Below the pieces are notes generated by a model. The model searched no databases, was not told where the DNA came from, and was given only the letters and a program-made list of their open reading frames with translations. Of a stretch of 64,000 nucleotides of DNA, positions 1 through 64,000 are shown piece after piece (within the stretch, counting starts at the first letter, position 1; every line of letters begins with the position of its first letter). Origin of the DNA: Phenylobacterium montanum (GTDB lineage Bacteria > Pseudomonadota > Alphaproteobacteria > Caulobacterales > Caulobacteraceae). The translations under genes were made by a program, and so were the position numbers. Location of the stretch: NCBI RefSeq assembly GCF_018135625.1, contig NZ_CP073078.1:3380501-3444500 (forward strand), given 5' to 3'.

Positions 1-73
1 CGCGCCCAGATTGGGTGCGGGCCTGTCACCCGATCAGCTTGCCGTCGTCAAGCCCTCGCGGCCTTGATTTGCC
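1..73. other. Window edge downstream of rimI, no gene assigned
   Basis: This short stretch lies just beyond the 3' end of rimI. I see no confident reading frame or structured element in it. In related Caulobacteraceae a fur gene often follows rimI, but nothing here lets me confirm that; any such gene would lie mostly outside the window. Confidence 0.3.
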
Positions 74-532
74 TCAAGTCGGCGCATTCAGGCTGAGCCG
101 ATAGACCAGGGCGTCTATGGGCCCGCGCCCGCCGTGGGCGTAATAGCCGGGGCGAAGGCCGATCCGCTCGAAGCCGAGACCGCGATAGAGGGCCAGGGCC
201 GGCGCGTTGTCGGCCGCCACCTCCAGAAACATGGTCTCGGCGCCGGCCGTGCGGGCAAGGCCCAGGGCCGCCTGCATCAACACCCGGCCCAGGCCCTGGC
301 CGCGTGTCTCGGGCGCCACCGCCAGGGTCAGGACCTCGGCCTCGCCGACCACGACGCGGCAGAGGATGAAGCCGGCCGGGCTCCCATTGGCCGCCTCGAT
401 CACCAGGCCGAAGCCGCCCGGCCCGGCAAGCAGGTCGGCGATCTCCTGCGCGCCCCAGGGCGCTACAAAGCTCGCAGCGTGCAGGGCGGCCAGGGCCGGC
501 GTGTCCTCGGGCAAGGCCGGGCGCAGGGTCAC
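74..532 (-). CDS. rimI: Ribosomal protein S18 alanine N-acetyltransferase-like GNAT enzyme
   Basis: GNAT acetyltransferase expected to transfer acetyl from acetyl-CoA to an N-terminal amine, classically that of ribosomal protein S18. The 152-residue protein shows the acetyl-CoA loop RGQGLG about midway and the RimI-type C-terminal motif EVAADNAPALALYRGLGF followed by RPGYY. The frame stays open far upstream, but the extension is arginine/proline rich and overlaps tsaB. The GTG at 532 starts exactly at VTLRP, and its GTGA overlaps the tsaB stop by 4 bp, so I chose it. The overlap implies translational coupling with tsaB, and tsaB-rimI adjacency is common in bacteria. The true substrate is not shown by sequence. 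Confidence 0.88.
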   Translation of the reverse strand: MTLRPALPEDTPALAALHAASFVAPWGAQEIADLLAGPGGFGLVIEAANGSPAGFILCRVVVGEAEVLTLAVAPETRGQGLGRVLMQAALGLARTAGAETMFLEVAADNAPALALYRGLGFERIGLRPGYYAHGGRGPIDALVYRLSLNAPT

Positions 533-1185
533 GGCGGGTCGATCCCACCCGGCAGCTTGGCGTCCGGCGGCCGCAGATAAAGCGGCCGCGGCGGCGGGAA
601 GGGCTCGCGCGCAGCGGCGGCGATCTCGGCTATGGCCACAGGGTCCGCGGCGGCAGGCGTCAGGGTCTCGGTCTCGGCCAGCACGGGCGCCAGGAGGGGC
701 GCCCCCGAGCCGACCAGCTTCGCCGGCCCGCCGGGCCACAGCTCGGCCAGCCGGGCGGCGGCGATCTCGACCGGCAGCACGTCGGGGGCCATCGCCGCCC
801 GCCCGTCGATGAAGATCTGCAGGTAAACCTGCCCCCGCTTGGCGTCGAGGCAGGCGGCGACGAAGCCCTTGGTCCCCGCGCCTCGCGCCAAGGCTTCAAG
901 CACGCCGACGCCGACGCAGGGCTTATCCAACGCCAGGGCCAAGCCCTTGGCGAAGGCGAGGCCGACCCGAAGGCCGGTGAACGAGCCCGGCCCTACAGTC
1001 ACGGCGATGCGGTCCAAATCGCCGAAGCGCCAGCCGGCGCCGTCCATCAGCTCGGCGACCATGGGGGCCAGCCGCTCCTGGTGGCCGCGGCGCATCGGCT
1101 CGGTGATCGCGGCGACGACCGCGGCGTCAGTCCGCAGGGCGGCCGAGCAGGCGTCGAGGCAGGTGTCGAGGGCCAAGAGCTTCAT
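529..1185 (-). CDS. tsaB: tRNA threonylcarbamoyladenosine biosynthesis protein TsaB
   Basis: TsaB is the ASKHA-fold partner of TsaD in the complex that makes threonylcarbamoyladenosine at A37 of ANN-decoding tRNAs. The 218-residue protein opens with MKLLALDTCLDACSAAL and carries the hallmark VGPGSFTGLRVGLAFAKGLA near residues 64-84. Length and motifs match the family. It overlaps rimI by 4 bp (GTGA) and sits 10 bp after the lipoprotein gene upstream, so it probably belongs to a longer minus-strand transcription unit. Cytoplasmic and normally essential or nearly so. Nothing unusual. Confidence 0.95.
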   Translation of the reverse strand: MKLLALDTCLDACSAALRTDAAVVAAITEPMRRGHQERLAPMVAELMDGAGWRFGDLDRIAVTVGPGSFTGLRVGLAFAKGLALALDKPCVGVGVLEALARGAGTKGFVAACLDAKRGQVYLQIFIDGRAAMAPDVLPVEIAAARLAELWPGGPAKLVGSGAPLLAPVLAETETLTPAAADPVAIAEIAAAAREPFPPPRPLYLRPPDAKLPGGIDPP

Positions 1186-1195
1186 CCGCGCCGCC

Positions 1196-1810
1196 TCAAC
1201 CCTTGGCCTTCAGCGGCTTGATCGGCTTCCAGACGATGGCGCGCAAAAAGCCCTTGGCCCTGAGCAGCGAGTCCGGCGGGAACTCCATCGACTTCCAGCC
1301 CGGTATGGCGAAGACGAAGGTCACCGCCCCCTCGTTCGGCCGGGCGCAGACCATGGCGTCGCGGTCGCGGTCGGCGCCCAGCTCGCACTGGGAAAGGTCG
1401 AAGTGGGCGTCCTTCCAGCCCATGCCGATATGCTCGCCGTGGGGGCCGCGCACTGCACCGCCCACCAGCCGCACCGTACCGATCTTGGGGTCGTCCGTGC
1501 CCGGGAAATTGCCGAAGCCATCGACAATCTCCAGCATCTGGGCGCCGTCCTGGCTGACCGTGATCACCGAGCGGGTCTCGTCCTCGGAGATCTGCACCTC
1601 GCCGTCCTGGACGATGGCCTTGGGGAACAGCTCCTTGATCCGAGGGCTCTCGAAATAGGTGTCCCAGCGGATCGGCCCCACGCCCCAAGGCTCGGCGGTC
1701 AGCACGCCGCCCTCGTAGGGCGTCGCCGGGGGCGCCGGCGCCTCGACGTGACGGGGCGCACATCCGGCTACAAGCATCAGGAAGGCGAGCGCTGCGAACC
1801 GCGGGGTCAT
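1196..1810 (-). CDS. Conserved lipoprotein of unknown function
   Basis: A 204-residue protein with a lipoprotein signal peptide: a short positive start (MTPR), a hydrophobic stretch and the lipobox LVAGC at residues 13-17, so Cys17 would be lipidated. The mature part is soluble and beta-rich in appearance, with several pairs of acidic residues and two further cysteines (CEL, VCAR) that could form a disulfide. I do not recognise the family with certainty. It lies 9 bp after the nitroreductase gene and 10 bp before tsaB on the same strand, so co-transcription is likely, but this says little about its job. Confidence 0.75.
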   Translation of the reverse strand: MTPRFAALAFLMLVAGCAPRHVEAPAPPATPYEGGVLTAEPWGVGPIRWDTYFESPRIKELFPKAIVQDGEVQISEDETRSVITVSQDGAQMLEIVDGFGNFPGTDDPKIGTVRLVGGAVRGPHGEHIGMGWKDAHFDLSQCELGADRDRDAMVCARPNEGAVTFVFAIPGWKSMEFPPDSLLRAKGFLRAIVWKPIKPLKAKG

Positions 1811-1819
1811 GACCCCTGG

Positions 1820-2410
1820 TTAGACGATCCGGCAAGCCTCTTCAAACGACAGGCGGGGCGAGCGGGGGAACAGGTTGTGCTCGGTCCCGTGACCGATCGA
1901 GCAAATGAAGTTCGACTTGATTCGCGTCCCGGCGAAGAAGGCCGCGTCCACCGCCGCGTTGTTGAACCCGGACATGGGGCCAGTGTCGTAGCCCAGTGAT
2001 CGGGCGGCGATGATCAGATAGGCGCCCTGCAGGCTGGAATTGCGGAACGCGCCGCTCTCGCGCATCGCCGGATCGTTGAACCAGTTCTTGGCGTCCGGAT
2101 TGTGCGGGAACAGCTTGGGCAGGGTTTCGGGAAAGTCGAGGTCGTAGCCGACGATCACAGTCGCCGGGGCCTGGCGGATCTTGGCTCCGTTGGTCTCGCT
2201 GGCCAGAGCCGCCAGCTTCTCCTTGCCCTCGGGCGTCACGCACCAGACGAAGCGGGCCGGGCTCATATTGGCCGAGGTCGGACCCATCTTGGTCAGGTCG
2301 TAGATCGCCCGCATGACCTCCTCGGCGATCGGCTCCTCCACCCAGCCGTTGCGGGTGCGGGCGCTGCGGAAGAGGACGTCCAGGGCGGCGTCGTCGAGGG
2401 CGTGGCTCAA
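1820..2410 (-). CDS. Nitroreductase-family protein, RutE/malonic semialdehyde reductase-like
   Basis: FMN-dependent NAD(P)H oxidoreductase of the nitroreductase superfamily. The 196-residue length and the pattern RTRNGW near residue 20, [14 protein letters not shown] near residue 43 and [12 protein letters not shown] near residue 143 resemble the RutE/HadB-like branch (3-hydroxypropionate-forming malonic semialdehyde reductase). There are no rut neighbours, so a pyrimidine-degradation role is not supported by context. The start is TTG at 2410, preceded by GGGGAA at suitable spacing; no better ATG is near. The conserved family makes a flavin reductase role safe, while the physiological substrate is open. 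Confidence 0.82.
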
Positions 2411-2452
2411 GGTCGGATTCCCCAGTCTCTGATCAGGATCTGGCGCGCAGCC

Positions 2453-3037
2453 CTACAGCACCTGCTCCACCCGAGTCACCTCCGGCACGTAGTGCTTCAG
2501 CATGTTCTCGACCCCTGCCTTCAGCGTGGCCGAAGAAGAGGGGCAGCCTGAACAGGCGCCGCGCATGTGCAGCCAGACGACGCCGGTCTCGACCTCGAAG
2601 CGGTCGAACAGGATGTCGCCGCCGTCCTGGGCCACGGCCGGACGGATGCGGCTGTCCAGCAGGTCCTTGATCTCGGCCACAATCTGGGCGGTCTCGCCCG
2701 CATATTCGGTGTCGTCGTGGCCCTCACCGCCGCCGCCCGCCGCCGCGGCTTCGCGCAGCACCGGGGCGCCCGAGGTGAAGTGCTCCATGATCGCGGCCAG
2801 CACCGGCGCCTTCAGCTGCGGCCAGGACAGGCCCGCGCCGTCCTTGGTCACGGTCAGGAAGTCCGAACCCAGGAACACGCGCCGCACACCCTCCAGGGCG
2901 AAGATGGCCTCGGCCAGGGGCGAGGCCTCAGCCTCGTCGACGTTTCGAAACTCGCGCGAGCCCTCGCCCAGGACGTCGCGTCCGGGCAGGAACTTCAGCA
3001 CGTCGGGATTGGGGGTGGTCTCGGTCTGGATGAACAT
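2453..3037 (-). CDS. NifU/NfuA-like iron-sulfur cluster scaffold or carrier
   Basis: A 194-residue Fe-S carrier. Residues 1-90 form the Nfu N-terminal domain (MFIQTETTPNPDVLKFLPG). A glycine-rich linker with acidic residues near 100-112 follows, then the NifU C-terminal domain with the cluster-binding CSGC motif near residues 163-166 inside RGACSGCPSSSATLK. This two-domain layout is the usual alphaproteobacterial form that transfers [4Fe-4S] clusters to client enzymes. It precedes the nitroreductase gene by 42 bp. The ATG at 3037 gives the full conserved N-terminus. No suf or isc genes are visible in the window. Confidence 0.93.
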   Translation of the reverse strand: MFIQTETTPNPDVLKFLPGRDVLGEGSREFRNVDEAEASPLAEAIFALEGVRRVFLGSDFLTVTKDGAGLSWPQLKAPVLAAIMEHFTSGAPVLREAAAAGGGGEGHDDTEYAGETAQIVAEIKDLLDSRIRPAVAQDGGDILFDRFEVETGVVWLHMRGACSGCPSSSATLKAGVENMLKHYVPEVTRVEQVL

Positions 3038-3097
3038 GGCTGCAAAGAGGCTCCGCGAACGGCTCTCAGATGGCGCGTCCTGCAGCCGGGCGCAAGC

Positions 3098-3571
3098 TCA
3101 GTGAACGGGCGGGGCGCCGTCGGCGGCGATCTTGGCGCGGATGTTGAAGCTGACCGTGACCTTGCCGGCATGCTCGAACACCAGGGTGATCTCCTGCTGG
3201 CCGCCGTCGAGCAGCTTTTCCTTCAGGCCGGTCAGCATCAGGTGACGCCCGCCGGGATGGAAGGTGACCGAGCCGTGCGGCGGAATCTCCACCGGCCCGG
3301 CGTCGCCCATCATCATCATGCCCTTCATCTCCTGCATGGTGTGGATCTCGACCTTGTCGGCGCAGGCGCAGGAGGCCGAGACCAGCCGGTCGGGCGTGGA
3401 GCCGCCGTTGGCGATGGTCAGATAGGCGGCGGTGTTCGGCGTATGGCCGATGCTCGCCCGCACCGTGCGCGAAGCGATCACCAGAGATCCGGCCTTGACC
3501 TGGTGCGGGTCGGCATGGGCGGGAACCGCCAACAGGGCCAGGAGGGCGGCGAACGGGACCAGGCGACGCAT
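3098..3571 (-). CDS. Periplasmic copper chaperone PCu(A)C family
   Basis: A 157-residue secreted protein with a clear Sec signal peptide (MRRLVPFAALLALLAVPAHA, likely cleaved after residue 20). The copper-binding pattern H-(M)x-M is visible as VEIHTMQEMKGMMMMGD in the middle and as HPGGRHLMLTGLK further on, which matches PCu(A)C proteins that deliver Cu(I) to the CuA site of cytochrome oxidase. A strong AAGGAG site lies 6 nt before the ATG at 3571. There is no Sco or oxidase gene nearby, so the client is inferred from family only. Confidence 0.92.
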   Translation of the reverse strand: MRRLVPFAALLALLAVPAHADPHQVKAGSLVIASRTVRASIGHTPNTAAYLTIANGGSTPDRLVSASCACADKVEIHTMQEMKGMMMMGDAGPVEIPPHGSVTFHPGGRHLMLTGLKEKLLDGGQQEITLVFEHAGKVTVSFNIRAKIAADGAPPVH

Positions 3572-3644
3572 GGGAACTCCTTTGGCGCAGGGCCAGAGGA
3601 TTAGGACAGGCGCGGCCGGATGGCCAGGGTTGGGTCTCCGGCTC

Positions 3645-4685
3645 CTACTTCACCGCCCGCCAGAAACCCACGATCCGCCGCGTCTCCTCCAGGATCGGCT
3701 CGGCCACGGCGGCGGCGCGCTCCGCCCCGTCGGCCAGGATGCGGTCAAGTTCGGCCGGGTCGCCCAACAGCCGGCGCATCTCGGCGCCGATCGGGGCGAT
3801 GGTCTCGACCATCAGCTCGGCCAGGGCCGGCTTGAAGGCGCCGAAGCCTTGCCCGGCGAAGCGGGCCAGCACCTCGGCCTTGGTCTGGCCGGCCAGGGCG
3901 CCGTAGATGCCCACCAGGTTGTCGGCCTCGGGCCGCGCCCTCAGCGCCTCCAGATCAGCCGGCAGCGGCTCGGGATCGGTCCGCGCCTTGCGCACCTTCT
4001 GGTCGATGGCGTCCTTGTCGTCCAACAGGTTGATGCGCGAATAGTCCGACGGATCGGACTTGCTCATCTTGGCCGCGCCGTCACGCAGCGACATCACCCG
4101 CGCGCCGGGGCCCTCGATCAGGGGCTCGGGCAGGGGGAAGAAGCCCGGCGCGGCGAAGTCGTTGTTGAACTTCTGGGCGATGTCCCGGGTCAGCTCCAGG
4201 TGCTGCTTCTGGTCCTCGCCCACCGGCACGTGGGTGGCCTTGTAGATCAGGATGTCGGCGGCCTGCAGCACCGGGTAGGTGTAGAGACCGACGCTGGCCC
4301 GCTCCTTGTGCTTGCCGGTCTTCTCCTTGAACTGGGTCATGCGGTCGAGCCAGCCGAGGCGGGCGACGCAGTTGAAGATCCAGGCCAGGTCGACATGGGC
4401 GCGCACGGCCGACTGCGGGAATATGGTCGCGACCTTGGGGTCGAGGCCCGAGGCGAGATAGGCGGCGGCGATCTCTCGCGTCTGGGCGGCCAGCTGCGCC
4501 GGCTCCTGCCAGACGGTGATGGCGTGCTGGTCGGCGACGAAGATGAAGCACTGCATGCGGTGCTGCAGGTCGACGAACTTCTTCAGCGCGCCCAGGTAGT
4601 TGCCCAGGTGCAGGGCGCCGGAGGGCTGCACGCCGGACAGGACGCGCTCGGGGCCGGCATAGGCGGCGGGGGCTTGGTCGGTCAT
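3645..4685 (-). CDS. trpS: Tryptophanyl-tRNA synthetase
   Basis: Class I aminoacyl-tRNA synthetase charging tRNA-Trp. From ATG 4685 the protein is 346 residues. The ATP-binding signature appears as [19 protein letters not shown] (HIGH equivalent HLGN) near residue 20, and the second signature as KMSKSD near residue 210. A longer frame opens at 4736, but its extra 17 residues are unlike the family and ATG 4685 begins the usual acidic/alanine-rich lead-in. It follows murJ on the same strand with a 164-bp gap. No tryptophan leader or T-box was seen. Confidence 0.96.
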
Positions 4686-4849
4686 GGGAAGGCTCGAACT
4701 TGGAGGAACGGTCTTATAGCGCACGCAGACGCGCACGCCGGGGCGTCGTCAGAAGCGCGCGCCGCGCCATCGCCGGAGATTGCAATCCAAGCTGGCCATG
4801 GCCAGGGCTCTAGACCGAAGTGGTTTTGAGGGCAAGCTTTCGGGGCCGA

Positions 4850-6487
4850 TCAACCCCGGCGGCGGGTCGCCGCCCGCATCTCGGCCAGGGTCAGGCCGCC
4901 CGAGGCGAACAGCAGGAACGGGTAGGCGGCGCCGGCCAGGACCAGCACCGCGAGAATGGCGATCTCCTTGGCGTGGCGTCCCGCGATCGGCAGATGGCCA
5001 ATCACCGCCTCGACCAGCGGCCGCTCGTGAGAAACGGCGCCCAGGAGCAGCCCGAGGGCTACGCTGGCGGCGAGGATGCGGGCGAGCTTGGACCAGGCGC
5101 GGCCGGTCGGCGAATAGTCGCCGCGCTGATGCAGGGTCCAGGCCATCATCAGCACATTGACCCAGGAGGCCAGGCTGGTGGCCGCGGCTATGCCCTGGAC
5201 GCCGATGAAATGGAACAGGGTCACGCCGGCGGCGATGTTCACCACCACCGAGACGATGGCGTAGCGCATCGGCGTCCGGGTGTCCTGGCGGGCGAAGAAG
5301 GCGCGGGTGACGATCTGCGACAGGACAAAAGCCGGCACGCCCCAGCCATATTGCCTCAGCGCCAGGGCCACCTGATGGGCGTCGCTGACGTGGAAGGCGC
5401 CGCGGGTGAACAGGCCGTCGATCAGGAAGAAGGGGATGGCGAACAGGGCGGCCGCCGCCGGCAGGGTCAGGGCCATGGCGAAGGTGATGGCCTCGTCCAT
5501 GGCCGAGCGGGCGCCCGGATGATCCTCGGCCTGCACCGCGCGCGACAGCCGGGGCAGGAGCGCGACGCCGATCGCCACGCCCACCAGCCCTTGCGGCAGC
5601 TGATACAGACGATCGCAGACCGACAGCCACGAGCGAGCGCCGTTGATCGGCGAGACCAGCACCCCGGAGACAAACACGTTGATCTGGCTGACGCTGGCGG
5701 CGATGGCGCCGGGCACGGCGAGCGCGATCAGCTTCCTGATCTCCGGCGTCAGCCGCGGCCAGCGCCAGTCGACCCGCGCCCCGGACCTGTTCACGCCCCA
5801 CCAGAGCAGCCCGGCCTGGGACACCCCGGCCAGGATCACCCCGATCGAGGCCGCCTTGGCCGCCGCCACCGGCGTCGTCGCCGGCAGTACGGTGACCAAA
5901 GTCCAGAGGTTCAAAAGGATCGGCGCCGCGCCCGACAGGACGAAGCGGTTCCTCGCATTCAGCACCCCCGACAGGTGGGCGTAGATCGCCATGCACGGCA
6001 GGTAGGGCATGGTGATCTGGGTCAGGAAGATGGCCAGCTTGAACTTGGCCGGATTGGCGGCGAAACCCGGGGCGATCAGGAACATCAGCCAGGGCATGGT
6101 CAGCTCGGCGAACACCGTCAGGGCCAGCGTCGCCGCGGCGAGGGTGGCCATGGCGTCGGCGGCCAGGATGTCGGCCACCTCCTCGCCGTCCCGCTCCAGC
6201 GAGCGGGCGTAGGCCGGCACGAAGGCGGCGGCGAAGGCGCCTTCGGCGAAGATGCGCCGGAACAGGTTGGGGAAGGCGAAGGCGGTGTTGAAGGCGTCGG
6301 CGGCGAAGGTCGCGCTGGCCCCCATGCGATAGGTGATGGCCAGGTCGCGCGCGAAGCCCATCACCCGGCTGACCAGGGTCAGGCCGGAATAGATCATCGA
6401 GGAGCGGATCATGCCCGAGCGGCCCGAACGGACGGGCGAGGCGGGATCGGCTTTGGCGGCGGGGGCGGCGTCGGGTTCGGCGGTCAC
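4850..6487 (-). CDS. murJ: Lipid II flippase MurJ (MviN)
   Basis: Polytopic membrane protein of the MOP superfamily that flips lipid II across the inner membrane for peptidoglycan synthesis. The sequence shows the family start MIRSSMIYSGLTLVSRVMGF, the loop GASATFAADAFNTAFAFPN and many hydrophobic segments consistent with about 14 helices. The start is uncertain: TTG 6544, GTG 6487 (used here, 545 aa) and ATG 6412 (520 aa, exactly at MIRSSMIYSG) are all in frame and none has a strong ribosome binding site. In related genomes murJ lies next to glnD; here three genes intervene. Confidence 0.94.
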   Translation of the reverse strand: MTAEPDAAPAAKADPASPVRSGRSGMIRSSMIYSGLTLVSRVMGFARDLAITYRMGASATFAADAFNTAFAFPNLFRRIFAEGAFAAAFVPAYARSLERDGEEVADILAADAMATLAAATLALTVFAELTMPWLMFLIAPGFAANPAKFKLAIFLTQITMPYLPCMAIYAHLSGVLNARNRFVLSGAAPILLNLWTLVTVLPATTPVAAAKAASIGVILAGVSQAGLLWWGVNRSGARVDWRWPRLTPEIRKLIALAVPGAIAASVSQINVFVSGVLVSPINGARSWLSVCDRLYQLPQGLVGVAIGVALLPRLSRAVQAEDHPGARSAMDEAITFAMALTLPAAAALFAIPFFLIDGLFTRGAFHVSDAHQVALALRQYGWGVPAFVLSQIVTRAFFARQDTRTPMRYAIVSVVVNIAAGVTLFHFIGVQGIAAATSLASWVNVLMMAWTLHQRGDYSPTGRAWSKLARILAASVALGLLLGAVSHERPLVEAVIGHLPIAGRHAKEIAILAVLVLAGAAYPFLLFASGGLTLAEMRAATRRRG

Positions 6488-6585
6488 GGGCGGTGCGCTA
6501 CGATGGCGCAGGGACAAGGTCAAGGCGGACGGGGGCGCGGCCAATAGGCTAGACCCTGCGGCGGGGCGCGTAATCTGGAGTGAGC

Positions 6586-7215
6586 ATGAGAGCCAGGCTC
6601 CTGTCCCTCGCGGCCGCCATCGGCTTGGCCGCCGCCTGCTGCCAGGCCCCCGCCCAGGCCGCCCCCAGCGAGGGCAATGTGCTGGCCTGGATCAACTGGG
6701 CCAGGGCCCATCCGGCCGAATATGCGGACATGCTGCGCGAGTACCGCAGCTGGTTTCAGGGCCGCGTGGTCCATGCGCCGGGCGACGAGACCGGCGTGGC
6801 GACGGTCGAGGGCGTCGCCGCGGTGGACGAGGCCATCGCCTATGTCGAGCGGCAAAGGCCGCTGCCGCCGCTCGAGCAGAACGATCGTCTGACGCGGGCC
6901 GCCGAAGCCTATGCGGGGGCGACCGGTCCATCTGGCCGGGTGGGCCACGTCGGCCCCCATGGCGAGACCCTGATGCAGCGGATTCGCGCCGTCGGCGTCC
7001 TGCCGAGCTCGGCCGGGGAGGTGATCGCCTACGGCCCCGACACCTCCGAGGCGGTGGTGCGCCAGTTGATCATCGACGACGGCGTGCCCAGCCGCGGCCA
7101 CCGCATGGAGATCTTCGACCCCGGCTATCGTGTCGCCGGCGTCGGCTGCGGCCGTCATCGGGTGTACCGCACCATGTGCGTCGTGGATTTCGCCGGCGCC
7201 CTGGCGGAACGCTAG
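6586..7215 (+). CDS. Secreted CAP/SCP-domain protein
   Basis: A 209-residue protein with an N-terminal signal peptide (hydrophobic residues 3-20, AQA cleavage site near residue 25) followed by a cysteine-rich-secretory/PR-1-like (CAP) domain. Visible family features are VLAWINWARAHPAEYADML near the mature N-terminus, RVGHVGPHGETLMQRI, the glutamate in GEVIAYG, and RGHRMEIFDPGYRVAGVGC near the C-terminus, which supply the His/Glu cavity residues. A frame opens at GTG 6580, but ATG 6586 has GGAG 5 nt upstream. The role of bacterial CAP proteins is not settled. It ends 13 bp from the convergent cytochrome c gene. Confidence 0.85.
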   Translation: MRARLLSLAAAIGLAAACCQAPAQAAPSEGNVLAWINWARAHPAEYADMLREYRSWFQGRVVHAPGDETGVATVEGVAAVDEAIAYVERQRPLPPLEQNDRLTRAAEAYAGATGPSGRVGHVGPHGETLMQRIRAVGVLPSSAGEVIAYGPDTSEAVVRQLIIDDGVPSRGHRMEIFDPGYRVAGVGCGRHRVYRTMCVVDFAGALAER

Positions 7216-7228
7216 GCGCTCCGGACCG

Positions 7229-7609
7229 TCAAGGCTCGGCGACCGCTTTCTTCCGTACAGGCTCCAGGCTGTGCAGGAACGCCTTGAGCGCAGCGACCTC
7301 GTCCTCGTCGAGCGCGAGGTGCGGCATGCGCGGGTGATAGCGCGACGAGCCCTCTTCCGAGCGATCCGCCGGCGCAAGCATGCCCTCGCTGAGCAGCGCG
7401 TCGAGCCCGCCCGGGCCATAGCGGCGATGAAGGTCCCGAAACGGCGGGGCCGCCGCGTTGGGACTGCGCCCTGCACCGATGGCGTGGCATGCGCCGCAAT
7501 TGCGCTGGGCGATGCGGCGGCCGAACGCGACATCCGCCGGCTCGCTCCGCACCAGGCCGGCGCAAGCGAAAGCCGCCACGGCGATCATCAGGCCTGCAAA
7601 ACGCTTCAT
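7229..7609 (-). CDS. Small periplasmic cytochrome c
   Basis: From ATG 7609 a 126-residue protein with a signal peptide (MKRFAGLMIAVAAFACAGLV) and one heme c site CGACH in GRRIAQRNCGACHAIGAG. The likely distal methionine ligand is in RYHPRMPHLALDEDEV, followed by a C-terminal helix, as in class I cytochromes. An in-frame extension to 7705 lacks a signal peptide and is rejected. It is divergent from the hybrid histidine kinase at 7753 and convergent with the CAP gene. No electron-transfer partner is encoded next to it. Confidence 0.85.
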   Translation of the reverse strand: MKRFAGLMIAVAAFACAGLVRSEPADVAFGRRIAQRNCGACHAIGAGRSPNAAAPPFRDLHRRYGPGGLDALLSEGMLAPADRSEEGSSRYHPRMPHLALDEDEVAALKAFLHSLEPVRKKAVAEP

Positions 7610-7752
7610 GCCGCGAGCATCGCCGAGCGCGCGCCCGCCGTGCATTGATCCAGCACAAGCCCGCATCCCCTCACCGCCTCGCGTCGAAAATTGCGGTGCG
7701 GTCAATCATTCGTTCGCGTGTTTCGTTGGAGGCTTTTCGCTGAAGCCGCCGA

Positions 7753-9540
7753 ATGAGACCATCCGCTGTCGAGGGGGCGCTCCATCCGATGTCGCGACAG
7801 GCCGATAGCCATACGCCGGAACTCTTCAGGCCGCTGGTGCGCGGCTACGCCTTCACGGCGGCGGCCTATTTCGCGGCCCTGGCCCCAGTTCACTTCGCCT
7901 ACCACCCGCTGCGGGTCGCGCTTGTGCTTGCGGCGAACGCCCTGTTCGACGCTGTGGTCTGCGCCTGGTGCGGCATGCGCCTGCGCCGGCCACAGCCGTC
8001 GCGGCGATCGCTGGAGCTGTCGGCCTTCCTCCTCAACCTGCTGTTCGCCACCAGCCTGCTGCTGAGCCTCAAGCTGGCCTACACGGCCCAGGACCTCGTC
8101 TACCTGCCGGTCTTGGCCCTGGGCTTTGCGATCGCCAGTCCCAGTCCGCGGGTGTTGTTCGCCAGCCTAGGCCTCCTGCTCGTCTTGCTCATCGGTGTTG
8201 GGCATTGGCCGGACGTGGCGCGCTACGCCTTCGTATTCGCTGTTTCCGCCTACGGAGCCAGCGCGGCCTCGCTGCTGATCCACGGCGCTGTCCGCCGGCA
8301 GACGCAAGCCCGGCTACAGGCCGAAACCCTGGGGATAGAACTCGAAAAAGAATCGGCCACGAACCGCGCGCTCGCTGTTGAGGCCCAGGCGGCCAGCACG
8401 GCCAAGTCGGACTTCCTGGCCAATATGAGCCATGAGCTCAGGACGCCGCTGAACGGGGTGATCGCTGTCGCAGACATGCTGGCCTCGACCCGACTGGACG
8501 CTAAGCAGCGCGAACTCGTCGATCTGATCTCGGAATCCGGGCGAATGCTCGAGGTGCTGCTCTCGGACCTGCTGGACATCTCCAAGATCGAGAGCGGCAA
8601 GATCGTGCTCGATTCCGAGCCGTTCAATCTGCGCCGGGCGGCGGTCTCGGTCTGCGAACTGTTCCGCCAGCGGGCGGAAGCCAAGGGCCTGGCCTTCGAG
8701 GTCGCGGTCGCACCGGAAACCGACCGGATCTTTCTCGGCGACGAACTCAGGCTGAAACAGATCCTGGCCAATCTCGTCTCGAACGCGATCAAGTTCACCG
8801 AGGCCGGAGCCGTGCGGATCGAGGCCGTGATCGGTGACGGCGCGAATGGCGAGGCCGATCTCGACATCTCGGTCAGCGACACCGGAATCGGCTTCGACGA
8901 AGCTCTTCGTGCGCGCTTGTTCGAGCGCTTCGAGCAGGCGGACCAGTCGATCAGCCGCCGGTTCGGCGGCGCCGGCCTGGGCCTGGCCATCACCGCCTCG
9001 CTGGTCGAGCTGATGGGGGCGACGATCCAGGTGCAATCCGCGCCCGGCGACGGGTCCCGCTTCTCCATCAGGGCGCCCCTCCGGCCGGCGAGTCCGGAAG
9101 CCGAAGCGGCGCGCGCGGAAGCCAACCAACGCCGGACCTCGCCCGATCATGCCCAGCAGAGCCAGCTGATGGCCCTGGTCGCCGAGGACAACCTGACGAA
9201 TCAGCGGGTGATCCAGCTCCTTCTGGAGGCTGCCGGGGTAGGCTTCCGGATCGTCGAAAATGGGCGTCAGGCGGTGGCGGCCTGGCGCGACGAGCCGTTC
9301 GACTTCGTGCTGATGGACATGCAGATGCCGATCATGGACGGCCTGACGGCGGTGCGCGAGATTCGCGCGATCGAACAGGCGCGCGGAAACGGGCGGATTC
9401 CCATCGCCATGGTCACAGCCAACGCCATGCAGACTCACCTGGAGGCCGCGATCGAAGCGGGCGCCGACACGGTCATCGTCAAGCCGATGACGGCCGAGTC
9501 GTTCCTCTACGGCCTGTCCCAAATCCTGCCCGAGGTTTAA
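7753..9540 (+). CDS. Membrane-bound hybrid sensor histidine kinase with receiver domain
   Basis: A 595-residue kinase. Residues 30-180 contain about six hydrophobic segments forming an integral membrane sensor without an obvious periplasmic domain. A short coiled region leads to the HisKA domain with the phosphorylated His227 in SHELRTPLNG, then HATPase_c with N-box NLVSNAIKF (near 340), DTGIGF (376) and GGAGLGL (405). A receiver domain follows (about 472-590) with Asp522 in LMDMQMP and Lys in VKPM. There is no Hpt domain or response regulator nearby, so the phosphorelay partner is unknown. ATG 7789 is an alternative start. The signal sensed cannot be inferred. Confidence 0.93.
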   Translation: MRPSAVEGALHPMSRQADSHTPELFRPLVRGYAFTAAAYFAALAPVHFAYHPLRVALVLAANALFDAVVCAWCGMRLRRPQPSRRSLELSAFLLNLLFATSLLLSLKLAYTAQDLVYLPVLALGFAIASPSPRVLFASLGLLLVLLIGVGHWPDVARYAFVFAVSAYGASAASLLIHGAVRRQTQARLQAETLGIELEKESATNRALAVEAQAASTAKSDFLANMSHELRTPLNGVIAVADMLASTRLDAKQRELVDLISESGRMLEVLLSDLLDISKIESGKIVLDSEPFNLRRAAVSVCELFRQRAEAKGLAFEVAVAPETDRIFLGDELRLKQILANLVSNAIKFTEAGAVRIEAVIGDGANGEADLDISVSDTGIGFDEALRARLFERFEQADQSISRRFGGAGLGLAITASLVELMGATIQVQSAPGDGSRFSIRAPLRPASPEAEAARAEANQRRTSPDHAQQSQLMALVAEDNLTNQRVIQLLLEAAGVGFRIVENGRQAVAAWRDEPFDFVLMDMQMPIMDGLTAVREIRAIEQARGNGRIPIAMVTANAMQTHLEAAIEAGADTVIVKPMTAESFLYGLSQILPEV

Positions 9541-9550
9541 CGGCCCCGCT

Positions 9551-12388
9551 CTACCGCGCCACGCTGGCCCGCGCGCGGGAGAGCCGCGGCCGGCCAGCCT
9601 GGGCTTCGCCGGACTCCTGATCCAGGACTTCGGTCAGCACCGCCTTCAAGCCCGCGACGCGCCGGGGGTCGGTCAGCTTCTGGCCGTCCTCGCCGCAGAC
9701 ATAGAAGGCGTCCACGGCCCGCTCACCGTAGTTGTCGATGTGGGCCGAAAGGATCGAAAGGCCCGCGTCGGTCAGGGTGTGGGCCAGGGCGCCCAGAAGG
9801 CCAGGGCGGTCGCGGCCCGAGACCTCGATCACGCTGGCGTCCTCCGAGGCGTCGTTGTCGACCGTCACCGTCGGGATGATGGTGAAGGCGGCGGCGCGGC
9901 CGAGGTCGCGCGGACGTTTGGGCTCACCGGTATGGGTCTCGCCGCGGCCGGCGGCCTCCAGCGCCTCGACCAGCCGTTCCAGGGTCCTGGGCGCCTCACA
10001 GCCATAGGCCTGGCCGGCCACGTCCTGGACATAGAACACGTCCAGCGCCTCGGCCCCCTGGATGGTGAAGGCCCGCGCCCCGACCACATTGGCGCCGAAG
10101 CCGGCGATCACCGAGGCCAGGTCGGCGAACAGGCCCCGGCGGTCGGGGGCGATGACGGTGATCTCGGCGGCGTTGCGATCGCTGCGGATCTGAGCCTTGG
10201 CCGCCGCCCCGCCGGCCTCGTGCGCTCGTCGCGCCAGGGCGGCGTGCGCCAGGTGGTCGGCGGCCTCGAAACCGGTGAAATAGGCGTCCTCCATCACCGC
10301 GGCCCAGTCGGCTGCGGCCGGGTCGGCGGCGACCAGGGCGGCGCGGGCCTGGCCGGCCTCGGCGTGCAGGTGGCGGGCGAAGGTCGCGGCCGGATCGCCG
10401 CCGCGCCCGCCGCGGAAGATGGCCTCGGTCGAGCCGAACAGCTCGCGCAGCAGCTGGCCCTTCCAGCCGTTCCACACGCCCGGCCCCACGGCGCGGATGT
10501 CGGCCACGGTCAGCACCAGCAAGAGGCGCAGGCGCTCGGGGTTCTCGACGATGCGGGCGAAGGCGGTCACGGTATGCGGGTCGGCGACGTCGCGCTTTTG
10601 AGCGAAATCGCTCATCACCAGGTGATGCTCGACCAGCCAGGCCACCAGCTCGATCCGCTCGCGCTCCAGGCCCAGCCGCTCGCAGGCCTGGCGCGCCGCC
10701 CGCGCCCCGGCCTTTTCCTGCCCGCCGACGCCGCCCTTGCCGGTGTCGTGCAGCAGCATGGCCAGGAACAGGGCCTCGCGGTCCTCGATCAGGGGGTAGG
10801 TCTGCACAGACAGGGGATGGTCGACCGAAAGGTCGCCCCTGGCGATGTCGGCGATCAGGCCGACCGCCCTCAGGGTGTGCTCGTCCACCGTGTACGAGTG
10901 GTACATGTTGAACTGCATCTGGGCGACGATGTGCCCGAACTCGGGGATAAAGCGGCCCAGGACTCCGGTCTCGTTCATCAGGGTCAGGGTGGCCAGGGTA
11001 CGCTTGCCCCGCGCCAGCACGTCCAGGAAGGCCTTGGCCGCCTCCGGGTCGCGCCGCAGCTTCGAAGTGATCAGCGGCAGGGACCGGGTGACCAGGGTGA
11101 AGGCGTCCGGGTGCAGGTCCATGTTGCGCCGGTCGGCGACGACGAACAGGCGGATGAGGTTGACGGGATCGCGCTCGAAGGTCTCCGGCCCGTCGACGGT
11201 GAGTCGACCGCCGTCCTCGGCGAAGCCCTTGACGTCCAATGGCTTGCGCGAGCCGCGCCGGGCGCCCAGGAAGCGGGAAAGGCCCTGCGGCTTCTTCTTG
11301 GCCTGGTCGGCCTCCAGCTTGGCGCAGAACTGGCGGGTCAGGACCCCGACCTCGCGGGCGATCAGGAAATAGCGGCGCATGAACCGTTCGACCGCAGGCG
11401 TGTTGTCGCCGTCCTTCCTCGGGCGGTCGAAATAGCCCATCCGCCGGGCGATCTCGGGCTGCAGGTCGAAGCTCAGCCGCTCCTCCGGCCGGCCGGTGAC
11501 GAAGTGCAGGTGGCTGCGCACCGCCCACAGGAAATCGAAGGCGCGGATGAAGGCCCGCACCTCCCGCCGGTCGAACATGTCCAGGCTCAGGGCCTGGTCG
11601 GGCGAGTCCAGGGGGTGCAGGTACTGGGCGATCCAGAACAGGGTGTTGAGATCCCTGAGCCCCCCCTTGCCCTCCTTGATGTTGGGCTCGACCAGGTAGC
11701 GCGAGGCGCCGGCTCGGGCCTGCCGCTCGTCGCGCTCCTTCAGCTTGGCGGTGACGAACTCGGCGCCGGTGCCCTTGATAACCTCGTCGCGGAACCGCTT
11801 CTTCAGCTCGCTGGCCAATTGCTCGTCGCCGGTCAGCCGCCGCGCCTCCAGGATCGAGGTCCGGATGGTGAAGTCTTCCTTGGACAGCTTCACGCACTCC
11901 TCGACGGTGCGCGAGGCGTGGCCGACCTTGAAGCCCAGGTCCCACAGGGCATAGAGCATGAACTCGATCACGCTCTCGGCGTGCGCCGTCTGCTTGTAGG
12001 GACGCAGGAACAACAGATCGAGGTCGGAGAAGGGCGCCAGCGTGCCCCGGCCGTAGCCACCCACCGCCATCACCGCCAGCCGCTCGCCCTCGGTGGGGTT
12101 GCGGGCGCGGAACACATGCACGGTGGTGAAGTCGTAGAGGGCGGTGACCACCTCGTCGGTGACGCCCGAGAGCAGGCGCGCGGTCTCGATGCCGCCGGCG
12201 CCGTTCTCCAGCCGCTCCTTGGCGATCATCCGGCCGCGGAACAGGGCGGCTTTGAGGATCTCCAGCGCCCGCCGGCGCTGCTCGGCCTCGTCGCCGATCG
12301 CCGAGAGGGCCGCAGCGGTCAGTTGCGAGCGAAGCTTGATCCCGTCGACGACATATTCGATGCGGGTCGGGCGAAGGCGAGGAGGCAT
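9551..12388 (-). CDS. glnD: PII uridylyltransferase/uridylyl-removing enzyme GlnD
   Basis: Bifunctional sensor of glutamine that uridylylates and deuridylylates PII proteins. From ATG 12388 it is 945 residues, normal for alphaproteobacteria. It has a nucleotidyltransferase domain with GGYGRG at 110-115 and SDLD at 121-124, a GlnD adenylyltransferase-like linker, an HD phosphohydrolase domain (LLHDTGKGG), and two C-terminal ACT domains (ITVIAPDRRGLFADL and IEVSGRDRPGLLGAL) that bind glutamine. The open frame runs upstream to 12919, but that part is a shadow of the SdpI-like gene. No glnB, glnK or ntr genes are in the window. Confidence 0.97.
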   Translation of the reverse strand: MPPRLRPTRIEYVVDGIKLRSQLTAAALSAIGDEAEQRRRALEILKAALFRGRMIAKERLENGAGGIETARLLSGVTDEVVTALYDFTTVHVFRARNPTEGERLAVMAVGGYGRGTLAPFSDLDLLFLRPYKQTAHAESVIEFMLYALWDLGFKVGHASRTVEECVKLSKEDFTIRTSILEARRLTGDEQLASELKKRFRDEVIKGTGAEFVTAKLKERDERQARAGASRYLVEPNIKEGKGGLRDLNTLFWIAQYLHPLDSPDQALSLDMFDRREVRAFIRAFDFLWAVRSHLHFVTGRPEERLSFDLQPEIARRMGYFDRPRKDGDNTPAVERFMRRYFLIAREVGVLTRQFCAKLEADQAKKKPQGLSRFLGARRGSRKPLDVKGFAEDGGRLTVDGPETFERDPVNLIRLFVVADRRNMDLHPDAFTLVTRSLPLITSKLRRDPEAAKAFLDVLARGKRTLATLTLMNETGVLGRFIPEFGHIVAQMQFNMYHSYTVDEHTLRAVGLIADIARGDLSVDHPLSVQTYPLIEDREALFLAMLLHDTGKGGVGGQEKAGARAARQACERLGLERERIELVAWLVEHHLVMSDFAQKRDVADPHTVTAFARIVENPERLRLLLVLTVADIRAVGPGVWNGWKGQLLRELFGSTEAIFRGGRGGDPAATFARHLHAEAGQARAALVAADPAAADWAAVMEDAYFTGFEAADHLAHAALARRAHEAGGAAAKAQIRSDRNAAEITVIAPDRRGLFADLASVIAGFGANVVGARAFTIQGAEALDVFYVQDVAGQAYGCEAPRTLERLVEALEAAGRGETHTGEPKRPRDLGRAAAFTIIPTVTVDNDASEDASVIEVSGRDRPGLLGALAHTLTDAGLSILSAHIDNYGERAVDAFYVCGEDGQKLTDPRRVAGLKAVLTEVLDQESGEAQAGRPRLSRARASVAR

Positions 12389-12447
12389 GGGTCCTATATA
12401 GCGAGGCCCGGCCGGTTTGTGCGAGTGCGTTGCGCGGCCAAGTCCGA

Positions 12448-13110
12448 TCAGCCCTGGTTCTGCTTCGGTTTCGAGATCGCCCAGGAATAAATCGCGCCCG
12501 AGACGGGCGGTACAACCGCGCAGGCCAGCACCAGGGGTGTCAGGGCCTTGGGGTCGGGGCGGATCAGGCCGATGGCGACCAGACCGAGGCCGCCCAACAG
12601 CATCAAACGGCCGGTGAAGCGCTGGGTGCGGTCCCAGACCTCGGCGTCCATCAGGGTCCAGGGGGTTCGCACGCCCATGAACTCGTTCTGGCGCACCTTG
12701 CCCATGTAGTTGCCGAGCACAGCCAGCAGCACGCCGACCCCCGGGATCATCAGGCGTGTGACATCCAGATGTCCGCCCAGGGCGCGGCTGACGATCGCCG
12801 CCTGGCCAAGCAGGAGGATGGCGCAGCCGCCGATCATGGCCAGGCCATAGGGTGTAGCCGCCTTGGCCATAGCCTCGGGACGACGGGAGATCCGGGGAAG
12901 GAGCATAAGGAGCAGCCACAGGCCCGCGCCCACGACCGGCCCGAACAGCAGCCCCTGGGCCTTGGGCATCCAGCCGTTGGGCTCGCCGTCAGCGCCGAAA
13001 TGGGTGGCGATCACCGCGTCCGGCGGCAGTCGCATCCAGGCCCACCAGGCGTGGCCCGCCATGGCCAGCACCAGGCCAAGCGCGATCAGGGCGAACGGGG
13101 CGAGCTTCAT
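12448..13110 (-). CDS. SdpI/DUF1648-family integral membrane protein
   Basis: A 220-residue protein with about six membrane helices. The N-terminal DUF1648 part has the loop THFGADGEPNGWMPK, and the C-terminal half has the SdpI signature GVRTPWTLMDAEVWDRTQR. Bacillus SdpI is an immunity protein and signal receptor that sequesters the ArsR-type repressor SdpR at the membrane. Here the gene follows an ArsR gene with an ATGA overlap, so the sdpRI arrangement is preserved. No toxin gene like sdpC is nearby. Function by homology is plausible but untested in this group. Confidence 0.83.
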   Translation of the reverse strand: MKLAPFALIALGLVLAMAGHAWWAWMRLPPDAVIATHFGADGEPNGWMPKAQGLLFGPVVGAGLWLLLMLLPRISRRPEAMAKAATPYGLAMIGGCAILLLGQAAIVSRALGGHLDVTRLMIPGVGVLLAVLGNYMGKVRQNEFMGVRTPWTLMDAEVWDRTQRFTGRLMLLGGLGLVAIGLIRPDPKALTPLVLACAVVPPVSGAIYSWAISKPKQNQG

Positions 13111-13397
13111 CGCCGGTCTCCGTCAGTGGATGTGGGGCGTCCGAGGCCGAAACCCTCCATCAGCGCCATCAAGGCTTCTTCCAGCACCGAGAGGTTCAAG
13201 CGATAGGTGATGGTGGTTCCCGAGCGCTCCGGGTCGATCAGGCCGGCCTGCTTCAGCACGGCGAAATGGCCGGACAGGGTGGGCTTGGCCAGGTCGAACT
13301 GCGCGGCCAGTTCACCCGCGGTCATGGCCCGCGTCCGCAGCAATTGCAGGATGCGGCGGCGGGTTGGGTCGGCCAGGGCTCTGTAGACTTCGGACAA
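13107..13397 (-). CDS. ArsR-family winged-helix repressor (SdpR-like)
   Basis: A 96-residue DNA-binding protein with the ArsR winged helix: ALADPTRRRILQLL, then TAGELAAQFDLAKPTLSGHF as the helix-turn-helix and GTTITYRLN as the wing. It has no metal-binding cysteine pair, so it is not a metal sensor. The start is TTG at 13397. It overlaps the SdpI-like gene by 4 bp (ATGA), and an imperfect palindrome lies directly upstream (13403-13428), consistent with autorepression relieved by the membrane partner. That mechanism is inferred from the Bacillus pair. Confidence 0.87.
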   Translation of the reverse strand: MSEVYRALADPTRRRILQLLRTRAMTAGELAAQFDLAKPTLSGHFAVLKQAGLIDPERSGTTITYRLNLSVLEEALMALMEGFGLGRPTSTDGDRR

Positions 13398-13402
13398 GGG
13401 AA

Positions 13403-13428
13403 ATTCCGTATTTCGCTAAATTACGAAT
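13403..13428. promoter_or_regulatory. Candidate operator of the ArsR/SdpI pair
   Basis: An imperfect 26-bp palindrome lies 5 bp upstream of the ArsR start. On the minus strand the arms read ATTCGTAATTT and, inverted, ATTCCGTATTT, which differ mainly by a one-base offset. It is AT-rich against a GC-rich background and would cover the core promoter or the transcript start. Binding by the ArsR protein is inferred from position. Confidence 0.5.
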
Positions 13429-13474
13429 AATAGAACCGCCAGGTCCGGACAAGACTATTTCGGCGGTTCACGAA

Positions 13475-14356
13475 TTACGCCGCCTGGGCCATCGCAAGTT
13501 CGCTCCGCGCGGTCTCGGACAGGATTTCAGCCAGGCGGCGGGCGGCGGCGGATCGCGCGCCGCTTGTCCAGACCAGGCTGACCTCGACAGTCTGCGCGGG
13601 CGGCAGTCCGAGTTGGGGGGCGACGACGGCGAGGCTGTCGGGCAACCCAGGCTCCAGCCTCAGGGTCACGCCGAGCCCGGCCGAGACCCCCGCCCACAGG
13701 CTGGCCAGGCTGGAGGTGGTGAAGGCCACGCGCCAGGCGAGGCCGGCCCGGTCCAGGACCTCGATCGCCGCCCGTCGGAAGAAGCAGGGCTCGTGATAGA
13801 CCGCCAGGGCCAGGGGCGCGGTGATCGCGGCGAGGTCGGCCGGCCCGATCCAGCGCATGGGCAGGGTGGCGAGGCGCTCCGCGTCCGGCCTCGTGGTCAC
13901 ACCCAGAACCAGGGCCAGGTCAAGCTCGCCCCGGTCCAACCGCTCCAGCAGGGCGCGGTTGCGGTCGACCAGGGCCTCGATCCGGGCCTCGGGGTGAGCG
14001 CGCCGGAAGCGGCCCAGCACCGCCGGCAGCCAGGTCTCGGCGAAATCGCCGGCCATGCCGAAACGGACCACGCCCTCCACCCCGGAGCCCCGCGCCGCCA
14101 TCACCGCCTCATCGTTCAGGGCCAGGATGCGGCGGGCGTAGGAGACCATCGCCGCCCCGGCCTCGGTCAGGGCCAAGCCGCGGCCCTCCTTGCGGAACAA
14201 GGGCTCGCCCACCTGGTCCTGCAGCTTCTTCAGCTGCTGGCTGACCGCCGATTGCGAGCGCCCGACCCGGCCGGCGGCGCGGTTCAGCCCGCCGAGATCC
14301 TGGGCGGCGACCAGGGTCCGGAGGGCGTCCATGTCGAGGTTGGCGGACGAAATCAT
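13475..14356 (-). CDS. LysR-family transcriptional regulator
   Basis: A 293-residue LysR regulator. Residues 8-67 form the winged HTH (MDALRTLVAAQDLGGLNRAAGRVGRSQSAVSQQLKKL, given here as a motif spread over positions 9-45), and the remainder is the periplasmic-binding-like effector domain. It is transcribed away from the lipocalin-like gene at 14451, with a 94-bp gap carrying an inverted repeat (14390-14410). By the usual LysR logic it would control that divergent gene and itself. The effector is unknown. Confidence 0.92.
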   Translation of the reverse strand: MISSANLDMDALRTLVAAQDLGGLNRAAGRVGRSQSAVSQQLKKLQDQVGEPLFRKEGRGLALTEAGAAMVSYARRILALNDEAVMAARGSGVEGVVRFGMAGDFAETWLPAVLGRFRRAHPEARIEALVDRNRALLERLDRGELDLALVLGVTTRPDAERLATLPMRWIGPADLAAITAPLALAVYHEPCFFRRAAIEVLDRAGLAWRVAFTTSSLASLWAGVSAGLGVTLRLEPGLPDSLAVVAPQLGLPPAQTVEVSLVWTSGARSAAARRLAEILSETARSELAMAQAA

Positions 14357-14389
14357 GCCGATTTTCCGAATGGATATATAAGAACAACG

Positions 14390-14410
14390 CGATTTTCTTA
14401 TTGAAAATCG
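14390..14410. promoter_or_regulatory. Inverted repeat between divergent LysR and lipocalin-like genes
   Basis: A perfect 8-bp inverted repeat, CGATTTTC and GAAAATCG, separated by 5 bp. A third ATTTTC copy lies at 14361-14366 next to the LysR start. AT-rich dyads with this half-site spacing in a LysR divergent gap are typical operator candidates. Binding is inferred only. Confidence 0.45.
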
Positions 14411-14450
14411 CCGCTAGGGTCCATGCGCCTTGCACCGAGGAGCTTTCGCC

Positions 14451-14957
14451 ATGCCCGTTCGTCCAACCCGTCGGATCGCCGCCGCCCTGGCCTTGGCCTT
14501 CGCCACCGCGCCTGTCGCCGCCCACGCGGCCGGGCCGGACCTTGCCGGCGCCTGGACCCTGGTGCGGGCCGACAACATCGCACCGGACGGGACCCGCACC
14601 GCCCTCTATGGGCCGGCGCCAGAGGGCTCGCTGATGTTCGACGGCCAGGGCCGCTATGCGATCCAGATCGCCCGGCCGGGCCGCCCGGCCTTCGCCGCCG
14701 GCGACAAGGCCAAGGGCACGGCCGAGGAGTATCGGGCCGCCAGCCTCGGTTACAACGCCCACTTCGGACGCTATGAGATCGTCGGAAAGGTGCTGACCTT
14801 CCGCATCGAGCGCGCCTCCTTTCCCAACTGGGAGGGCCAGGTCCAGGCGCGCGACTTCAGCCTGCAGGGCGACAGGCTGACTTATCGCGTGCCGGCGCCG
14901 ACTAGCGGAGCCGGAGCGGTCGGAGAAGTGGAGTGGTGGCGAGTCCGTCCTGATTGA
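14451..14957 (+). CDS. Secreted lipocalin-like domain protein
   Basis: A 168-residue protein with a signal peptide (positive MPVRPTRR, then hydrophobic AAALALAFATAPVAAHA). The mature part begins DLAGAWTLVRAD and continues with GSLMFDGQGRYAIQI and a C-terminal WWRV, the pattern of lipocalin-like (Lipocalin_5 type) small beta-barrel proteins. A TTG at 14430 is in frame, but ATG 14451 has GAGGAG 8 nt upstream. The ligand is unknown. It is divergent from a LysR gene that probably regulates it. Confidence 0.75.
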   Translation: MPVRPTRRIAAALALAFATAPVAAHAAGPDLAGAWTLVRADNIAPDGTRTALYGPAPEGSLMFDGQGRYAIQIARPGRPAFAAGDKAKGTAEEYRAASLGYNAHFGRYEIVGKVLTFRIERASFPNWEGQVQARDFSLQGDRLTYRVPAPTSGAGAVGEVEWWRVRPD

Positions 14958-15196
14958 GCACTAAAAACAAGCTCTACAGTTTCAAGATATATTTGCTACT
15001 GACAGTTCCGGTCGTTGAGTGGCTTTCGTCACAATAGACTTGGCTAATTTGCGGTATAAGCGTGAAGATAATTCAACGCCTGATCAGCTCAGCTTGATCA
15101 TGGCGGCTAATGGCGGCCGTTCGCCGCCGGCGTCCATCGCCCGTTGGCGATGATTTCTGCGTCCTCGCGTTCAACCCCGCTCCTGGGAGAGCCGTC

Positions 15197-15979
15197 ATGT
15201 CACGCCTGAAGCTCGGTCGCCTGCATCGCACCTACGACGCCCGCATTCCGCACATGAGCGCCCTGGTCGCCGGCCAGACCCTTCCCCCGCCGCCACCCTC
15301 AGTCGACTGGACTAGCGGCATGCCGCGCAACCTCGGCATGATGCTGAACGACACCCTGGGCGACTGCACCTGTGCGGCGGTCTATCACGCCATCCAGGTC
15401 TGGAGCTTCAACGCCGTCCAGAAGATGGACACCGAGGGCGACAACGATGTGGAGAAACTCTACATCCAGGCCTGCGGCTACAATCCGCGCGTCCCCGGCG
15501 AAGGCCCCGGCGGCAACGAACAGCACGTCCTGACCTACCTGCTCAAAAAGGGCGCTCCGATGGGGCCCAAGGGCAAGACTCGGCACAGGATCACCGCCTT
15601 CGTCGAGGTCGATCCGCGCAACCAGGACGACGTCAAGCGCGCGATCAACGACTGCGGCCTGGCCTATATCGGCTTCAACGTGCCGGCCTTCATCACCCCC
15701 GACAACGCCCCGCCGCCGGACATCTGGGACGTGCAGAACACCGACACCAACATCGTCGGCGGCCATGCCGTGGTGCTGGCGGGCTATGACGCCAATGGCG
15801 CGCGGGTGATCTCCTGGGGCCAGTATTACACCATGACCTGGGCCTTCTTCGCCCAGTATGTCGACGAGGTCTACGCCATCGCCGACCCCGACTGGATCGA
15901 GGCCAAGGGCACCACCCCGGGCGGCCTGACCCTCGACGAACTCGAGACCCAGATGCAGGCGATCTCCCAGGCGGCGTGA
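15197..15979 (+). CDS. Papain-fold-like protein of unknown function
   Basis: A 260-residue protein starting at ATG 15197, with GGGAGA 6 nt upstream; an in-frame extension to 15110 lacks support. It has no signal peptide. The order LNDTLGDCTCAAVYHAIQVW (about residues 51-70), GGHAVVLAGYD (about 189-199) and ISWGQYYTMTWAFF (about 207-220) resembles the Cys, His and Asn/Trp segments of C1 papain-like peptidases. The usual NSWG asparagine is replaced by Ile, and two cysteines (CTC) compete for the nucleophile position, so activity is uncertain. The N-terminus is short and basic with a proline run. No neighbouring gene suggests a substrate. Confidence 0.6.
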   Translation: MSRLKLGRLHRTYDARIPHMSALVAGQTLPPPPPSVDWTSGMPRNLGMMLNDTLGDCTCAAVYHAIQVWSFNAVQKMDTEGDNDVEKLYIQACGYNPRVPGEGPGGNEQHVLTYLLKKGAPMGPKGKTRHRITAFVEVDPRNQDDVKRAINDCGLAYIGFNVPAFITPDNAPPPDIWDVQNTDTNIVGGHAVVLAGYDANGARVISWGQYYTMTWAFFAQYVDEVYAIADPDWIEAKGTTPGGLTLDELETQMQAISQAA

Positions 15980-16013
15980 ACTTTCAGGCGGGTGCGCGCC
16001 GGCGATCCGGCGC

Positions 16014-16688
16014 TCACCCGTCTCCCAGCACGATATCGAACCGGCACAGCGCCGCGCCCGGCTCCAGGGTCGAGCCCCCGGGCGTCAGGGCGCCGAAGAT
16101 GTTGGCCGGCATGGGGTTGGTGTGGCCAAAGAGGTCGTGCTTCAGGACCTTGTCCTGGCCCAGCAAGGGCTCGTTCGGATAGTACATCTGGGTGACCAGG
16201 CGGGTGTAGCGCCCCTGGACGTCGAAATGGACGTGAGGCGAGCGCATGAAGCTCCCGGCCGGATAGGCGCCCGGCTTGACCGTCAGAAAACGGAAGCGGC
16301 CCTGATCGTCGGCCTCCTGCAGCGCATAGCCCTGGAAGTCGGGATCAGGCTGAATGGTGTCGTGACCGTCGCCATGGTGGTGGTAGCGGCCGAAGCTGTT
16401 GGCCTGCCAGATCTCGATCTTGGCCCTCGGGACCGGGGTCCCGTCGTGGGCCAGGATCCGCCCGGTCAGCTCGACCACCTGCCCCTGGGCCCGCTTGGCG
16501 TGGCCGTCCAGGCGGGTCAGGTCGGCGTCGCTCTCCAGCGGCTTCTCCACGGGGTAGAAGGGGCCGAGATCCATGGGCCAGCTGGGTTCCAGGGTGGCGG
16601 CGGATGCGAGGCGCGGTGAGACGAAGCCGGCGCCGAGGCCGAGCGCTGCAGCTTGCATGAGCCAGGCGCGTCTGGACGTGTTGGACAT
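16014..16688 (-). CDS. Exported intradiol ring-cleavage dioxygenase-family protein
   Basis: A 224-residue protein related to protocatechuate 3,4-dioxygenase beta subunits. The N-terminus MSNTSRRAWLMQAAALGLGAGF looks like a Tat signal (SRRAWLM, seen at residues 5-11), suggesting export. The non-heme Fe(III) ligands are recognisable: one Tyr near WPMDLGPFYP, the second in SFGRYHHHGDG, and the two histidines in SPHVHFDVQGRY. TTG 16691 precedes the ATG by one codon; GGAGGA sits upstream of ATG 16688. There is no alpha subunit or aromatic pathway next to it, so the substrate and real activity are open. Confidence 0.82.
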   Translation of the reverse strand: MSNTSRRAWLMQAAALGLGAGFVSPRLASAATLEPSWPMDLGPFYPVEKPLESDADLTRLDGHAKRAQGQVVELTGRILAHDGTPVPRAKIEIWQANSFGRYHHHGDGHDTIQPDPDFQGYALQEADDQGRFRFLTVKPGAYPAGSFMRSPHVHFDVQGRYTRLVTQMYYPNEPLLGQDKVLKHDLFGHTNPMPANIFGALTPGGSTLEPGAALCRFDIVLGDG

Positions 16689-16928
16689 CAAAAGTCCTCC
16701 CCCTTGATCGGCCGCCCGAGCAGCCGGCGCGGGTAGAGGTTAGGCTCGCGGGAAATCGCGGCAAGCCAGCCGAAAAAGTTGGTCAATAATGTTCAGGCAG
16801 GTGGGGCCAAGCCGCTCCGCTCTCAGCGCATCTTGCGACCCCGTTTCACGGGCTCTGTGACCCCGACTGTAATTCCCGGCTCGGCGGTATAGGTTGGCCG
16901 TTCGATCCAACCTTTGCAGGAATCTTGA

Positions 16929-17300
16929 ATGCGCAGACCGATCCTGATCGCCAGCCTCGTCGCCTTCATCGCGCCGACTATCGCCATGGCCGACCCGCCG
17001 GCCTGGGCTCCGGCTCATGGCCGGCGGGCCAAGGAGGCCGCGATCTATGATAGCCGCGGCCGCTACGTCGATCCTCGGCCGATCAGCCAGGACGAGCGCA
17101 TCTGGCGCGGTTCGGATGGGCGCTACTATTGCCGACGCTCCAATGGCAGCACCGGCCTGGTGATCGGCGCAGTCGCCGGCGCCGTGGTGGGCAACCAGTT
17201 GGCAGGTCGCGGCGACAAGACCTTGGGCACCGTGCTGGGCGCGGCCGGAGGCGCCTTGCTTGGCCGCGAGATCGACCGCAGCCATCTGCACTGCCGCTAG
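16929..17300 (+). CDS. Glycine-zipper envelope protein
   Basis: A 123-residue protein with a signal peptide (MRRPILIASLVAFIAPTIAMA). It ends in a glycine zipper of the 2TM type: TGLVIGAVAGAVVGNQLAG, then GTVLGAAGGALLGREID. Two cysteines, in YYCRRS and at the C-terminal LHCR, could pair. Proteins of this type (SlyB/RcnB-like and related) are small outer-membrane or periplasmic proteins, often stress related. It converges on mutS with a 12-bp gap. Specific role unknown. Confidence 0.78.
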   Translation: MRRPILIASLVAFIAPTIAMADPPAWAPAHGRRAKEAAIYDSRGRYVDPRPISQDERIWRGSDGRYYCRRSNGSTGLVIGAVAGAVVGNQLAGRGDKTLGTVLGAAGGALLGREIDRSHLHCR

Positions 17301-17312
17301 GGCCCGAGGCCT

Positions 17313-20012
<2,700 letters not shown>

Positions 20013-20088
20013 CGCTGTCCAGCCTACAGAAGCCGCCTGAGTCGCGTCAGCCCTTGACGAAGGTTTCCCCACGCCCAAGGGTCACAGG

Positions 20089-20622
20089 ATGCAGAGCGAA
20101 CTGGCCATCGCCATCGTCCCCGCCGGCCCCTCGGACGCGGCCGAACTGGCGCGCGTGCACGTGCAGGCCTGGCGCGAGACCTATCCCGGGATCCTGCCCC
20201 GCGGCTATCTGGAGCGGATGAGCGCGCCGCTGCACGCCCGCCGCTGGCGCGCGCGGCTGATGCGGATGAACGAGATCACCCTGGCGGCCGAGGGGCCGGA
20301 CGGGCTGGTGGGCTATGCCTCGGGCCAGTGGTCGCGCCGCGGCGGCGAATACGAGGGCGAGGTCACCACCCTCTATGTGCTGAAGGCGGCGCAGGGGAGC
20401 GGCCTCGGCCGCGCGCTGCTGGTCGGCGTCGCCCGCGCCCTGGCCGACGAGGGCGCCCGCTCGCTAGTGGTCTGGGTCCTGCGCGAAAACAGCCGCGCCC
20501 GCGCCTTCTACGAACGCCTGGGCGGCGTGGCGCAAGAGACCCGCGCCGAACAGGTCGCCGGCGGGGCGGTGCCGGCGGTGGCCTATCGCTGGCCGGACAT
20601 CGGGACGCTGGCGCGGCGGTAA
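20089..20622 (+). CDS. GNAT-family N-acetyltransferase
   Basis: A 177-residue acetyltransferase. The acetyl-CoA loop is GSGLGRALLVGVARAL near residue 103, and the C-terminal motif is VWVLRENSRARAFYERLGG. The N-terminus IVPAGPSDAAELARVHVQAWRETYPG is typical of a stand-alone GNAT subfamily acting on small molecules or proteins. It is divergent from mutS and convergent with the AraC gene 9 bp away. Substrate unknown. Confidence 0.88.
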   Translation: MQSELAIAIVPAGPSDAAELARVHVQAWRETYPGILPRGYLERMSAPLHARRWRARLMRMNEITLAAEGPDGLVGYASGQWSRRGGEYEGEVTTLYVLKAAQGSGLGRALLVGVARALADEGARSLVVWVLRENSRARAFYERLGGVAQETRAEQVAGGAVPAVAYRWPDIGTLARR

Positions 20623-20631
20623 GCGACACGC

Positions 20632-21465
20632 CTAGGTGTCCACCGCAATCCACACCTCCATCCCCCCAAGCCCGGTCGCCGGGTCAAAGTTCCTCCCGTG
20701 GCGTTCGAGGCCCGCGGCTTCGGCCGGGGTGAGGCCGAAATCGGCGAGGCCGCCGTTCCAGATGGCGGCGTAGGTGCGGTTCAAGGCCGAGACGTGTTGG
20801 GCGTGGTCGAAGACGGCGTAGGTCGCGGCCGGGATCGGCCAGCATTCGATATGCGCCGGAACGCCCCGGAAGCTTTCGACCTCCGCCGCACAGAGATAGG
20901 CGAAGGCGCCCTCCTCGGTCGGGGTCGAAACCACGCCCACGGGGATCAGCGCGGTGCGGTTCGGCATGGCGGCGAACTCGGGCATGAAGCGCCGCCACAG
21001 CGTTGGAATGGCCTCGGTGGCGTCGAAGGCGAAGACGCCGCTGAGGCCCGCGGCATTGATCGGACGCGAGGGGATCAGGCGCGGCGCCGTCAGCGGCCAG
21101 GCGGGCGCTTCGATCCATTGCAGTGGCGCCAACAGGGGCAGGGCGCCCGTCGAGCCGGCCTCGCGCACGCCCTGCGGGGCCTGGCCAAACTCGGCCTTGA
21201 AGGCTCGGGTGAAGGCCTCGTGCGAGCCGTAGCCGCTCTCCAGGGCCAGATCGAGGATGTCACCGGCGCCGCGGGCCAGGGCTTCGGCGGCTTCCGAGAG
21301 CCGCCGGCGGCGCACATAGGCCATCACCGGCAGGCCGGTCGCGGCGGCGAAGGCGTGGGCCAGGTGATGGCGGCCAACGCCCAGGGTTTCGGCGAGACCG
21401 GGCAGGGTCAGTTCGCCGCCCAGATTGCGGTCGATGATCCAGAGCGCGCGGTTGACCAGGGACAT
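20632..21465 (-). CDS. AraC-family regulator with GyrI-like effector domain
   Basis: From ATG 21465 a 277-residue protein with the domain order of MarA/Rob-type regulators. Two HTH motifs occupy residues 1-105 (LTLPGLAETLGVGRHHLAHAF and LDLALESGYGSHEAFTRAF), followed by a GyrI-like ligand-binding domain from about residue 125 to the end (LIPVGVVS, PATYAVFDH, TYAAIWNG). Such proteins often answer to hydrophobic or drug-like ligands. It is divergent from the amidase gene at 21555, which it may regulate; an in-frame extension to 21555 is rejected because it enters that promoter. Confidence 0.88.
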   Translation of the reverse strand: MSLVNRALWIIDRNLGGELTLPGLAETLGVGRHHLAHAFAAATGLPVMAYVRRRRLSEAAEALARGAGDILDLALESGYGSHEAFTRAFKAEFGQAPQGVREAGSTGALPLLAPLQWIEAPAWPLTAPRLIPSRPINAAGLSGVFAFDATEAIPTLWRRFMPEFAAMPNRTALIPVGVVSTPTEEGAFAYLCAAEVESFRGVPAHIECWPIPAATYAVFDHAQHVSALNRTYAAIWNGGLADFGLTPAEAAGLERHGRNFDPATGLGGMEVWIAVDT

Positions 21466-21554
21466 GACGGCTTTCGAACAGCAGGGCGCAACCGCGATCA
21501 AGCACGGCCCGATCCCCGCGGCTAGCGTGCCCGCGACAACCGAGGGAGCAAGCA

Positions 21555-23006
21555 ATGGACTACCTGGACGCCCACGACACCCTGGCCGAGCTGGAGGCGG
21601 GCCGCGTCTCGGCGATGGAGCTGGCCGAGGCCGCCATCGCCCGCATCGAGGCGCGGGACGGCGAGATCAACGCCGTGGTGGTGCGCGACTTCGAGCGCGC
21701 CCTGGAGGCCGCCGGCGCCGCCGACGCGGCCAGGGCCCGCGGCGAGCGCCGCCCGCTGCTCGGCCTGCCGATGACGGTCAAGGAGGGGTTCAACATCGCG
21801 GGCCTGCCGACCACCTGGGGCCTGCCGGGGACCGAGGGCCTGCCCGTGCCGGAGGACGCGGTGGGGGTGCGGCGGCTGAAGGCGGCCGGGGCGGTGGTCC
21901 TCGGCAAGACCAACGCTCCGACCATGCTCAGCGACTGGCAGACCGCCAATCCCGTCTATGGCCTGACCCGCAACCCGTGGGATCTGGAACGCACGCCGGG
22001 CGGCTCCTCCGGCGGCGGGGCGGCGGCGCTCGCGGCCGGGTTCACGTCGCTGGAGTTCGGTTCGGACCTGGCCGCCTCGCTGCGCGCGCCCGCGGCCTTC
22101 TGCGGGGTGTTCGCGCACAAGCCGAGCCATGGCCTGGTCCCCCAGCGCGGCTTCGCTCCGCCCGGCGCACCGGCCTTTTCGCCAGCCCCGGCGATCGACC
22201 TGGCGGTGGTCGGCCCCATGGCCCGCAGCGCCCGCGACCTCGCCCTGGCCCTGGATGCGACCGCCGGCTCGGACGAGCGCGAGGCGGTGGGCTATCGGCT
22301 CGCCCTGCCGCCGCCGCGGCATGAGCGGCTCGGCGACTACCGCGTGCTGGTCGTGGACGCCCACCCCCTGCTGCCCACCGAGCCGGGCATCCGCGCCCGG
22401 CTGCATGAGGTCGCGGGCGCGCTGGAGCGGGAAGGCTGTCGTGTAGTGCGGGACTCGAAGCTCTTGCCGGACCTTTCCGCCCTGAGCGAACTGTTCATGA
22501 CCCTGCTGATAAGCCAGATCTCGGCCGACATGCCAGCGGAGGCCTTCGCCGGGGCCCAGGCGGCGGCTGCGGGCCTGCCCGCGGACGTGCGGGGCGTCGA
22601 GGCGGCGGGCCTGCGCGGCCGCGCCCTCAGCCACCGCGACTGGATCGCCGCCGACCGCCAGCGGGCCGGCTTCGCCCGGGCCTTCACTGAGCTGTTCGGC
22701 GATTTCGACGTGGTGCTCTGCCCCTCCATGCCGGTCGCCGCCTTCCGCCATCGCGCGCCCGAGGACGAGGGCGGCACGATCCTGATCGACGGGACGCGGG
22801 TCTCCTATTTCAGCCTGCCGCTCTGGTGCGTCCTGGCTTCGACCACCGGCAATCCGGCGACCTGCCTGCCCGTCGGCCTGGATGCGGCAGGTCTGCCGAT
22901 CGGCGTACAGGTGGTCGGTCCGTTCCTGGAGGACCGGACCTGCCTGAGGTGCGCCAGCCTGCTGGAGAAAGTCATCGGCGGCTTTCAAAGGCCGCCGGGG
23001 TGGTGA
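21555..23006 (+). CDS. Amidase-signature family hydrolase
   Basis: A 483-residue amidase-signature enzyme with a Ser-cisSer-Lys triad: Lys in LPMTVKEGFNIAG (about residue 76), cis-Ser in ERTPGGSSGGGAAALAAG (about 151-153) and nucleophile Ser in GSDLAASLRAPAAFCGV (about 175). Unusually, the two glycines of the normal DxGGSxR oxyanion loop are both Ala here. It hydrolyses an unknown amide. It is read away from the AraC gene and ends 1 bp before the dnaJ stop on the other strand. An ATG with GGGAGCAAGC upstream supports the start. Confidence 0.88.
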   Translation: MDYLDAHDTLAELEAGRVSAMELAEAAIARIEARDGEINAVVVRDFERALEAAGAADAARARGERRPLLGLPMTVKEGFNIAGLPTTWGLPGTEGLPVPEDAVGVRRLKAAGAVVLGKTNAPTMLSDWQTANPVYGLTRNPWDLERTPGGSSGGGAAALAAGFTSLEFGSDLAASLRAPAAFCGVFAHKPSHGLVPQRGFAPPGAPAFSPAPAIDLAVVGPMARSARDLALALDATAGSDEREAVGYRLALPPPRHERLGDYRVLVVDAHPLLPTEPGIRARLHEVAGALEREGCRVVRDSKLLPDLSALSELFMTLLISQISADMPAEAFAGAQAAAAGLPADVRGVEAAGLRGRALSHRDWIAADRQRAGFARAFTELFGDFDVVLCPSMPVAAFRHRAPEDEGGTILIDGTRVSYFSLPLWCVLASTTGNPATCLPVGLDAAGLPIGVQVVGPFLEDRTCLRCASLLEKVIGGFQRPPGW

Positions 23007-23007
23007 G

Positions 23008-24186
23008 CTACGACGCCCGCGCCTCTGTTCCGGTGATGTCGTCCCAGAACCGCTTGGCCTTGTTGAAGAAGCCGGCGGATTGCGGGTGTTGGCGCTCGCT
23101 GCACAGGCCGGCGAATTCGCGCATCAGCTCTTTCTGGCGGGCGGTCAGGCCGGTCGGCGTCTCGACGAACAGCTCGACGACCAGGTCGCCGCGCTCGCGC
23201 GAGCGCAGGGACGGCATGCCGCGGCCCTTCAGCCGCACCGTGCGGCCGGTCTGGGCGCCCTCGGGCACCTTGACCTTGATCTTGCAATTGCCGTCGCAGT
23301 TCTCACCGCCCATCAGGCAGGGCGCGTCGATTTCGCCGCCCAGGGCCGCGGTGCACATCGGCACCGGCACGCTGCACAGAAGGTCCAGGCCGTCGCGCTC
23401 GAACAGCTCGTGCGGCTTGACCGAGAGGAAGATGTACAGGTCGCCGCGCGGGCCGTTGCGAGCCCCGGCGTCGCCCTCGCCGGCCAGGCGGATGCGGGCG
23501 CCGTCGTCGACCCCGGCGGGAATGCGCACCGAAAGCGTGCGCTCGACCCGGGTCTGGCCGTTGCCGCGGCAGGTCTGGCAGGGCTCCAGCACCAACTGGC
23601 CGACGCCGCCGCAGCGCGGGCAGGTGCGCTCGATGGAGAAGAAGCCCTGGCTGGCGCGCACGCGGCCCATGCCGTTGCAGCTGTTGCAGGTCACCGGCTT
23701 GGTGCCCGGCTTGGCGCCGGTCCCCTCGCAGGGCTCGCAGGTCATGGCCGCGGGAACGTTGATCTCGACCTCTGAGCCGGCGAAGGCCTGTTCGAGGCTG
23801 ATCTCCAGGTCGTAGCGCAGGTCCTGGCCGCGGGCGGGGCCGTTCTGGCGCTGGCGCCCGCCGCCGCCGAACATGTCGCCGAAGGCCTGGCCGAACACTT
23901 CGTTGAAGATGTCGTGCACGTCGGCGAAGCCGGCGCCGCCGCCAGGGCCGCCGCCGTTCATGCCGTTGACGCCGGCGTGGCCGAAGCGGTCGTAGGCCGC
24001 GCGCTTCTGCGCGTCAGACAGCACCGAATAGGCTTCGTTGAGTTCCTTGAAACGCCCGGCGGCCTGCTCACACCCGCCATTGCGGTCGGGGTGGTGCTCC
24101 ATCGCCTGCTTGCGGAAGGCCGATTTCAGCTCGGCCTCGCTGCAGGTGCGGCTCACGCCGAGGATCTCGTAATAGTCGCGCTGCAT
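23008..24186 (-). CDS. dnaJ: Chaperone DnaJ (Hsp40)
   Basis: A 392-residue class A J-protein that stimulates DnaK ATPase and presents substrates. The J domain has the HPD motif in [11 protein letters not shown] near residue 31. A Gly/Phe-rich region follows (residues 75-120). The zinc domain has four CxxCxGxG-type repeats, visible as [24 protein letters not shown] and CQTCRGNG. Then come the C-terminal substrate-binding domains. It follows dnaK with a 137-bp gap that holds a hairpin (24280-24310), so part of the transcripts may stop after dnaK. Confidence 0.97.
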
Positions 24187-24279
24187 AGAAGCGTCGGGTC
24201 CTTGCTGGATCGCGTCCTGAACTATCGACCGGCGGCGTTAACCACCGATGGACATGGGCGAGAACGAGCGACCGTGCAA

Positions 24280-24310
24280 CCCGCCTCCAAACCGATCGTT
24301 CGAAGGCGGG
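24280..24310 (-). terminator. Hairpin between dnaK and dnaJ, possible partial terminator
   Basis: A 7-bp perfect stem (CCCGCCT and AGGCGGG) with a 17-nt loop lies 14 nt after the dnaK stop on the minus strand. There is no U-tract, so it may only attenuate, stabilise the dnaK message 3' end or set the dnaK to dnaJ ratio. Confidence 0.35.
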
Positions 24311-24323
24311 CTGCGACGGATCA

Positions 24324-26219
<1,896 letters not shown>

Positions 26220-26393
26220 CGCGTCGCTCAAACTCTCTTTTCTGGCGGGCGGACCCGCGGCCTCCACGAGCGCCGCATATGTCCGTCCCCACGGGGGTTC
26301 GGTCCTACAAATCGGAATTCGGGACCCCGCTTAGCGCAGGACCCGTTTCCTTAGCTAGGCTTTACGTTGAGGGAAAGCCCGGCGTTGTGGACT

Positions 26394-26421
26394 AGATGGG
26401 CGCCAAAACGCCCGCCGCAAG
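26394..26421 (-). promoter_or_regulatory. Candidate sigma-32 (heat-shock) promoter of dnaK
   Basis: Read on the minus strand, CTTGCG (26421-26416) is followed after 14 nt by GCCCATCT (26401-26394). This fits the RpoH consensus CTTGAA / CCCCATnT with matching spacing. It lies about 175 bp before the dnaK start, giving a leader of roughly 165 nt; long dnaK leaders are known in Caulobacter. No CIRCE element is present. Assignment is by eye. Confidence 0.55.
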
Positions 26422-26490
26422 GGGCTTTCGGGGCCGAAAGCCGCCAGGGCGGCGGTGGCGCGCACAAGGGGGCTGATTTATATCAAGTCC

Positions 26491-27090
26491 ATGGAGAGCA
26501 ATGGTTTTCGCATGATCCCGGGAGCGCTGGACGCAGAGGCGCAGGCGCGCCTCCTGGCCTGCGTCATGACGGCGCTGGAGGAAGCCCCGCCCTATCGGCC
26601 CATGACGCCTTGGGGAAAGCCGATGTCGGTCGAACAATCGAGTTTCGGCCCCTTGGGCTGGATCACCGACGCCAAGGGCTATCGCTATGAGCCGCTGCAT
26701 CCTGTCACCGGGCGCCCCTGGCCGGCGATGCCCGAGGCGCTGTTGGCCCTCTGGTCGCGCCATGCCGGCTATTCGACCGTGCCGGATTCCTGCCTGATCA
26801 ACCTCTATCGCGGCGACGCGAAGATGGGGCTGCACCAGGACGCGGACGAGGCGAACATGGCCGCGCCGGTGCTGTCGATTTCGCTGGGCGATGTGGCGGT
26901 GTTCCGCCTGGGCGGGGCGGCGCGGGGCGATGCGTCGAAGACGGTGCGGCTGAGCTCGGGCGACATCTGCGTGCTGGACGGCGCCGCGCGCCGCTTCTTC
27001 CACGGGGTGGACCGCATCCTGGCCGGCTCCTCGCGGCTGGTCCCCGGCGGCGGGCGCATCAACCTGACGCTCCGGCGCGCGGCGGCTTAG
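26491..27090 (+). CDS. alkB: AlkB-type DNA repair dioxygenase
   Basis: Fe(II)/2-oxoglutarate dioxygenase that removes alkyl lesions such as 1-methyladenine from DNA or RNA. From ATG 26491 it is 199 residues. The iron ligands are His115 and Asp117 in MGLHQDADE and the histidine in RRFFHGVDRI; the 2-oxoglutarate arginines are in RINLTLRR at the C-terminus. NLYRGDAKMG and SLGDVAVFRLGG are also typical. A GTG at 26455 and ATG 26512 are in frame; neither has better support. No ada or aidB gene is near. It is divergent from dnaK. Confidence 0.93.
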   Translation: MESNGFRMIPGALDAEAQARLLACVMTALEEAPPYRPMTPWGKPMSVEQSSFGPLGWITDAKGYRYEPLHPVTGRPWPAMPEALLALWSRHAGYSTVPDSCLINLYRGDAKMGLHQDADEANMAAPVLSISLGDVAVFRLGGAARGDASKTVRLSSGDICVLDGAARRFFHGVDRILAGSSRLVPGGGRINLTLRRAAA

Positions 27091-27156
27091 CGGCTGAGCT
27101 TTTTGACAGCGCGGCGCGTTCGGCTTCAGGATGCCGCAACCACGCGAGGAAAGCCC

Positions 27157-28038
27157 ATGACCCTCCTGACCCGCCCCGACGGCTCCCGACCCGAAGACTT
27201 CCACCTGTCGCGCCGTGGCCTGGTGGGCGCGACCTTTTTCTCCGGCTATGCGGTCGCGGCCCTCGCCGCCGACGCCGAGCCGATCCATACCGACGAGCAG
27301 GGGCTGAAAACCGAGACGGTGATGATCCCCAGCCCCGACCGGCCGTTGCCGGCCTATCTGGCCCGGCCCGACGCCCCCGGCAGACACCCGGCGGTGATCG
27401 TCGCCTCCGAGATCTTCGGCGTGCACGACTACATCAAGGACATCTGCCGGCGCCTGGCCAAGCTGGGCTATGTGGCCATCGCCCCGGCCTTCTTCATCCG
27501 CACAGCCGATCCGGCGCCCTTGAGCGACATGGGCGCGATCATGAAGATCGTCGCCGCCGCCTCGGACAAGCAGGTGATGGGCGACGTGGGCGCGGCGATC
27601 AAGTTCCTGCAAGGCGCGCCCTATGCCGACGCCGGCCACATGGCCATCACCGGTTTCTGCTGGGGCGGCAAGGTGGTGTGGAACGCCTGCGAGACCTTCC
27701 CCGAACTCAAGGCCGGCGCCGCCTGGTACGGGCACATGGCGCCGGCCAAGGACTCCCTGCCCGACCTCAGCCGCATCTGGCCGCTAGAGCACGTCGCGGA
27801 CCTGAAAGCCCCGGTGCTGGGCCTCTACGGCGGCCTCGACAAGGGCATACCGACCGAGGAGATCCAGGCCATGCGCAAGGCGCTGGAGGTCAACCACAAG
27901 CAGGGCAGCCTCATGATCGTCTATCCCGACGCCCAGCACGGCTTCCACGCCGACTACCGCGCCAGCTACAACGCCGCCGACGCCAAGGACGCCTGGGACC
28001 GCATGCTGGCCCACTTCAAGAAGAACGGGGTGGGGTAG
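27157..28038 (+). CDS. Dienelactone hydrolase-family protein with export-like N-terminus
   Basis: A 293-residue alpha/beta hydrolase. The N-terminus (HLSRRGLVGATFFSGYAVAALAA, residues 17-39) resembles a Tat signal or anchor. The catalytic triad of dienelactone hydrolases is visible: Cys168 in TGFCWGGK, Asp in GGLDKGIP and His in PDAQHGFHADYR. IVASEIFGVHDYIKDICRRL is the conserved oxyanion/Glu region. GAGGAAAG lies upstream of ATG 27157. It follows alkB and ends next to a convergent LysR gene. Whether the substrate is a dienelactone is not shown; no catechol pathway is nearby. Confidence 0.88.
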   Translation: MTLLTRPDGSRPEDFHLSRRGLVGATFFSGYAVAALAADAEPIHTDEQGLKTETVMIPSPDRPLPAYLARPDAPGRHPAVIVASEIFGVHDYIKDICRRLAKLGYVAIAPAFFIRTADPAPLSDMGAIMKIVAAASDKQVMGDVGAAIKFLQGAPYADAGHMAITGFCWGGKVVWNACETFPELKAGAAWYGHMAPAKDSLPDLSRIWPLEHVADLKAPVLGLYGGLDKGIPTEEIQAMRKALEVNHKQGSLMIVYPDAQHGFHADYRASYNAADAKDAWDRMLAHFKKNGVG

Positions 28039-28042
28039 GGGC

Positions 28043-28924
28043 TCAAGGCCGGGTCGGTCCGGCCAGGCGTTCGACGACCAGTTCCATCAGCGCCCGCAAT
28101 CGCCGCAGCCGCCGCAAATCGCGGTGATAGCCGACGAAGGTGTCGCGCCCTGGCGGCGGCTCGCCCAGGTCGACCTGGACAAGGCCCGGCGTCGTATCGC
28201 CGAGCGGCCGCGGCAGCACTGCAAGGCCGCCGCCGAGGGCGCAGAGCCGCGCCTGGACCTCGCGGTTGTTGCTGCGGGCGGCGACAATGGCGTTGGGCAG
28301 CATACGCCCGATCCAGGTGACGTCGGGCATGCCGCCGAAAGCGCTATCCATTACGACAAGGCGACAGCCGGCCCCATCACCTGGCGCGGGCTGGGGGGTG
28401 CCGGCCGGCAGATAGGCGGCGTAGGGGATGTGCAGCAGTCGCCTGGAGACGACTTCGGTCTCGTCGAACGGCGTAATGCGGAAGGCGATGTCCGCTTCCC
28501 GGCGCGGGAGGCTGTAGAGCCGCGAATCGGTCAGCAACTCCACCACGACCCGCGAATGAAGGCCGCCGAATTCGGCCAGCACCGGCGCCAGAACGGTCAC
28601 GCCGAACCAGTCCGAGCAGGATATCCTCAGGACGCCGTCGAGCGCAGCGTCAGACCCGGCCAATTCGCGGCCCAGCGCCAGCGCTTCCTCCTCCATGCGC
28701 TCGGCATGCGCCAGCACAGCCTGGCCCTCGTCGGTCAGAACGAACCCGTCGCGGGTCCGCTGGAACAGGGCGCAGCCCAGGGCTAGTTCCAGGGCGCGCA
28801 GCCGCCGGCCCATGGTCGGCTGGGTCTGGCCGACCAGCCGGGCCGCCGCGCCCAGCGTGCCTCCACGGGCGATGGCCAGGAATATCCGCAGGTCGCTCCA
28901 TTCCATGGGGTCGCATTCAAACAT
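28043..28924 (-). CDS. LysR-family transcriptional regulator
   Basis: A 293-residue LysR regulator with HTH at about residues 8-66 (EWSDLRIFLAIARGGTLG, then GQTQPTMGRRLRALE) and the substrate-binding domain after residue 95. The ATG at 28906 (MEWSDL) is an equally good start. It is divergent from the quinone-reductase-like gene at 29010 with an 85-bp gap, so this is the probable target. The effector is unknown. It ends 4 bp from the dienelactone hydrolase gene. Confidence 0.92.
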   Translation of the reverse strand: MFECDPMEWSDLRIFLAIARGGTLGAAARLVGQTQPTMGRRLRALELALGCALFQRTRDGFVLTDEGQAVLAHAERMEEEALALGRELAGSDAALDGVLRISCSDWFGVTVLAPVLAEFGGLHSRVVVELLTDSRLYSLPRREADIAFRITPFDETEVVSRRLLHIPYAAYLPAGTPQPAPGDGAGCRLVVMDSAFGGMPDVTWIGRMLPNAIVAARSNNREVQARLCALGGGLAVLPRPLGDTTPGLVQVDLGEPPPGRDTFVGYHRDLRRLRRLRALMELVVERLAGPTRP

Positions 28925-29009
28925 AAATGCATGGATATTGTGCGATCTATTTCATCGCCATGCGATCGGGTGGGGCGCATCTGGAGGCCGCAGATAACAG
29001 GAGCCCCCT

Positions 29010-30005
29010 ATGACCGCCCAAGCTTCGATGCGAGCGCTGTTTGTCGATGCGCCCGACGCGCCTTTCCGCAGCGCCACGGTCGCGCGCCCGGTTCCCGGCC
29101 ATGGCCAGGCGCTGGTGCGCATCCAGGCGAGCGGGATCAACCCGCTCGACCTCAAGATCCGCGCCGGCGCAGCGGCCCATGCGCGCCAGCCCCTGCCGGC
29201 GGTCCTGGGCCTGGATCTGGCCGGTGTGGTCGAAGACGTCGGACCGGGCGTGACAGGACTCAAGGTGGGCGACGAGGTCTACGGCATGGTGGGCGGCGTC
29301 GGCGGCCTGCAAGGAACCCTGGCCGAATTCGCTGCGGTAGACGCAGACCTGCTGGCCAGGAAGCCCGCGAGTTTGTCCATGCTCCAGGCGGCGGCCTTGC
29401 CGCTGGTCACTGTCACCGCCTGGGAGGGCCTGGTCGAGCGCGCCAGGGTCCAGCCCGGACAGAGCGTCCTGGTGATCGGCGCGGCGGGCGGTGTCGGCCA
29501 TGTGGCCGTGCAGATCGCCCGCAGCCTGGGCGCCGAAGTCTACGGCGTCGACCGGGCCGCTCGGGGCGAGGTTCTGCGAGGACTTGGCGCAACGCCGATC
29601 AATGCAGACACCGACGTGCAGGCCTATGTCGCCGAACATGGCGGCGGGCGCGGCTTCGACGTCGTCTACGACACGGTCGGCGGCGCCGGCCTGGACGCCG
29701 CCTTCCGGGCGGTCAAGGCCCGCGGGCACGTGGTCAGCAGCCTGGGCTGGGGGACGCACGCGCTGGCCCCCCTCTCCTTCAAGAGCGCCAGCTATTCCGG
29801 CGTGTTCACGCTCGACCCCCTGCTCACCGGCGAAGGCCGCGCGCGGCAAGGCGATATCTTGCGCCGGGCGGCGAGGCTCGCCGATGAAGGCCGGCTGACG
29901 CCGAGGCTCGATCCCCGGCGCTTCACCCTGGAGAGCGTGGCCGAGGCCTACGACGCGATCGGCCGCCGCACCGCGGAGGGCAAGCTGGTGGTGTCGATCG
30001 ACTGA
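29010..30005 (+). CDS. Zinc-independent quinone reductase-type medium-chain dehydrogenase
   Basis: A 331-residue MDR-superfamily oxidoreductase. It has the GroES-like N-terminal domain (ASGINPLDLKIRAG; VLGLDLAGVVEDVG) and a Rossmann domain with the NADPH motif VIGAAGGVGHVAVQIA near residue 155. The catalytic and structural zinc ligands of alcohol dehydrogenases are absent, as in NADPH:quinone reductases. The closing RRTAEGKLVVSID is family-typical. It is divergent from and likely controlled by the LysR protein at 28043. Substrate likely a quinone or enone. Confidence 0.9.
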   Translation: MTAQASMRALFVDAPDAPFRSATVARPVPGHGQALVRIQASGINPLDLKIRAGAAAHARQPLPAVLGLDLAGVVEDVGPGVTGLKVGDEVYGMVGGVGGLQGTLAEFAAVDADLLARKPASLSMLQAAALPLVTVTAWEGLVERARVQPGQSVLVIGAAGGVGHVAVQIARSLGAEVYGVDRAARGEVLRGLGATPINADTDVQAYVAEHGGGRGFDVVYDTVGGAGLDAAFRAVKARGHVVSSLGWGTHALAPLSFKSASYSGVFTLDPLLTGEGRARQGDILRRAARLADEGRLTPRLDPRRFTLESVAEAYDAIGRRTAEGKLVVSID

Positions 30006-30017
30006 GCCTGGCCGACC

Positions 30018-30671
30018 CTAGGCCTTCCTGTCCACGGCCGCCCCCGCGCCGTCCTCGCCGGCCTCGGGATGGGCGTAGGGGTTGTTGACCGCGGCTTCGA
30101 CATTGGGCGCGGGCTCGGCCGGGCCGGAGCCCTTGGCGGCGACCACAACCATGGCCGGGCGCACGATGCGGCCGAACAGCTCGTAGCCGACCTGCATCAC
30201 CTGGACCACGCCGCCGCCGGCGACTTCGCTGGAGGGCTGTTCCATCACCGCCTGGTGCTGGTGCGGGTCGAACTTGGCGCCCTTGGCCGGGTCGACGCGC
30301 TTGAGCCCATTGCGTTCGAAGGCGGCCAGAAGCTCCTTCTCAGTCATCTCCAGGCCGATGGCCAGGTTCTTGACCAGGGGATCCTCGGCGTCGCGCGGCG
30401 CGTGCTGCATGGCGCGGGCCAGGTTGTCGGCCACGCCCAGCAGGTCTCTGGCGAACTTCTGGATGGCGTAGGCGCGCGCGTCGTTGGCCTCTTTCTCGGC
30501 CCGGCGGCGCACGTTCTCACCTTCAGCGGCGATGCGCAGCATCTGGTCCTTCAGCTGGGCGATCTCGGCGCGCAGGGCGGCTTCGACCTCTTCCGCGGTC
30601 TGCGGGGCGGGATCCTGGCCGGCGGTCTTGGTTTCGTCTTGATCGGCGGCCGGGGCGGCGTCGTCGGTCAT
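30018..30671 (-). CDS. grpE: Nucleotide exchange factor GrpE
   Basis: A 217-residue cochaperone that exchanges ADP on DnaK. An acidic, low-complexity N-terminus (residues 1-35) is followed by a long coiled coil (EEVEAALRAEIAQLKDQ onward). The C-terminal beta domain bears the family motif PHQHQAVMEQ and VMQVGYELFGRIVRPAMVVV. The tail after residue 195 is extended and proline/alanine rich. It begins 17 bp after hrcA on the same strand; hrcA-grpE is a common alphaproteobacterial operon. Confidence 0.97.
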   Translation of the reverse strand: MTDDAAPAADQDETKTAGQDPAPQTAEEVEAALRAEIAQLKDQMLRIAAEGENVRRRAEKEANDARAYAIQKFARDLLGVADNLARAMQHAPRDAEDPLVKNLAIGLEMTEKELLAAFERNGLKRVDPAKGAKFDPHQHQAVMEQPSSEVAGGGVVQVMQVGYELFGRIVRPAMVVVAAKGSGPAEPAPNVEAAVNNPYAHPEAGEDGAGAAVDRKA

Positions 30672-30688
30672 GGCTCTCTCTACTTCCT

Positions 30689-31762
30689 TCAGGCGTCCAA
30701 CAATCGCCCGAGCACCCGCGCCGTATAGTCGACCAACGGGATCACCCGGGCATAGTTCAGACGGGCCGGCCCGATCACGCCGATCGCGCCCAGCACCTTC
30801 TGTCGGCCCGTCATATAGGGCGCCGCGATCACGGCGGAACCCGAAAGTGAAAACAGGCGCGTTTCGGCGCCGATGAAAATACGCACGCCCTGCGCGTCCC
30901 GGACGTGGTCCAAAAGGCCGATCAGCTGCTGCTTGTGCTCCAGGTCGTCGAACAGGCGGCGCACCCGCTCCAGGTCCTCGGCGGCGCGGGCGTCGCCCAG
31001 AAGGTTGGCGCGGCCGCGGACGATCAGGCTGCGGTCCAGGTCCTCGCCCCCGCTCCAGGCGGCCAGGCCATCCTCCACAAGGCGGGCGGCGGCGGCGTCC
31101 AGTTCGCGCCGGGCGAGGGCCAGCTCCTGGTCCATCTCGCCCTTGGCCTCGGCCAGGGTGCGCCCGGAAAGCCGGCTGTTGAGGAAGTTCGAAGCCTCCT
31201 GCAGGGCGGCGGGGGTCAGGCCGGCCGGCGGGCGCATCAGGCGGTTCTCCACCTGACCATCTTCGAACACCATGATCGCCAGGGCCTGCTCGGGGCCCAG
31301 GCTGACGAACTCCACATGCTTGACCCCGGCCTCGCGCACCGGGGTGACCACGATCCCGGCCCCGCCGGCGAGGCCCGACAGGAGCGCGCTGGCCTCGTCC
31401 ATCACCTCGGCGAAGCCTCGGCCGCGGGCGAACAGCCGCGCGTCTATGTCGCGCCGCTCGGCCTCGCCCAGGTCGCCGATCTCCATCAGTCCGTCGACGA
31501 ACAGGCGCAAGCCCGCATGGGTCGGCACCCGCCCGGCGCTGACGTGCGGCGAATCCAAAAGACCCAGCTCGGCCAGGTCCTGCATGGTGTTGCGGATCGA
31601 GGCGGGCGACAGATGCACGCCCCCCTTGGACAGGGTGCGCGAGCCGATTGGCTCACCCGTCTCAAGATACCCCTCGACCACCCGGCGGAAGATGTCGCGG
31701 GCGCGTTCATCGAGCTCGGCCAGGCTGGGCGAGCGGGCGGTGGGGTGGATCAGGCTGTTCAT
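30689..31762 (-). CDS. hrcA: Heat-inducible transcription repressor HrcA
   Basis: From ATG 31762 a 357-residue repressor that binds CIRCE elements, normally upstream of groESL. The winged-helix N-terminus has [20 protein letters not shown] and [19 protein letters not shown]; a GAF-like domain and the dimer-inserting segment follow. The C-terminus [22 protein letters not shown] is diagnostic. The frame continues upstream to 32119, but only as a shadow of rph. No CIRCE (TTAGCACTC inverted repeat) occurs in this window, so its target is outside it. Confidence 0.96.
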
Positions 31763-31821
31763 CGTCTCGTGACGAGGACCTTTCGCGAAGGGCGGGGCAT
31801 GGACGCCGGGCCTTCGATCTA

Positions 31822-31848
31822 GGATAAGCGCGCCGCCGCCGTGCGCAA
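31822..31848 (-). promoter_or_regulatory. Candidate housekeeping promoter of hrcA-grpE
   Basis: On the minus strand TTGCGCA (31848-31842) and GCTTATCC (31829-31822) are separated by 12 nt. This fits the Caulobacter sigma-73 pattern TTGaCgS, 10-14 nt, GCtAnAwC. It would give a leader of roughly 50 nt before hrcA. The rph promoter must share this 117-bp divergent region. Confidence 0.42.
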
Positions 31849-31879
31849 GGTCGCGCCGCCTCAAGGAGACTTCGCCATC

Positions 31880-32593
31880 ATGCGCCCGTCCGAACGCCTC
31901 GCCGACGTCCTGCGCCCCGTGACCCTGGAGACCAAGGTCAACCGCTATGCCGAGGGCTCGTGCCTGGTCACCTTCGGCCACACCAAGGTGCTCGTCACCG
32001 CCAGCCTGGACGAAGGCGTGCCGCCGTTCCTGCGCGGCAAGGGCCAGGGCTGGGTCACCGCCGAATACGGCATGCTGCCGCGCGCCACCCACACCCGCGG
32101 CCGGCGCGAGGCCGCACAAGGCAAGCAGTCTGGCCGCACCCAGGAGATCCAGCGCCTGATCGGCCGCTCCATGCGCGCCGTGGTCGACCTGAAGGCCCTG
32201 GGCGAGCGGCAGATTTCCATCGACTGCGATGTGCTGCAGGCCGACGGTGGCACCCGCACCGCCGCCATCACCGGCGCCTGGGTCGCCCTCAGACTGGCCA
32301 CCCGCTACATGCTGGACGAGGGCCTGATCACCAAGGACCCGATCCTGGACCAGGTCGCCGCCATCTCCTGCGGCGTGTTCGAGGGGGTTCCGGTGCTGGA
32401 CCTGGAATACGAGGAGGACAGCAACGCCGAAGCCGACGCCAACTTCGTCCTGACCGGCTCGGGCGACATCGTCGAGATCCAGGCCACGGGGGAGAAGCGT
32501 GGCTTCACCCGGGCCGAGTTCGAGACCCTGTTCGACCTGGCGCGCAAGGGGATCGGGGAGTTGGTGGAGCTGCAGAAGGCGGCGGTAGGGTAG
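31880..32593 (+). CDS. rph: Ribonuclease PH
   Basis: Phosphorolytic 3'-5' exoribonuclease that trims tRNA precursors. From ATG 31880 the protein is 237 residues, the family length, starting [20 protein letters not shown]. The frame opens earlier at 31841, but AAGGAG at 31863 supports 31880. Conserved parts include [36 protein letters not shown] (positions about 94-129) and the closing [19 protein letters not shown] region. In most relatives rdgB and hemW follow directly; here they are 6 kb away. Confidence 0.97.
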
Positions 32594-32606
32594 GGGTAAC
32601 TCAAAA

Positions 32607-32631
32607 CCCCTCCCCCCCCTTGCGGGGAGGG
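32607..32631. repeat. GC-rich palindromic intergenic repeat, likely terminator
   Basis: A strong hairpin between the convergent rph and XRE genes: CCCCTCCCC-type arm, TTG-containing loop and GGGGAGGGG arm. The same kind of sequence recurs at 32696-32715 and 41967-41989. It resembles the short C-rich palindromes scattered between genes in Caulobacteraceae and may act as a terminator for rph. Confidence 0.6.
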
Positions 32632-32695
32632 GTTGGGGTGGGGGGAGTCAGCGCCCAAGTCGGCCGAAACTGAGGTTCACCCCCATCCCCTGCCC

Positions 32696-32715
32696 CTTCC
32701 CCGCAAGGGGGAAGG
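32696..32715. repeat. Second GC-rich palindromic repeat
   Basis: CCTTCCCC, GCAA loop region and GGGGGAAGG form a second hairpin just beyond the XRE stop codon. It pairs in style with 32607-32631, giving a tail-to-tail pair about 65 bp apart, as REP-like elements often occur. It may terminate the minus-strand XRE transcript. Confidence 0.6.
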
Positions 32716-32719
32716 AATT

Positions 32720-32956
32720 TCACTCCTCCCCCTCGCCATAGTCCCCAGGCGGCCCCGGCTCGAACACCACCAGCTCCCCCGGCTGGCAGTCCAGTTCGCG
32801 GCACAGGGCCTCCAGGGTGGAGAAACGGATCGCCCTCGCCTTGCCGGTCTTCAGGATCGACAGGTTGGCGATGGTCACGCCGACCCGGTCGGCCAGCTCG
32901 GTCAGGGACATGCGGCGTTCGAGCAGGATGCGGTCCAGGCGCACGCGGATCGGCAT
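32720..32956 (-). CDS. Small XRE/Cro-C1 family regulator
   Basis: A 78-residue HTH protein that is nearly all DNA-binding domain: VRLDRILLERRMSLTELADRVGV, then TIANLSILKTGKARAIRFSTLEALCRELDCQPGELV (residues 27-64). The C-terminus is acidic. This is the short YozG-like type that habitually follows a DUF2975 membrane protein gene. It begins 22 bp after that gene on the same strand. It probably controls its own operon, perhaps through the inverted repeats at 33846-33896. Confidence 0.88.
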   Translation of the reverse strand: MPIRVRLDRILLERRMSLTELADRVGVTIANLSILKTGKARAIRFSTLEALCRELDCQPGELVVFEPGPPGDYGEGEE

Positions 32957-32978
32957 GGGTTCGGCGTCTCCCGCGGGC

Positions 32979-33503
32979 TCAGATGGTCAGCTCGGCTTCG
33001 CGCCGCAGGCGCGCGCCCTCGCGGAACACCTCGGCCAGGACGAACACCACCAAGACGGCGAACCAGGCGGTCGGATTGGGGCTGAACGAGACGCCGTCCA
33101 TGTCGGGCATCAACAGCACCTTGGCCACGGCCAGGGGGTAGCGGCCGAGCTCAAGGGCGATCAGCATCACGCCGATCCACCTCAGGCGGCCTACATTGTC
33201 GGGATGGAAGGGATCGCCAGCGGTCAGGGTGGCGAAGATTTTGCGCAGTCGCTCGACGATGATCAGCACCGCGATGACATAGGCGGTGAAGGCGGTGGCC
33301 ACCATGGTCAGGGTGGCGGGGGTCTCGTTTGGGTCGAGGTTGAGCTTGATCGCCTTGCCCAGGAGCTTGGGATCGAAATCGAAGACATAGAGGGCCAGGG
33401 TCCCGACGACGCCGGCGATGGCCGCCACCCAGAAGGCGACATAGACGACGTCGAGGATGATTTTCAGAAAGCTCGATACTGAGCCCGGCCCCAGGGCGCG
33501 CAT
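32979..33503 (-). CDS. DUF2975 integral membrane protein
   Basis: From ATG 33503 a 174-residue protein with four hydrophobic segments (about residues 12-36, 64-86, 110-132 and 140-160) and the DUF2975 hallmark GDPFHPDNVGRLRWIGVMLI in the loop after the second helix. A frame opens 11 codons earlier, but ATG 33503 has AAGGA about 8 nt upstream. DUF2975 proteins pair with small XRE regulators across bacteria; the function of the pair is not known. Here a 44-residue membrane peptide gene precedes it. Confidence 0.85.
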   Translation of the reverse strand: MRALGPGSVSSFLKIILDVVYVAFWVAAIAGVVGTLALYVFDFDPKLLGKAIKLNLDPNETPATLTMVATAFTAYVIAVLIIVERLRKIFATLTAGDPFHPDNVGRLRWIGVMLIALELGRYPLAVAKVLLMPDMDGVSFSPNPTAWFAVLVVFVLAEVFREGARLRREAELTI

Positions 33504-33613
33504 TCGGGGGATCCTTGCAGGGTGGGTCGGAGGCATAAGGCCGCCGACGGCCGCGAACTAGAGTGTCGGACCGTCGGCGAACATGCCCCGCCGGCCGCGC
33601 CTTGCAAAGCCGA

Positions 33614-33748
33614 TCACGCGCCGAACAGGTGGCTGGCGGAGATCATTTGCGTCATCGAGGGGGCGGCCGCGAACAGGACGGCGGTCAGGCCGATGGCGGC
33701 GGCGATGTTGGCGGCGCGTTCCAGGGTCTTGAGGAAGGAAGTGGTCAT
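33614..33748 (-). CDS. Small single-helix membrane peptide (44 aa)
   Basis: A short frame reading MTTSFLKTLERAANIAAAIG and ending MISASHLFGA, with one hydrophobic segment at about residues 12-31. ATG 33748 has GGAG 8 nt upstream, a good site. A longer frame to 33865 has no such support. It lies 110 bp before DUF2975 on the same strand and downstream of an inverted-repeat pair, so it may be the first gene of the XRE/DUF2975 operon. I do not recognise a family. Short length keeps confidence modest. Confidence 0.55.
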   Translation of the reverse strand: MTTSFLKTLERAANIAAAIGLTAVLFAAAPSMTQMISASHLFGA

Positions 33749-33845
33749 GTGGGTCTCTCCGTCGGATTTGTGCACCGCAGCGAAGATCCGGACCATTCCG
33801 ATTTCGCCTTGGTTGTCTGGGGGGCGTTGACGCCCTCTCCATGGC

Positions 33846-33896
33846 GATAATCGATACGCCCACATCGTTTTTCGATCAAATTACATATCGATTATC
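33846..33896. promoter_or_regulatory. Paired 10-bp inverted repeats, possible XRE operator
   Basis: GATAATCGAT (33846-33855) and its exact inverse ATCGATTATC (33887-33896) are separated by 31 bp in an AT-rich stretch, about 100 bp upstream of the small membrane peptide gene. Each copy contains ATCGAT. The position suits an operator-promoter of the peptide/DUF2975/XRE cassette. Binding is inferred only. Confidence 0.42.
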
Positions 33897-33933
33897 AATA
33901 TTACATTTTCGCAATGCAAAAATGACGGCGCTT

Positions 33934-34049
33934 TGGGAAGGATCATACGGATTGACTACGGCCCTGACGGTTTATCCGTGGCTCACAGAAATTGTCACCG
34001 ACCCTGAATTTTCATTCCAGGGGTGTGGGGGTATTTTGTTGTTCTAGCG
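33934..34049. repeat. Left inverted-repeat arm
   Basis: Left 116-bp arm of the element. Its inner end runs through GTGTGGGGGTATTTTG and ends at CTAGCG. Reading inward it offers a GTG-initiated frame (VWGYFVVLAQPIG) that stops soon after the arm ends. Confidence 0.85.
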
Positions 34050-34176
34050 CAGCCGATCGGATAGCGCCGAACGGCAACTTTCTGCGCGGGACCCAGAGGT
34101 CGAAAACGACCCAAGGCGGAAATGGAAGCCGACGCTATGTAAGCTCGAATATCCTATAAAAAAGAAGGGGCGGATT

Positions 34177-34386
34177 GTGGTAAGGGGTAGCGCAAACTCA
34201 GATGTGATCATCCTATTGGCGAGTATATTCTTGCTGGCAAATTCTGCTTTTAGTCTGATAATGGGCAGTATTAGTTTTCCCTATAGGTCTGTGAAGCGAT
34301 CCGAAAGTCCTTTTTTATTTTGGATCTATTTTTTTGCTCAGACGGCATTGGGTGTGGCGGGATTGGCAGTTTATATTGTGCGGTAA
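34177..34386 (+). CDS. Small hydrophobic protein inside the inverted-repeat element
   Basis: A 69-residue frame from GTG 34177, preceded by GAAGGGG about 7 nt upstream. It has two hydrophobic segments, about residues 9-33 (DVIILLASIFLLANSAFSLI) and 46-67 (FLFWIYFFAQTALGVAGLAV), joined by a basic loop (YRSVKRSES). It would be a two-helix membrane protein with both ends on one side. The segment is strikingly AT-rich compared with every neighbour, suggesting a foreign origin. I recognise no family. Confidence 0.45.
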   Translation: MVRGSANSDVIILLASIFLLANSAFSLIMGSISFPYRSVKRSESPFLFWIYFFAQTALGVAGLAVYIVR

Positions 34387-34559
34387 GGCGGCCGCTCCCC
34401 AACCGGAAGCAAGCTGTCCAGTTGTATGCCTTCGTTTCGAGGAAGCGTTATCACCGTTGCGGCCTCTGACGGCCGAATAAACTCGGCTCGTTCGGCCGCC
34501 GCTTCGTCACCTGCCGGCAAGACGAGTACCGCCGCTAGGACAACAAAATACCCCCACAC
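34371..34559 (-). CDS. Short secreted-like frame starting within the right repeat arm
   Basis: A 62-residue GTG-initiated frame whose first eight codons lie in the right repeat arm. MWGYFVVLAAVLVLPAGDEA looks like a signal peptide or anchor; the rest (from ERAEFIRPSE to PPYRTI) is polar. The left arm holds the same start codons but is fused to different, quickly terminated sequence. It overlaps the 3' end of the opposite small gene by 16 bp. It could equally be chance; no family recognised. Confidence 0.3.
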   Translation of the reverse strand: MWGYFVVLAAVLVLPAGDEAAAERAEFIRPSEAATVITLPRNEGIQLDSLLPVGERPPYRTI

Positions 34560-34648
34560 CCCTGGAATGAAAATTCAGGGTCGGTGACAATTTCTGTGAG
34601 CCACGGACAAACCGTCAGGGCCGTGGTCAATCCGTATGATCGTTCCCA
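34533..34648. repeat. Right inverted-repeat arm
   Basis: Right 116-bp arm, inverse of 33934-34049 with 4 substitutions. It contains the 5' part of the minus-strand short frame ending at 34371. It is followed immediately by GCTT at 34649-34652. Confidence 0.85.
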
Positions 34649-34851
34649 GCTTACTGTGGGGCATTAGCCGTTGTCACTGGCCGGTAGCCGAGGGCCCACG
34701 GCAACACCGAGCGTCCCCGCTCGCCTGCGGACCGCCCGACGCCCAGGCCCTCTACTCGCCAAGCTCACAAGGCCCGAAAGGTCGCACGACCCCGGGCCAG
34801 ACTTCGGGGAAAGACCAAGGAGTGAGGCCGGGGCCGGCCACCCGAACGGGT
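34649..34851. other. Intergenic stretch between the repeat element and the DUF1348 gene
   Basis: GC-rich sequence without a supported gene, RNA or strong hairpin. It separates the inverted-repeat element from the 3' end of the DUF1348 gene and may be the remainder of an interrupted region. Confidence 0.5.
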
Positions 34852-35322
34852 TCAGAATCCAAGATCGCTCAACGATGGATGATCGTCCGGGCGCCGGCCC
34901 AGCGGCCAATGATATCTGCGCTCACTCTCATGGATGGGCGCGTCATTGATGGAGGCGAAGCGGCGGCGCATGAGGCCGTGCGCGTCAAACTCCCAATTCT
35001 CGTTGCCGTAGGAACGAAACCAATTGCCGCTGTCGTCGCGCCACTCATAGGCGAAACGCACCGCCATCCGATTCTCACGAAACCCCCACAGTTCCTTGAC
35101 GAGGCGATAGTCCAGTTCACGCCGCCATTTGCGGGTGAGAAAGGCGACGATCTCCTCGCGTCCCCGCACGAACTCGGCCCGGTTCCGCCAAAAGCTATCG
35201 ACGGTATAGGCGAGCACGACCTTTTCGGGGTCGCGGCTGTTCCATCCGTCCTCGGCCATGCGAACCTTCTCGGTTGCGGTCTCCAGTGTGAAGGGGGGCA
35301 GCGGCGGCCGCTGGGTGCTCAT
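34852..35322 (-). CDS. DUF1348 / NTF2-like (SnoaL-fold) protein
   Basis: A 156-residue NTF2-fold protein of the DUF1348 type: [20 protein letters not shown] at the N-terminus, then [39 protein letters not shown] and the closing [20 protein letters not shown]. These are single-domain proteins with a ligand cavity and no agreed function. ATG 35322 overlaps the stop of the preceding fragment by ATGA, implying translational coupling. The frame upstream of 35322 is shadow sequence. It is the last gene of a damaged three-gene cluster. Confidence 0.85.
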
Positions 35323-35507
35323 TTTGGCTCTCCTGTGTCGTTGAGGCCGTTGCGAAGCGGGCGCACGGTTTCGGCGATCTCGCTTTCGGTGAAGCGATCG
35401 AATTCGCGGCGCCCTTTCAAAGCCTGCCAGATGCGGTCGGCGCCCATGCTGGCCTGCACCGCCCAGACGCTCGGCGTTACCGCGATGTCGAGAAATCCAT
35501 AGGACAC
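35319..35507 (-). pseudogene. Head fragment of a pyridoxamine 5'-phosphate oxidase-like gene
   Basis: A 62-residue frame with an excellent ribosome site (AGGAGGG just before GTG 35507). [20 protein letters not shown] and [11 protein letters not shown] match, from memory, the N-terminal 45-50 residues of PNPOx-like FMN-binding proteins of about 200 residues. After FTESE the sequence changes to [19 protein letters not shown] and stops. The flavin-binding body is missing, so this is a deletion remnant. It keeps ATGA coupling to the DUF1348 gene and may survive as a leader that loads ribosomes onto it. Confidence 0.65.
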
Positions 35508-35565
35508 GTCGCCCTCCTATCATGGCCGAGCGTGGGGTTGGCGGAAAGCCGCCAACCCCCTCTGG

Positions 35566-36045
35566 TCAGGCCGCTTCGCTGACCTTCACGACCGGAAAGT
35601 CGATGTCAGTTTCGGCGACGACGTTGAGCAGATTGGTGAAGATGTTCTCGGCGGTGACCGCGAGAATTTCCACGATCTGGGCATCGCTGTAGCCGGCATC
35701 GCGGACCGCCATGACATCGGCGTTGCTGACATGGCCGCGTTCGCGCACCACTTTGGCCGCGAAATGGACGGCGGCGTTCGCCTTCGGGTCGCCGGACCGC
35801 CCCTTGCGATTGAGGGCGATCTCCTCCGGGCTGATCTTGGCGAGGTTGAGGCCGAGATAGCTGTGTGCGGAGAGGCAGTAGTCGCAGCCATTCACCTGCG
35901 CGACGGCGAGCGCTATCCGCTCACGGGTCTTTACGTCGAGCGTCTTGCCGAGCGCGCCGTTGTTGGCGGCGAAACCCTGCAACGCGGCCGGGCTCTGGGC
36001 GATCAGGCGAAACATGTTGGGGACGACGCCGAGTTGCTTGTTCAC
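35566..36045 (-). CDS. Carboxymuconolactone decarboxylase-family (AhpD-like) protein, 5' truncated
   Basis: A 159-residue AhpD-like protein with the peroxidatic CxxC motif in VNGCDYCLSAHSYLG, and KTRERIALAVAQ and DAQIVEILAVTAENIFTNLLN typical of the all-helical fold. The first usable start is GTG 36045 (NKQLGVVPNMFRLI). In-frame codons upstream still read TALDAV, which fits relatives that begin 25-30 residues earlier, but then diverge and meet a stop at 36106-36108. So the original 5' end seems lost. The core and the active site are complete. It precedes the PNPOx fragment by 58 bp. Confidence 0.8.
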   Translation of the reverse strand: MNKQLGVVPNMFRLIAQSPAALQGFAANNGALGKTLDVKTRERIALAVAQVNGCDYCLSAHSYLGLNLAKISPEEIALNRKGRSGDPKANAAVHFAAKVVRERGHVSNADVMAVRDAGYSDAQIVEILAVTAENIFTNLLNVVAETDIDFPVVKVSEAA

Positions 36046-36157
36046 GGCGTCCAGGGCCGTGCGGCGATCGGACCCGTCGCCAAAACAGGTTCGCGTCCCT
36101 TTCTCTTAACCTTGATTTCAGCGCGCGACGGCTAGCGTCGAAACGCGGAGGGCGGAC

Positions 36158-38575
<2,418 letters not shown>

Positions 38576-38667
38576 GGCTGAAGGGATCGGAACCCCTCCC
38601 CTTGCCAGACCAGGCGGGACGCGGAACAACGGCGGCCGGACCCAAGGTTTCAAGTGGAGCGACGAGA

Positions 38668-39270
38668 ATGGCCCTGATGCTCGAGCCGGGCGCGCGCCTG
38701 GTGGCCGCGACCCACAATCCGGGCAAGGCGCGCGAGCTGGCGGCGCTGATGGACGGGCTGTTCGAGATCGTGGCGGCGGGCGAGCTGGGCCTGGCCGAGC
38801 CGGACGAGACCGAAACCACCTTCACCGGCAATGCGCTGCTCAAGGCCCGCGCCGCGGCCGAAGCCAGCGGCCTGATCGCCCTGGCCGACGATTCAGGCCT
38901 GTCGGTGCGGGCGCTCGGTGGGGCCCCCGGCATCTATTCGGCGCGCTGGGCCGGGCCGGACAAGGATTTCTCCGTCGCCATGGCCAAGGTCGAGCAGCGG
39001 CTGGCGGAAATCGACGGCGACGACAGCTTCGCCTGGTTCACCAGCGCCCTGGCCGTCGCCTGGCCGGGCGGGCCAGCGGTGGTGGTGGAGGGGCGGGTCG
39101 ACGGCCACATCAGCTTTCCGCCACGGGGCGAGAACGGGTTCGGCTACGACCCGATCTTCACCCCGATCGGCTACCGGCAGACCTTCGGCGAGATGACCCA
39201 CGCCGCCAAGGACGCCCTCAGCCACCGCACCCGCGCTTTCGAGAAGCTGAAGGCGGCGCTATTTGACTGA
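38668..39270 (+). CDS. rdgB: XTP/dITP pyrophosphatase RdgB
   Basis: House-cleaning nucleotidase of the Ham1/RdgB family that hydrolyses ITP, dITP and XTP. From ATG 38668 it is 200 residues; GGAG lies 8 nt upstream. The substrate motif is [16 protein letters not shown] at the N-terminus, with [22 protein letters not shown] near residue 72 and [12 protein letters not shown] later. It overlaps hemW by 8 bp. Normally it follows rph directly in this group. Confidence 0.96.
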
Positions 39271-40414
39271 GCCGGCGCCGCTCGCGGTCTATGTTCATTG
39301 GCCCTATTGCGCCAAGGTCTGCCCCTATTGCGATTTCAACGTGCTGCGCGACCGCGGCCAGGCCGAGCAGGCGGCCCTGGCCGAGGCGATCGTCGCCGAC
39401 CTCGCCGGCCAGGCGGCGCTGACCGGCCCGCGGCGGTTGATCTCGGTCTTCTTCGGCGGCGGCACGCCTTCGTTGATGCACCCTGCCTGGGCGGCGGCGA
39501 TCCTGGATGCGGCCAAGCGGCTCTGGGCGCCGGCGGAGGACCTCGAGGTCTCGATGGAGGCCAATCCCACGGACGCCGAGGCTGAGCGCTTCGCAGCCTT
39601 CGCCGCGGCGGGGGTGAACCGGCTGTCGCTCGGCCTGCAGTCGCTGGACGACGACGCCCTGCGCTTCCTGGGCCGCAACCACGACGCCGCCGAGGCTCGC
39701 CGGGCGGCGGCCCTGGCGGCGCGGGCCTTTCCGCGCCTGTCGCTGGACCTGATTTACGCCCGACCCGGCCAGGCCGCGGACGCCTGGGCCGATGAACTGC
39801 GCGCGGCCCTGGACCTGGGGCCCGAGCACGTCTCCCCCTACCAGCTGACCATAGAGCCCGGCACCGCCTTCGACCGGGCGGTGGGGCGCGGGCGTATCGT
39901 CCCGCCGGGCCACGACCTCGCCGCCAGCCTCTACGAAACCACCCAGGCGGTGCTGGAGGGCGCCGGGTTCGAGGCCTACGAGGTCTCCAACCACGCCCGG
40001 GGGCCGGCCGCCCGGTCGCGCCACAACCTCGCCTACTGGACCGGGCTCGACTATGTGGGCGCAGGCCCCGGCGCGCACGGGCGCCTGACCGCGGAGGGCG
40101 ATCGTCTCGCGACTGAGGCGGAGCGGCGGGTCGGTGACTACATCGCCAAAGTAAGGACGACTGGCGTGGGGTTCGCCGAGCGCGAGACGCTTTCGCCGCG
40201 GGAGGCTGCGATCGAGCGGCTGCTGATGGGGCTTCGCATCGACGCCGGCGTCGCCTGGCCGGAGATCGCCGCCCTGGGCCTCGATGCCGAAACGCCAGCC
40301 GTCCGCGAGTTGGCGGGCGAGGGCCTGCTGGCGCCGGCCTCGGATCGGCTGGCCCTGACGCGGCGGGGCCGCGCGGTTCTGGATAGCGTGGTGAGGCTTC
40401 TGGTCGAGGCCTAG
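39263..40414 (+). CDS. hemW: Radical SAM heme chaperone HemW-like protein
   Basis: A 383-residue radical SAM protein related to coproporphyrinogen dehydrogenase. The [4Fe-4S] motif is [12 protein letters not shown] (Cx3Cx2C) near residue 16; [16 protein letters not shown] and [19 protein letters not shown] follow, and the HemW C-terminal domain ends the protein. HemW lacks the extra residues of true HemN and is thought to insert heme. The start is TTG 39263, which overlaps rdgB by 8 bp and begins the usual [16 protein letters not shown]. Confidence 0.93.
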
Positions 40415-40431
40415 ACAGAAACCCTGAGCGA

Positions 40432-40461
40432 GCCAGGCCGGCCGGCGTTGGCCGGCCTGGC
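40432..40461. terminator. Bidirectional hairpin between hemW and ahcY
   Basis: A perfect 12-bp stem, GCCAGGCCGGCC and GGCCGGCCTGGC, with a 6-nt loop in the 55-bp gap between convergent genes. It lacks a T-tract on either side. Position and strength argue for a shared transcription end or mRNA 3'-end protection. Confidence 0.6.
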
Positions 40462-40469
40462 CGCCAAGA

Positions 40470-41861
40470 TCAATACCGGTAGTGGTCCGGCTTAAACGGC
40501 CCGGCTTGCGGCACGTTGATATAGGCGGCCTGCTCGGTCGACAGCTGGGTCAGCTTGGCGCCAAGCTTGCCCAGGTGCAGCATCGCGACCTTTTCATCCA
40601 GGTGCTTGGGCAGGGTGTAGACCTGCTTGGCGTAGGACTTGGCGTTGGTCCAAAGCTCGATCTGGGCCAGGGTCTGGTTGGTGAAGCTGGCGCTCATCAC
40701 GAAGCTCGGGTGGCCGGTGGCGTTGCCCAGGTTCACCAGGCGGCCTTCCGACAGCACGATGATCTTCTTGCCGTCCGGGAACTCGACGTGGTGCACCTGC
40801 GGCTTGATCTCGTCCCACTTGAAGTTGCGCAGGCCGGCGATCTGAATTTCCGAGTCGAAGTGGCCGATGTTGCAGACGATGGCGTTGTTCTTCATCCCGC
40901 GCATGTGATCGACGGTGATGACGTCCTTGTTGCCGGTCGCGGTGACGTAGATGTCGGCGGTCTTCAGGGTGTCCTCGATGGTCAGGACCTCATAGCCCTC
41001 CATCGCCGCCTGCAGGGCGCAGATCGGGTCAACCTCGGTGACGATCACCCGGGCGCCGCCCTGGCGCAGCGAGGCGGCCGAACCCTTGCCCACGTCGCCG
41101 TAGCCGCAGACCACCGCCACCTTGCCGGCCAGCATCACGTCGGTGCCGCGGCGGATGGCGTCCACCAGGCTCTCGCGGCAGCCATAGAGGTTGTCGAACT
41201 TGGACTTGGTCACGCTGTCGTTGACGTTGATCGCCGGGAACGGCAGCTCGCCGCGCTCGGCCATCTGGTAGAGGCGATGTACGCCCGTGGTGGTTTCTTC
41301 CGAAACCCCGCCGATGGCGGCGCGGATCGCCGAATAGAAGCCGGGCTTCTCCTTCAGGTACCGCTTCATCACCGCGTAGAGGGCTTCTTCTTCCTCGTTC
41401 TTGGGATCGTTCAGGATCGAGGGATCCTTCTCGGCCTTGGGGCCCAGAACGCAGAGCAGGGTGGCGTCGCCGCCGTCGTCCAGGATCAGGTTCGGATAGC
41501 CGCCGTCGGCCCACTCGAAGATCTTGTGGGCGTAGTCCCAGTACTCGACCAGGTTCTCGCCCTTGAAGGCGAACACCGGGGTGCCCTTGGCGGCGATGGC
41601 GGCCGCGGCGTGGTCCTGGGTCGAGAAGATGTTGCACGAGGCCCAGCGCACGTCGGCGCCCAGGGCTTGCAGGGTCTCGATCAGGACCGCCGTCTGGATG
41701 GTCATGTGCAGCGAGCCGGCGATGCGGGCGCCCTTCAGCGGCTGGTCCTTGCCGAATTCGGCGCGGACGGCCATCAGGCCCGGCATTTCGGTTTCGGCGA
41801 TCTCGATCTCCTTGCGGCCCCAGTCGGCCAGGGAGAGATCTTTCACGATGTAGTCGGCCAC
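40470..41861 (-). CDS. ahcY: S-adenosylhomocysteine hydrolase
   Basis: NAD-dependent enzyme that splits S-adenosylhomocysteine into adenosine and homocysteine and so keeps methylation going. From GTG 41861 it is 463 residues ([19 protein letters not shown]), with GGAG 8 nt upstream; the longer frame to 41924 crosses the promoter. Visible family motifs are the substrate region [15 protein letters not shown], the NAD-binding [14 protein letters not shown] and the C-terminal KPDHYRY. A perfect palindrome and a promoter lie directly upstream, suggesting control by SAM or SAH status. Confidence 0.97.
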
Positions 41862-41895
41862 GCGCGCAGCTCCGCAAGAATGGATTTGACCCGCT

Positions 41896-41924
41896 CTATA
41901 GCGGGCGAGGGCGGGGCTTAGCAA
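41896..41924 (-). promoter_or_regulatory. Candidate ahcY promoter
   Basis: On the minus strand TTGCTAA (41924-41918) and GCTATAG (41902-41896) are spaced by 15 nt, close to the Caulobacter housekeeping pattern. The -10 region lies within a small CCCGCT/AGCGGG dyad. A palindromic operator sits 5 bp upstream of the -35 box. Confidence 0.45.
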
Positions 41925-41928
41925 GAAT

Positions 41929-41950
41929 GATATAAAGATATCTTTATATC
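41929..41950. promoter_or_regulatory. Perfect 22-bp palindrome upstream of ahcY, probable operator
   Basis: Two exact half-sites GATATAAAGAT in inverted orientation meet at the centre with no spacer. It is AT-only apart from the G/C positions of each arm, in GC-rich surroundings, 68 bp before the ahcY start and just upstream of its -35 box. ArsR-type regulators of the SAM/SAH cycle (SahR/SamR class) bind AT-rich palindromes before ahcY in proteobacteria; assignment here is inference. No regulator gene is adjacent. Confidence 0.6.
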
Positions 41951-41966
41951 TGTAAGTGACCGTCGT

Positions 41967-41989
41967 CCCTCCCCCGCAAGGGGGAAGGG
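41967..41989. repeat. Third GC-rich palindromic repeat
   Basis: CCCTCCCCC, GCAA, GGGGGAAGGG: the same C-rich hairpin type as at 32607 and 32696. It lies 4 bp after the CYTH-CHAD stop codon on the minus strand and could terminate that transcript before the ahcY operator. Confidence 0.6.
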
Positions 41990-41993
41990 AAAA

Positions 41994-43538
41994 TCACCAG
42001 AACGGCTCGGCCTTCTCCAGGCGGCGCACCGCCTTCTTCGCGCGTTTCAGCTTGGCCGGCTCGCCGGCGCTGACGTGGCCGGCGACGTAGCCGGCGGCGT
42101 AGACGATATCGGGGTCCAGCGCCGCCTCCGTTTGGGCCAGGTCGGCGCAGATGCTGCGGGCGGCGACAATGTCCGTCAGGGCCCCCAACGCGTCCTGGGC
42201 CGCAGCAGCGGCTTCGTTGAGCGCCCTGACCTCGCGCGGCTTCGCCTCCTCGAACACCGTCGCGAAATTGGCGATCCCGTAGCGCAGCACCTTGTCGCTC
42301 ACACGAAGACGGTGGCGGGCCAGGTCGTCCTCGCCCTTCAGCGCCCTGGCGCGCTTGATCACCCGATGCAGGGCCTTGTTCAGCGCGTCGGCGGCGAAGT
42401 CGCCCAGCCGCTCCTCGCGGGCCTCGGCCAGGGCCGCGTCGGTGGTCCAGTCTCCGGCCTCGATCCAGGCGGCGGCCTCGAGCAGCAGGGCGCGGAAGCG
42501 GTCGCCCAGCACGGCCCGGCGCGCCCGGTCGTGGGCCTGAGTGCGCCGCCGCTCCAGGGCCAGGGCGAAACCGGCCAGCATCTCGGGATCGTCGGCCTGC
42601 TTGACCACCGGCGCGAAGGCGCCCTCGGCGAAGACATCGAGGTTGCGCGCGGCGTCGCACTCGCCGGCGAGCCAACGCAGCTCGGCCGCCACTGGGCCGT
42701 CGCTGGCCGCACGCCCGAGCATCGGGCGGAATAGCAGGATGGCGCTGCGCAGGCGCCGGGCGCCGACCCGAAGCTGGTGCACCGCCTCGCCATCGCGGCG
42801 CTCGCGCAGCACCTCGGCGTTGGCGGCGATCTGGGCGAGGCACGCAGCGGCGATGTCGTGGAAGCCCTGCTGGGCGGTCTGGCCGGGCTTCAGGGCCGGC
42901 CCGGCAAGCGCCGCCGCGCAGGTTTCCTTGTCCCGCGCCAGGGCGAAACCGCGCGAGGATTTGGTGCGGAAAGATAGCGTGGCGGCGCTGGAGACCAGGG
43001 TGCGGGCCAGGGCGAACAGGGCCGCGGGCGATCCGGAGATCAGCTCCAGCTCCAATTCGCGGATCGCTTCGCGCCGGCCGACCGTGCGCACTTCGCCCTC
43101 GTCCAGGGCCACCTCGATCTCAGCGCCTTGGAATTCCAGGGTGCGCTTGGCCCGGCGCACGTCGACCTCGAAGGTCGGCGCCAGGGCCTCGCGCCGCTTC
43201 TTGCCCAGCCGTTCCCCCAGCGGGGTCTCGTCCAGGGCGTCGAAATCGAGCCCCTCCCCCTCGATCGGCTTTTCCCACTCGTGGCGGGTGAAGGCGCCGC
43301 CCTTGATGCTCTGCTTGACCCCCTGGATGCGCTGGTCGCCCGCTTCGCGCACGCGCAGCACAAAGCCGTCGGCCTTCAGGTCCATGTCTGGGGTGTCGAA
43401 ATAGACGCTCCTCAGCCGCTCTCCGTCTCCGGGCAGCTTAAGATCCGCGCGCAGGCGCTCTGCGCCCTGGGCGTCGACGACGAACTTGAGCTCAGTTTCC
43501 AAAGCCCATTCCCTTGGGGCAGCCGGCTTGCTCGACAC
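41994..43538 (-). CDS. CYTH-CHAD domain protein (inorganic triphosphatase-like)
   Basis: A 514-residue two-domain protein. Residues 12-210 are a CYTH triphosphate-tunnel domain with the ExExK motif ETELKF near residue 14, RSVYFDTPD and [15 protein letters not shown]. Residues 225-500 are a CHAD helical domain rich in conserved His/Arg ([21 protein letters not shown], then [13 protein letters not shown]), which binds polyphosphate. Such fusions hydrolyse inorganic triphosphate or localise to polyphosphate granules. The start is GTG at 43538. It is divergent from bioB with a 101-bp gap. Confidence 0.92.
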
Positions 43539-43639
43539 TAGCCCTGCCGTGTAACCCCCGTGTGACCCAGATCAACACCATGGCGTTTTTATTTCGCCGA
43601 TGGCAAGCCCCGCCCCTGTCAGCCGCTTTCGAGGCCCCG

Positions 43640-44629
43640 ATGATCCAGACCGATTCCGCCCTGCCGCGCCACGACTGGACCCGCTCCGAAATCGAGGCCC
43701 TGTTCGAAATTCCCTTCACCGAACTGGTGTTCCGCGCGGCCGTGGTTCATCGCCGGTGGTTCGATCCGGCCGAGCTGCAGATGTCCCAGCTTCTGTCGGT
43801 CAAGACGGGCGGCTGCGCCGAGAACTGCGGCTATTGCAGCCAGTCGCAGCATTTCGAGACCGGGGTCCCCGCCTCCAAGCTGATGGAGGTCCGGGCGGTG
43901 GTGGCCGCCGCCGAGCAGGCCAAGGCCGGCGGCGCCCAGCGCTTCTGCATGGGCGCGGCCTGGCGGGACCTGAAGGATCGCGACCTGCCCAAGGTCGCGG
44001 CGATGATCTCCGGGGTGAAGGCCCTGGGCCTCGAGACCTGCGCCACCCTGGGCATGTTGAAGCCCGAACAGGCCGCGGCGTTGAAGTCGGCCGGCCTCGA
44101 CTACTACAATCACAACCTCGACACCTCGCCGGACTACTACCCGTCCGTGGTCACCACCCGCACCTACCAGGACCGACTGGACACCCTGGCGGCGGTGCGC
44201 GCCGCGGACATCTCGGTCTGTTGCGGCGGCATCGTCGGCATGGGCGAGACGAGGGCCGACCGCGCGGGCCTGCTGCACGCCTTGGCGACCTTGCCCGAGC
44301 ATCCCGACAGCCTGCCGATCAACGACCTGATGCCGATCAAGGGCACGCCCCTCGGCGGCAGCGAGCCGGTCGACGGGCTGGAGTTCGTGCGCACCGTGGC
44401 GGTGGCCCGCATCGTCTGCCCCAAGGCGGTGGTGCGCCTGTCGGCCGGCCGCGAGCACATGAGCCGCGAACTGCAGGCCCTGTGTTTCCTGGCCGGCGCC
44501 AATTCGATCTTCATCGGCGGCAAGCTGCTCACCACCAGCAACCCCGACCAGGACACGGACGCCAGGCTGCTGGCCGATCTCGGCATGCGGCCGATGGGAA
44601 GCGGGAAACTGGCCGAGGCGGTCGCTTAG
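43640..44629 (+). CDS. bioB: Biotin synthase
   Basis: Radical SAM enzyme that inserts sulfur into dethiobiotin. From ATG 43640 the protein is 329 residues. The [4Fe-4S] site is [13 protein letters not shown] (Cx3Cx2C); the [2Fe-2S] ligands are expected among Cys in [29 protein letters not shown] and the Arg in [10 protein letters not shown]. The open frame reaches 43514, overlapping the CYTH-CHAD start, but the added part has no family similarity. It stands alone; bioF, bioD and bioA are not in the window. No BioR-type TTATCTATAA box was seen. Confidence 0.96.
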
Positions 44630-44636
44630 CCGGGCC

Positions 44637-45824
44637 TCAAGCCTTCTTCTTCAGGCCCTGGCGGACGATCTGCAGCCGGGTCTGGATCGGCTTGAACAGC
44701 TGGAAGAAGTACTTGTTCCAGTAGGCGAACAGGTTGAGGTGCCGGATCACCGCCAGCCGGCGGCTCTCGCTCATCGGCGCGAAGGCGTCCTTCGGTCCCA
44801 GGCTGACGAAGTCGCCGTCGACGCCGAAGGCGATATTGGCCTCGATCGGGATCATCTCCATCGCCCACTGCTTCTGCGGCCGGTTGCATTCCCGGGTCGA
44901 GACGAGGTGAGGGCGGGTCAAGGCCGAACTGGGCTTCAGTCCCATCAGGTCGACATCGAACTCGATCCCTTCCAGCCAGGGGCAGAGCCGTCGGAGGGCT
45001 TCGGGCCGCAGTTCATAGAACACGTCGTAGAGCGTCGCGCTGTCCTGCAGCCGCTTCAGGCTCCAGTTGCGGGGCCCCATGTCCAGGGGCACCTGGTAGA
45101 GGTTGACCGGCCGCTTGGTGTGGGTGCCCGGCTTGGCGGTGTTGGTCGACAGGGCGACGTTCGGATAGACGAAGAAGCGATCGGTCACCGCCAGGTACTT
45201 GATGTAGTACTTCTTCCAGCTGCTTTCCTTCCAGGCCTCGAGCTGTTCCGGCACGGCGTCCGCGGCCTGCGAGATCGGATCGGACTTGTGCTCGTCATAC
45301 CAGGCGCGGAAGGCGCGCCACTGGCCGGCGGTCCAGGCCTGGCCCCAGGAGGCGGCCACCTGCAGGAAGTGCACGTCCGAGCCGTCGCTCAACGGCACGA
45401 AGTTCAGATTGTTGAATTCGTTGAGCTTGTAGCTGTAGAGCCCGATCCCGCCGACCTGCGGTTCGTCGGCGTAGAACTCGGCGGAACGGCGCACCCAGTC
45501 ATAGAAATAGGGCGCGGCCAGAAGGTCGTCCTCGAAGACCGCCACCGCGCCGTATTCCAGCGCCAGGTCGCCGCAGGACAGGACGTGCTCTCTCAGGCCC
45601 AGATTGGCCGTGTGCGCGATGATCCGCTTCTCCCCGTGCGGCCAGTCGAACTGCTCGGCCAGGCGCGCGGTGTCGGCATGCGGCGCGTGGTCGATGCTGA
45701 TCACCAGCGGAACCTCGACGTCCGCCGGATAGCGGGCGCGGGACAGCGACTCCAGCAGCCGCGCCAGGGTGTCGGTGCGGTCATAGGCGATGACCACCAC
45801 GGCCGGACCACGGGTTCGCGTCAC
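44637..45824 (-). CDS. GT-A fold glycosyltransferase
   Basis: A 395-residue glycosyltransferase. The N-terminus TRGPAVVVIAYDRTDTLARL and the nucleotide-sugar/metal motif VAVFEDDLLAAPYF (DD near residue 98) mark a GT-A fold. The C-terminal half (VAASWGQAWTAGQWRAFRAW; NWSLKRLQDSATLYD) is of the less-studied family seen with surface-polysaccharide genes. GTG 45824 has AAGGAG about 10 nt upstream. It begins 15 bp after the GMC oxidoreductase gene, so the two are likely co-transcribed. Cytoplasmic; acceptor unknown. Confidence 0.83.
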   Translation of the reverse strand: MTRTRGPAVVVIAYDRTDTLARLLESLSRARYPADVEVPLVISIDHAPHADTARLAEQFDWPHGEKRIIAHTANLGLREHVLSCGDLALEYGAVAVFEDDLLAAPYFYDWVRRSAEFYADEPQVGGIGLYSYKLNEFNNLNFVPLSDGSDVHFLQVAASWGQAWTAGQWRAFRAWYDEHKSDPISQAADAVPEQLEAWKESSWKKYYIKYLAVTDRFFVYPNVALSTNTAKPGTHTKRPVNLYQVPLDMGPRNWSLKRLQDSATLYDVFYELRPEALRRLCPWLEGIEFDVDLMGLKPSSALTRPHLVSTRECNRPQKQWAMEMIPIEANIAFGVDGDFVSLGPKDAFAPMSESRRLAVIRHLNLFAYWNKYFFQLFKPIQTRLQIVRQGLKKKA

Positions 45825-45839
45825 GCTCTGGCGCTCCTT

Positions 45840-47489
45840 CTAGGCGGCTAGGTCCGCCCTCAGCCGGTCGCCGAGGCGCAGGCTGAGGGCCAGGATGGTC
45901 AGGGTCGGGTTCGCCTGGCTGGAGGTCGGCAACACCGACCCGCTGGCGACGAAGAGGTTGTTCACCCCATGCACGCGCAGATCGGGGTCGACAACCCCGT
46001 CTTCGGGCCGCGCCGACATGCGCGTGGTCCCCAGGTGATGGCCGCCATAGGCGCCCTCGGCCAGGGCCCGTTCGGCGACCTCGTCCGGCGAATAGTCCAG
46101 CCGGCCGACGCCAGTGCGCTCGAGTTCGGCCGCCAGCACCGCATAGGCTCGCTTCAGGGCTTCCAGGTCGGCGGCGTTGACCCGCCAGTCGACTCTGAGG
46201 CGCGGCATACCGTAGGCGTCGCGGTCCCCGGTCAGGGTCAGGCGGCTGTCGGGATTGGGCGACTGTTCGGCGTGGAACTCGATCGGATAGCGGTTCTGGG
46301 GCGAGCCGAGCACCACCGAGGGCATCTTGCGTTCAGCCAGGTTGCGGTCGCGCACCCAGTTCACGGCGAACCGGGCCAGGCGGATCGGGTGGGCGAGGAT
46401 ATTGCCGAGGTGGCGAAGTCGCCCGCCCCAGCCTGGGCCAGCCTCGCGCATCTTTCGGCTGTATTCGTAGAGCACCAGGTCCTTGACCAGATACATGGCC
46501 GACAGGATCGGATCGCCGTGCGCCGGGTCCGCCGGGTCCGGCAGATGGGTCCGGAAAATCACGTTCAGGCCCCTGATTTCCCGCTGGGCCTTTTCCGTCA
46601 GCCACAGGCGGCGGCGCACATAGGCCCCGCTGGCGTCCTTCTCGTAGTCGTAGTTGATCCGCGCCGGATCGCCGTTGAAGGTCACCACCCCCGAAGTGGC
46701 CGCCAGGTGGCTCATATAGTAGCGGCCCAGGTGGTCGTGGTCGTTGCCGATCCCCGCCGGGCGCACATCGCTGGACGCCAACAGCAGGCGCGTCGTCTCC
46801 AGCCCGCCCATGGCGATCACATAGCGGCGAGCCCGAACCTTGGCCCGCCCCCCATCGGCGGCGGCCACCTCGATATGGTCGACCGAGGCTGCATCGGGCC
46901 TCAGGCGCACGCCGGTGACCGCGGCGTGCAGCAGCACCAGGACATTGGCCGCGGCGGTCAGCGCCGCGCCGTAGCGCTTCCAGAAGTCGGTCGGCTTGCT
47001 GAACCGCTCCAGGGTGGTCCGGACCAGGGCGCCGTCCAGGCCGGGCGCGAACTCGGCCGGCCGGCCCGGCAGGGCGGTCGCGGGGTCGTAGTCGAAGGGA
47101 CCGGCCTCGGCCGCCTCCTGGGCGGCGATGTAGTAGGGTTCCAGGGCCTGCCAGCCGATCGGCCAGCCGGGGCCGGGGACCCAGGGGCGCTCGGCGAGGT
47201 CGGCGTCGTCATAGGGAATGCAGCGCCCGCCCCAGATTCGGCTGGCCCCGCCGATGGCGCGAACGCGGAAATGATGCAGGAAAGGGTGGGCCTTGGCGTC
47301 GGCCACCTCGCCCTTGTAGGCGTCCAGGCCCTTGGCGTCCGGCTTGCGGCCGCCGGCCTCGAGCACGACCACCGAAAGCCCGCTGTCGATCAGCGAGGCG
47401 GCCAGGGTCAGACCCGCCGCGCCGCCGCCGACGATGCAGATATCGAACTCCAGCGAGGAGCCGGCAGCGGCCGTAAACTCGGCGATCAT
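45840..47489 (-). CDS. GMC-family FAD oxidoreductase
   Basis: A 549-residue flavoprotein. The FAD Rossmann motif is DICIVGGGAAGLTLAASL near residue 15. RAIGGASRIWGGRCIPYDD and GGHHLGTTRMS (containing the conserved catalytic-side histidines) follow, and the C-terminal NNLFVASGSVLPTSSQANPTLTI is diagnostic of GMC alcohol or sugar dehydrogenases. There is no signal peptide. It is upstream of the glycosyltransferase by 15 bp, which suggests oxidation of a sugar or alcohol linked to glycan synthesis; that link is inference. Confidence 0.9.
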   Translation of the reverse strand: MIAEFTAAAGSSLEFDICIVGGGAAGLTLAASLIDSGLSVVVLEAGGRKPDAKGLDAYKGEVADAKAHPFLHHFRVRAIGGASRIWGGRCIPYDDADLAERPWVPGPGWPIGWQALEPYYIAAQEAAEAGPFDYDPATALPGRPAEFAPGLDGALVRTTLERFSKPTDFWKRYGAALTAAANVLVLLHAAVTGVRLRPDAASVDHIEVAAADGGRAKVRARRYVIAMGGLETTRLLLASSDVRPAGIGNDHDHLGRYYMSHLAATSGVVTFNGDPARINYDYEKDASGAYVRRRLWLTEKAQREIRGLNVIFRTHLPDPADPAHGDPILSAMYLVKDLVLYEYSRKMREAGPGWGGRLRHLGNILAHPIRLARFAVNWVRDRNLAERKMPSVVLGSPQNRYPIEFHAEQSPNPDSRLTLTGDRDAYGMPRLRVDWRVNAADLEALKRAYAVLAAELERTGVGRLDYSPDEVAERALAEGAYGGHHLGTTRMSARPEDGVVDPDLRVHGVNNLFVASGSVLPTSSQANPTLTILALSLRLGDRLRADLAA

Positions 47490-47662
47490 TCGCAGCGAGA
47501 TCCCCGCCGAGCTCCCATCGACACCATCGTCATCCCCTGCCCGGCCACCGCAGCTTCACCCGGACCATAGGTCAAGTCCGTTGCAGCGGCAGCAATCTCC
47601 ACAAGGAGCGTTGAAAAAATCTGCATCACGCCGCTTTCACGGTCGCTCCCGCGCCGCACGCC

Positions 47663-48916
47663 TCAGCCGCCGACCGTCGGGCCGCGGTGCTGGCGGAACG
47701 GCTTGCCGAAATAGACCGGCTTTTGTGGCGCCGCCGAGGCCGGCGGCGTGATGACGGCCGGCGGCGGCGCGATCGCCAGCGGCGCCGGGTCGGTCAGGGG
47801 CGCGGCCTGGGCCTCCCGCACCGCCTCGCGGGTGGCGGCAGGGGTGTCGATCTCGGCGATCTGGGCCAGGGCGGCCGGCTTGTCGGCGCGGGCGATCATC
47901 ACCGTGGTCTGGCCGGTGTCGAAGCCCGGGATCGGCGGCGGCGGCGGCTCGAAGCCCGCGTACTTGCCGCCGAAGTCAGCCGGCAGGCCCATGCCGCCGG
48001 GCCAGCGGTAAAAGATGTGGGCGCCGATCTGGGTCTCCTTGACCAGGGTCGGGCGCCAATAGGGCACCACCCACTGGGTATGATAGTGCGTGGCCTCGCC
48101 CACCGACTTCAGCACGTAACCGTCCAAGGCCCGCTGCGCGATCTTCTGCGCCCGCGCCCAGCCGGCCTGGCTGGGCCGCCGGTTCAGCGAGCCGTCGCAG
48201 GTGAAGGTGAACTGGCAGCCGGTCGGCAGGGTCGAGCCCTGGAACACCACGCCGCACACCGACTTGGGGAAGATCGGGTGGCGAACGCGGTTCAGCACCA
48301 CCTGGGCCACCGCCGCCTGGCCGGCGTCGCTTTCCGAGGCGGCCTCGTAATAGACCGCCATGGTCAGGCAGGTCAGGGCGCGGGCGCGGTCGTTGGCCGC
48401 GCTGGACGGCAGGCGGAACGGCTTGGCGGCCTGGATCGGCAACTGAGAGAACGGAATCTGGGCGTTGACCAGGGCCGCCTGCTGCGGGGTCAGGTCCTCG
48501 AAGGTCTGGGCCGGCGGAGCGGGCGCGCCGGCGGCAGGCGCCTGGGCGTGCGCGGCGTCCGGCAGGCCCGCGCGGGCGATCCGGGCCAGGGGGTCATAGC
48601 GCTGCGCGATAGGCGGACCTTGGGGATCCAGCCGGAGGAAGGCCGCCAGCGTAAAGCCGCCGCCGGCGATCGGGTGGCGCCGCGGGCCAGACGCCTGTGC
48701 GCCAAGCGGCGCATGGCTCGCCCAGACCAGAGATGCGGCCGCGGCCACCATGGCGAATCCGGCCACTGCGCCTGAAGCATAGCGCCAAGTCGGCCCCGAA
48801 TTCTGAACGAGCGCCGCGCGCAATTGCGACGCATCCGTCCTGAATTGGCTCAACACAGCCTGAGAAATCGGAGCAAGCTTGGCCGAGATCGTCTGAATCT
48901 GATCTTGCAGTCGCAT
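47663..48916 (-). CDS. SleB-type cell wall hydrolase with membrane anchor
   Basis: A 417-residue protein. One membrane segment lies at about residues 46-67 (YASGAVAGFAMVAAAASLVW), then a proline/alanine-rich linker. The hydrolase-2 (SleB) domain at about residues 180-315 has CLTMAVYYEAASESDAGQAA, with the catalytic Glu in YYEAA, then VAQVVLNRVRHPIFP, CQFTFTCDG and a C-terminal GEATHYHTQWVVPYW. A proline-rich tail ends it. It should cleave peptidoglycan in the periplasm. TTG 48919 precedes the ATG by one codon. No regulators nearby. Confidence 0.9.
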   Translation of the reverse strand: MRLQDQIQTISAKLAPISQAVLSQFRTDASQLRAALVQNSGPTWRYASGAVAGFAMVAAAASLVWASHAPLGAQASGPRRHPIAGGGFTLAAFLRLDPQGPPIAQRYDPLARIARAGLPDAAHAQAPAAGAPAPPAQTFEDLTPQQAALVNAQIPFSQLPIQAAKPFRLPSSAANDRARALTCLTMAVYYEAASESDAGQAAVAQVVLNRVRHPIFPKSVCGVVFQGSTLPTGCQFTFTCDGSLNRRPSQAGWARAQKIAQRALDGYVLKSVGEATHYHTQWVVPYWRPTLVKETQIGAHIFYRWPGGMGLPADFGGKYAGFEPPPPPIPGFDTGQTTVMIARADKPAALAQIAEIDTPAATREAVREAQAAPLTDPAPLAIAPPPAVITPPASAAPQKPVYFGKPFRQHRGPTVGG

Positions 48917-49076
48917 CAAACTGACCCATCCATGCCAAGCCGCGGGCTCATAGCACGATGTGGGCCAAGTTCAATCGCCCGCCAGGATTCTGGCCGGCGG
49001 CCCGTGCGCCCTGGTCGTACCGCCAGCCCGCCAACGTTCCGCCGGCGCTCAGGTTCCCCTATTTCGGGTCAGGCCG

Positions 49077-49424
49077 TCAGGGATGTGGCAGTCGGCACAG
49101 GGCCAAGCCGACGATCCCCGCCCAGGCCGCGAGATTGATGATCAGCGCCGCGAGCCGCTCCCAATTGATCCGCTGGAAGGGGGTGAGCGGCGCGCCGGGG
49201 CGCCGACCATGGGCGATGTGGCCGCGGGCCGGCTGGAAACTCCAACGACCCTGATCGGGCCGGTATGGCGTCAGAACTTGCGCCGGATGGACATACTGCA
49301 AGCCGTATATGAACAAGATTCCACCGAAGCGCTTGAAGCCGCGCTTCGCCCCTGGCGGCCCGCCCGCCTCCCGACCTGGACGTGACCAGGCGCCACGCCG
49401 GGAGCTGGCAAGGTCAGACAACAT
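49077..49424 (-). CDS. Doubtful small membrane-tail protein
   Basis: An open frame of 115 codons. The first half is arginine/glycine rich and unconvincing, but the C-terminal half (from RPDQGRWSFQPARG onward) ends in a hydrophobic segment, LAALIINLAAWAGIVGLAL, preceded by QRINWER, and looks protein-like. No ATG in frame starts the plausible part. It may be a real tail-anchored protein with an alternative start or a chance frame in GC-rich DNA. Confidence 0.25.
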   Translation of the reverse strand: MLSDLASSRRGAWSRPGREAGGPPGAKRGFKRFGGILFIYGLQYVHPAQVLTPYRPDQGRWSFQPARGHIAHGRRPGAPLTPFQRINWERLAALIINLAAWAGIVGLALCRLPHP

Positions 49425-49431
49425 TAACCAT
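49424..49431 (+). promoter_or_regulatory. CtrA half-site-like TTAACCAT
   Basis: TTAACCAT is the half-site consensus of the cell-cycle regulator CtrA in Caulobacter. It lies at the start of the AT-rich part of the leader, about 235 bp before the ABC transporter start. The single short match is weak evidence. Confidence 0.25.
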
Positions 49432-49663
49432 AATTATAAACAAATATGGCGTTTCAGCGTTGCGCGATTTTCGTTCACAAACCCTTGTTCAGTATAGCTT
49501 TGCCTTAAGCTGTCATCAGCCGCGGACAGGCCGGCGACTTAAACTGTCGCACCCCCGTTAGACATCGCCATTTACAATAAATTATCCGAGCGCTCGCTAG
49601 ACCTACGGGCAGGTATTGCGCCATGGGCCAGGCTGGCCGGCGCGCAGCGAGGATAGGGTTCGC

Positions 49664-51412
49664 ATGGCTGCTTCGTCGCCGCTCTCCGGCGTGGCCGCGC
49701 CGCTCCGGAAGGCGATCGCCGCCTGTCGTCCGCACTTCATGGCGGCGGCGGTGTTCAGCGCCCTGGTCAATGTCCTCTATCTCGCGCCGACCCTCTACAT
49801 GCTGCTGGTCTATGACCGGGTGATGCCGACCAACGGCGTCGAGACCCTGGCCCTGGTCAGCGTGGTCGGCCTGACCGCCGTCTCCACCCTCGCCTTCCTG
49901 GAATGGATCCGCTCGCGCCTTCTGGTGCGCTCGAGCGCCCGGCTGGAGCGCGACCTGGCCGGGCCGGTGATGACCGAGGTGCTGGGCCAGGCGAGCCTCA
50001 GCCGCACCGACCGCTCCCAGGCCATGCGCCAGTTCGACACCTTCCGCCAGGCCGTGGCCGGCCAGGCGATCCTGGCGGCGTTCGACACCCCCTGGGCGCC
50101 GATCTACGTGCTGGCCGCCTTTCTGCTGCACCCGGTGATCGGCGGCATGTGCGTCGGCGCCGGCGCCCTGATGCTAGGCCTGGCCTGGCTGAACGAGAAG
50201 GCGACCCACAGCCCCCTGACCGCCGCCAACACCGCCGCCGGCGTCGCCTACGCCAAGCAGGACCACGCCTCGGCCTGGGCGTCCGAGGTCCGCGCCCTGG
50301 GCATGAGCCGCGCCCTGGTGGCCAAGCAGCTGCAGGAACGGCAGGAGGTCGTGCAACTGCAGACCCAGGCCAGTTTCGCAGCGGCCCACTATGGCGGCCT
50401 GATCCGCTTCGCCCGTCTGGTGCTGCAGTCGGCCGCCCTCGGCGTGGGGGCCTGGCTCGCCATTGAGCGGCAGATCTCGGCCGGCTCGGTGATCGCCGCC
50501 TCGCTGCTGATGACCCGGGCCCTGGCGCCGGTCGAGCAGGTGGTGGGATCGTGGAAGAGCATCATCCAGGCCCGCACCGCCTTCGAGGCCCTGAACCGCC
50601 TGTTCGCCGGCGCCAAGCCCGAGGACGCGCACATCCGCCTGCCAGCGCCGGTCGGCCAGGTGACCCTGGAGAGCGTCACGGTGCAGACCCCGACCCTCGA
50701 CCGCGTCGCCCTGAACGACATCCGCCTGGAGATCGAGGCCGGCCATTTCGTCGGCGTGATCGGCCCCAGCGGCGCCGGCAAGTCGACCCTGCTGCGCGTC
50801 CTCGCCGGCGCGGTGGCGCCCAAGAGCGGGGTGGTGCGCATCGACGGCGCAGCCATGACCGATTGGGAGCCCGAGCGCCTGGCCCAGCACGTCGGCTTCC
50901 TGCCGCAGGACTTCCTGCTGTTCTCTGGCACCATCAAGGACAACATCTCGCGCTTCCGCGCCTGGCTGGGCGAGGATCCCGAGGCGCTTGACGCCGAGAC
51001 CATCCGCGCCGCCCAGGCGGCCGGAGCGCACGAGATGATCCTGCGCCTGCCCCAGGGCTACGCCACCCGCGTCGGCCTCGGCGGGGCCGGCCTCTCAGCC
51101 GGCCAGACCCAACGCATCGCCCTGGCCCGCGCCCTGTTCGGCCGACCCAAGATCGTGATCCTGGACGAGCCCAACGCCCACCTGGACGGCGAAGGCGAGC
51201 AGCAGCTGGTCGAGACCCTGACCCAGCTGAAGAAGGACGGGGTGACCATCATCGTCGCGGCGCACCGCGGCGCGGTGCTTTCGGTGGCCGACCGCCTGGC
51301 CCTGATCCAGAACGGCCAGTTGGCCCACTATGGCCAGCTCAACGACGTCCTGTCCGCCATGCGCGCCCCGCCGGCCCATGCGCCGACGAACGTTCAAGCC
51401 ATGCGAGCCTAG
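49664..51412 (+). CDS. Type I secretion ABC transporter (PrtD/RsaD-like)
   Basis: A 582-residue half-transporter. The membrane domain (residues 1-310) starts with helices in MAAAVFSALVNVLYLAPTLYM and contains DTPWAPIYVLAAFLLHP, typical of PrtD/HasD/RsaD. The nucleotide-binding domain has Walker A GPSGAGKSTLL (about 367), the signature LSAGQTQRIALARAL and Walker B IVILDEPNAHLDGEGE. It lacks a C39 peptidase domain. ATG 49664 has AGGATAGG upstream. The membrane-fusion partner follows at 7 bp. Substrates would be RTX-like proteins with C-terminal signals; none is encoded here. Confidence 0.93.
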   Translation: MAASSPLSGVAAPLRKAIAACRPHFMAAAVFSALVNVLYLAPTLYMLLVYDRVMPTNGVETLALVSVVGLTAVSTLAFLEWIRSRLLVRSSARLERDLAGPVMTEVLGQASLSRTDRSQAMRQFDTFRQAVAGQAILAAFDTPWAPIYVLAAFLLHPVIGGMCVGAGALMLGLAWLNEKATHSPLTAANTAAGVAYAKQDHASAWASEVRALGMSRALVAKQLQERQEVVQLQTQASFAAAHYGGLIRFARLVLQSAALGVGAWLAIERQISAGSVIAASLLMTRALAPVEQVVGSWKSIIQARTAFEALNRLFAGAKPEDAHIRLPAPVGQVTLESVTVQTPTLDRVALNDIRLEIEAGHFVGVIGPSGAGKSTLLRVLAGAVAPKSGVVRIDGAAMTDWEPERLAQHVGFLPQDFLLFSGTIKDNISRFRAWLGEDPEALDAETIRAAQAAGAHEMILRLPQGYATRVGLGGAGLSAGQTQRIALARALFGRPKIVILDEPNAHLDGEGEQQLVETLTQLKKDGVTIIVAAHRGAVLSVADRLALIQNGQLAHYGQLNDVLSAMRAPPAHAPTNVQAMRA

Positions 51413-51418
51413 AGCCCC

Positions 51419-52771
51419 ATGTCCGGTATCACCGCCAGCTCCTTCTGGACCGCCCTGTCCGCCCCCTCCCCGTCGCCGGACAATCCGCGCCGCGAAATTC
51501 TGCTCGGATCCGTCGCAGCCGCCGTCTTCTTCGTCGGCCTGTGCGGATGGGCCGCCTTCGCCCGCATGGACGCCGCCACCAACGCCTCGGGCGTGGTGGT
51601 GGTCTCCGGCCACCGCCAGAGCGTGCAGAGCCGCGACGGCGGTATCGTCTCCTCGCTGAGGGTCAAGGAGGGCGACCACGTCCAGGCCGGCCAGGTGCTG
51701 GTCGAGTTCGCCCCGGCCGAGGCCATAGCCGAGGAGCGCGCCCTGACCGAGCGCGTCATAGGGCTGAAGGCCCAGATCGCGCGCCTGGAGGCCGAGCAGA
51801 TGGGCGCGGCCAGCATCACCGCTCCGGCCGAGTTCGCCAGCCTGTCGGCCGACGACAAGGTGATCGCCGAGCACGCCATGGCGCTGGAGGCCCATGCTCT
51901 GGCCTCTTCGCGCGGGGCCGACGCCGCCCGCCGCGGCACGCTGAACCAGCGCCAGGCCGAGGCCGAGCAGCAGATCATCGGCTACCAGCGTCAACTGGCG
52001 GCGAACGCCCGCCAGCAGCAGCTGAACGCCGACGAGCTGAAGGGTATGAAGGAGCTGGCCGCCCGCGGCTACGCCCCCGCCACCCGCGTGCGCGCCCTGG
52101 AGCAGTCCGCCGCCGGCCTGGAAGGCGACGCCGGCTCGCAAGCGGCCGAGATCGCCCGCCTGAACGCCGTGCGCGGCGAGGCGAGGCTGGAGAGCCTGCA
52201 GGGCGACAACGAGCGCGCCCGCCAGATCTCTGACGAGATGCACCGGGCCCAGGCCGACCTGCAGGCCAACGAGCCGCAGCTGCAGGCCGCCCGCGACCGG
52301 CTGAAGCGAACCGAGGCCGTGGCGCCAGTCTCCGGCGCCGTCACCGGCCTGACGGTCAACACCGTGGGCGCCGTGGTGGCCCAGGGCCAGCGGCTGATGG
52401 AGGTGGTGCCGGACAAGCTGCCGCTGGTGATCGAGGCCCAGGTGGCCCCGCGCGACGCCAACGACCTGAAGGTCGGCCAGGAGACCCAGGTCCGCTTCAC
52501 CGCCGTGCATGGCCGCAACGTGCCGATCCTGCACGGCCAGCTGACCCGCATCTCCCCCGACAGCGTCGTCGAGGAGCGCACCGGCCGCGCCTATTTCGTG
52601 GCCGACATCACCGTGCCGCAGAGCGAGTTGGCCCTGATCGGCGACAAGGGCGAAGCCCTGCGTCCCGGCATGCCCGCGGACGTGGTGGTGCCGCTGCGCA
52701 AGCGCACCGCGTTGGAATACTGGCTTGAGCCCCTGACCCAGACCCTCTGGCGCTCGTTCCACGAGCACTGA
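51419..52771 (+). CDS. Type I secretion membrane fusion protein (HlyD/PrtE/RsaE-like)
   Basis: A 450-residue periplasmic adaptor. One N-terminal membrane helix (EILLGSVAAAVFFVGLCGW, about residues 26-44) is followed by a lipoyl/barrel half (VVVVSGHRQSVQSRDGG), a long alpha-helical coiled-coil hairpin rich in Ala, Glu and Gln (residues 100-300) and the closing beta-barrel (DLKVGQETQVRFTAVHGR; RPGMPADVVVPLRKRT). It joins the ABC protein to an outer-membrane TolC-like channel. No such channel gene lies in the window. Confidence 0.93.
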   Translation: MSGITASSFWTALSAPSPSPDNPRREILLGSVAAAVFFVGLCGWAAFARMDAATNASGVVVVSGHRQSVQSRDGGIVSSLRVKEGDHVQAGQVLVEFAPAEAIAEERALTERVIGLKAQIARLEAEQMGAASITAPAEFASLSADDKVIAEHAMALEAHALASSRGADAARRGTLNQRQAEAEQQIIGYQRQLAANARQQQLNADELKGMKELAARGYAPATRVRALEQSAAGLEGDAGSQAAEIARLNAVRGEARLESLQGDNERARQISDEMHRAQADLQANEPQLQAARDRLKRTEAVAPVSGAVTGLTVNTVGAVVAQGQRLMEVVPDKLPLVIEAQVAPRDANDLKVGQETQVRFTAVHGRNVPILHGQLTRISPDSVVEERTGRAYFVADITVPQSELALIGDKGEALRPGMPADVVVPLRKRTALEYWLEPLTQTLWRSFHEH

Positions 52772-52810
52772 GGCCGCCGCGCCCTACGTCCGCGCTGAGA
52801 TCACAAAACG

Positions 52811-52829
52811 GTTCTCTTTTGCGGAGAAC
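52811..52829. repeat. Small inverted repeat between secretion and aminopeptidase genes
   Basis: GTTCTC and GAGAAC flank a 7-nt TTTTGCG centre in the 101-bp gap. It could be a weak terminator for the secretion operon or an operator for the aminopeptidase gene; the short stem does not decide. Confidence 0.3.
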
Positions 52830-52872
52830 TCGCTTTAGGGTCGCGCGCAACGAAGTTCAGCGCAGGTTTGTC

Positions 52873-55509
52873 ATGTCGATTTCCCGAGCGGCCAGGGCCC
52901 TGGCCTTTTTCCTGGCCCTGGCGGCCGGCCTGCCGGCTGCGGCCCAGGCGCCCGCCGCCGCTTCGCAGCGTATCGTCCTGCCCGCCGACGTCACCCCCGA
53001 CCACTACGACCTCGATATCACGCCCGACGCCTCGGCCCTGACCTTCAAGGGCAAGGTGCAAATCGACCTGACCGTGCATGCGGCGACGCGCGAGATCGTG
53101 CTGAACGCCGCCGACCTGGTCATCGACCACGCCGCCCTGTCCGGCGAGGCCGGCCAGCCCAGCATCCGCTACGACGAGAAGGTGCAGACCGCGAGCTTCG
53201 GCTTCAGCCATCCGCTGAAGCCCGGCCACTACGCCCTCAGCCTCGACTATCACGGCAGGATCTTCCAGCAGGCCTCGGGTCTGTTCGCCCTGGACTATCA
53301 GGCGGGCGGCGCTTCCAAGCGGGCGCTGTTCACCCAGTTCGAAAATTCCGACGCCCGCCGCTTCCTGCCGTGCTGGGACGAGCCGGGGCGCAAGGCGAGC
53401 TTCACGGTGACCGCGACCGTGCCCAAGGACCAGATGGCGGTCTCCAACATGCCGGTCGCCGAGGCCAAGGCGGTGGACGACAAGCTGCAGACCGTACGCT
53501 TCGCCGAGACGCCGAAGATGTCGTCCTACCTCTTGTTCTTCGGCCTGGGCGACTTCGAGCGCATCCACCGCAATGTCGGCGGCGTCGACGTGGGCGTCAT
53601 CGTCAAGCGCGGCGACACGGCGAACGCCGGCTTCGCCCTGGATGCGGCCGCCGAGATCCTGCCCTACTACAACGATTATTTCGGCAAAGCCTTCCCCCTG
53701 CCCAAGCTGGACCTGATCGCCGGCCCGGGCTCCAGCCAGTTCTTCGGGGCGATGGAGAACTGGGGCGCGATCTTCTATTTCGAGCGCGACCTTCTGATCG
53801 ACCCCAAGGTCTCGACCGAGCAGGACCTGCAAGGGGTCTATGTCACGGTCGCCCACGAGATGGCGCACCAGTGGTTCGGCGACCTCGTCACCATGGCCTG
53901 GTGGAACGACCTGTGGCTGAACGAAGGCTTCGCCTCGTGGATGGAGAACAAGGTCACCGACCATTTCCATCCCAATTGGAAGCTGTGGCTGCAGGCCAAG
54001 TCGGGAACCGAGAGCGCCATGCAGACCGACGCCCGCGACGGTTCGCATCCGATCATAACCCCGATCAACGACGTGCTGCAGGCTGGCGGGGCCTTCGACG
54101 AGATCACCTACGAGAAGGGCGCGGCGGTGATCCGCATGATGGAGGCCTATGTCGGCGAGAGCGCCTTCCGCGACGGCGTGCGCCGCTACATGGCCGACCA
54201 CGCCTATGGCAACACAGTCACCGACGATCTGTGGCGCGAGATCGACCAGGGCGGGGGTCCGCGCCCGATCACCGAGATCGCCCATGACTTCACCCTGCAC
54301 GCCGGCGTGCCCCTGCTGCGCCAGGGCGAAGCCAGCTGCCAAGCCGGCAAGACCAGCCAGGCCCTGGCCCAGGGACGCTATGGCATCGACGACAGCACCC
54401 GCGGCGAGCGGGTGTGGCATGTGCCGGTGATCGCCCGGACGCTGGACTCGGCGGCCCCGGGCCATGGCGTAATCGCCGGGACCGCCGGCGGCCGGATCGA
54501 GGTTCCGGGCTGCGGCCCGGTGGTGCTGAACGCTGGCCAGACCGGCTATTTCCGAACCCTCTATTCGCCGGCCGGCGTCGCCGCCCTGACCCAGCGCTTC
54601 AGCGAGTTGTCGGCGGACGACCAGCTGGGCCTCTTGGACGACACCCGCGCCCTTGGCTTTGGCGGCCTAGAGCCGATCACCGACTATCTGAACCTGACCG
54701 TCCGCCTGGATAGCCGCAGCGATCCGGTCGTCTGGGCCAGGCTGGCCCACACCCTGAACGGCCTCGACCGGCTCTACGCCGGAACGCCCGGCCAGGCCCG
54801 CTTCCGCAGCTTCGCCCGCGGCGTCCTGGCCCGCGGCCTGGCCCGTATCGGCTGGGACCGCCAGCCGGACGAGAGCTTCAACGTGGCGATCATGCGCAGC
54901 GCGGTGATCGGCGCCCTGGGCGACATGGGCGATCCGGCCGTGACCGCCGAGGCCCATCGCCGCTTCGACCAGTTCCTGTATGATCCGACCAGCCTGGACG
55001 CCTCCGCCCGCCGCACGGTGCTGGCCATCGTCGGGCGCCAAGCCAGCGCCGCCGATTGGGAGCGGCTGCACCAGCTGGCCAAGACCGCCAAGTCGGAGCT
55101 GGAGCGCACCGAATACTACAGCCTGCTGGGCGCGGCCGACGATCCGGCCCTGGCCGCCAAGGCGCTGGACCTCGCCCTGTCCGGCGAGCCGCCGGCCACC
55201 ACCGCGCCAGACATCATTGGCGCGGTCTCGGACCGCCATCCCGGCCTGGCGCTGGACTTCACCAGCGCCCATTGGGCAAAGGTCAGCGAGCTTCTGGAGC
55301 CGGACAGCCGGCCCAGCTTCGCGCCGCACCTCGTCACCGGCGAGCCCGACCGCGGCCTGGCCGACCGGCTGAACGCCTTCGCGGACCGCAATATTCCCGA
55401 GGACGCCCGCCAAGAGGTGCGCAAGGCGGTGTCGAGCATCCTCTACCAGGCCCAGGTCCGCGACGCGCGCCTGCCCGAGGTGGACCGCTGGATTGCGACG
55501 GGACGCTAA
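52873..55509 (+). CDS. Secreted M1-family zinc aminopeptidase
   Basis: An 878-residue metallopeptidase. A signal peptide (ARALAFFLALAAGLPAAAQA) is followed by the M1 beta domain, then the catalytic domain with the exopeptidase motif GAMEN and the zinc site HEMAHQWFGD at residues 328-337 with the third ligand Glu in LWLNEGFASWMENK. The C-terminal ERAP-like helical domain fills residues 530-878. It should remove N-terminal residues from peptides in the periplasm or outside. ATG 52873 gives the signal peptide; an earlier frame start at 52819 adds a basic tail. It overlaps the convergent ZIP gene by 4 bp. Confidence 0.94.
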   Translation: MSISRAARALAFFLALAAGLPAAAQAPAAASQRIVLPADVTPDHYDLDITPDASALTFKGKVQIDLTVHAATREIVLNAADLVIDHAALSGEAGQPSIRYDEKVQTASFGFSHPLKPGHYALSLDYHGRIFQQASGLFALDYQAGGASKRALFTQFENSDARRFLPCWDEPGRKASFTVTATVPKDQMAVSNMPVAEAKAVDDKLQTVRFAETPKMSSYLLFFGLGDFERIHRNVGGVDVGVIVKRGDTANAGFALDAAAEILPYYNDYFGKAFPLPKLDLIAGPGSSQFFGAMENWGAIFYFERDLLIDPKVSTEQDLQGVYVTVAHEMAHQWFGDLVTMAWWNDLWLNEGFASWMENKVTDHFHPNWKLWLQAKSGTESAMQTDARDGSHPIITPINDVLQAGGAFDEITYEKGAAVIRMMEAYVGESAFRDGVRRYMADHAYGNTVTDDLWREIDQGGGPRPITEIAHDFTLHAGVPLLRQGEASCQAGKTSQALAQGRYGIDDSTRGERVWHVPVIARTLDSAAPGHGVIAGTAGGRIEVPGCGPVVLNAGQTGYFRTLYSPAGVAALTQRFSELSADDQLGLLDDTRALGFGGLEPITDYLNLTVRLDSRSDPVVWARLAHTLNGLDRLYAGTPGQARFRSFARGVLARGLARIGWDRQPDESFNVAIMRSAVIGALGDMGDPAVTAEAHRRFDQFLYDPTSLDASARRTVLAIVGRQASAADWERLHQLAKTAKSELERTEYYSLLGAADDPALAAKALDLALSGEPPATTAPDIIGAVSDRHPGLALDFTSAHWAKVSELLEPDSRPSFAPHLVTGEPDRGLADRLNAFADRNIPEDARQEVRKAVSSILYQAQVRDARLPEVDRWIATGR

Positions 55510-56243
55510 GTCCCGCTGAGGCGGACCGCCAGGAACACGGCGGCGGCGCCCAGCCCGGCCGCCGCGGCGCCCGAGACGCCCAGCTCGCCGGAGCGGGCGC
55601 GGGGCCAGAGTTCGGTCGCGCCGATATAGAGGAACAGGCCCGCGAAGGTCGCCAGCATCAGGGCGGCCGTGGCCCGAGTCGGGCTGACGGCGTGCGAGAG
55701 GGCCAGACCTGCCAGGGGGGCCAGGGCGTCGGCCGCCAGCCAGCGGCGGGCGCTGCGGGCGCCGAGATGGCGGGCGAAGCTGAGCGTGACGGTGTTGGCG
55801 CCGTCCACCAGGTCGTGAGCCACCACGCCGGCGGCGACCACCACTCCGGCGGGCGGCGAGACGGCGAAGGCGACCCCGATGGCCAGTCCATCCATCAGGC
55901 TGTGCGCGGTCAGGCTGGCGGGCCCCAGATGCGCCGCCCAGCTGCGTCCCGCACGCCCCCAGGCGGCGCTCAGGCGATCGATCAGGACGTAGGCAAAAAA
56001 TCCGGTGACGACCGCTGCGCCCAGCGCGGTAGGCGGCCAAGCCTCGCGGCCGAGGGCGAAGGCCTCTGGAAGGAGGTCCACGAAAGCCACCCCCAGGATG
56101 GCGCCACAACCGAACCCGACCATCAACCGCCGCTCGGCCCCGAGCTTCAGCGCCAGGCCGCCCCCGGCCAGGGTCGCGACCGAGGTGGCGAGGCCGATGG
56201 CGAGCTGTTGGCCGGCCAGGCTGAAGGCAGGGCCTGCGCTCAA
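55506..56243 (-). CDS. ZIP-family metal transporter
   Basis: A 245-residue polytopic protein with about eight hydrophobic segments. The family motif HSLMDGLAIGVAFAVSP contains the metal-binding His and Asp/Gly pattern of helix 4, and VVAHDLVDGANTVTL that of helix 5; E. coli ZupT-like proteins have H and E at these places. The chosen start is TTG 56243, overlapping the MATE stop as TTGA; the longer frame to 56369 is a shadow of the MATE gene. Probable uptake of zinc or other divalent metal. No metal regulator nearby. Confidence 0.8.
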   Translation of the reverse strand: MSAGPAFSLAGQQLAIGLATSVATLAGGGLALKLGAERRLMVGFGCGAILGVAFVDLLPEAFALGREAWPPTALGAAVVTGFFAYVLIDRLSAAWGRAGRSWAAHLGPASLTAHSLMDGLAIGVAFAVSPPAGVVVAAGVVAHDLVDGANTVTLSFARHLGARSARRWLAADALAPLAGLALSHAVSPTRATAALMLATFAGLFLYIGATELWPRARSGELGVSGAAAAGLGAAAVFLAVRLSGT

Positions 56244-57616
56244 GCCGGCTGCTCCTGGGGAAGCGGCGCCACGGTGGCGGCGCCGGCGAAGCTGCGGCGG
56301 ATCAGGCCCGGCGTCATCAGGGCCTGGCCGGCCGCGCGGGCGAGGAAGAACAGGTTGAAGGCGAGCCACAGGCCATTGTTGCCCATTGGCCGCGCGGCCA
56401 GCAGCAGGGCGACGAACACCGCAAGGGCGGCGGCCATGCCGATCAGCATGGCCCGGGTCCAGCTGGAGCCGATGAAGATCCCGTCGAACACGAACGAGGT
56501 CACCCCGGTCGCCGGCAGGGCGACCGCCCAGCCGATATAGAGGCCGGTGGCCGCCACCACAGCCGGGGCGGTGCTGAAGCTGGCGGCGATGCGCGCGCCG
56601 GCGAGCGCATAGGCCAGGGTCACCAGGGCCGCCGCCCCCCAGGCCCAGGCCAGGATGGCGAGAATCAGCCGCTGGAACTCGCCCCGACGCCCTCCGCCCA
56701 GCGCCTCACCGCACAGCACCTGGGCCGAGCTTTCGAAGCCGTCGAGCAGCAGGGCCGAGAGCATGAACAGCTGATAGAGGATGGCGTTGGCGGCCAGGAT
56801 GGTCGGCCCCTGCTGGGCGCCGGTGCGGGTCAGGAGCACGGTCGCCGCCATCAGGAGCAGCGTGCGGGCGAAGAGGTCGCGGTTCAGCCGCAGCAGTTGG
56901 CCGATCGCGACCGGCCGCCAGGTTTCGGCGCGGCGCAGGACGGCTCCGAAGCCGCGGGCCGGCGCCTCACGCGAGACCATGGTGGCCAAGGCCAGCAGTT
57001 TGGCGGCCTCCGAACTCAGGGTCGCGAAGGCGACCCCGGCCACGCCCAGATGCAGGCCGAGCACGAAGCCTGCGTCCAGGCTGATATGCAGAAGGTTGGA
57101 GCCGACCTCGACCGCCAGCACCGCCCGAACCTGCCGCCGCCCGATCAGCCAGCCGGTCAGGACCGCGTTGATCAGCCAGGCCACGCCCCCGGCATAGCGG
57201 ATCTGCACATAGGTCCGCGCCAGCGCAGCGACCTGGCCCTTGGCGCTGAACAGGGCAAGGCCCGCCGGCACGACCAGCGGCATGGCGGCCAACAGGAAGG
57301 CGCCGATGGCCGCGGCTACGGCGAGGCTGCGAGCCAAGGTCGCCGACTGCGCCGCCTCGTCCGCCCGCCCGGCCGCCTGCGCTGTCAGGGCCACGGTGCC
57401 AGAGCGCAGGAAATTGAACACGATCAGGAGGGTCATCAAAAGCTTGGCGCCGATCTCCACCGCGCCCTGGGCCGCCGGATCGCCCAGCCGCCCGATCACC
57501 CACATGTCGGCCAGGCCGAACAGGGCGGTGGCGACGTTGGTCAGCATGGACGGCAGGGCGATCGCCAGGATCGCCCGATGCATGGCCAGGCCGCGGAGGT
57601 CTTGCGTTTCGCCCAT
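56240..57616 (-). CDS. MATE-family efflux transporter (DinF-like)
   Basis: A 458-residue transporter with 12 predicted helices. The N-terminus HRAILAIALPSMLTNVATALFGLADMWVIGRLG and the internal repeat pattern (NRDLFARTLLLMAATVLLTR) fit the DinF branch of MATE cation/drug antiporters (positions about 12-44 and 245-265). TTG 57625 and ATG 57616 are both in frame. It is translationally linked to the ZIP gene through TTGA. Substrate unknown; the pairing with a metal transporter is unusual. Confidence 0.9.
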   Translation of the reverse strand: MGETQDLRGLAMHRAILAIALPSMLTNVATALFGLADMWVIGRLGDPAAQGAVEIGAKLLMTLLIVFNFLRSGTVALTAQAAGRADEAAQSATLARSLAVAAAIGAFLLAAMPLVVPAGLALFSAKGQVAALARTYVQIRYAGGVAWLINAVLTGWLIGRRQVRAVLAVEVGSNLLHISLDAGFVLGLHLGVAGVAFATLSSEAAKLLALATMVSREAPARGFGAVLRRAETWRPVAIGQLLRLNRDLFARTLLLMAATVLLTRTGAQQGPTILAANAILYQLFMLSALLLDGFESSAQVLCGEALGGGRRGEFQRLILAILAWAWGAAALVTLAYALAGARIAASFSTAPAVVAATGLYIGWAVALPATGVTSFVFDGIFIGSSWTRAMLIGMAAALAVFVALLLAARPMGNNGLWLAFNLFFLARAAGQALMTPGLIRRSFAGAATVAPLPQEQPA

Positions 57617-57664
57617 GCCGCTCAACTGAGGGCCACGGCGGACGCGGTCAAGGCTGTGATGAGC

Positions 57665-59152
57665 CTAGAGAGCCTTCTTAAGCACCAGCCGCACCGCCTG
57701 GCCGTCATCCACATGGTGATCGACGCGCTCGACGAAGCCGTTGGCGCGAGGGCCGGCGAAGATGGTGTCGGTGGTCTGGCGGCCGCCGCCGTAGAGGCCG
57801 TCGACCTGAAGCCGCAGGGCGAACGAGCCGGGGGCGTATTCGACGAAGCCGCCCAGGCTGTCGTCGACGCTGACCCGGCTGATCTGGCTCATCTGGTAGA
57901 GGGCCAGGTCGCCGCCGAACTGGCCCTCGAGCCCCCAGCGAGCCTTGAGCCCGGCGAGGGACTGAACCAGGGCGATCTTGGCGGTCTGGGGCGATTCCGC
58001 AGAGGCCCGGCGCATCTCGCCGGTGAAGGGGTCGCGCAGGCGCGAATTGCGCCAGGTCCCGCTACTGGTGAGGGTCAGGGAGGGCAGCCCGATCGCCGCC
58101 AGGGGCGCTGATAGGTCCAGATCGACCTGCTGCCGCTCGCCCCCCGTGACGGCCACCGGCGCCTGGGTGTCGGCGCCCACGGGGCCGAGTTCGGTCGCGC
58201 TCTCGATGCGGGCCTGGGTCACGGCCGCGGACAGCTTCATCGCCGCCAGCTTCTGGTCGAAGCTCAGCCTGTAGCGCCACTCGCGGTTTGGGCCGAAGCG
58301 GGCCGAGGCGGCGCGATCTTCGGTGGCCGCAAAGGTGGCGAAGGCCCCGGCGTCGATCGGCGAGACCGCCCGGGTCAGGCTGAGGTCGAGCTGCCCCTTG
58401 CCGGGCAGGGTCACCGCGCCGTCGACGCTGGGTTCGATGAAGGCGTAGGTCAGGCCGGCCGCGGTGGCGCCGCCGCTGGTCGAAGGCCCGCGCCACTGCG
58501 CGTCGGCCATTTCCAGCTTGCCGCCGGCATTGAGGCTTAACCAGGAGGTCAGCCGCCACTTCAGGCCGGCATGGGCGTCCTGGGTGGCGGTGGCGAACAG
58601 CCGCTGGCTCTCAGGCGCGGCCGCCTGGGCCAGGGCGGTGTCGAGGATGTTGCGCTGTTCGGCGCCGCCGCCGACGGTCAGGTCGACGGCCTTCAGCGGC
58701 GTCAGGCTGAGGTCGAGGCGGGCCGTGAGGTCATCGGTGTCGACCTGATGGCCGCCGGAAGCCAGGAAGGCCGGCGTCGCCCAGGCCTGGTCCAGCTTCT
58801 CCCCCACCTGCAGGTCCAGGCGCGCCGCGCCGGGGCCGACCCAGGCTGCGTTGAGGCCCAGGGTCTCGCGGCTGGCGCTGGCCTGCGGCGCCAGGGCGAG
58901 GGGATCGCTGCGCACCAGGTTCGGATTGGCCTCCAGCCCGAGCTGAAGGCTGGTCTGCAGGGTGGTGAACTGGGCGTTCAGGTCGGCGTTGGCTTTCAGG
59001 CCCGCGCCGTCGCCGGGGGCCACCGCCACATCGAACTGGTAGGGGCTCGCGGGCGCGCCCGCCGTCGCCGCCGGCGCAAGGGAAAGCGCGGTCGTCAAGG
59101 CGATCACAAAGGGCGAACAGGTCGGCGGCATGAGAGCGTTGACAGCTAGCAT
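57665..59152 (-). CDS. Unrecognised exported, outer-membrane-like beta-strand protein
   Basis: A 495-residue protein from ATG 59152 (a TTG at 59161 and ATG 59131 are alternatives). The N-terminus holds a signal peptide (SPFVIALTTALSLAPAATAG). The rest consists of alternating polar/hydrophobic stretches such as ADLNAQFTTLQTSLQLGLEA and SVDGAVTLPGKGQLDLSLTR, as in porin or TonB-receptor barrels, but I see no plug domain and no terminal Phe/Trp (it ends LVLKKAL). It has no close family I can name. It is divergent from the dehydrogenase at 59252 and follows MATE upstream on the same strand. Confidence 0.7.
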   Translation of the reverse strand: MLAVNALMPPTCSPFVIALTTALSLAPAATAGAPASPYQFDVAVAPGDGAGLKANADLNAQFTTLQTSLQLGLEANPNLVRSDPLALAPQASASRETLGLNAAWVGPGAARLDLQVGEKLDQAWATPAFLASGGHQVDTDDLTARLDLSLTPLKAVDLTVGGGAEQRNILDTALAQAAAPESQRLFATATQDAHAGLKWRLTSWLSLNAGGKLEMADAQWRGPSTSGGATAAGLTYAFIEPSVDGAVTLPGKGQLDLSLTRAVSPIDAGAFATFAATEDRAASARFGPNREWRYRLSFDQKLAAMKLSAAVTQARIESATELGPVGADTQAPVAVTGGERQQVDLDLSAPLAAIGLPSLTLTSSGTWRNSRLRDPFTGEMRRASAESPQTAKIALVQSLAGLKARWGLEGQFGGDLALYQMSQISRVSVDDSLGGFVEYAPGSFALRLQVDGLYGGGRQTTDTIFAGPRANGFVERVDHHVDDGQAVRLVLKKAL

Positions 59153-59251
59153 TGAACCCAAGAGATGGCCAAGCGGCCAATGCCCGCAGGCAGGACTTGC
59201 CCTGGGCTTTGCACGTCTTTAGGGCGAACCTGTGAACACAAAGGCCACTGC

Positions 59252-60181
59252 ATGACCCGTCCCGTTCCGATCGCCATCGTCGGCCTCGGCAAGATCGCGC
59301 GCGACCAGCACCTGCCGGCCCTGGCGACGGGCGCAAATTTCCGTCTGGCAGCCACGGTCAGCCACCACGGGACCGCGCCCGGCGTTCCAAGCTTCGCAAC
59401 CCTGGCCGAAGCCTTCGCCGCCCATCCGGAGATCGAGGCCGTCTCGCTCTGCACCCCGCCCCAGGTGCGCCACGCCCTGGCGCGCGAGGCGCTGCTGGCC
59501 GGACGCCACGTGTTCCTGGAAAAGCCGCCGGGCGCGACCCTGTCGGAGGTCGAGGACCTGAAGGTCCTGGCGGCGGCGCGCGACCTGACCCTGTTCGCCA
59601 GCTGGCATTCGCGCTTCGCCGACGCGGTCGAGCCAGCCCGGGCCTTTCTCGCCGGGCGTCGGCTGAAGTCGGCCGAGATCGTCTGGAAGGAGGACGTTCG
59701 CCACTGGCATCCGGGCCAGGACTGGATCTTCCAGCCGGGCGGGATGGGGGTGTTCGACCCCGGGATCAACGCCCTGTCGATCATCACCGCCATCCTGCCG
59801 CAGCCGATCCACCTGCGCCGCGCCAGCCTGGCCTTTCCCGCCAATCGTGCGGCGCCAATCGCCGCGGACCTGATTTTCGAGGACGTCAGCGGCGCGCCGG
59901 TGACGGCGACCTTCGACTTCCTGCAGACCGGCTCGCAGTCGTGGGACATCCACATCGAGGCCGAGGGCGGGCGGCTGGAGCTCTCGGGCGGCGGAAGCGC
60001 GCTGAGCCTGAACGGTCAGCCCCAGGCCCTGGAGCACGGCTCCGAGTATGGCCGCCTGTACGACCATTTCGCCGGTCTGGTGCGCCGGGGCGAGCGCGAG
60101 GTCGATTGCTGGCCGCTGATCCACGTCGCCGACGCCTTCATGCTGGGCGAGCGGCGTGAGGTCCCGGCCTTCGACTGGTGA
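59252..60181 (+). CDS. Gfo/Idh/MocA dehydrogenase, D-galactose / L-arabinose 1-dehydrogenase-like
   Basis: A 309-residue oxidoreductase. The Rossmann motif is IAIVGLGKIARDQHLPALA at the N-terminus, with SLCTPPQVRHALAREALLAG and the catalytic-lysine motif HVFLEKPPGATLSEVE. Then comes WKEDVRHWHPGQDWIFQPGG and GVFDPGINALSI, which match the Azospirillum-type L-arabinose/D-galactose 1-dehydrogenase as I remember it. It would oxidise the sugar to a lactone with NAD(P). ATG 59252 gives the Rossmann start; the frame from 59165 is longer without support. No sugar transporter or lactonase is adjacent. Confidence 0.87.
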   Translation: MTRPVPIAIVGLGKIARDQHLPALATGANFRLAATVSHHGTAPGVPSFATLAEAFAAHPEIEAVSLCTPPQVRHALAREALLAGRHVFLEKPPGATLSEVEDLKVLAAARDLTLFASWHSRFADAVEPARAFLAGRRLKSAEIVWKEDVRHWHPGQDWIFQPGGMGVFDPGINALSIITAILPQPIHLRRASLAFPANRAAPIAADLIFEDVSGAPVTATFDFLQTGSQSWDIHIEAEGGRLELSGGGSALSLNGQPQALEHGSEYGRLYDHFAGLVRRGEREVDCWPLIHVADAFMLGERREVPAFDW

Positions 60182-60245
60182 TTGATTCCAACGTTTGGGG
60201 CGGATTGCGGGCGGAAAGCCGCTTCACACTTTTCCTCAGCCCGCC

Positions 60246-61025
60246 CTATTTCCCGACGCTGAAGCTGTAGGTGAAGCCGAGGCTGGAGGAATACTGGTCC
60301 GGCGAGCCGGTGGCGCGCACCACCGGACTGCGGGCCACGTCGCCCGCCAGGCGCTGGTAGCCGAAGTCGGCGATCAGCCGCCAATTGCGGCTCAGGTGAT
60401 AGCCGACCGCCGTCTCGACCCCGGTGTAGCGCTGGCCGCCGTCGGGGTCATAGACCGCGTGCAGCGGGCTGCGGGCGGCCTCGGCGGGGGTCACGCCGAA
60501 ATAGGTCTGCATGTAGTGGTGGTCGCCCCAGCCGATGCGCGGGCCCACCGAGGCGTCCCAGCGCTTGCCGTTATAGACCAGGTCGAAGCCGGCATCCCCG
60601 ACCCAGCCCACATGGCCCGTCACGCCCTTGCGGCCCTCGACCCGCAGCCTCAGCCAGTCGGTGGGCCAGATGTCTGTATAAAGGCCGGGCTCGGCGGCCC
60701 AGTCGACCTTGTCGAAGCCCTTGAGCTCGCCCGTAGGGTCCCGCTGATAGCGGAAGCGGACCACCGGCCCGACCTCGAAATACTTGTTCGAATAGAGGGC
60801 GATGGTGGTTCCGCCATCCGGCGGCGTGAACCGCTCCGGGCTGCCGCGCGGACGCAGGTCGAAGGTGGGCGCAGGCTCGAGGATGTCGCGGTTGGCCCCC
60901 TCGTAGGGCGGCCCGACCCCGACCTGGGCGCCGACGGTGAAGGTCCAGCCGCCCGCCCGCGCCCCGCCGGCGGCCAGGAGGCTCGCCGATCCGGCCAGGA
61001 CCAGTATGCGGGTGGTGCGGCTCAT
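60246..61025 (-). CDS. MipA/OmpV-family outer membrane protein
   Basis: A 259-residue outer-membrane beta-barrel with a signal peptide (TRILVLAGSASLLAAGGARA). Mature motifs VGAQVGVGPPYEGANRDILE, LRVEGRKGVTGHVGWVGDAGFDLVY and the C-terminal SSSLGFTYSFSVGK fit the MipA/OmpV family, first described as a scaffold for murein enzymes. It lies downstream of ompA in the same direction with a strong hairpin between. Function in this organism unknown. Confidence 0.88.
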   Translation of the reverse strand: MSRTTRILVLAGSASLLAAGGARAGGWTFTVGAQVGVGPPYEGANRDILEPAPTFDLRPRGSPERFTPPDGGTTIALYSNKYFEVGPVVRFRYQRDPTGELKGFDKVDWAAEPGLYTDIWPTDWLRLRVEGRKGVTGHVGWVGDAGFDLVYNGKRWDASVGPRIGWGDHHYMQTYFGVTPAEAARSPLHAVYDPDGGQRYTGVETAVGYHLSRNWRLIADFGYQRLAGDVARSPVVRATGSPDQYSSSLGFTYSFSVGK

Positions 61026-61060
61026 CCACGCTCCTCGGACTTGGGCATATCCTAGCTTCG

Positions 61061-61090
61061 CCGGGAGCGGGACGGCAGCCCCGCTCCCGG
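61061..61090 (-). terminator. Terminator-like hairpin after the OmpA-family gene
   Basis: A perfect 11-bp stem, CCGGGAGCGGG and CCCGCTCCCGG, with an 8-nt loop lies about 30 nt after the OmpA stop codon on the minus strand and 36 bp before the MipA start. No T-run follows, as is common in high-GC genomes. It should separate the two transcripts. Confidence 0.65.
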
Positions 61091-61118
61091 TTGATGGTTA
61101 CGCGAACTCTGATCCTGA

Positions 61119-62189
61119 TCAGAAGTTGATCGAGATCGTCGAGCGGCGGTTCAGCGGCTCCTTGACGCCATCGGCGGTCTGGACGGCCAGGTCGGTCTTG
61201 CCCTTCCAGTCCACGGCCAGGGTTGCGGCCGGCACGTTCAACGCCACCAGGGCGTCAGCGACAGCCTTGGCGCGGCGTTCCGACAGACGCAGGTTGTATT
61301 TGGCGCTGCCAGAGGTGTCGGTGTGGCCGACCACCACGATGCGGGTCGCATGCCCGTCATTGGCGTACTGGGCCGCCTGCTGCACGACCGTCTGCGCTTC
61401 CGGGGTCAGGGCGTACTGATCGAAGGGGAAATAGACCACGAACTCCTTGGCCACGAACGCCGGCGGCGGGGGCGGAGGCGGCGGTGGGGGCGGCGGCGGA
61501 GGCGGAGGCGGGGGAGGCGGCGGCGGTGCGGGCGGGGGAGGCGGCGGCGGGGGCGGTGGAGGCGCGCTGAAGGCGTAGCGGGCGCCGATGGTCACCGAAT
61601 TGTCGGTCACGTAGCCGAAGTGGATCGGGGTCGGCGGGCAGACGCCCTGGCAGACCACATCGCCGTTACCGCCATTGAAGTAGCGGTAGGTCAGGTCGAT
61701 GTTCAGCTGATCGGTGGCGGCGTAGCTGACCCCGGCCAGGCCCTGCCAGGCGAAGGCGATGCGCTTGGAGCGCTCCAGCGTCTCCGGGGTGTATTCCTTG
61801 ACGTGCCAGAAAGCCGCGCCGATGCCGCCGCCGATGAAGGGCTGGATCCTGGAATCCGGCATGAAGTCGTAGATCACGTTGGCCATCGCCGAGGCGGTGC
61901 GATAGTGGCCGGCGACGCCGTGATTGGTCGCGAAATCCGGGCGGTAGCCACCCTCGACCTCGACCCGCCAATTGGGGGTGAGGCGATAGCCCAGCCGGGC
62001 GAAGCCGACGATCCCGCCCTTCAGCTTGACGTCCGCGCCGGTGATCCCGTCGACCTTGATGTTGTCGCTCTTGTGGTAGCCGAGGTCGAGCGCGCCATAC
62101 CAGCCATCCGGCTGATCGCTCTGGGCCATGGCCCCGCCGGCGCAGCAGAGGCCCGCGCAGACGGTTGCGAGAAGAAGCGCTTTTTTCAT
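61119..62189 (-). CDS. OmpA-family protein with long polyproline linker
   Basis: A 356-residue outer-membrane protein. A signal peptide (LLLATVCAGLCCAGGAMA) precedes an OmpA-like eight-stranded barrel (residues 25-210: GWYGALDLGYHKSDNI; NWRVEVEGGYRPDF). A linker of 11 prolines, one Ala and 22 prolines follows, then an OmpA C-terminal peptidoglycan-binding domain with VVGHTDTSGSAKYNLRLSERR. The barrel sits in the outer membrane and the C-terminal domain grips diaminopimelate in peptidoglycan. The linker is unusually long and pure. AGGATC precedes the ATG. Confidence 0.93.
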   Translation of the reverse strand: MKKALLLATVCAGLCCAGGAMAQSDQPDGWYGALDLGYHKSDNIKVDGITGADVKLKGGIVGFARLGYRLTPNWRVEVEGGYRPDFATNHGVAGHYRTASAMANVIYDFMPDSRIQPFIGGGIGAAFWHVKEYTPETLERSKRIAFAWQGLAGVSYAATDQLNIDLTYRYFNGGNGDVVCQGVCPPTPIHFGYVTDNSVTIGARYAFSAPPPPPPPPPPPAPPPPPPPPPPPPPPPPPPPPPPAFVAKEFVVYFPFDQYALTPEAQTVVQQAAQYANDGHATRIVVVGHTDTSGSAKYNLRLSERRAKAVADALVALNVPAATLAVDWKGKTDLAVQTADGVKEPLNRRSTISINF

Positions 62190-62465
62190 GATCCTACCCC
62201 TTTTCCCAGCGATCCGCCCCCCTGGTCACTGCACGCTGAGCGGGGCCTATTGACGGATCGGTCCTAAGTCGTCGCCCCTCTCAACGGCGAGTAGCGCTCG
62301 AGGTTGCATCCAGACGCCGCAAGTCTTTGCGGCCCAAGGGCGCTGTGGCTTGACGGACGCAGCCAGCCGAGGCTGGTTCACGCGATTGCGATGGGTCAAG
62401 GCCAGGGACCGGCGCGCAGGGTCAGGTGGCGGCGCAACCGGACAGCGAGACCCGCGGAGGCTGGA

Positions 62466-63428
62466 ATGACGCACGAACAGGCCGACCCGGGCGGCGACCA
62501 CGCCTGGTATCACGCGCTGCTCAAACGGGCGGCGGGGGCAGGGCCGGTGGTCACCGCCGTGGCTCATCCCTGCGACGCACACGCCCTGGGGGCGGCGGCA
62601 GAAGCGGCGGCGCGCGGCCTGATCCGGCCGATCCTGGTCGGCCCGGAAGCCAAGATTCGTCAGGCCGCCGCAGCGGGCGGCATCGACCTCGCAGGCTTCG
62701 ACATCGAGCCGGCGCCGCACAGCCACGCGGCGGCGGCCCAGGCGGTGGCCCTGGTCCGCTGCGGCCGGGCCAGCCTGTTGATGAAGGGCTCTCTGCATAC
62801 GGACGAACTGATGCACGAGGTGGTGGCGCACGACACCGGCCTGAGGACCGAGCGCCGCATCAGCCATGTCTACATCATGGCCCTGCCCGGCTGGCCGCGC
62901 CCGCTGCTGGTCACCGACGCGGCGATCAATGTGGCGCCGTCCCTGCTCGACAAGCGCGACATCGTCCAGAACGCCATCGACCTCGCTCAGGAGATGGGGA
63001 TCGCGAACCCGCGGGTCGCCATCCTGTCGGCGGTGGAGACCGTCAATCCCGAACTGCAGTCCACCCTCGACGCCGCCGCCCTGTGCAAGATGGCCGACCG
63101 CGGACAGATCGTCGGCGGCGTACTGGACGGCCCGCTCGCCTTCGACAATGCGATCAGCGAGGAGGCGGCGCGCGACAAGGGCATCGTTTCGCCGGTGGCC
63201 GGACGGGCCGACATCCTGGTGGCCCCGGACCTCGTCTCGGGCAACATCCTGGCCAAGCAGCTGACCTTCATGGGCCACGCCGATGCGGCGGGGGTGGTGC
63301 TGGGCGCGCGGGTCCCGATCATCCTGACCAGCCGCGCCGACGCCGAGGTGACCCGCATCGCCTCCTGCGCCGTGGCGGTGCTGATGTCCGGACGGGCGAT
63401 GCTCAAGGTCGGGCGGCCGCCAGCGTGA
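62466..63428 (+). CDS. Phosphate acetyl/butyryltransferase-family enzyme
   Basis: A 320-residue phosphotransacylase converting acyl-CoA and phosphate to acyl-phosphate and CoA. HAWYHALLKRAAGAGPVV, LIRPILVGPEAKIRQAA, LMKGSLHTDELMHEVV and VAPDLVSGNILAKQLTFMGHA are typical of the Pta/Ptb group. It lacks the MaoC hydratase domain found in the longer bifunctional relatives. ATG 62466 has GGAG upstream; the frame from 62304 is unsupported. It overlaps the acetate kinase gene by GTGA, forming the classical acyl-CoA to acyl-phosphate to acid pathway. Confidence 0.92.
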   Translation: MTHEQADPGGDHAWYHALLKRAAGAGPVVTAVAHPCDAHALGAAAEAAARGLIRPILVGPEAKIRQAAAAGGIDLAGFDIEPAPHSHAAAAQAVALVRCGRASLLMKGSLHTDELMHEVVAHDTGLRTERRISHVYIMALPGWPRPLLVTDAAINVAPSLLDKRDIVQNAIDLAQEMGIANPRVAILSAVETVNPELQSTLDAAALCKMADRGQIVGGVLDGPLAFDNAISEEAARDKGIVSPVAGRADILVAPDLVSGNILAKQLTFMGHADAAGVVLGARVPIILTSRADAEVTRIASCAVAVLMSGRAMLKVGRPPA

Positions 63429-64000
63429 ACGACGCCGTCCTGACCCTGAACGCCGGCTCCTCCAGCCTCAAGTTCAGCCTGTTCCGCAAAGACGGCGAGG
63501 ATCTGATCCGCCTCGCCGACGGCCAGCTCGAAGGCCTGGGCGCCGCGCCCCACCTGGTCGCCCGGGACGGGGGCGAGGTCGTGCTCGAGCGGCGCTGGGA
63601 CGCGACGACGAACCTGACCCACGAGGCGATGCTCAGTGAACTGATCGCCTGGGCCGACGGCCAGGCCGGCGGCGAGGGCGTGGCCGCGGTCGGGCACCGG
63701 ATCGTGCATGGCGGCGCGGCCCACTGGCGCCCGGCCCTGATCGACGGCCCGCTGCTGGACGAGCTCGACGCCCTCTGTCCGCTCGCGCCCCTGCATCAGC
63801 CGCACAATCTGGCCGCCGTCCGGGCGGTGCTGGCGGCCCATCCCAGCTTGCCCCAGGTCGCCTGTTTCGACACCGCCTTCCACCATGGCCACGCCCCGGT
63901 CGTCGACCGCTTCGCCCTGCCGCGCGACCTGGAAGCCGAAGGCGTGCGGCGCTACGGCTTTCATGGCCTGTCCTACGAATACGTAGCCGGCCGCGTGCGC
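63425..64000 (+). CDS. ackA: Acetate kinase, 3' end beyond the window
   Basis: The first 192 codons of an ASKHA-fold kinase that makes ATP from acetyl-phosphate. GTG 63425 overlaps the preceding stop (GTGA). LTLNAGSSSLKFSLFR at the N-terminus, AVGHRIVHGG near residue 80, FDTAFHH near 149 and RRYGFHGLSYEYV near 178 are the acetate kinase signatures. Translational coupling to the phosphotransacylase supports the assignment. The gene is cut by the window edge. Confidence 0.95.
   Translation, partial: MNDAVLTLNAGSSSLKFSLFRKDGEDLIRLADGQLEGLGAAPHLVARDGGEVVLERRWDATTNLTHEAMLSELIAWADGQAGGEGVAAVGHRIVHGGAAHWRPALIDGPLLDELDALCPLAPLHQPHNLAAVRAVLAAHPSLPQVACFDTAFHHGHAPVVDRFALPRDLEAEGVRRYGFHGLSYEYVAGRVR

Follow-up and report, generated by a model that had tools for sequence, protein, structure and literature searches.

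A 715-bp element with long terminal inverted repeats in the rph–rdgB interval of Phenylobacterium montanum is most likely an orphan non-autonomous transposon

How did a short piece of DNA framed by two long inverted repeats come to lie between rph and rdgB in Phenylobacterium montanum, and to what kind of element does it belong? An initial annotation of the 64,000-nt stretch of DNA analyzed here (the window) suggested a non-autonomous transposon family that carries small membrane genes, or a collapsed insertion sequence (IS). The element is real and inserted, and it is most likely an orphan non-autonomous transposon. It is ordinary in kind, and somewhat unusual in the length of its arms and in that the searches found no relative of it.

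Anatomy of the element and its flanks

The element spans 33934-34648 (715 bp; Table 1) and has the sharp outer edges of a terminal-inverted-repeat feature. An inverted-repeat search returns two arms of 116 nt that are 97% complementary and separated by 483 nt. The initial description of the arms as inverse copies with four mismatches and sharp outer ends was confirmed base by base: the pair differs at four positions, and identity breaks off abruptly on both sides. The window has no longer inverted repeat at spacings up to 3 kb, and arms of this kind are excluded as a product of chance, since the runner-up is only 41 nt long at 76%. A fold-back sequencing artefact is unlikely, since the arms of an artefact should be identical and these differ at four places. 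The arms exceed the usual length for small bacterial elements. The G+C content is 50% in the arms and 52% in the interior, as against 69% in the window, which gives the element a foreign-looking composition. A small CCCTG/CAGGG dyad had been seen inside each arm, and both arms indeed contain it (Table 1). The arms fold as RNA no better than their shuffled versions (z +1.09 and +0.78), and the search for structured RNA gave no Rfam match at E 1.

Table 1. Coordinates (window numbering) of the element, its parts and its context
Feature	Position	Strand	Basis
Conserved palindrome-rich intergenic stretch; context, ends just left of element	33838..33921	.	87% to G385; 84% to G384 over 33840-33918; aligned with G384, G385, G386
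GCTT, left copy of putative target-site duplication	33930..33933	.	Flank comparison
Left arm (terminal inverted repeat), starts TGGGAAGG	33934..34049	+	Repeat search and base-by-base comparison
Dyad ACGGAT...ATCCGT, left arm	33947..33979	+	
Dyad CCCTG...CAGGG, left arm	34002..34022	+	
Interior, 52% G+C, no transposase recognised	34050..34532	.	
69-codon ORF, two hydrophobic stretches, putative coding	34177..34386	+	Longest interior ORF
Right arm (terminal inverted repeat), ends TTCCCA	34533..34648	-	Repeat search and base-by-base comparison
Dyad CCCTG...CAGGG, right arm	34560..34580	-	
Dyad CCACGG...CCGTGG, right arm	34601..34626	-	
GCTT, right copy of putative target-site duplication	34649..34652	.	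Flank comparison
Context block absent from rph-rdgB interval of G384, G385, G386; not part of element	34653..38600	.	

The tetranucleotide GCTT, noticed initially on both sides, stands directly outside each end. With the ends as given, the flanks agree at length 4 only, lengths of 2 to 12 having been tried, and moving the ends by one or two bases leaves a flank match of at most two bases. From the local composition, the chance of a match is 0.0043 for four bases, 0.0058 for any length of 4-12 and 0.089 for any length of 2-12. The match is suggestive of a target-site duplication, and is not proof of one.

The locus in related genomes

The locus carries hrcA and rph on the left, and rdgB and hemW on the right. 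The element is missing between rph and rdgB in three of the four genus members with which the locus was compared (G384, G385, and G386). There the rph side is followed without interruption by an HTH gene, DUF2975, a conserved palindrome-rich stretch, rdgB and hemW; the G385 contig includes only the end of rph. The palindrome-rich stretch and the rdgB match are about 80-100 bp apart in these genomes and about 4.7 kb apart in the window. In the fourth genome (G383), rph to DUF2975 is present, and the palindrome-rich stretch and rdgB were not found within the 9.3 kb examined. The arms match nothing in the four other genus members, and none of the four was seen to have the same arms in place. Similarity to the relatives ends at 33918-33921 (the DNA match of G386 to the palindrome-rich stretch covers 33863-33918). 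Judged from these alignments, the element is an insertion, since the shared sequence breaks off 12-15 bases short of the left arm.

It had been expected that close relatives would show an empty site with a single GCTT. The element is indeed absent from the interval in three relatives, and the comparison of the single-GCTT site is confined to the left side, since the DNA beyond the element's right end is not original to this place. By eye, GCTT occurs in the interval of G384, G385, and G386, 18-23 bases behind the conserved GCAATGCA as against 11 bases in the window, an agreement that is only suggestive. The joined outer flanks gave alignment scores of 59.5, 75, and 27 with G384, G385, and G386, respectively, compared to control scores of 52.5, 68.5, and 31. 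A clean empty site cannot be shown, since about 4 kb of other, relocated genes lie between the element and rdgB.

The same comparison bears on whether the arms were made by inverted duplication through template switching, whether at this site or earlier, in a donor, in which case the GCTT match would be fortuitous. Such an origin can draw on the chance of the GCTT match alone (0.4%) and on the failure to find a partner element in the genomes sampled. We consider it very unlikely: neither arm was found in the relatives whose left flank is shared with the window, so neither is native to the place, and the arms and the interior share a low G+C content.

Two features of the left side deserve mention in their own right. 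The palindrome-rich stretch precedes a minus-strand ORF of 44 codons (33614-33748), whose product may be a membrane peptide, and the stretch looks like a regulated promoter. Further out, at 32603-32716, lies an intergenic repeat of the GC-rich hairpin type, of which both the own genome and G384 have many copies.

On the right, the break in synteny covers 34653-38600, and its left edge coincides with the element. In order, the block consists of some 200 bp of unassigned origin, a DUF1348 gene, a 62-codon ORF, an AhpD-like gene and a gene for a hybrid histidine kinase. The DUF1348 matches of G384 and G385 and the AhpD match of G385 are on other contigs. DUF1348 adjoins AhpD in three other genomes (L105, L106, and L107), and in a fourth (L108) AhpD occurs without DUF1348 in the 10 kb examined. 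Given these placements, the 4-kb block was probably brought to this place. The first 43-49 residues of the 62-codon ORF (35319-35507) match places beside AhpD in L105, L106, and L108, and the ORF is possibly a truncated gene. We also considered whether the block has a transposon end on its right side, or whether 4.66 kb moved as one unit, and rejected both: the best of 22 offsets matched 9 of 20 tip positions, which is at the chance level.

Contents of the interior and the search for relatives

The initial statement that the interior has no transposase holds for the ORFs scanned against Pfam, NCBIfam and PHROGs, in none of which was a transposase recognised. This bears on the other initial suggestion, that an autonomous IS inserted at this site and that an internal deletion then removed its transposase, so that long arms around unrelated filler are what is left. 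We regard such a collapse as unlikely: the interior ORFs scanned hold no remnant of a transposase, and ends of 116 nt would be out of the ordinary for an IS as well. What speaks for it is that the anatomy would be identical to that of a non-autonomous transposon and that MITEs are thought to derive from ISs by loss of the transposase (PMC5896051).

The proposal that the element carries small membrane genes is not supported. The length of its 69-codon ORF is matched or exceeded in 775 of 2000 dinucleotide shuffles of the interior, and the G+C content is flat over the codon positions (0.41/0.43/0.43). Nothing exceeded the curated cut-off in Pfam or NCBIfam, the best profile match being DUF167 (E 0.049; 14 bits vs. 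31), and there was no match in PHROGs or PADLOC, nor in plasmids or phages at E 10. In viral contigs, 38 stretches fit a pattern made from the peptide, none of which was confirmed. In 388 family-level genomes, the ORF had three matches in addition to its own: G209 (E 6.7e-4), G214 (0.0043), and G260 (0.0064); these E values are per genome, and such matches are therefore expected by chance over 388 genomes. The best distant match, that of G209, is weak (35% over 55 residues) and shares FP..KR..P..FW, a pattern of a sort met in small two-helix membrane proteins. We regard the ORF as a possible gene.

The interior could alternatively be the movable part of an invertible DNA switch, flipped by recombination between the arms so as to alter the expression of a neighbor. 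The inverted arms are long enough for homologous recombination, and three promoter-like sites were found (shuffle mean, 0.7), with matches on both strands (34234-34262 on the plus and 34295-34267 on the minus strand). The promoter-like sites are consensus matches only; no recombinase was recognised among the nearby ORFs examined, and no second orientation was seen. We find a switch highly improbable.

Further evidence on the nature of the element comes from the search for other copies. It is present once in its own genome (5.65 Mb), where the sole other match is a 54-bp stretch of the interior. This stretch (34068-34121), 78% like a place next to what is presumably a glmU-like gene (L004), may be a degenerate dispersed repeat. 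With the element and its flanks as the query, the arm search of family-level genomes proposed initially was run on 390 genomes, the own included, and gave no credible arm relative and no arm match outside the own genome. Matches were obtained in 22 other genomes, one place each and all in the interior. Twenty of them fall on 34483-34535, with one (L009) touching the first three bases of the right arm, and at least 18 of these 20 sit in a ...TGGTGSFGRRF... coding context, which we take to be that of a PseB-like enzyme. The L011 match (25 bp, 96%) runs across the beginning of a frame of 373 codons, and the L014 match lies within long open frames. We took all 22 as chance matches, L011 with the least certainty.

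The left arm alone was sought in 398 order-, 385 class- and 239 phylum-level genomes (overlapping samples, each including the own). Other than in the own genome, it matched 0 of 397, 2 of 384 and 0 of 238, respectively. The two class-level matches, L028 (29 bp, 90%) and L029 (28 bp, 93%), were rejected: by eye they lie in reading frames (presumably pilin-like and truA-like, respectively) and have no partner arm. Plasmids and phages gave no arm match at E 10, and arm homologues were nowhere observed as single-copy flanks of a normal gene.

Exact words from near the tip were sought more widely; such patterns miss relatives with a substitution, so that the absence of arm relatives is not proven by them. 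An 18-mer matched nine contigs in a collection of 84,980 species genomes, and none is a credible relative, as the matches extend by at most six bases. In viral contigs, one 16-mer and two 17-mers matched one, one and four contigs. The only viral match of the 16-mer (L030) has 22 exact tip bases, more than expected of one match; it was rejected as a relative, since the match is internal to a helicase-like frame of 559 codons and no second arm accompanies it. The 17-mers matched L115 and L116-L119, the latter being one phage (99.9% identity). In L116 and L118, the arm is weakly matched once more (30 nt, 80%), in the opposite orientation and at a distance of about 2.3 kb, as would suit a transposon; both matches are within phage reading frames and no inverted repeat is found there, and we rejected this candidate also. 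In the own genome, seven places besides the two arms resemble the tip with two or three mismatches, compared to four for a backwards control. None of the seven extends to an arm, and the three that were scanned for inverted repeats showed no arm-like pair. The tip letters were also sought in the literature, where the matching papers were unrelated by title.

Thus, the initial idea of a family of elements found no support, there being one copy in the genome and none in the collections searched. The multiple copies of a strict MITE are likewise not seen, the element being single in its genome and its arms having no relatives in the genomes sampled. The ends shared with an autonomous IS that mark a strict mobile insertion cassette (MIC) were not found in the genomes, plasmids, phages and viral contigs searched. 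Of transposase families, rve and DDE_Tnp_1 were sought in the own genome. The rve domain had no match. DDE_Tnp_1 had two, in the identical copies of a 1621-bp repeat (L120:1331-2951 and L121:719-2339) placed about 10 kb apart in opposite orientation; the repeat has no arm-like ends and no arm in its surroundings.

Proposed mechanism and comparison with known systems

On balance, we favor a DNA transposon that has long terminal inverted repeats and, being non-autonomous, was moved in trans; it would fall within the MITE/mobile-insertion-cassette class in the broad sense. The assignment is to the broad class only, as neither the several copies of strict MITEs nor the IS-shared ends of strict MICs were seen. 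Of the initial reading, what stands is a discrete insert of low G+C content, with TG...CA ends and a flank repeat, that is absent from three relatives with the same flanking gene order; the family and the membrane cargo are not supported.

The anatomy fits insertion by a DDE-type transposase in trans, and from it we infer the enzyme and the movement. The transposase would have bound the arms by their TG...CA tips and inner dyads. The element, moved from a donor molecule, would have been joined to a 4-base staggered cut at GCTT, the repair of which would have produced the flanking repeat. Most of the interior would be filler, which may include one small membrane ORF. The partner enzyme would have been lost or never present here, and hence this copy can probably no longer move. 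IS3- and IS21-like elements come to mind for TG...CA tips with 3-5 bp duplications, and the tip TGGGAA had no tie to any family in the searches made. It appears to us quite unlikely that the arms represent a transposon family not yet described (TG...CA tips, a 4-bp target, repeats of about 116 bp, and internal dyads) that is moved entirely in trans and whose autonomous member is missing from the sampled genomes.

If the partner enzyme is found, the long dyad-bearing arms would make a clean substrate for studying how a transposase recognises unusually long ends in trans. As it stands, the element is one more orphan small mobile element and serves mainly as a marker of insertion and rearrangement in this lineage's rph-rdgB interval.

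Among known systems, Tn3 ends are about 38 bp, start with GGGG and come with a 5-bp duplication, and the ends of the element differ. The likeness to Tn3-type non-autonomous elements is that of transposon ends with variable filler (PMC4133298). MICs and MITEs are presented as non-autonomous elements moved by IS transposases, and MICs such as MIC231 of Bacillus cereus resemble the element in being non-autonomous, having no transposase of their own and depending on IS enzymes (PMC3281130, PMC6542083). The element differs from MICs in that no partner IS with the same ends was found and its passenger gene is putative. Its arms are also much longer than IS231-type ends. Prokaryotic MITEs are similarly short and intergenic, with terminal inverted repeats and no transposase, and their flank duplication has a putative counterpart in the GCTT repeat (PMC2229807, PMC10969869). 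The element is single whereas MITEs are many, and its arms are of 116 nt whereas 4-24 contiguous pairs are tabulated for MITEs (PMC2229807). Finally, the CIR repeats of Caulobacter, which are abundant, about 110 bp long and, in that tabulation, without terminal inverted repeats, differ from the single, 715-bp element in these respects, and are like it in being small and intergenic, in having dyads and in belonging to the same bacterial class (PMC2229807).
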